Below are positions 1 through 22,716 of a stretch of DNA of 22,716 bases, in pieces (position 1 is the first letter of the stretch; the number at the start of each line of letters is the position of its first letter). Below the pieces are notes generated by a model, which did no database searches, was not told the origin of the DNA, and was given only the letters and a program-made list of their open reading frames with translations. This DNA comes from a virus. The stretch spans positions 1-22,716 of the IMG/VR virus record IMGVR_UViG_3300032316_001083; one strand, written 5' to 3'. The position numbers and the translations under genes are program-made.

Positions 1-3000
1 AGCGCGTCGGGAGCCTCGCCAACGTAGACGTTCGAGTTCCAGTTGACCGCAATGCCACCCCCGCCCGTGGTGACCGTTCGGGCAGGATAGACGTCATCAC
101 TGCGGAAGATGCGGATGCTGTCATTCTGATAGATGAAGTTCGCCGTGGAATTGTCCAAGAACAGGCTTATGGTGGCGGTGTTTATTCTCAAATTGCCAGC
201 GTCCAGGGCGGTGATGCCGCCAAAGAAGTTGCGAATGCCGTCCTCGGTCGACTGGTTGTAAACCCACCACGCATAGAGGGCGGCACCCAGGAAATCCCCG
301 GCCATGCTCAGATTGACATCATCGTTTACATAGTCTGGCGTGAAGCCTGTGACGGTTGATCCGTCGATGCCATAGCTTTCATAAACTGTGTCATTTGCCT
401 GCGAGACCAGGAAGGTGGCGCCGGTTTCGGTGAAGATGCCGGTGGCAGAGACGCCCAGCTTGGCAGTCGCGCCGTCAACGTAGGTCGCCGTCAGCGTGAT
501 GTTCTTGTTGCCGGTGTACAGGAAGTCCTGCGAGAACCCGGGGCTGGCTAGGACATCGTTGTATATCTCGACGTTGTTGGTGGTGTTCACCACCCGCACC
601 CGAGAGCCCGCCAGTAGGTTCGGCGCCGAGATGTTGGCGAACTGCCGCGCCGTCACCCGTGCCCCGAGCGCGCCAATCGTCGTGTTGACCTTGGTGATAA
701 CGATATCCGCCGTGCCGATGTTGGAGATCGTGCCGGTTATCACGCAGTTGGTCATTGTGATGTTAATGCCAAACGGCGCGCTGCTATCGTAGGTCAGATT
801 GCCAGTGATGGTCACGCCCGACAGGTCGGACGGGTCAATCTGCGACACATTCGCCGTGATGGAGGCGTTGTTGAAGTTGTCCGGGATGGTCACCACACCG
901 CTGGTGAACAGCGGGCCAGTGATCGTTGTGCCGGGGCTTAGGGTGTAGTCCGTCCAGATCGAAAGGCTGGTGCCGTCAAATATCCACACGTCGGCCGTGT
1001 TGTTGATCGTGACCGGATAGCTGCCCGCCGAAGGCGATGTACCCGCCTTCGTGATCACTCGCGCGTAGGCGATGCCCTGGTTGGTCGTCTCGTAATAGGC
1101 CGAGTAGTCGTAGAGCTTGTCGTTGTTTTCCAGGACCGTATAGGCGGCCACCGTCGCCTTATTGGCCTGGGTGACAAACAGATCGGTGAGCAGCGTGACC
1201 GTGACGGTCGTGCTTGCCACTGCCGGCAGATGCGTGCCGGTCTGCGCGTCGAAGCCGTAGCGCGCGACCTTGTAGCCCCAGGTGCCGGTCTGCCCCGTCG
1301 TGTCCAGCGTGTAGCTGGTGCCAGAGGAGGCGACATAAGCCACCTCTGCGCCCGCGCCGTCGGTGATATAGACCTGTGACCCAGCCGTCAGGCCGTTGAT
1401 GTTCAGGGACGTGACAGGCCGCGTGGCGACGTTCGCGCCCACCGTGCCGATGGTGGTGCCGCTGGTGCTGATGGTGACCAAGCCCGAGCCGCTGTTGCTC
1501 ACGGTGCCCGTGATCGTGCAGCCGGTGAGCGTGACCGTGATCGGCGTGTTGGTGTTGTAGGTCAGGTTGCCCGTGATCGTGACGCCGGTCAGGTTGGTCG
1601 GGATCGCCTGAGCTACGTTGCCGGTGATCTGCACGCCGCTGGATAGCGAGCCGGACAGGGTGACGTTGCCGGTGATGTTCCCAGCCGTCAGCGCGCCCGT
1701 GACCACCAGCGTGTAGGTGCTGATGAAGCTGGAACCGTTGGAGGTGCTGAATGGGTCGTTTTGGGTCAGATTGGCGAGCAGGCTCAGGCTGTCCTGCACC
1801 GCGCTCCAAACCTCCGCCGCCGGGCGGCTTGCACTCAGTGTGATCGTTGAGGCGCCATAATTGACCGCCACGCCCGTCACGCCGGGCACATAGAGCGGGT
1901 TGCTGTTCGTATCGAGCACTTGCGTCTGCGTGATGGGAATGCTGATTGCGGTCTTGGTGTAGGTGCCGGTCAGGCTGGAGAACGTCCGGCCGGGGAAGCG
2001 CGCAACCAGCCGATAGGGCACCGGGACGGCATCGTAGTTGTACGGCATGGGCACGCTGCCGCTGCTGCTGGTGAGCAGCAGGCTGCTCTGCAAAACAGGT
2101 GTGGCCGGTACAGCGTTAAGATAGCCCGCGATCAGCGTGCCGACCTGTGCGCCGGTAAAGCCGAGTTCTGTTCTGTACACGGCAGGGTCATACGCCGCGT
2201 CAATTGTGACGGGCAGGCGGAGGCTCATCAGATAGCGGCCAGTGACCGCCGTGGTACCCGTGACGCGAAACTGCAGGTCAAGGCCGACCGATGAGCTATA
2301 GCCGGTCAGAGCCGCGCGTGCGGTTTCCAGATCGGCGTTGCTGGTGAACGCCGTCCAGGCGCCCGTGTTCGCAGTGCCCCAGTTCATCATGCGGAACTCG
2401 ACCGTCGTCCCAGCAGGAATGGGGTTGGTGCCAGCGCCTAGGTTGTAGTTGAAATCAAATGCCGTGCCGGTGAAGTTGGTGATGCCCTTCAACGCAAACA
2501 CAGACTTGATGACAACGGCGTCGCCGATGGCCGGATAATAGATACGACCCAGGTTGTCGAGAAGCGCGCCACCGCTAAAGGTGTACATATCAAAGGCGCT
2601 TTGGGCAGAGAAGCTCCCGACATAAACTGAGCCTACAGTCTTGGCTGTGTTTGACAGAACAACAATAGGCTGTACGTCAACCAAGTTTGGGATAATTGAG
2701 GCTGTTGCAGTTGTATTAAAAAGACGATGCGGTCCAGCAACCACATCTAGTTCTAAACCACTCTTTGATGCACCGCCGGTACCTGTTGCTGTGCTTGTAA
2801 TCGTATCAATTAACAGCATACGGAACAGTCCGCCGCTGTTAGTGATAGAGTTACCAAGCAAATAGCTTTGAGCGGCCGCGACCACACGAGGGTTTGCAAC
2901 AGATATAAAGGCAATAATGCTATTCAATCCAGCATCACTTACAATAGCGGTTGGCTGTAACGACCCAGCGACGGCTGGATATCCTTTGTTATGACACACA

Positions 3001-4844
3001 ACGCTTTCGCACGATGAGTCGATACTGATAAAAGGCCCTCTTGAAACAATACCGCCGCCCCAAACTTGCAAGCCTCTAAACGTGCTATTCACTGTGCTTT
3101 GTATTGTCGTAAATGTTGAGCCATCAGTGGAGCTATTGCTGTTGCTGTTAGGCAGGGACGCAATAAAAATGTTCTTTATGTCAATGTTGGTGGTAGCGGC
3201 GATAACAAACCCGCCACCAGCCATATAAAGCCCATCTACAGGAGTGGCGCATTTAATAGTTGTAAACGCAAAGCTACGAAATCCGACTGTGGTCGCCGCT
3301 CCATTCCGACCCCATTGCCTAGAGTGCAAATTGCTGATTATCTGGGCGTTCTGGATGTTGGTGCAGTTATAGGTTGTTCCGGCGGTGTTGCCTGGGTAGT
3401 TATTGTTGGCATGAACGCTAAAAATGCTGCCACTTCCAAGCATGGAGGTAAGGTTTATTGTAGCAGCAACTGCTGTGGGAGCTTGCCAAGAAGCACCCAG
3501 CACGCTCAATGTATCTAAATCATACGTCCCGGCAGAGTTACCAATGAATGTTGCAAAACACCCAAAGTCCTTGAGTGTTAGGTCGGCGTAGTTTTGAAAG
3601 TCATTTCTAAACCGCATGCCCGTGCTGCAAACTTGCAAGTCAATAGTGCCGCTAGGGTTGCAGCTAAAACCAGCGTTGTTGACCGTGTTAAGGGGCGAAG
3701 GAATCCAATAGACCAGCGTGCCGATTGGAAAACTTGCCTGGGCTGTTGTGCCGTACTGACCCCTAAGCTGTGAGGTCGCACTGACCACCGCACCCGCACG
3801 GGTCAAATAGTGAATTCGCTCAATCGTTGAGCCGCTGACCAGGAGGAAAGAGCCAATCGACTGGTTGACGTTGATGGCGGCGTTGGTCGTGGGTCCAATC
3901 GCTGTGGCCAGCGTGAACGCCTGCGCGCCCGTGCCCGTGATGGCGGTTGCCAGCGTGGTCTGCTGGACTTGGGAATTGAAGTGGATGTTGGGAACGCGCA
4001 CCCGAGCGCCGGTTGGAATCTTCGTGCCGTTCGTGCCGTCACCCACCCGCACTGCGGTCGTGAGCGGATTGAAGAACAACACCTTGCCAACTTCGCTGCC
4101 GCCGACCTGAGCCGGAGCGATCAACGAACCGCTGCGAATGATGTAGCTGGTGCCAGCACCTATCACGCCGCCTGTGTAGGTCGTGCCATCTAGCTCCTGA
4201 ATGGTCATAGATGTCGTAGAGGCGACAGCACTGATCACAAAGTCACGGGCGATGCTTGGCAGCTTGAATGGCAGGCCGATGTTCGAGCTTAGGAAGTTTG
4301 TGCCCGTGCCGGTAACTGCGCCACCAGCCGTGACCGCCACCGTTCCCGTGGTGGCGTTTGGCGCATTGAAGGCATAGGTGTTGACCGTGCCGCCCGTCAC
4401 ATCTTCGGGGATGGCCTGCCACACTTCCCAGACATTCGTGCCGCTGCCAGTCTCGACCTGAATCATCGTCGGGTAGTCGATTGCCACGCCGCCGATGTTG
4501 TTGGCGCTAAACAGGACTTGGTTGTTCGCGCCCGTGCTGGTGCCGACAGTGATCCAGCCGCCCCTGACTTGCAGCACGGCATTCTGCTGGACGGTAAACC
4601 CACCGTTGTTCAAGGCGGCAGAACTCAAACCGTTCTGCATGAAGAACTCAAGGTTCAGCGGAACGGTCATGCTGGCGTTGCTGACCTCGATGCGCCCAGT
4701 GCCAAGCGCCTGGATGAGCGTGGGACGGATTGACCATTGGGAGTTGATCGTCAGCGTCACGCCGTCAAGCACGTTGAGCGTGTCGCCCAGGGCGTAGGTG
4801 ACCGCATTGATATTGCTGCTGGTGGTGACGTCAATTGTTGCCAT
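1..4844 (-). CDS. Giant tail fibre / receptor-binding protein, C-terminus beyond window
   Basis: The frame is open from an ATG at 4844 (GGAG eight bases upstream) to the left edge, at least 1614 codons; I spot-checked it near 3800, 3400, 2650, 2050, 1330 and 30. The protein is Thr/Ser/Gly/Asn/Val-rich with few charged residues, as in beta-rich phage fibres. Residues 1-300 look like an attachment region. Residues ~380-750 are coded by lower-GC DNA. From ~1060 there are TGN(I/V)T-type beta repeats and a duplicated module (GVTITGNLTY at 1087-1096 and 1343-1352). The last visible part has a WWVYNQST...FFGG...DDVYP...GGGGIAVNW pattern that I recall from the ends of other phage fibres, so the stop may lie not far outside. 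It is the last gene of the late arm in view and probably binds the host surface. No enzymatic motif was recognised; a depolymerase spike is possible. Confidence 0.85.
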   Translation of the reverse strand, partial: MATIDVTTSSNINAVTYALGDTLNVLDGVTLTINSQWSIRPTLIQALGTGRIEVSNASMTVPLNLEFFMQNGLSSAALNNGGFTVQQNAVLQVRGGWITVGTSTGANNQVLFSANNIGGVAIDYPTMIQVETGSGTNVWEVWQAIPEDVTGGTVNTYAFNAPNATTGTVAVTAGGAVTGTGTNFLSSNIGLPFKLPSIARDFVISAVASTTSMTIQELDGTTYTGGVIGAGTSYIIRSGSLIAPAQVGGSEVGKVLFFNPLTTAVRVGDGTNGTKIPTGARVRVPNIHFNSQVQQTTLATAITGTGAQAFTLATAIGPTTNAAINVNQSIGSFLLVSGSTIERIHYLTRAGAVVSATSQLRGQYGTTAQASFPIGTLVYWIPSPLNTVNNAGFSCNPSGTIDLQVCSTGMRFRNDFQNYADLTLKDFGCFATFIGNSAGTYDLDTLSVLGASWQAPTAVAATINLTSMLGSGSIFSVHANNNYPGNTAGTTYNCTNIQNAQIISNLHSRQWGRNGAATTVGFRSFAFTTIKCATPVDGLYMAGGGFVIAATTNIDIKNIFIASLPNSNSNSSTDGSTFTTIQSTVNSTFRGLQVWGGGIVSRGPFISIDSSCESVVCHNKGYPAVAGSLQPTAIVSDAGLNSIIAFISVANPRVVAAAQSYLLGNSITNSGGLFRMLLIDTITSTATGTGGASKSGLELDVVAGPHRLFNTTATASIIPNLVDVQPIVVLSNTAKTVGSVYVGSFSAQSAFDMYTFSGGALLDNLGRIYYPAIGDAVVIKSVFALKGITNFTGTAFDFNYNLGAGTNPIPAGTTVEFRMMNWGTANTGAWTAFTSNADLETARAALTGYSSSVGLDLQFRVTGTTAVTGRYLMSLRLPVTIDAAYDPAVYRTELGFTGAQVGTLIAGYLNAVPATPVLQSSLLLTSSSGSVPMPYNYDAVPVPYRLVARFPGRTFSSLTGTYTKTAISIPITQTQVLDTNSNPLYVPGVTGVAVNYGASTITLSASRPAAEVWSAVQDSLSLLANLTQNDPFSTSNGSSFISTYTLVVTGALTAGNITGNVTLSGSLSSGVQITGNVAQAIPTNLTGVTITGNLTYNTNTPITVTLTGCTITGTVSNSGSGLVTISTSGTTIGTVGANVATRPVTSLNINGLTAGSQVYITDGAGAEVAYVASSGTSYTLDTTGQTGTWGYKVARYGFDAQTGTHLPAVASTTVTVTLLTDLFVTQANKATVAAYTVLENNDKLYDYSAYYETTNQGIAYARVITKAGTSPSAGSYPVTINNTADVWIFDGTSLSIWTDYTLSPGTTITGPLFTSGVVTIPDNFNNASITANVSQIDPSDLSGVTITGNLTYDSSAPFGINITMTNCVITGTISNIGTADIVITKVNTTIGALGARVTARQFANISAPNLLAGSRVRVVNTTNNVEIYNDVLASPGFSQDFLYTGNKNITLTATYVDGATAKLGVSATGIFTETGATFLVSQANDTVYESYGIDGSTVTGFTPDYVNDDVNLSMAGDFLGAALYAWWVYNQSTEDGIRNFFGGITALDAGNLRINTATISLFLDNSTANFIYQNDSIRIFRSDDVYPARTVTTGGGGIAVNWNSNVYVGEAPDA
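561..818 (-). repeat. Fibre module, second copy (intragenic repeat)
   Basis: Codes for fibre residues 1343-1428, which align with residues 1087-1170 over their whole length: GVTITGNLTY, then a TNCVITGTIS stretch, TTIGALGA, and a final NNVEIY that matches AEVAY of the other copy. The in-frame offset at GVTITGNLTY is exactly 768 bases (256 codons); a two-residue length difference lies inside. The DNA has diverged, so this is an old duplication. Confidence 0.7.
1335..1586 (-). repeat. Fibre module, first copy (intragenic repeat)
   Basis: Codes for fibre residues 1087-1170 and is the partner of the copy at 561-818. Shared landmarks are GVTITGNLTY, a T(G/N)C(T/V)ITGT(V/I)SN segment and TTIG(T/A)(V/L)GA. 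It is probably a beta-rich structural or binding repeat, duplicated once within the gene. Confidence 0.7.
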
Positions 4845-4864
4845 GGCTTACGCTCCTAGCACCG

Positions 4865-5116
4865 TCATGGCGTCACCACCTGATACAGATCATACTGCAA
4901 CGTGAGCCTATTAGCCCAGGCGTCGGCGTAGGTTCTGATCGCCGGGTTGTTGCCTTGCGTCGCATATCGCATGGCCCCCGTTGAGGTGCTGTATTTTTGC
5001 ACAAGCCAAGCGTTACCTCCTGCCGACTTCCCCAAATACAGCGGATCGCCGTTGAGGAAGTCGTTCAGAAAGTACGTTACCGGTGGGTTAAAGTGGACGA
5101 CCCCACTAACGCCCAT
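4865..5116 (-). CDS. Small hypothetical phage structural protein (83 aa)
   Basis: An 83-residue protein whose ATG at 5116 lies one base after the stop of the upstream coiled-coil gene, so the two are probably translationally coupled. It is rich in aromatic and Asn residues (PPVTYFLNDFLNGDPLYLGK, a WLVQKYSTSTGAMRYA segment, then ADAWANRLTLQYD). No membrane segment or signal peptide is seen. The YLGK...W.V.K....TGAMRYA...WANR pattern resembles small proteins that sit next to tail genes in environmental podoviruses; I cannot name the family. Its place directly before the giant fibre suggests a tail or fibre-base component, but that rests on context only. Confidence 0.75.
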   Translation of the reverse strand: MGVSGVVHFNPPVTYFLNDFLNGDPLYLGKSAGGNAWLVQKYSTSTGAMRYATQGNNPAIRTYADAWANRLTLQYDLYQVVTP

Positions 5117-5117
5117 G

Positions 5118-5654
5118 TTAGCCTACCAAAGAATCTGCAAATCGCTTCAACTGCGCCCGCACGTCAACAAGCTTATCTTCCAGCACAGCCACTTCAGCCT
5201 GTAGCTCGTCCTTCTGAGCATTCAGATCCTTCAGGACGATCTCCGATGCCCGGCTTGCTTCCGCAATAGCGGCAGCACTCGCCGCTTCAGACTGCTGTCG
5301 GCGGACCTTGATAGCCTCAATGGCAGCATCAGCAGACGCCTTAATCTGCTCGACCTCCGTCTTGGCATCAGCCTTGGCTTGTGCAATCTCTGAGGCGATC
5401 TGAGCGCGGACTTCGGCAAGATCGTTAATAGCCGAGGTGCGCTGCTCTTTGGCGGTTTCAACTCGCGCCAGCGTCTCGGCCAAGGTGGCTTGCGCGCTGG
5501 CAACGTTAGCCTCAATCGCGACTTTGTGCTTGATCGCGTTGCTGAGAACAGAGAAGACCTCTTCGGCCTGCCCTAAAGCGCGGGTCATGGGCGAGAAGTA
5601 AGCCAGCGCCCCCGTTAGGGCAACGCTGGCCTTGTCAATGTCTTGCTTGTCCAT
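5118..5654 (-). CDS. Coiled-coil structural protein (178 aa)
   Basis: The first ~40 residues (MDKQDIDKASVALTGALAYF...) look globular. The remainder to the C-terminus is an almost unbroken Ala/Glu/Lys/Arg-rich heptad pattern, i.e. a long coiled coil, with almost no Gly or Pro until the final LVG. No transmembrane helix or signal peptide is evident, which argues against a spanin. The start at 5654 lies one base after the stop of the preceding gene and one base separates its stop from the next start, so it sits in a tightly coupled tail cassette. It could be a rod, a fibre-assembly chaperone or an internal virion protein. The coiled-coil call is firm; the role is inference. Confidence 0.8.
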   Translation of the reverse strand: MDKQDIDKASVALTGALAYFSPMTRALGQAEEVFSVLSNAIKHKVAIEANVASAQATLAETLARVETAKEQRTSAINDLAEVRAQIASEIAQAKADAKTEVEQIKASADAAIEAIKVRRQQSEAASAAAIAEASRASEIVLKDLNAQKDELQAEVAVLEDKLVDVRAQLKRFADSLVG

Positions 5655-5655
5655 G

Positions 5656-5985
5656 TCAGTGCCCCGATTGAATGACTGTCATTGTCACGGACCCCGAAGT
5701 CCACGCTGTCACAAGCAGGCGAATGCCGGTGACAGGGAAGGCATAGTTACCATCCCTATCAGCAGTCTGCGCCACAATCGTGGAGTTCGAGAAAAAGGTG
5801 GCCGTGGCCGGGTTGAACGATGGGCTCTGCACGTCGTCAAAGGTGTGCTGCACCGTGTAGGTCAACGACGCGCCCGCCGACACGTCACACCCAATGCCGA
5901 CATTGAATGGGACGGCATAGGTGTTCATCGGGATGACTTGTGACGCGGTAGCGGAGCTAACGGTCACTCGTACTGGGGTGGACAT
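5656..5985 (-). CDS. Hypothetical beta-rich virion protein (109 aa)
   Basis: The ATG at 5985 has GGAG six bases upstream (GGAGCACATC). The protein is Thr/Ser/Val-rich with an alternating polar and hydrophobic pattern (VRVTVSSATASQVIPMNTY near the start, GIRLLVTAWTSGSVTMTVIQ near the end), typical of a small all-beta domain. FDDVQSPSFNPATATFF lies in the middle. No catalytic motif is visible. It lies between a TGN-repeat protein and a coiled-coil protein with one-base junctions downstream, so it belongs to the tail/fibre cassette. It may be a small adsorption or capsid-decoration protein; family not recognised with certainty. Confidence 0.75.
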   Translation of the reverse strand: MSTPVRVTVSSATASQVIPMNTYAVPFNVGIGCDVSAGASLTYTVQHTFDDVQSPSFNPATATFFSNSTIVAQTADRDGNYAFPVTGIRLLVTAWTSGSVTMTVIQSGH

Positions 5986-6008
5986 GATGTGCTCCCATCA
6001 AGCGCCTA

Positions 6009-6428
6009 TTAGGCGATCGTGACGCCCCTGAAGCCGATGACAGCCCAACCTGCGGAGGTGTAGATCAGATCCACCGCGTCACCGACATTGGTAAACGTAA
6101 TGGTGGTGAAGCCAATCTTCGTGGTCGGGGTCAAAACGGCAGAGCCACCGTCAACCACATGCACCACAACCTTAACCTGACCCACCGTGCCGTTGGCCAG
6201 CGTCAGGGCCTGCGAAGCGCCCGTCGTGGTCAGGGAGGTGAGCATGTCCGTGACATTGACCGCGCCCGCACCAGACAGCGCCTGATTGGTTGCGATGATG
6301 TCGCCCGTGACGTTGCCGGTCACGTCGCCGACGACGTTGCCAGTGACGTTGCCAGTGATGTTGCCGGTGATGCCGCCAATGAAGCCGTTCAGCGAGGTGA
6401 CGGGACCGGAGAAAGTTGTCGAAGCCAT
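6009..6428 (-). CDS. TGN-repeat tail/fibre protein (139 aa)
   Basis: The ATG at 6428 follows GAGAGGAAAAACCA, a good SD. Residues 1-18 (MASTTFSGPVTSLNGFIG) resemble openings of phage head-fibre or tail-fibre proteins. Residues 21-43 are tandem G-N-(I/V)-T / G-(D/N)-V-T units, as in triple beta-helix fibre shafts. Residues ~50-139 form a compact beta-rich end with TKIGFTTITFTNVGDAVDLI. It is the first gene of the tail cassette after the inserted endonuclease. The TGN-type repeats also occur in the giant fibre, so the two may form related shaft structures. It is probably a short trimeric fibre or fibre-base protein; the precise role is inferred. Confidence 0.8.
   Translation of the reverse strand: MASTTFSGPVTSLNGFIGGITGNITGNVTGNVVGDVTGNVTGDIIATNQALSGAGAVNVTDMLTSLTTTGASQALTLANGTVGQVKVVVHVVDGGSAVLTPTTKIGFTTITFTNVGDAVDLIYTSAGWAVIGFRGVTIA
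6300..6368 (-). repeat. Tandem TGN(I/V) codon repeats
   Basis: Short degenerate direct repeats of about 12 bases (GTGACGTTGCCG-like on the + strand) encode residues 21-43 of the 139-residue fibre-like protein. The unit is a 3-4 residue G-N-V-T step. The repeat is coding, not a CRISPR or an iteron. Confidence 0.75.
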
Positions 6429-6555
6429 TGGTTTTTCCTCTCATGCGAGATAGGCGTTGTAGTCTGCATGACGTCAGCCGGGGCTGTCTACAACGCCGGT
6501 TTACCCCGGAGTGCCCAATTCTAGTATAAAATCAAGTGGGCTGGCTAGGGTTTGT
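6429..6555 (-). promoter_or_regulatory. Leader between endonuclease and fibre-like gene, with inverted repeat
   Basis: This 127-base gap holds a perfect 10-base inverted repeat (GGCGTTGTAG at 6453-6462, CTACAACGCC at 6488-6497) enclosing a smaller TGACGTCA palindrome at 6469-6476 and a CAGC/GCTG stem. No T-run follows on either side, so it is not a classic terminator. A TATACT box at about 6521-6526 on the minus strand could be a -10 element, but no good -35 was found. The arrangement suggests a structured leader or protein-binding site for the tail cassette. Confidence 0.4.
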
Positions 6556-8106
6556 TTAGGCTGCGCTCCAGACCCAGCGGCGCTTGCCGCAGTCGTAAAT
6601 CCGCCGAGCCCCCATGCAATAGGTCATCTCGGCCTCGCTACGCGGGTCGTAGGCAGGGGCAAAAACGTCCTCGCTCCCGTGCTCGCGCAAACGCGCGGGG
6701 ATCGCGCGGCGTTGGTAGTGAGATTTGGGCCGCAACCCGGTTTTTGGACTCCACACCGCATAGTCAGGGTCGATTTCCGCTTCAAGGCGGAAGCCTAGGC
6801 GCAGGTACATGCCGCCGGCGAACAAACGATTGTCCGAGAAAGACTTGACTAGGCTGGGCCGCACCTCGTCGAGAAATGCACGGAAAAGGCGCCCAGCGCC
6901 GCCAGCGACGGTGACGCGGGTTGCGTAGCGAGCCAGCGTCCATTCGCGTGGGCCGCCGGTAGTGCCGCGATCGTTCGCACCCAGCGTGAAGCGCATGCAG
7001 GCAACGAGCTTACCTTTCCAGTAGAGACCCCAATGTCGGCCGTACCCGGCGCCCCCCTGCGGGTGCCAAGCATCAAAAAAACGTGCGGCCTCATGAAGAG
7101 GGACGGGCGCCAGGTCGCACTTGCGGGCCATCAAACGCCCGCGTGACGCGCCCAGGGCATTGCGTATCAAGCGCAGCATTTGCCGCCGCCGCAGAGTCCA
7201 ATCGGTCTCCCAGACTGTCAGCAGGCGGATGCCGGCGGACTCGCAGGCACGATGTTTCTCGGCGTGGCGGCGACGTCCGGCTCGCTCTTCGTCAACTGAG
7301 CCGTGGCTATGCCAAAACATACCGCAGTACTCGATGGCCAGGCGCCGAGACGGGACGTAGACGTCCAACTCCTTTGGGGCAACAACCGAACGGTCGCGCT
7401 GCACAACGGGCGCAAAGATACGCACAAAGCGCGCGATCTCATCCTCGGCACGGGACAGGTGGTGCGAACAACGCGGGCAACCATGACCGCGCCGAAGGTG
7501 GTGCATTGGCGTCTGTTCAAAGGGGCCGTGCTGCGGGCAAATGATCGTCACCCGCTCACGCGCGTTCCGGTACTCAACCGTCGCGTAGTCGTAAGCATCT
7601 CCGTGGACGGCTCGGGCGTCGGCCTCAAAGGCCGCAGCGGCGGAGGCGATCTTGGTCGCGGCCGTGCGGGCGGCGGCATCAAGAACGGCGTGCCGACGCC
7701 CACGCGTAAAGGTAGCGCAGGTCGGGCAGCCCTGGCGCTTGTGAAGGTGATTGCCAGGAAGGATGGTGAAGTCGCCGTGCTCACGGCAGGTTACAACGAC
7801 CTTTGTTGCGTGGGTCGCGTAAACGGCGCGGTCGTAGGCAAAACGGTCGCCGTGCGCTTCGCGCGCCGCTACCAAGAAATCTTCTTGTGTGAGGCGTTGT
7901 TTGGCGCGACGAACAGCGTCGCCGCAGGCAGGGCAGAGCGATGCGCCGCGCCGCAACTGTGCGGGGTATTGGCGGAACTCGCCGTGGGCAGGGCATCGGA
8001 TGCCGGTGACTGGCTTGAGCGCCCCGTGGTAGGCGGCGCGGGAAAAATCGTAGCGTTCAAGGACTGCCGGCGGCACCTTGGTTAGTAGCTCGTCAATCGT
8101 AAGCAT
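6556..8106 (-). CDS. Putative free-standing homing endonuclease: three zinc ribbons + Vsr/EDxHD-like nuclease + GNAT-like tail
   Basis: The ATG at 8106 has a perfect GGAGGT eight bases upstream; upstream extension of the frame has no start as good. The protein is 516 residues. Three DUF723-like repeats each carry CxxH...CxxC: C38/H41/C58/C61, C107/H110/C127/C130 and C190/H193/C210/C213, and should bind zinc and DNA. Residues ~217-305 look like the Vsr-related EDxHD nuclease fold: E221/E223, LDVY with D248, LAIEYCGMFWH with E259 and H266, then TVWETDW. Residues ~325-516 (WHPQGGAGYGRHWGLYWKGK, then HYQRR and GARRIYDCGKRRW) match the GNAT-like region I recall from phage homing endonucleases. It interrupts the capsid-to-tail gene order, as mobile nuclease genes do. 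A defence or packaging nuclease is less likely. Confidence 0.85.
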   Translation of the reverse strand: MLTIDELLTKVPPAVLERYDFSRAAYHGALKPVTGIRCPAHGEFRQYPAQLRRGASLCPACGDAVRRAKQRLTQEDFLVAAREAHGDRFAYDRAVYATHATKVVVTCREHGDFTILPGNHLHKRQGCPTCATFTRGRRHAVLDAAARTAATKIASAAAAFEADARAVHGDAYDYATVEYRNARERVTIICPQHGPFEQTPMHHLRRGHGCPRCSHHLSRAEDEIARFVRIFAPVVQRDRSVVAPKELDVYVPSRRLAIEYCGMFWHSHGSVDEERAGRRRHAEKHRACESAGIRLLTVWETDWTLRRRQMLRLIRNALGASRGRLMARKCDLAPVPLHEAARFFDAWHPQGGAGYGRHWGLYWKGKLVACMRFTLGANDRGTTGGPREWTLARYATRVTVAGGAGRLFRAFLDEVRPSLVKSFSDNRLFAGGMYLRLGFRLEAEIDPDYAVWSPKTGLRPKSHYQRRAIPARLREHGSEDVFAPAYDPRSEAEMTYCMGARRIYDCGKRRWVWSAA

Positions 8107-8136
8107 ACAAACCCACCTCCTTGATTCGCATGGAGG

Positions 8137-8164
8137 CATATAGCACAAAAAATCAGTTTGGAAA
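8137..8164 (-). promoter_or_regulatory. Candidate promoter for endonuclease/tail genes
   Basis: On the minus strand TTTCCA (8159-8164, 4/6 to the sigma-70 -35 consensus) is followed after 16 bases by TATATG (8137-8142), preceded by TGC, which makes an extended -10. It lies in an AT-rich patch just after the capsid terminator and about 30 bases before the endonuclease start. The -35 overlaps the inverted repeat at 8151-8171. The match is modest. Confidence 0.35.
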
Positions 8165-8171
8165 ACTGATT
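8151..8171. promoter_or_regulatory. 9-bp inverted repeat (operator-like or weak terminator)
   Basis: The arms AATCAGTTT (8151-8159) and AAACTGATT (8163-8171) are perfect with a three-base loop. On the minus strand the second arm runs into a T tract, so it may act as a second, weak terminator behind the strong one. It also covers the candidate -35, so it could be an operator. TTTGGAAAA is directly repeated at 8157-8165 and 8170-8178. Confidence 0.5.
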
Positions 8172-8200
8172 TGGAAAAATTTAAGGCAGTGCGCCAATCA

Positions 8201-8231
8201 AAAAAAAGCCCCAGATTTCTCTGGGGCTTTT
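8201..8231 (-). terminator. Rho-independent terminator after the major capsid gene
   Basis: On the minus strand the stem GCCCCAGA/TCTGGGGC has a GAAA loop and is followed by seven Ts; flanking A/T bases extend the pairing to about 12 bp. It starts 24 bases after the capsid stop, the expected place to end the highly expressed head mRNA. The opposite strand also has a short T run, so some bidirectional action is possible. Confidence 0.9.
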
Positions 8232-8255
8232 CCTTTAAACTCAAAGAGTTGGAGG

Positions 8256-9170
8256 CTACACTCCGGGAGTCCCGTACACCGTGCGCGGGTCGGTCCAACC
8301 GAAAACGTAACGTTCGGTCGCCTTGTAGCGCATAGAGTCAGTCTCGAAGTCGCCCTCCATGCTCTTCTCGAGCGGGCGGCGCATCAGAAGCTTCAGGCCT
8401 TCCGGCGCGTCCGTCTGGATCCACCAAGCGGTGGTCGAGGTCAGACGCGACAGGTTGGCCTGGCCGCCGGACAGCAGCCCCATGGAGTTCACGGGGTTGA
8501 TGTCGTTGTCGGCCGTGCCAGTACGCAGCACGCTCTTCAGCAGCACTTCCGCCTGGAAGACGTTAGACGGCGAGACCACCAGCTTCTTCGGCTGCAGACG
8601 GATGCGCTTGCCGTTGTTGTCAACGGCGTTGCGGATCTGGATCAGCAGCTGCTCAAGCGACGTCTGCGAGAGGTTCGCAGCAGTCGTCAGCTGGTTGCTG
8701 AACGTGCCGTTGACGATCGGGTGGTTGTTGGCGACGAGCGAGACGCCGTCACCGCCAAGGAACGCGCCGTTAAACGCGCGGTTCAGGATGTTCGCACCCA
8801 GCGTTTCCTTGGTCTCGATCAGCGACTGAGCAAGGTGGCGGGCGTAGGTCTGCCCGATCTTGATGTGGTCGCCGTCTTCAACCAGCACCTTCGTCAGCGC
8901 GAAGGCGAGGCCGTAGACCTTGTAGAGGTAGCGCTGGATGAACAGCACACCGCCCGACTGGTAGGTGACCGGGGTGCCGTCCGGCAGCTCAGGAGCCGCG
9001 CCGAAGCCGTACAGAACCGGCTCTTCATGGTAGTTGCGCGGGGTGCCCCGGCTCTCCTTGAAGACCTGCTTGTACTCATCAGCACGCTGCTCGTAGATGC
9101 CATCGAACTCCTCAGAGATGATGGGTTCAACGATCGACCGGAACTGGGTCGAGTTCATCGGCATTGCCAT
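8256..9170 (-). CDS. Major capsid protein (304 aa)
   Basis: The size, position (after scaffold and two head genes, directly before a strong terminator) and sequence fit a phage major capsid protein. The start MAMPMNSTQF follows GAGGAGGGCC. An N-terminal helix-rich arm (residues ~8-45, IVEPIISEEFDGIYEQRADE) leads to a body with RYLYKVYGLAFALTKVLVED and GQTYARHLAQSLIETKETLG. A long loop has NNHPIVNGTFSNQ, and LQPKKLVVSPSNVFQAEVLL is typical of capsid proteins that use arrays of such loops. The C-terminal FETDSMRYKATERYVFGWTDPR pattern matches the ends of HK97-fold coats. The HK97 fold is inferred from family knowledge; no structure can be computed here. It forms the procapsid shell with the scaffold and perhaps the GroES-like partner. 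Confidence 0.88.
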   Translation of the reverse strand: MAMPMNSTQFRSIVEPIISEEFDGIYEQRADEYKQVFKESRGTPRNYHEEPVLYGFGAAPELPDGTPVTYQSGGVLFIQRYLYKVYGLAFALTKVLVEDGDHIKIGQTYARHLAQSLIETKETLGANILNRAFNGAFLGGDGVSLVANNHPIVNGTFSNQLTTAANLSQTSLEQLLIQIRNAVDNNGKRIRLQPKKLVVSPSNVFQAEVLLKSVLRTGTADNDINPVNSMGLLSGGQANLSRLTSTTAWWIQTDAPEGLKLLMRRPLEKSMEGDFETDSMRYKATERYVFGWTDPRTVYGTPGV

Positions 9171-9184
9171 GGCTCAGGCCCTCC

Positions 9185-9739
9185 TCAGAACGGGGTCACA
9201 GCGGCAGCAAACTGGTGCTCCGCAATCTTGACCTGAACAATGGTGAACGCGTCGCCCGGCACGTTGTTGAGCTCGGTCGCGATGTTCAGAACCACGAGCT
9301 GGCCCTGCACAGAGGCAGAGGTCGCCGCGTTCATCGTCGCCGTGGACATGCCGAGGCCGTTGTTCGCCGCGATGTTCGTGAAGTCGGCCTGCTGGCCGAT
9401 TTCAGAAATCGTGATCGGGCCATCCGCCTGGATCTCGTAAACGATCTCCGGGTCGAACGTGTAGTAGCCAACGATCTCGGTCGCAACGGTGTTCGCGGGC
9501 CAGAAGTTCGAGACCACGCGACGGCCAGTAGCCGGCGTGAACTCGCAGCCCTGGAACGACCCGACGATCGGGTCGCCGACAGCGGCGGCCTGCAGAGTGC
9601 CGTCGGTGCCGATCTTCACAGGCTGGCCCGTGAAGATGTTAGCGGCATAGGTCGACAGGATAGTGCCTGCCTCCTGCCGGATCACCCCGGAGGGGTGCTT
9701 CGCCGGGCGGAGCCCGAACGGTGCGTTAACCGAAGACAT
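9185..9739 (-). CDS. Capsid-associated / decoration-like structural protein (184 aa)
   Basis: The start MSSVNAPFGLRPAKHPSG carries the NAPFGLRP opening that I know from a family of virion proteins in marine and soil podoviruses. Further features are IFTGQPVKIGTDG, VGDPIVGSFQGCEF, a YYTFDPEIVYEIQADGPI segment and a beta-rich, acidic composition. It stands immediately upstream of the capsid gene, with 14 bases between its stop and the capsid ATG. The SD is weak (AGAG about eight bases before the ATG). Such a protein is probably a head-stabilising or decoration protein present in many copies. Being a second capsid-fold protein cannot be excluded. Confidence 0.75.
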   Translation of the reverse strand: MSSVNAPFGLRPAKHPSGVIRQEAGTILSTYAANIFTGQPVKIGTDGTLQAAAVGDPIVGSFQGCEFTPATGRRVVSNFWPANTVATEIVGYYTFDPEIVYEIQADGPITISEIGQQADFTNIAANNGLGMSTATMNAATSASVQGQLVVLNIATELNNVPGDAFTIVQVKIAEHQFAAAVTPF

Positions 9740-9783
9740 CCTATGTCTCTTTCACGCAAGGGGTTGGGGAATCCCACGCTTCT

Positions 9784-10320
9784 CTAGGTGAAGATCGGCG
9801 TGGGTACATGGCGCCGCATGTCTGACGTACCGTCGCCCTCCATCACGTTCGACCCCATCGCGCGAGCCTGCTCGCGAATTAGGTCGGCCGTCTCGGCCAG
9901 CTTGCTCTCCTCCTCCATCGGCATCCGGTGATGCGCCTCGGCCATGTACCGCTGGTACAGAGCGTTGGGCAGCTTGAAAGCCAGCATCTCGTTGACGCCG
10001 ACCATGCCTTGGTATTCGCCCGTCTTCAGAGTGGAGTACTCCCAGCCGGGCACGTCCTTGGCGGTGATCGGCTCGTAACCGAGGCGGATACGGGCCTGGA
10101 TGGTGTCGCGAGGATTCTTCGTGGTGAGCCAGCAAACGTGATAGCCGGGGATCTCCGGCAGATCAGGCAGCGCAGACTGCCAGAACGACTGGCGGAACAT
10201 AGAGACGCGGTCGTTGTCCGACAGCTCTCGGTCCTGGGTCACAGCACGATCCTGCATCGCGCGGTCAGACCTGTCCGAGCCCATGCTCTTCTTCAGGCGT
10301 TCGTCAATCGAGTTGGTCAT
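9784..10320 (-). CDS. Conserved phage head-region protein of unknown function (178 aa)
   Basis: I chose ATG 10320 because AGGAG lies eight bases upstream; a GTG at 10329 is too close to the SD. The N-terminus is charged (SIDERLKKSMGSDRSDRAMQ). The core reads SFWQSALPDLPEIPGYHVCW, then RDTIQARIRLGYEPI and DVPGWEYSTLKTGEYQGMVG, followed by a helical AEAHHRMPMEEESKLAETAD stretch. The Trp/Pro-rich core with LGYEP resembles a hypothetical protein often found between scaffold and capsid genes in this phage type. No enzymatic motif is seen. Its place in the head cluster suggests a capsid-assembly or minor head protein. Confidence 0.75.
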   Translation of the reverse strand: MTNSIDERLKKSMGSDRSDRAMQDRAVTQDRELSDNDRVSMFRQSFWQSALPDLPEIPGYHVCWLTTKNPRDTIQARIRLGYEPITAKDVPGWEYSTLKTGEYQGMVGVNEMLAFKLPNALYQRYMAEAHHRMPMEEESKLAETADLIREQARAMGSNVMEGDGTSDMRRHVPTPIFT

Positions 10321-10334
10321 GTCACTCACTCCTA

Positions 10335-11240
10335 TCAGCGAGTTGCGTTGCGTTCAGCGTCAGCCATGCGTTGCAGCACGCGCTTGCGCTTTTCTTTGTC
10401 ATCCCACACGCCACCCTCGATCATGGCCTGCTTGGCCTCGGGGCTGACGTAGACTTCCCGCCTTGTAGACGACAAGGCATGCTCTCGGCCACCACCGATT
10501 GGTGGGCCGCGACGAGTTGCCGGTCCAGGCTTCTGGGACGCGCCGGTGCGGGACGGCAGCCGCTTCTCGACGCGGCGCTGCAGCTCGTCCCAATACTCTG
10601 CCGTGGTCGGATCCCAGCCCTCGGCCGCCAGGCGATTGTCAATCGTGTTGACAATCGCGCTCTCTTCGTCCTTGGCGTCGGGATCGTACCAGGGGTTGTC
10701 TTCCATCCACTCCTGAGCGTGCGTCTTCAGGCGAGGATCCACGCGCTCGGTGGGCGCGTCGGACTGCTGGAAGCGGGTCTTCACCGCAGCCAGCTGGCGG
10801 GCCTCCTCAAGGGCCTCGTCGCGGGCGCGGAGGGCCTGTGCGGTCTTGGCCCCGTCGCCGCGCTGGACGGCGTCCGCAAGAACGCGCTCGGCCTGATGGG
10901 CGCGGCTCTGGGCGGTGTAGAGCCGCTCGTCGACCGCCCGCAGATCTTGCTGAACCGTGCGGCCCTCAAGGGACTGCAGGCGGCGCTCAAGTTCCTCGTT
11001 CCGTCGGCGGAGCGTGTCCAGCTCCGCCAGCGTCATCTCCTTGCCCTTGCGCCGGCGATCGCGAGCGCGGCGGCGCTCCTCACGCCGAGCCGCCCGGACC
11101 TCGGCAGAGCCGCCTTCAGGGCTGTCCTCGCCCTCGCCCTCGGCAGAGCCAGAAAGCCGCTCGTCGTCGTCCTGCTCCGGCGGCGTCTCGACGGCGACGA
11201 TCTCGTCGTCGTCCTTCTCGGTAATCTTCTCGGTATTCAT
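10335..11240 (-). CDS. Scaffold protein (301 aa)
   Basis: The ATG at 11240 has AAGGAG six bases upstream. Residues 1-45 are very acidic, ~48-67 very basic (RREERRRARDRRRKGK), and ~68-165 form a predicted coiled coil (LAELDTLRRRNEELERRLQS onward). A middle segment has HAQEWMEDNPWYDPDAKDEE, and the Arg-rich C-terminus carries EVYVSPEAKQAMIEGGVWDD then KEKRKRVLQRM. Charged, helical, low-aromatic composition plus location upstream of the capsid gene are the hallmarks of an internal scaffold. The basic C-terminal helix would contact the capsid protein, as in P22-type scaffolds (known for the family, inferred here). No protease gene or domain is seen nearby, so the scaffold may leave intact. Confidence 0.85.
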   Translation of the reverse strand: MNTEKITEKDDDEIVAVETPPEQDDDERLSGSAEGEGEDSPEGGSAEVRAARREERRRARDRRRKGKEMTLAELDTLRRRNEELERRLQSLEGRTVQQDLRAVDERLYTAQSRAHQAERVLADAVQRGDGAKTAQALRARDEALEEARQLAAVKTRFQQSDAPTERVDPRLKTHAQEWMEDNPWYDPDAKDEESAIVNTIDNRLAAEGWDPTTAEYWDELQRRVEKRLPSRTGASQKPGPATRRGPPIGGGREHALSSTRREVYVSPEAKQAMIEGGVWDDKEKRKRVLQRMADAERNATR

Positions 11241-11263
11241 GCTCGGCTCCTTTCAGCCAGGCG

Positions 11264-11692
11264 TCAGATGAAGGCCTTGATGGCCAGCGGGTCGCAGGTC
11301 ACTTTGCCGAGCACGTCGAGGTCGTTGAAGATCACGAACATCGCCGGCTCGTCGCGGTTTTCGGTCGGGACTTCCCACCGATCGCCGCCATACTTGGGGA
11401 CGCGAACGAAATCGCCCGGGCCGCACCATGCGCCCTCTTTCCACTCCTGCATGGTGTCGCGGTTGCGGAAGGCGAGCGGACCCATGGCGACAACCTTCGC
11501 CACCTGGGTGTTCCACTTCTCGGTGTCCTTAGTCTCGGACGTCAGAATGATGCCGCCCGCACTCTTCATCTTCGGCGTGCGGATCTGCACCAGGATTCGC
11601 GACCCTGCTGGTTCCACACCCGGATCTGCGGCCGGAAATGCCTGCCGCAGGCGCTCAGTAGACTGGTCTGCCGACGTGACGCTCGATGCCAC
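11264..11692 (-). CDS. GroES-like co-chaperonin (142 aa)
   Basis: The GTG at 11692 is chosen because GAGGAGA lies about six bases upstream; it overlaps the 3' end of the preceding gene by 38 bases. After a ~28-residue leader the protein reads SRILVQIRTPKMKSAGGIIL. This aligns with the GroES start and mobile loop, in which a G-G-I-(V/I)-L motif (here residues 46-50) docks on GroEL. AKVVAMGPLAF and WCGPGDFVRVPKYGG follow like the GroES beta-barrel strands (EVLAVG, VKVGDIVIF). It is longer than bacterial GroES (~97 residues). It sits just upstream of scaffold and capsid genes, so it probably makes host GroEL suitable for folding the capsid protein, as T4 gp31 does. The function is inferred from motif and place. 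Confidence 0.82.
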   Translation of the reverse strand: MASSVTSADQSTERLRQAFPAADPGVEPAGSRILVQIRTPKMKSAGGIILTSETKDTEKWNTQVAKVVAMGPLAFRNRDTMQEWKEGAWCGPGDFVRVPKYGGDRWEVPTENRDEPAMFVIFNDLDVLGKVTCDPLAIKAFI

Positions 11693-11879
11693 CGTCCATC
11701 TCCTCAAGGCGATCTCCGATTGCCATTTCGACAACCTCAATCGCGCGTTGTAGACCGGCATACATGCCGGTCACCCTCCCGTACTCGAACGCGTCGCGTC
11801 CTGCCGGGCTGCTCATGGCCTGATGCGCAATCTCATTGAGTTCGCGCTTCAGGGCGGACAATATCCGCGCTTCTGACAT
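11655..11879 (-). CDS. Small helical hypothetical protein (74 aa)
   Basis: I prefer the ATG at 11879 (MSEARILSALKRELNEIAHQ); an in-frame TTG at 11897 is possible but less likely. No clear SD is seen. The protein is a helical, charged chain with AMSSPAGRDAFEYGRVTGMY and AGLQRAIEVVEMAIGDRLEE, which resembles small phage proteins of about this length found next to co-chaperonin or portal genes. There is no membrane segment. Its 3' end overlaps the start of the GroES-like gene, which points to translational coupling. Function unknown. Confidence 0.72.
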   Translation of the reverse strand: MSEARILSALKRELNEIAHQAMSSPAGRDAFEYGRVTGMYAGLQRAIEVVEMAIGDRLEEMDGGIERHVGRPVY

Positions 11880-11918
11880 TATGGTGCCGCCGGGCAATAC
11901 GCAAGCATTGTTCTGCGA

Positions 11919-12068
11919 TTACTTCACAGGAGCCTTGCTGCCGTGCGTCTTGCCGTCGGTCGAGCGGATCGGTGCCTTCGGCATGTTCGTCTTGTTCCCC
12001 GTCGTCGGGTTGTTGCCCATCGCGAGGTTCTTGCGCTGCGGGATCAGATTGGCGTTCGGGGTCTTCAT
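11919..12068 (-). CDS. Tiny basic hypothetical protein (49 aa)
   Basis: The ATG at 12068 lies 11 bases after the portal stop and has AAGGA seven bases upstream. The product begins MKTPNANLIPQRKNLAMGNN and ends THGSKAPVK; it is Lys/Asn/Pro-rich, strongly basic and probably disordered. The close spacing and SD make it a credible gene although it is very short. No family is recognised; it could be a small structural or nucleic-acid-binding peptide of the head. Confidence 0.6.
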   Translation of the reverse strand: MKTPNANLIPQRKNLAMGNNPTTGNKTNMPKAPIRSTDGKTHGSKAPVK

Positions 12069-12079
12069 GGCACTATCCT

Positions 12080-14662
12080 TCAGGGAGACGGGTTGATGCC
12101 GGTGCCCGTCGACAGGTCCGATCGGTTGCCGGCGAGAATCTCGGCGCTGGAAATGCGCAGAGCGGTGTCGTTGTCCTGGGTGTTGATGGCTTGGCGCGCC
12201 GCCAGTTCGGCCATCTTGCGCTTGTCCTCCGCAGCCTGGCGCTCGGCCTGCAGCTGGGCGTCGGCGTCAACACGCATCTGCTCGACCGCGAGGTCGGTCT
12301 GCTGCTCCATCGAGCGCTCCTGCATCTTGATCTGGTCAAGCTGCGCGTCGCGCTGGTTCTCGGCCTGCTGGAGGGCCAGCCTCTGCTGGTCGAGCTGGGC
12401 GCGCTGGGCGTCGGCCTGAGCGCGCTGCTGCAGGGCCTGCATCTGCACCTGGCCGGGGTCGGTCGGGCGCGGCTGCATGGACTGCACATACTGGATGGCC
12501 TGCTGCAGGATGGGCGGCAGCTGCGCGAGCGCAGAAGACCCAGCCGCCATGACGTCATCGGACGCCACCGCCAGCATGCGATCGAAGTTCTGGTTCACCT
12601 CGGGATCCTTCGGATCCATGAGCTGAGAGATGTCCATGCCCGCAGCTTCGGTGGTGAGGCTGAACACGGCGCTCACATACCAGAGCGCGATGTGGTCGCG
12701 CAGGTGCGTGATGACGGACGGGATGAAGGTGGGCGAAATGGCCGGGTTCTGGCCGAAAACCGGGCTCATCAGGAAGTCCAGGTGGACCTTGATGTGCGCG
12801 ACGTGATCCTGATCGGGGAAGGCGACGATCGGCCGGCCCATGGTCGCAGCGACGTTCTCGTTCACCGGGTTCATGCGCTCCGGTTCCGGCTTCGGGATCA
12901 GGAGGCGCTTGGCCGCGTCGGGGATCTTGCTCTGCTCGAGAATCATCTCCTCGACCTTGCGGAGGTCGTAGAGCTGCGGCATCGCGGCGGCGCGCTGGGC
13001 GATGAGCGCCACCTGGGCGTGGCGCTGCACGTCGGAGAAGATGTTGGGGTCGGAGACCGGGACGACGTCAAGCGGGCCTTCGAAGTCCGCGCGACGCACC
13101 ATGATCTCGCCGGTGTCGTCGTAGACCTCGCTCTCCTCGAGGTACGTGTAGTTAATCCGGTGGAGGATGCGCAGCGCCCGGCCCATCGCGTTATGCAGGC
13201 GCGCGTGGATGGAGGAGAACACGGTCATGCCCTGCTCGATGAGCGCGAGCGTGGTGCCGACCGGCTGGTTCTGGTTCGTCTCGCCCAGCTTGTCGAAGCT
13301 GGTGCGGACGACGTTCTTGCCAGCGTCCACCATGAAGCCCAGCAGCTGGAACAGCACCGGGCTCGGCTGGTTGTACGGCAAGGGCATGATGGCCTTGCGG
13401 ATGTCGTCGACGTTCAGCGGCGCTTCGATCTCGTTGATCGAGGCCGGGTCGATCGACATCGACTGGCCGCCCTTACCGGCGGAGCGCATCCGCAGGAGGG
13501 TCTGCGAGTTGCTGATGTGGGCGCTGTCAAGCAGGGCGCGGAGGGCGCCGGTGGAGGCGCCGGAGAGGCCGCCGATCATGTGCGGGAGGCCAATCGGGTA
13601 GGCGCCGCGCCAGGGGATGAAGGGCCACTCGACAAACCAGTGCAGCTCTTCGCGGCGCTCGTCCTCAGGATCCCAGTTGCGGTAGATCGAGAGCACCGAG
13701 CGCGTGGCGCTGTCGATCGTCACGACATACGGCGAGGGAGGCTCGTCCTGGTCTTCTTCGATCTCGATCTCGGCGTGGCAGTAGATCTCGAAGATCGTGC
13801 GTAGGCCGTCGTCGTTGTAGGCGTCCTGGTCGCGGCCCTCGATCTTGTCGTTGGCCTTGGCCGGCCCCGTCTGGTCGATCTGGGTCTCGGGTATCAGGTC
13901 GACGTCGCGGTACATGCCGGACGAGACGCGCCGGGTGTACTCCAGCTCGGTGATGTACTGGACGTGCGTCCTGCGCTCGGCGGTCTCAAACGAGGTCGCG
14001 GCAAACGGCAGGTACATATCGTCGATCGGGACGAACATGGCACGCGGGCGCTTCAGGCGCGGATCCCAGTAGAGCTTCAGGTACTGGGCGCCGCCGAGCG
14101 GAACCTGCGTGATGGTCTGCTCCAGCTCGGGCCGGAACTCCGTCATCTGCTGGGTCAGCTGCCAGTTCATGTAGCGCTTCTTGCGCTCGGCCTTGTCAAG
14201 CTTCTTCTGCGTGACTTCGCCCGGGATCTTGGTCTTCACCGGGCCGTCGGGCGGCAGCAGTTCCTTCAGGGCGCGGGCGGCGAAGTCAACGGCCGCCTCG
14301 GTCAGGAGCGGGTGGACGACGCGGGACGCGCCCTCGAACTGGGCGCCGCCGGGGGCGTCGTCACCGAGCCCGGTGCGGCGCAGGCCTTCCTCGTACTGCT
14401 CGTCGCGCTTCTTGCGCGCTTCCTTGTCGCGGGTGACTTTGTCGTAGAGCTCGGTCGCGACCGTCGACAGGACGCTGTCGGGGAGCGCCTCCGCCAGGTT
14501 GGCGAAGTGATCCGGGTTGGCTTCGGCCGGGTCATCGTCGTCGAAGCGAACGATGGCGCCGCCATCTTCGGTGTTCTCGACGCTGTCGTCGACGTCGAGC
14601 GGCATGAGCTGCCCGTCGCCGTCGTCGTCGTCAGCAGGGAGGTCCAGGTCTTCGGGCGTCAT
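12080..14662 (-). CDS. Portal protein (860 aa), long podovirus type
   Basis: A very large protein downstream of the terminases. Residues 1-55 are acidic and disordered; ~80-115 read RKKRDEQYEEGLRRTGLGDD. Then come ASRVVHPLLTEAAVDFAARA and LKELLPPDGPVKTKIPG, characteristic of the N-terminal wing of P22/N4-like portals. LGGAQYLKLYWDPRLKRPRA, a VEWPFIPWRGAYPIGLPHM stretch and FDKLGETNQNQPVGTTLALI are further portal-like signatures; VGTT(L/I/M)AL(I/L)EQG recurs in large podovirus portals. From ~730 to ~825 a Gln/Ala/Arg-rich coiled coil forms a long C-terminal barrel or tail. The ring of twelve subunits forms the DNA channel and binds the terminase. Its length far exceeds siphovirus portals (~400-500). 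The SD is weak (AGAG). Confidence 0.88.
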   Translation of the reverse strand: MTPEDLDLPADDDDGDGQLMPLDVDDSVENTEDGGAIVRFDDDDPAEANPDHFANLAEALPDSVLSTVATELYDKVTRDKEARKKRDEQYEEGLRRTGLGDDAPGGAQFEGASRVVHPLLTEAAVDFAARALKELLPPDGPVKTKIPGEVTQKKLDKAERKKRYMNWQLTQQMTEFRPELEQTITQVPLGGAQYLKLYWDPRLKRPRAMFVPIDDMYLPFAATSFETAERRTHVQYITELEYTRRVSSGMYRDVDLIPETQIDQTGPAKANDKIEGRDQDAYNDDGLRTIFEIYCHAEIEIEEDQDEPPSPYVVTIDSATRSVLSIYRNWDPEDERREELHWFVEWPFIPWRGAYPIGLPHMIGGLSGASTGALRALLDSAHISNSQTLLRMRSAGKGGQSMSIDPASINEIEAPLNVDDIRKAIMPLPYNQPSPVLFQLLGFMVDAGKNVVRTSFDKLGETNQNQPVGTTLALIEQGMTVFSSIHARLHNAMGRALRILHRINYTYLEESEVYDDTGEIMVRRADFEGPLDVVPVSDPNIFSDVQRHAQVALIAQRAAAMPQLYDLRKVEEMILEQSKIPDAAKRLLIPKPEPERMNPVNENVAATMGRPIVAFPDQDHVAHIKVHLDFLMSPVFGQNPAISPTFIPSVITHLRDHIALWYVSAVFSLTTEAAGMDISQLMDPKDPEVNQNFDRMLAVASDDVMAAGSSALAQLPPILQQAIQYVQSMQPRPTDPGQVQMQALQQRAQADAQRAQLDQQRLALQQAENQRDAQLDQIKMQERSMEQQTDLAVEQMRVDADAQLQAERQAAEDKRKMAELAARQAINTQDNDTALRISSAEILAGNRSDLSTGTGINPSP

Positions 14663-14696
14663 CGGATCTCTTCGCGGTCAGAGATGGGGGCCGGCA

Positions 14697-17156
14697 TCAG
14701 CGAAAGGCGCCCCGACGGCCACGCGCCGCGAGGGCGAGCGGGCTGCGGCCTGGGGCGGGGGCGGCGAGGGGTTGCGCACGGGCTGCGCGCGCCAGGCCGC
14801 CGGGCGAAGCCAAGGAGCGGCCCTGCGCAACCTGGGGAGAGAGGTAGGCAAAGTCCCTCAAGAAATCTCGATTGATGCCGCCCACAGGCCCGCCATCGGC
14901 GAACCGATCGAACAAAGAACCAACGAGGCCGCCTTCCCTGTAGCCATCACCGCTGTCGCCGGAAGGACCACCCCCCATATCGCCGCCGCTGGTGCTGGCT
15001 TCGCCACCCGGAGTGCCGCCCGGAGCGCCATCAGGAGAGTTGTCACCCTTCTCCCCGCCAACGCCAGGCGCATCCTTGTCACTGCCGAACGTGCCTTCGT
15101 TGACGTCGCCAATGCCCTTATCGCTACCGTAACCGCCAAAGATCGAACTTATGAAATCGCTTACGGTCGGAACGCTTTTTTCAACGCCAAGCATATCCGC
15201 AAGAGCTTCCGACGCGGCACCACGGGTGGCTGCCGCAATGCCTGGACCGATGCCGCCAGTTAGGGCGCCGAGACCAAAAGCCATGGCCGCGTCTTGCACA
15301 GCGGGCTCAGACAAGAAGCTGCCAAGGTCTTGCGCGAAGTTGCCAGTACCGGGCGCCCCGGTTGGGCCGGGTTCACCTCTTGTCCCGTCGCCTTCAGGCA
15401 TATTCAGGAAATCAAGGTTGGCCTTAGGCCCAAGCTCCATCGCAGCGCCTTGCCCAAACTCTCGCAAAGCATTGTCCCAGCCAACCTTTTCGACGCGATC
15501 GAGCCAATAGGCCTCAGCGCCAGCGTCTGGGTCTCGATTCAGGACCGAGTCGTAGAGGCTATCAATCGCAGACGCAGAGTCCGAGAAATTGCCGAACGGC
15601 GTCTGGGTGGTTTTGACGCTCGCGGCGTCAACGGTTGGGAGATTTTCGGCTTCAGGTTTGTATGTCGCGCTAATGTTTTCGAGAGCCGGAAGGTCTTCGA
15701 CGGTGATGCCGAGGCGATCCTTGACGTCGCGCTCAGTCATGGCGTCGAGATCACGCCGAGTTTCTTGGCGGGCCGTTTGGTCTTCGGAGGTAACGCCAGA
15801 CAGATCGCCAAGGCCGCTTGTGATGCTGCTGATGAGTGGAGTGCCGCCAAGGGCGGGGAGGGCCGTATTCGCGATGTTTGAAATGTCTTTTGAAACGCTG
15901 CCGGTGCTTGGCATGAACGGCCCCGCGTCCGGGTTCTGGACATAGGTGCCGCCTGCTGGCCCGCTAATGGTGGTCTGGCCTGCGGCGTTTGGAACAAACG
16001 TCGCCGGAAGCGGCCGAATGTCCCCGTCGCCACCGTCGCCACCGCCCCCCTCGATCGGCAGGCGGCGGACGGGAGACGTGCCGCTGAAACCCTCGCGCTG
16101 CCCGAAGAAGTTGCGCTCGTTGCCCAAGGCGTAGCGCTCGGCCTCTTCCGGCGGCCCGTAGTATTCGCGCATGAACAGCGGCTGGGTCGCCTGATAGACC
16201 TCGCCGCCCTGAGCCAAGCGCAACGGCTCCTGCTCAGGCATCGGCGTGACATAGCGGCGTTGGGCCTGCTGGACCATCTGCAGATGCCTTTCCATCGGAG
16301 AAATCGCCGTATCAGGGCTGCCCTGCATCTCAAGGCTCGCCATCACGCGCTGCAACGCGCCCGGATCCACCTCGGTCCGGCGCTGGCGCATGGCAGGCGG
16401 CGCCAGCGGAGGGGGCGGAGGCGGGAAGGGGATCGGCGTGGGCGGCTGGGCCACCACCGGCTGCGGAGCCGGCAACTCGGGCGCCTGGGCGGGCGCCTGG
16501 GCGGGAGCGGCGGCAACCGTCGAGGACGCGGGCGCGGGCGCGGGAGCCGGGGCGCCCCGGAAGCTGTCCAGGATACGGCCGGCGAACTGCGGGCCGGTCA
16601 TGTTCTCGTTGCCAGCGTTCCAGAGCACCGCGTTGCGGCCCACGATGTCAACGGCAGGGCGGTTGCCCTGCAGCAGGCTGACAGCGCCGCCAGCGCCCTG
16701 CTGGTGCGCGAGGTAGAGCGTCGGGGCGTCGATCTCGAAGCCGCGCCGGCGGAGCTGGCGGGCGTTGTCGGCCGCCAGGCGGGCGGCGGCCTCGGCGGAG
16801 GCGACCTCGTCGTAGGGGTCGCGCAGGCCCATGGCCGTGGCGGTGCGGGGGATGAACTGGAAGGGGCCGGCGGCGCGCGAGTTGCGGTTGAACAGGCGCG
16901 TGCCGTCGCTGCTCTCGATCTGGCGCACGCGAGCGAGGTAGCCCTCCGGCAGGTCGTACTGCTGCTCAAGCTGCGCGTAGAGGGCGGCGCGCTCCTCGGC
17001 GGAGGGGGCGGGGCGGCGGGCTCGGCCGCCGGAGGCGAGGCGCTGCGGGGCAGGCATGATCGAGCGGGTCGCGCGCTCTGCGACAGGCGCCAGCTCTTCG
17101 GGGGCGGAGCCGGTGACGGCGCGAGCCAGCCCGCCGAGGACTTTCGCGCGGCTCAC
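14697..17156 (-). CDS. Virion-associated lytic transglycosylase / ejection protein with DUF4214-like segment (819 aa)
   Basis: The chosen start is a GTG at 17156, 75 bases after the TerL stop. Residues ~57-165 look like a soluble lytic transglycosylase (SLT) domain: YLARVRQIESSDGTRLFNRN with catalytic Glu81, AAGPFQFIPRTATAMGL, and LYLAHQQGAGGA. It would cut peptidoglycan during DNA entry. A Pro/Ala-rich linker (~195-250) follows. Residues ~528-576 contain SLYDSVLNRDPDAGAEAYWL, matching DUF4214, a domain of secreted or surface proteins. GEPGPTGAPGTG is collagen-like, and the last third is Gly/Asp-rich with YREGGLVGSL and RFADGGPVGG signatures. Its position between TerL and portal is unusual for such a protein but occurs in podoviruses. 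The exact virion place is inferred. Confidence 0.82.
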   Translation of the reverse strand: MSRAKVLGGLARAVTGSAPEELAPVAERATRSIMPAPQRLASGGRARRPAPSAEERAALYAQLEQQYDLPEGYLARVRQIESSDGTRLFNRNSRAAGPFQFIPRTATAMGLRDPYDEVASAEAAARLAADNARQLRRRGFEIDAPTLYLAHQQGAGGAVSLLQGNRPAVDIVGRNAVLWNAGNENMTGPQFAGRILDSFRGAPAPAPAPASSTVAAAPAQAPAQAPELPAPQPVVAQPPTPIPFPPPPPPLAPPAMRQRRTEVDPGALQRVMASLEMQGSPDTAISPMERHLQMVQQAQRRYVTPMPEQEPLRLAQGGEVYQATQPLFMREYYGPPEEAERYALGNERNFFGQREGFSGTSPVRRLPIEGGGGDGGDGDIRPLPATFVPNAAGQTTISGPAGGTYVQNPDAGPFMPSTGSVSKDISNIANTALPALGGTPLISSITSGLGDLSGVTSEDQTARQETRRDLDAMTERDVKDRLGITVEDLPALENISATYKPEAENLPTVDAASVKTTQTPFGNFSDSASAIDSLYDSVLNRDPDAGAEAYWLDRVEKVGWDNALREFGQGAAMELGPKANLDFLNMPEGDGTRGEPGPTGAPGTGNFAQDLGSFLSEPAVQDAAMAFGLGALTGGIGPGIAAATRGAASEALADMLGVEKSVPTVSDFISSIFGGYGSDKGIGDVNEGTFGSDKDAPGVGGEKGDNSPDGAPGGTPGGEASTSGGDMGGGPSGDSGDGYREGGLVGSLFDRFADGGPVGGINRDFLRDFAYLSPQVAQGRSLASPGGLARAARAQPLAAPAPGRSPLALAARGRRGAFR

Positions 17157-17231
17157 GCCGTCACCGCCCTGTCGCCAAGCCGTGCTGGAGCGATCCGGCC
17201 GGCGCCAGTTGTTGAATTGGCAACTCTCGGA

Positions 17232-18704
17232 TCACGCAGCATAGGGGTTCCCGCGCCTCTTCGGCTGCCAGTAATCCTCGATTTCGCGGGGATTAGCAAC
17301 TGAAACCCCCATCTTGTCCACAACTACCCGCAGGGCCTGGGTCGCGCTGTCGACCAGATCGTCGTGGGCGATGCTCTTCTCGCCGCTGAAGCTGCAGATC
17401 TGCTCGATGAGGGGGTCGGCCCAGGACCGGGGCTGGCCGGGTCGCTTGTCGCTCTCGACAACCCAGACCATGCCGTTCGCGAAGAGGTGGCTGACCATGT
17501 GCAGGCGCTCGAGCTTGCTGGCGCGGCCGGGGTTGTACGCCACCGCCTGCAGGCCCTCGCGGGCGAGCATCTGGCGCAGGCTGATGCCGCTGCCCTTGTC
17601 CTCGATCACGCACAGGTCGGGCTTGCGGCCGGAGTTGCCGAGCAGGGGCGCGCCGTAGATCGGAGCGATGAGGGGCTTGTCGCGATCGCCGTACTGGACG
17701 GCCATCTCGCGCTTCGTGCGCTCGATGAGGTCGGGCATGCCGAGGCGCTCCTGCCAGCAGTCGAGCAGGAGGACGCCGTCCTGGCGGTCTTCGCGGAAGA
17801 GGCCCCAGACGCTGCAGCCGGTGAAGTCGGCGTCGCCGGTCTTGGAGTTGCGCGTGGCCTCGGTGAAGGCGGTGTCGAGCGAGAGCACGATCAGGTCGAA
17901 CACCGGCAGGGGCTTGTCGGCCGGCCAGAGCTGGATCCAGGAGCGCTTGATGATGCCCTGGTCGGCCGGGTCGAGCACCTCGGCGTGGATCTCCTGGCGG
18001 CCGAGGGCGGTGCCTTCGTACTGCAGGATCTGCTCGCGGAAGGTGGGCGCCAGGTTCTTGAGGTTGGCGTAGGTCGAGGCGCGGGAGACGGTGACGTCCT
18101 TGCCTTCGCGCTTGAGCAGCCGGGTGATGATGGGCTTGGGCTTGGGGGTGGTGGAGATCACGATGCGCGGCCGATCGCCCAGGCGCATGCCGAACATGAG
18201 CATGTCGAAGGCTTCCTCGGCTCGCTGCCAGGCGGCGAGCTCGTCGAGCCATCCGCCGTGGAACTGTGGGCCTCGGAAGCGCTCGGGGTTCTCGGCGGAG
18301 ATCCCCTTGATCAGGGATCCGTTGCGGAGCCGCAGCTCGACGTCGGTCTTGTTGTAGAGCGCGCCGCTGGAAGTGGGTTCGATCAGCTCCTGCGGGATGA
18401 CGGCGAGCAGGCCGCTCTCGCCCTCGAAGCAGGTGCCCACGAGGTCGCCGTAGGTGGGGGCGGAGACGAGCCATCGGGTGTTGGGGTTGGACCATGCCCA
18501 CCAGCCGATGGTCTCGGCCGAGGTTCTGGTTTTGCCTGCGCCTCGACCTGCGAGGAGGAGCCAGAGTGACCACCAGTCGCCGGCGGGGACGAGCTGGTGG
18601 TCGAGGGCTTTGTCCATCCACTCGGCGTGCCAGAGGAGGCCTCGGGCGACGTCGTTGGGGAGTTTGCCGATGAGTTCGATTTCGGCTGGCGTGAGCGCGC
18701 TCAC
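17232..18704 (-). CDS. terL: Terminase large subunit (490 aa)
   Basis: All landmarks of a packaging motor are present. The ATPase has AGRGAGKT at residues 52-59 (Walker A), WLDE with D154/E155 (Walker B plus catalytic Glu) and STTPKP at 184-189 (coupling motif). The RNase-H-like nuclease has LSLDTAF with D277, VIEDKGSG with E368/D369, and HDDLVDS with D448/D449. The length is usual for the family. A GTG at 18704 starts 12 bases after the small-subunit stop with only a weak SD, which suggests coupling. It cuts concatemeric DNA and drives it into the procapsid through the portal encoded two genes downstream. Confidence 0.96.
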   Translation of the reverse strand: MSALTPAEIELIGKLPNDVARGLLWHAEWMDKALDHQLVPAGDWWSLWLLLAGRGAGKTRTSAETIGWWAWSNPNTRWLVSAPTYGDLVGTCFEGESGLLAVIPQELIEPTSSGALYNKTDVELRLRNGSLIKGISAENPERFRGPQFHGGWLDELAAWQRAEEAFDMLMFGMRLGDRPRIVISTTPKPKPIITRLLKREGKDVTVSRASTYANLKNLAPTFREQILQYEGTALGRQEIHAEVLDPADQGIIKRSWIQLWPADKPLPVFDLIVLSLDTAFTEATRNSKTGDADFTGCSVWGLFREDRQDGVLLLDCWQERLGMPDLIERTKREMAVQYGDRDKPLIAPIYGAPLLGNSGRKPDLCVIEDKGSGISLRQMLAREGLQAVAYNPGRASKLERLHMVSHLFANGMVWVVESDKRPGQPRSWADPLIEQICSFSGEKSIAHDDLVDSATQALRVVVDKMGVSVANPREIEDYWQPKRRGNPYAA

Positions 18705-18716
18705 GGGTTTGGGCGC

Positions 18717-19289
18717 TTAGGCGTCTGGCTTGCGGTTGGCGCGGCGGCTTTCGATCGACGCGACGAGCTTCTCGACGAGCTTGGACTGGACGGAGACCTC
18801 GATGGGTTTTTCGCCGCCGGAGATCGTGATGTCCTGCTTTTCGGACCAGCCCATGCGCGCTTTGGACCAGAAGATTGCGGCTGCGGTGTTCCCGTTCATG
18901 GCTTGCTGAAACAGGGTTCCGGCGATTTTCGAGTTCGCGTCGGCCATGCCGATGTCGAGGTCGTCGCGGTAGTGGTCGTGGAGCGTTGGCTTCGAGATGC
19001 CGAGGAGGAGCGCGATTTGCTGCTGTGGGATGCCGTAGCCGGAGAGCTTTCGGGCGAGTTCGCGGGTTTCGTCGGTCGGCGTGTGCGGCTGGTTTGGCGT
19101 CGCGGTTTTCAGGGGTAGGCGTAGGCCGGGGGCGGGCAGCGGCTTGGGCTTCTTCGCGGGCTTGGCGCTGGCGTTGGCGGCGGTGGCGGTCGAGCGGGGC
19201 TTATCGTTCTGGGCGCGTTTCGGGCGTTGTGTGTTGGCGGGCTCGGCGGGGTTTTTCGATCGGGCGGTCATGGCTCTTGGCGCTGACAT
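18717..19289 (-). CDS. terS: Terminase small subunit (190 aa)
   Basis: Residues 1-70 are basic, Pro/Ala/Lys-rich and disordered. Residues 84-109 (GYGIPQQQIALLLGISKPTL onward) form a helix-turn-helix suited to recognising the packaging site. IFWSKARMGWSEKQDI at 139-154 is a conserved signature of small terminases (FW.K.R.GW). The C-terminus has helical SVQSKLVEKLVASIESRR for oligomerisation. It lies immediately before TerL. The start at 19289 is uncertain; ATG 19271 would give 184 residues, and neither has a strong SD. It is the first gene of the leftward arm after the control region. Confidence 0.9.
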   Translation of the reverse strand: MSAPRAMTARSKNPAEPANTQRPKRAQNDKPRSTATAANASAKPAKKPKPLPAPGLRLPLKTATPNQPHTPTDETRELARKLSGYGIPQQQIALLLGISKPTLHDHYRDDLDIGMADANSKIAGTLFQQAMNGNTAAAIFWSKARMGWSEKQDITISGGEKPIEVSVQSKLVEKLVASIESRRANRKPDA

Positions 19290-19481
19290 CGGGTTGGCCT
19301 GGAGGATATGGCGGCCGGGGCTGTCGGCGCAAGGGAAAATCGCCAGAAGCCCGAAAAAACAAGGGCTCAGACCGCCTCAACCGGGCCTTGAACCATAGAT
19401 CGGGGCTAAGTCGTTGATTTTGCTGCCTCTTTTATTAATCATACAATTCAAAATATTCTCTCCTATCTTACTCTCCTCTTA

Positions 19482-19490
19482 GGGGGGGGG
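19482..19490 (+). repeat. G9 homopolymer beside a pyrimidine tract
   Basis: Nine Gs follow a ~30-base C/T-rich stretch that starts near 19456 (TCTCTCCTATCTTACTCTCC). Such strand-asymmetric runs may form unusual DNA structures or vary in length. Nothing known is recognised. Confidence 0.6.
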
Positions 19491-19733
19491 CTTATAGGTG
19501 AGTGATTGAATACCTTTCTTCTCTCTTCCCTTGTTTACCTCTGAGTTGAAGACTTAAGAATTAAGAGTTTTAGTTTTTGGCGGTTTTCTGCGGGTTTGCG
19601 GCCGATTTTGGGGCTTGAGAAGTTGCCGCAACGCCTCAACACTTTGAAGAGTTTCCGGGGTTTTTGTCGCCGGATTGCTATTTTGGGACCGTTTTGGCGG
19701 CTGAAACTCTGCAGCGGATCGGCGCCTTGATGG

Positions 19734-19793
19734 CATATAAGAGCCGAATATTTGCCCGGAAAATGGGATATAACACCCCCCTGCGTTGCCTAG
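19734..19793 (+). repeat. Tandem repeat, degenerate partial copy (copy 0)
   Basis: Starts CATATAAGAGCCGAATATTT and aligns with the second half of the two clear copies (CATAT-A-AAGCC, then AATAT/GGATAT, then a GGGATAT/AGGGCAT block and a CCCTGCG/CCCTTGCG block). It begins 100 bases before the same point in copy 1. The first half is missing or eroded. Confidence 0.55.
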
Positions 19794-19891
19794 GGAATAG
19801 TCCGTATCCCCGGCCTTCACATCATTTTTTCTACATATGAAAGCCAAATATTCTACGTTAAATAGAGCATCTCCGCCTTTGCGTGGGCCGT
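19794..19891 (+). repeat. Tandem ~98-bp repeat, copy 1
   Basis: Begins GGAATAGTCCGTATCCC, then shares CATTTTTTCTACATAT, AAAGCC, AAATAG.GCATCTCCGCC and TTGCG.G with copy 2 at an offset of exactly 98 bases. The copies abut directly. Shared blocks are separated by variable 5-10 base spacers, as in arrays of protein-binding sites. Confidence 0.85.
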
Positions 19892-19991
19892 GGAATAGTC
19901 CGTATCCCTGGCTCTCGTCTCATTTTTTCTACATATAAAAGCCGGATATTATCCGCCAAATAGGGCATCTCCGCCCTTGCGGGGACCCCGT
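19892..19991 (+). repeat. Tandem ~98-bp repeat, copy 2
   Basis: Same blocks as copy 1. This copy also carries two perfect small palindromes: CGGATA-T-TATCCG (19943-19955) and CGGGG-A-CCCCG (19980-19990). The second sits just upstream of the start of the rightward arm and within a weak candidate promoter, so it may be the operator copy. A weaker CTCATTTT-like echo continues to ~20024. Confidence 0.85.
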
Positions 19992-20039
19992 AAATGCCCA
20001 TATTGTCGCTGACTACCTCATTTTGTGGAGATGAAAAAA

Positions 20040-20501
20040 ATGGCTGGACACATACAGAAGCAAGCTCTGATGGCCTCGGGCGCTGCCGAGCTGAAGGCGT
20101 TGCTGCTGAGTTGCGGGTGGTCTGTGCGCCAGGTTGCGCTGCGCGTTGGGGCTTCGGAGGCTGCTGGGGCGCGTTGGGTTGCAGGGGCCGAGGCGCCTCC
20201 GCCGGAGTTGATGTCTTGGCTGCGGGCTGTTGCGAGTGCGCTGGAGGGGGTGCCGGCCCCGCCAATGCCGGCGGTTCGTCGCGCTCGGGGACGTCCTCGG
20301 GGCGGCAGCTACGTGCTGGAGATACTGCGCTGGATTGGGAGGCCGGCGTCGGTGCGGGAGATGTGCGCCGGTGCGCCGCACTTTGAGCGGGAGGTTGCCG
20401 CTATCACCATGCGCCAGAACTTGGAGCGCCTAGTTGCGACGGGGCAGGTGCTGAAGTTGGATGGGAGCCCGATCACCTATGCGCTACCCGGCCAAAAATA
20501 A
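20040..20501 (+). CDS. DNA-binding regulator: HTH + AT-hook-like linker + winged-helix-like end (153 aa)
   Basis: The ATG at 20040 has GGAG nine bases upstream; an ATG at 20031 is too close to that SD. Residues ~15-62 (LLLSCGWSVRQVALRVGASE, then RWVAGAEAPPPELMSWL) fit an XRE-type helix-turn-helix. Residues 82-88 (ARGRPRG) match the core of an AT-hook, which binds the minor groove of A/T DNA. Residues ~90-153 (YVLEILRWIGRPASVREMC, then ITMRQNLERLVATGQVLKLD) look like a winged helix. It is the first gene of the rightward arm and faces the repeat-rich region, so autoregulation and control of the divergent arm are plausible. The domain calls are by eye; no repressor or activator role can be chosen. 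Confidence 0.75.
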   Translation: MAGHIQKQALMASGAAELKALLLSCGWSVRQVALRVGASEAAGARWVAGAEAPPPELMSWLRAVASALEGVPAPPMPAVRRARGRPRGGSYVLEILRWIGRPASVREMCAGAPHFEREVAAITMRQNLERLVATGQVLKLDGSPITYALPGQK

Positions 20502-20599
20502 TTCGCCGATCCGCGTTTGCGGGGTTGACGGTGATTCCCGCTTCGACGAAACTTCGCGTCACGGGAGCCGGCTGATCGGCCCCGGATGGAGATGCGAAG

Positions 20600-20953
20600 A
20601 TGCTCGCTTCTGATTCTGATATCCGCCCTGGCAAGAACCGGGTGAACGTCCGGCCCAGTGAAGATCAGGCGTCGAACATGGTGATCCCGGCCGAGGCTCA
20701 GGGTTACATAGACTGGGGTCAGGTGGACGAGAACATGACCTGCCGCCAGGTGGCGGTTCTGCTGACGGTGCGCGCCAATCCTGGCGTGTCGACGGGTGCT
20801 GTGGCTGCGCTGTTGGGTGTGCCTCAGCCGGTCGTGACGCGTGCGGTCGACAAGATGTTCAGCTTGGATTTGCTGCACCGGCTGCCTCACGCGGCCGATC
20901 GGCGTCTGGTGGAGCTGATGCCGGGTCCGATGCCGAAGAAGGGGGGTCGCTGA
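20600..20953 (+). CDS. MarR-like winged-helix protein (117 aa)
   Basis: The ATG at 20600 has TGGAG eight bases upstream. Residues 1-42 are polar. Residues ~46-110 (MTCRQVAVLLTVRANPGVST, then AVAALLGVPQPVVTRAVDKM, DLLHRLPHAADRRLVEL) follow the MarR pattern: helix-turn-helix, then a wing containing DRR. MarR proteins are usually 140-160 residues with dimerising helices at both ends; this one lacks the long C-terminal helix, so it is a reduced form. It is the second regulator of the arm. A 98-base gap (20502-20599) before it has no gene and no convincing promoter. Target unknown. Confidence 0.82.
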   Translation: MLASDSDIRPGKNRVNVRPSEDQASNMVIPAEAQGYIDWGQVDENMTCRQVAVLLTVRANPGVSTGAVAALLGVPQPVVTRAVDKMFSLDLLHRLPHAADRRLVELMPGPMPKKGGR

Positions 20954-20954
20954 G

Positions 20955-21158
20955 ATGATGTCCGAAAGCGTTTTTCTGGCGGCCCTTGCCGCCGTGGGCC
21001 AGCGGCTCGCGGAGTTGCGGAACGAGGCCATGGATCTTGCGATGCCGGACTCGGTGATCAACGGCCTGATGTGGCTGGGCGATGACGCGGCTGGGATCCT
21101 GGGCGACGCTGCTCACGCCGTTGCGAAGTCGATGGAGAGAGAAGATGGCCAAGTTTGA
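20955..21158 (+). CDS. Small hypothetical protein (67 aa)
   Basis: Starts one base after the stop of the MarR-like gene (ATGATG, so 20955 or 20958), with a G-rich SD-like run upstream. The product is helical and mostly acidic (LAALAAVGQRLAELRNEAMD, then NGLMWLGDDAAGILGDAAHA). There is no recognised motif. Its 3' end overlaps the next start by 14 bases. Dense packing supports it as a real gene of the early arm; function unknown. Confidence 0.7.
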   Translation: MMSESVFLAALAAVGQRLAELRNEAMDLAMPDSVINGLMWLGDDAAGILGDAAHAVAKSMEREDGQV

Positions 21159-21333
21159 GATGGCGATTGCGGTCGAGGACAAGGGCAACGTCCAGCTGGA
21201 GTTCTGGGCGGCCGACAACATCGACGACGTTGTGTTGAAGCTGACGCCGGAGATGGCGCTGGAGGCGGCCGAGGTTCTGGTGCGGGCGGCCCGCCAGGCC
21301 ATGCGGGTGGCGAAGAAGGAGAAGGCGTCGTGA
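21145..21333 (+). CDS. Small hypothetical protein (62 aa)
   Basis: The ATG at 21145 was chosen because GGAGAG lies just upstream; the open frame extends further 5' without a comparable start. The product starts MAKFEMAIAVEDKGNVQLEF and ends in a basic helix (VRAARQAMRVAKKEKAS). A short beta section is followed by amphipathic helix, which suggests a small ligand- or protein-binding fold. Its stop overlaps the next GTG by four bases. No family recognised. Confidence 0.72.
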   Translation: MAKFEMAIAVEDKGNVQLEFWAADNIDDVVLKLTPEMALEAAEVLVRAARQAMRVAKKEKAS

Positions 21334-21548
21334 CCTTTCGTGCAGACTTCCTGGCGGATGCCCCGGCTCACGTCCGGGGCACCAGCCTCTGGTCCTGGCA
21401 GCAGGCGATCGAGGGCAGCCGCAAGGCTGCGGCGGGCGGTGACCTGGGCCACGCTGCGTGGCTGCTGGCCCGCGCTGCTGCGGTGCGGCGTCAGATGGCA
21501 AAGATCTTGGCGTGCCCGCGTGCGCGCCAGGGGCTGGTGGCGCCATGA
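21330..21548 (+). CDS. Small hypothetical protein (72 aa)
   Basis: A GTG start at 21330 overlaps the upstream stop (GTGA), a typical coupled junction. The product is Ala/Arg-rich and helical (SWQQAIEGSRKAAAGGDLGH, then LLARAAAVRRQMAKILACPR), basic at its end. Nothing in it identifies a function. The stop again overlaps the next start (ATGA). Confidence 0.65.
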   Translation: MTFRADFLADAPAHVRGTSLWSWQQAIEGSRKAAAGGDLGHAAWLLARAAAVRRQMAKILACPRARQGLVAP

Positions 21549-21667
21549 ACCGGGACACGCGCGTGGTGCTGGTGGCATTCGCGATCGGGGCCATGTTCGG
21601 CCCCGCTCTGGTTTGGATTTTGGGTCTCACGCTGGCGGCGTGGGCCGGTTTGTTGGGAGGACACTGA
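21545..21667 (+). CDS. Tiny membrane protein (40 aa)
   Basis: The ATG at 21545 shares ATGA with the preceding stop. After MNRDTRV the chain is almost entirely hydrophobic (VLVAFAIGAMFGPALVWILG, then LTLAAWAGLLGGH), enough for one long or two short membrane helices. The length and hydrophobicity would suit a small inner-membrane peptide or a pinholin-like protein. Its place in the early regulatory arm, with no endolysin beside it, makes a lysis role unproven. Confidence 0.6.
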   Translation: MNRDTRVVLVAFAIGAMFGPALVWILGLTLAAWAGLLGGH

Positions 21668-21668
21668 C

Positions 21669-22049
21669 ATGGCGACGAAGATCACCCGTGATATGTTCAG
21701 CACCCGCTCGTTTCAAGTCATCACCGGCGTGATGAAATTCGAGACGCTGGAGCAGGTTGCTGAATGCTCTGAGTGGGATCTGCGCCGAGTACCCAACTTT
21801 GGTCTCAAGTCGCTGAAAGAGGTCAAGGAGGTACTGGAGGCGCATGGCCTTTATCTCGCCTCGAAGTCGAGCTGGAATCGTCCTGAGCTGAGTTCAGCCG
21901 CGCAGGCTGGGGCCGGGTATCTCGACATGCTGAGGGCTCTTCGGGTGATTGCCGAGTTCCCGTTGGCTGAGAGCACATCGCCGGACAGCGCGGCGGTCTA
22001 CATGCGGGCCCTCGCCCGCCACATCCTGGGCAGCGGAAGGGAGGCCTGA
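21669..22049 (+). CDS. RNA polymerase alpha-CTD-like protein (126 aa)
   Basis: The ATG at 21669 follows GGGAGGACACTGAC. Residues 11-72 align with the C-terminal domain of bacterial RpoA: STRSF.V...MKFETLEQVAECSEWDL, then VPNFGLKSLKEVKEVLEAHG, then L and a W.RP end like the alpha-CTD W.P. DNA-contact positions of E. coli alpha are largely kept: R265 is R13, G296 is G45, K298 is K47, S299 is S48, E302 is E51; N268 is Q16. One residue is inserted between the halves. No N-terminal dimerisation or assembly domain exists, so it is not an RNA polymerase subunit. A further ~55 residues (YLDMLRALRVIAEFPL onward) are helical and unassigned. It may bind UP-element-like DNA or host regulators to redirect transcription. 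Confidence 0.85.
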   Translation: MATKITRDMFSTRSFQVITGVMKFETLEQVAECSEWDLRRVPNFGLKSLKEVKEVLEAHGLYLASKSSWNRPELSSAAQAGAGYLDMLRALRVIAEFPLAESTSPDSAAVYMRALARHILGSGREA

Positions 22050-22050
22050 C

Positions 22051-22353
22051 ATGGTCACGATGATGGTCGACGTGGAAGTCGAAGAGGTGCTGCAGCAGAT
22101 CGAGACGAGCCAGCTGGTGCATGAGTTGCACATGCGAGTGCTGGTCGGAGACCCCATTGCCGAAAAGGCGTTTAAGTATTCGGGTCAGATGATCATGCAA
22201 ACGCTTGAGCACCTGCGTGCGGGCTCCATTGGAGAGGCGATCGAGGTGCTGACGCGAGGGGCGAGCAGCAATACGGCATCTGACGTATTGAAGGACTACG
22301 AGAAGGCGAAGACGGGCGAGCATCCGTTCCTGCGGTTTGTGAAGGACGAGTGA
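22051..22353 (+). CDS. Hypothetical protein (100 aa)
   Basis: The ATG at 22051 has GGAGG about six bases upstream. The product is acidic and helical (MVDVEVEEVLQQIETSQLVH, later MQTLEHLRAGSIGEAIEVLT). It has no zinc, nuclease or membrane motif. It follows the alpha-CTD-like gene by one base and its TGA overlaps the next ATG, so they are probably co-translated. Function unknown. Confidence 0.75.
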   Translation: MVTMMVDVEVEEVLQQIETSQLVHELHMRVLVGDPIAEKAFKYSGQMIMQTLEHLRAGSIGEAIEVLTRGASSNTASDVLKDYEKAKTGEHPFLRFVKDE

Positions 22354-22535
22354 TGACTGAGCAGCAAGACAACGCGCCTGTGGAGCTGCGGCCGGGGCTG
22401 CAGCGCCTGCTTGAGGCGGTGGATGCGGTGCTGGCGGTGCCCATCACCGAGGGGGCCGAGTTTCCGAGGCTGCAGCTGGCGGTCGCGCGTGACGGGTTTC
22501 GGCGCGTCACGACGGCGCGCTCAGGGGGGCTGTGA
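22353..22535 (+). CDS. Small hypothetical protein (60 aa)
   Basis: The ATG at 22353 overlaps the upstream TGA by one base. The product starts MTEQQDNAPVELRPGLQRLL and contains EAVDAVLAVPITEGAEFPRL; it looks helical. No family is recognised. Only the tight packing and codon use support it. Confidence 0.6.
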   Translation: MTEQQDNAPVELRPGLQRLLEAVDAVLAVPITEGAEFPRLQLAVARDGFRRVTTARSGGL

Positions 22536-22539
22536 GCAT

Positions 22540-22716
22540 ATGGCTGACCTGTATCTGGACAGCATCGAGGTCTGTCGTCGGTTGTCGGCTGCCTGCAAGG
22601 CGGCCGGCAGCCAGAAGCTGTGGGCGGAGCAGCATGGCGTGTCGGCCGCATACGTCAGTGACGTGATCAATGCGCTGCGGCCGCCGGGCCAGTCGATCTT
22701 GGATGGGCTTGGGCTG
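22540..22716 (+). CDS. Cro/XRE-like helix-turn-helix protein, C-terminus beyond window
   Basis: The ATG at 22540 lies four bases after the upstream stop; 59 codons are visible before the window ends. CKAAGSQKLWAEQHGVSAAY then VSDVINALRPPGQSILDGLG is a compact helix-turn-helix known from small XRE/Cro-type proteins of proteobacterial phages and prophages (AGSQ.AWA..HGVS.AYVSDVL...R.PG..IL.ALGL). Only a few residues are probably missing. It would bind DNA, perhaps as another early regulator. Confidence 0.8.
   Translation, partial: MADLYLDSIEVCRRLSAACKAAGSQKLWAEQHGVSAAYVSDVINALRPPGQSILDGLGL

Follow-up and report, generated by a model that had tools for sequence, protein, structure and literature searches.

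The alpha subunit of bacterial RNA polymerase (RpoA) carries a C-terminal domain (alpha-CTD) in which R265 is crucial to UP-element contact (PMC2988021). Several phage proteins act on the host copy of this domain, among them T4 Alt and ModA, LUZ19 Rac, P2 Ogr and G1 gp67 (PMC2988021, PMC7552054). Alt and ModA modify R265 (PMC2988021), while Rac cuts the alpha-CTD off, releasing it as a fragment within the cell (PMC7552054). The known tactics by which phages disable the host domain are modification, cutting and binding (PMC2988021, PMC7552054). The face that contacts DNA can also be engaged by protein, as in the Caulobacter DriD complex, where the DNA-contact residues of the alpha-CTD bind DriD instead of DNA (PMC12340889). 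A free alpha-CTD made by the phage itself would be a departure from these tactics. Among open-licence papers we found no functional study of a stand-alone phage alpha-CTD, in keeping with the remark in a first-pass annotation of the locus described here that no role is settled.

The locus lies in a stretch of viral DNA of 22,716 nucleotides, hereafter the window. ORF P0001 (21669..22049, + strand) encodes a stand-alone alpha-CTD protein of 126 aa, with an ATG start and a TGA stop. A Shine-Dalgarno-like GGGAGGA (21655..21661, +) was read from the sequence 7 bases 5' of the ATG. The sole close relative found is an orthologue on contig L002 (IMGVR 3300043466_003394, 8001-8378), which is 77% identical, occupies the same place, uses the same start and is preceded by the same motif at the same spacing. 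Comparison of the pair gave dN/dS values of 0.37 for the whole gene and 0.30 for the domain (Nei-Gojobori count, rough with two sequences), values that indicate purifying selection. Relatives were absent from INPHARED and from a first scan of bacterial genomes, and a PHROGs search assigned no family. A second scan of bacterial genomes returned RpoA genes, mostly alphaproteobacterial, with no stand-alone relative among them. Patchy presence in close relatives, described below, could point to a fragment of host rpoA that was captured and serves no function, but the frame is open, the ribosome-binding site is conserved, dN/dS is 0.37, the domain core is near-identical in two phages and the class is recurrent, all of which make such a fragment scarcely credible.

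The alpha-CTD domain comprises residues 1-70 (21669..21878, +), as supported by its Pfam match, AlphaFold2 and VIA-align. Residues 10-57 match PF03118 (RNA_pol_A_CTD) with 30.8 bits and an E-value of 2.5e-7 against a cut-off of 23.8, and the L002 orthologue scores 26.8 bits. This profile search had been proposed in the first-pass annotation, whose assignment of the first ~70 residues to the RpoA C-terminal domain it bears out, with no other family matching better. All NCBIfam matches are to RpoA models; full-length RpoA models score far under their cut-offs, and the ORF starts with the CTD and has no alpha-NTD. Sequence matches in the PDB are RpoA chains in 44 of 45 cases, the exception being an AI-designed TIM barrel, and the best is the Caulobacter alpha-CTD 9zum. 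An AlphaFold2 model was built with 41 aligned sequences and has a mean pLDDT of 87, rising to about 95 in the domain (94-98 for residues 1-60). Superposition of this model by VIA-align gave Z 10.5 and rmsd 1.8 over 65 residues with 9zum_E, Z 10.3 with the E. coli alpha-CTD 1lb2, and Z 9-11 with alpha-CTD structures generally. Foldseek assigned a probability of 1.0 with only modest E-values (0.003 and up). The predicted domain has the compact helical fold with a helix-hairpin-helix that the superposition had been proposed to look for. Profile, sequence and predicted structure thus identify the domain as a true homologue of the host RpoA domain; the earlier label of a stand-alone alpha-CTD "mimic" was right as to architecture and understates the relationship.

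Helix-hairpin-helix folds are found outside RpoA, and P0001 could be a general DNA-binding protein of that kind, engaged in replication, repair or packaging, with its alpha-CTD likeness reflecting origin only. RAD51-type N-terminal domains resemble the fold (Z about 8, 12% identity) and PF14520 (HHH_5) matches weakly, but RpoA is the best match by profile, sequence and structure with a wide margin, the neighbouring genes are regulators, and fusions in sister phages bear HTH domains; we regard this alternative as quite improbable. An HTH profile search of P0001 itself found none, and the protein is not an HTH plus alpha-CTD fusion. In a tree of domains the only well-supported group united the window and L002 (0.998), with viral and cellular domains intermixed at deeper levels. 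The nearest cellular relatives of the domain in a motif-seeded search are mostly alphaproteobacterial RpoA, which fits an alphaproteobacterial host, and the phage probably infects such a bacterium.

Alignment to E. coli alpha placed R13, N43, G45, K47, S48 and E51 at R265, N294, G296, K298, S299 and E302, respectively, and Q16 and V17 at N268 and C269. The retention of R265, G296, K298, S299 and E302 and the replacement of N268 by Gln agree with the earlier reading of the sequence, and five of the seven residues of the 265 determinant (R265, N268, C269, G296, K298, S299 and E302) are kept. The L002 orthologue has His at position 268, and position 269 is Val/Ile in the pair. N268 is invariant across the 47 cellular domains that were compared, and the net charge of the P0001 domain is only +1. 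The changes at N268 and C269 may make DNA affinity weaker or altered. On the side of partner contacts, the 261 determinant (D259/E261) is lost, with Arg or Pro and Met in its place, and position 287 is Trp; P0001 does keep E286, and its position 288 is acidic.

A flexible linker of about residues 72-80 (21882..21908, +; pLDDT <50 at 72-78) follows the domain and is the most divergent stretch between P0001 and its orthologue. Beyond it, AlphaFold2 predicts a two-helix module (21912..22046, +) with helices at residues 82-96 and 108-121, the separate helical C-terminal part noted at first pass. Residues 83-124 of this module are identical in L002 at 36 of 42 positions. The module searched alone matched no named family and gave no significant phage match, and the amphipathicity of its helices was not above that of shuffles.

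The window terminase shares 52% identity with its counterparts in the Caulobacter phages GB2A, RLK and KcrB, and the phage is related to this group. In GB2A (62 kb), the genes for replication are found to the right of the packaging end. The window has its terminase small subunit at the head of a leftward block, from which a rightward block diverges across an A/T-richer intergenic region (GC 0.49 versus 0.62 for the window). From the GB2A layout, the rightward block is probably expressed early. Its first ORF (20025..20501, +, 158 aa), kept in L002 and in sister contig L080, has a weak HTH match (PF13384 HTH_23, E 0.0017, below cut-off). A MarR-type winged-helix regulator of 117 aa (20600..20953, +; PF12802, 36.7 bits, above cut-off) is kept in sister phages. 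A small ORF with a hydrophobic stretch (21545..21667, +), read from the sequence and found in L002, L078, L079 and L080, is the upstream neighbour of the site at which P0001 is inserted. The downstream neighbour (22051..22353, +) encodes 100 aa without an assigned function. An HTH-like ORF (22540..22716, +) is truncated by the window end; its intact copy at L002:9027-9269 matches HTH_3 with E 0.0066, below cut-off. The earlier placement of the gene in a block of regulators is supported by these HTH- and MarR-type neighbours.

The intergenic region before the block contains a tandem 98-bp repeat in two copies, 80% alike (19782..19977, +), the core of which is absent from six sister contigs; the copies are possibly promoters or binding sites. 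A search before the block for sigma-70-type promoters found none and no convincing UP signal either, the one UP-like match having 3 mismatches. The use of host RNA polymerase is presumed: a search of 18 relatives matched no T7-type polymerase, but its controls did not match either. Other features of these genomes were noted in passing. An HNH/homing endonuclease (6556-8298, -; phrog_559, E 3.9e-88) sits amid structural genes of the window, and a 1614-residue ORF (3-4844, -) that runs off the window edge has ITGNLTY/ITGTVSN-like repeats, had no PHROG match at 0.001 and is possibly a fibre or beta-helix protein. At its Walker A motif, the large terminase of L002 (2853-5429, -) is interrupted in frame by ~370 aa that look intein-like (ending HN before TRTS) and are missing from the window terminase (17232-18704).

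Comparison with sister phages shows P0001 to be accessory within the rightward block. In L078 and L079, whose terminases are 96% and 95% identical, respectively, the gene is absent and the small hydrophobic ORF directly precedes the 100-aa gene. In L080 (IMGVR 3300044825_001916), a 63-kb contig with a terminase identity of 94%, there is no alpha-CTD gene at the site of P0001, and one position downstream of that site lies a gene for an HTH domain joined to a divergent alpha-CTD (4131-4682, -). AlphaFold2 predicts both domains of its product with pLDDT >90. The second domain resembles the alpha-CTD (Z 8.2, 28% identity), shares 27% identity with the P0001 domain and has a borderline Pfam score of 23.3-24.4 bits; it has Gln at 268 and has lost K298 and S299. 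The HTH domain shows most structural likeness to sigma region 4, with Z 8.6 to the -35-binding domain of an ECF sigma, and to further HTH proteins. Values of Z near 8 are common among HTH domains, so that its sigma-4 likeness need not mean descent from sigma region 4. In the structure 3n97, a sigma-4 domain and an alpha-CTD jointly read -35 and UP DNA. In two terminase relatives that are more remote, L112 and L116, an alpha-CTD gene is likewise present (42.5 and 53.5 bits) and runs on the other strand from the terminase. It thus seems that this phage group has acquired alpha-CTD genes on more than one occasion.

IMG/VR was surveyed in one motif-seeded scan, using an alignment of four alpha-CTDs and the seed PNFG[LR]KSL. 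The scan returned 65 loci with 56 distinct domains and a median protein length of 140 aa, and PF03118 was present in 58 of 58 proteins scanned (E 0.01). Host rpoA contamination was ruled out, with full-length RpoA at none of the 65 loci and 13 of 28 contigs matching one terminase family. INPHARED matches to a cellular alpha-CTD were excluded, since most of them resemble host rpoA genes in records labelled as phage. A match on Yoonia plasmid pBS5-3-2 was also rejected, being a full second rpoA and not a stand-alone domain (L003:15259-16428, 389 aa); this gene is missing from the PLSDB gene table. P0001 belongs to the surveyed class, being a small protein of a phage that has a single PF03118 domain and lacks an alpha-NTD. 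Extensions among the 56 are mainly C-terminal in 24, mainly N-terminal in 22, on both sides in 4 and almost lacking in 6, and several of the phage proteins match HTH profiles. A faecal phage scaffold (L005:3365-4363) encodes an alpha-CTD protein with, by eye, HTH-like and sigma-4-like regions at its N-terminus. The survey, together with several database annotations, confirms the earlier statement that alpha-CTD-like fragments occur in other phages, and suggests that stand-alone alpha-CTD genes are widespread, in dozens of phages.

Residue conservation in this set must be read with the seed in mind, which forces N294, G296, K298 and S299 in most members and biases their conservation there. R265, N268 and E302 lie outside the seed, with a small residual bias as the confirmation query carries R265. 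In an alignment of 64 domains, 62 have a residue at position 265, and in 60 of these it is Arg (entropy 0.40 bits); E302 is retained by 54 of the 64 and N268 by 49. Entropy is 2.49 and 2.71 bits at flanking positions 264 and 266, and 2.39, 2.38, 3.37 and 3.50 bits at the sigma/activator-contact positions 259, 261, 287 and 317. The near-invariance of R265 makes contact with DNA a likelier shared function than the binding of partners alone, with the proviso that some proteins, DriD among them, bind the same face (PMC12340889). The proposal that the protein tethers to UP elements gains from R265 being near-invariant across unrelated phage alpha-CTDs and loses from the change of N268. A free alpha-CTD might instead sequester host or rival-phage activators, or sigma region 4, and silence activator-dependent host promoters with no DNA binding. 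An alpha-CTD with no NTD would compete for such partners, P0001 retains E286 and the acidic residue at 288, and DriD shows that a partner can occupy the DNA-contact face (PMC12340889). A decoy should, however, preserve the activator faces, yet these vary far more than R265 across phage alpha-CTDs, and P0001 has lost the 261 determinant and has Trp at 287; we consider this explanation unlikely.

We favour the reading that P0001 is an alpha-CTD free of RNA polymerase which would bind A/T-rich DNA upstream of promoters in trans and thereby redirect host transcription, and we put the probability of this reading at roughly one half. As it lacks the alpha-NTD, the protein cannot assemble into RNA polymerase and must act in trans. 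We infer that the domain would grip the minor groove of A/T-rich, UP-element-like upstream DNA through its retained R265 determinant, with the C-terminal hairpin as a putative dimeriser or tether to a phage or host regulator. P0001 would compete with or replace the polymerase's own alpha-CTDs, and transcription could be shifted from host to phage promoters. This reading is favoured by the PF03118 match and alpha-CTD fold, the near-invariance of R265, the position in a regulator block divergent from the terminase, purifying selection, and the joining of other phage alpha-CTDs to HTH domains, sigma-4-like in L080. Against it stand the N268 and C269 changes, the net charge of +1, the DriD precedent and the poor UP/promoter signal. 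The sequence would fit repression of host promoters, help to phage promoters or decoy action alike. The protein is small, and the single mutant R13A could separate action on DNA from action on partners.

A further role would be that of a shield, in which P0001 is a surrogate target for host or rival-phage enzymes that modify or cut the alpha-CTD, or for a defence system that senses damage to this domain. Phages do attack the domain, as with T4 Alt and ModA (PMC2988021) and LUZ19 Rac (PMC7552054), no residue outside the search seed is better conserved than R265, and the gene is accessory. Fusions to HTH and sigma-4-like domains would nonetheless be unexpected for bait, and we judge this role very improbable. 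We know of no alpha-CTD-modifying or -cutting enzyme in this host group. Returning to promoter binding in trans, it is tentatively hypothesized, and we would lean against it as it stands, that many unrelated phage lineages have repeatedly taken nothing but promoter-reading parts of the host polymerase, the alpha-CTD and at times a sigma-4-like HTH with it, to block or re-address host promoters polymerase-free. If true, this would be a general, hitherto undescribed route of host transcription takeover.

Among known proteins, the RpoA CTD (9zum, 1lb2, 3n97) shares with P0001 its fold, length, R265, N294, G296, K298, S299 and E302. Unlike RpoA, P0001 has no alpha-NTD, has Gln for N268 and Val for C269, has lost the 261 determinant and bears an extra two-helix C-terminal module. 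The L080 protein is of the same lineage and block and also has Gln at 268, but differs in its N-terminal HTH, its domain identity of 27% and its insertion one gene downstream. Ruegeria phage vB_RpoS-V16 gp23 (L004:7932-8798) resembles P0001 in its N-terminal alpha-CTD and in its block with HTH genes, whereas its alpha-CTD is fused to a MazG-like pyrophosphatase (phrog_5658); relatives of gp23 in L074-L076 match from residue 126 onward only and have no alpha-CTD. Phage proteins auto-annotated as "RNA polymerase, alpha subunit, C-terminal" include BFVD A0A6J7WD60 and A0A6J5MNY7 and Rhodococcus phage Finch A0A2P1JY10, and cultured examples are a Bacillus phage Goe8 protein annotated "RNA polymerase subunit alpha" and the alpha-CTD protein gp26 of Microbacterium phage Mazun. 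Like P0001, all of these are small and combine a single alpha-CTD with an extension that varies; the extension is N-terminal in Goe8 and Mazun, and the C-terminal module of P0001 was not found in any of these proteins. Alt, ModA, Rac, Ogr and gp67 modify, cut, bind or block an alpha-CTD and, unlike P0001, none of them is one. Stand-alone phage alpha-CTDs are thus already auto-annotated in databases, and P0001 adds a member to this functionally unstudied class.
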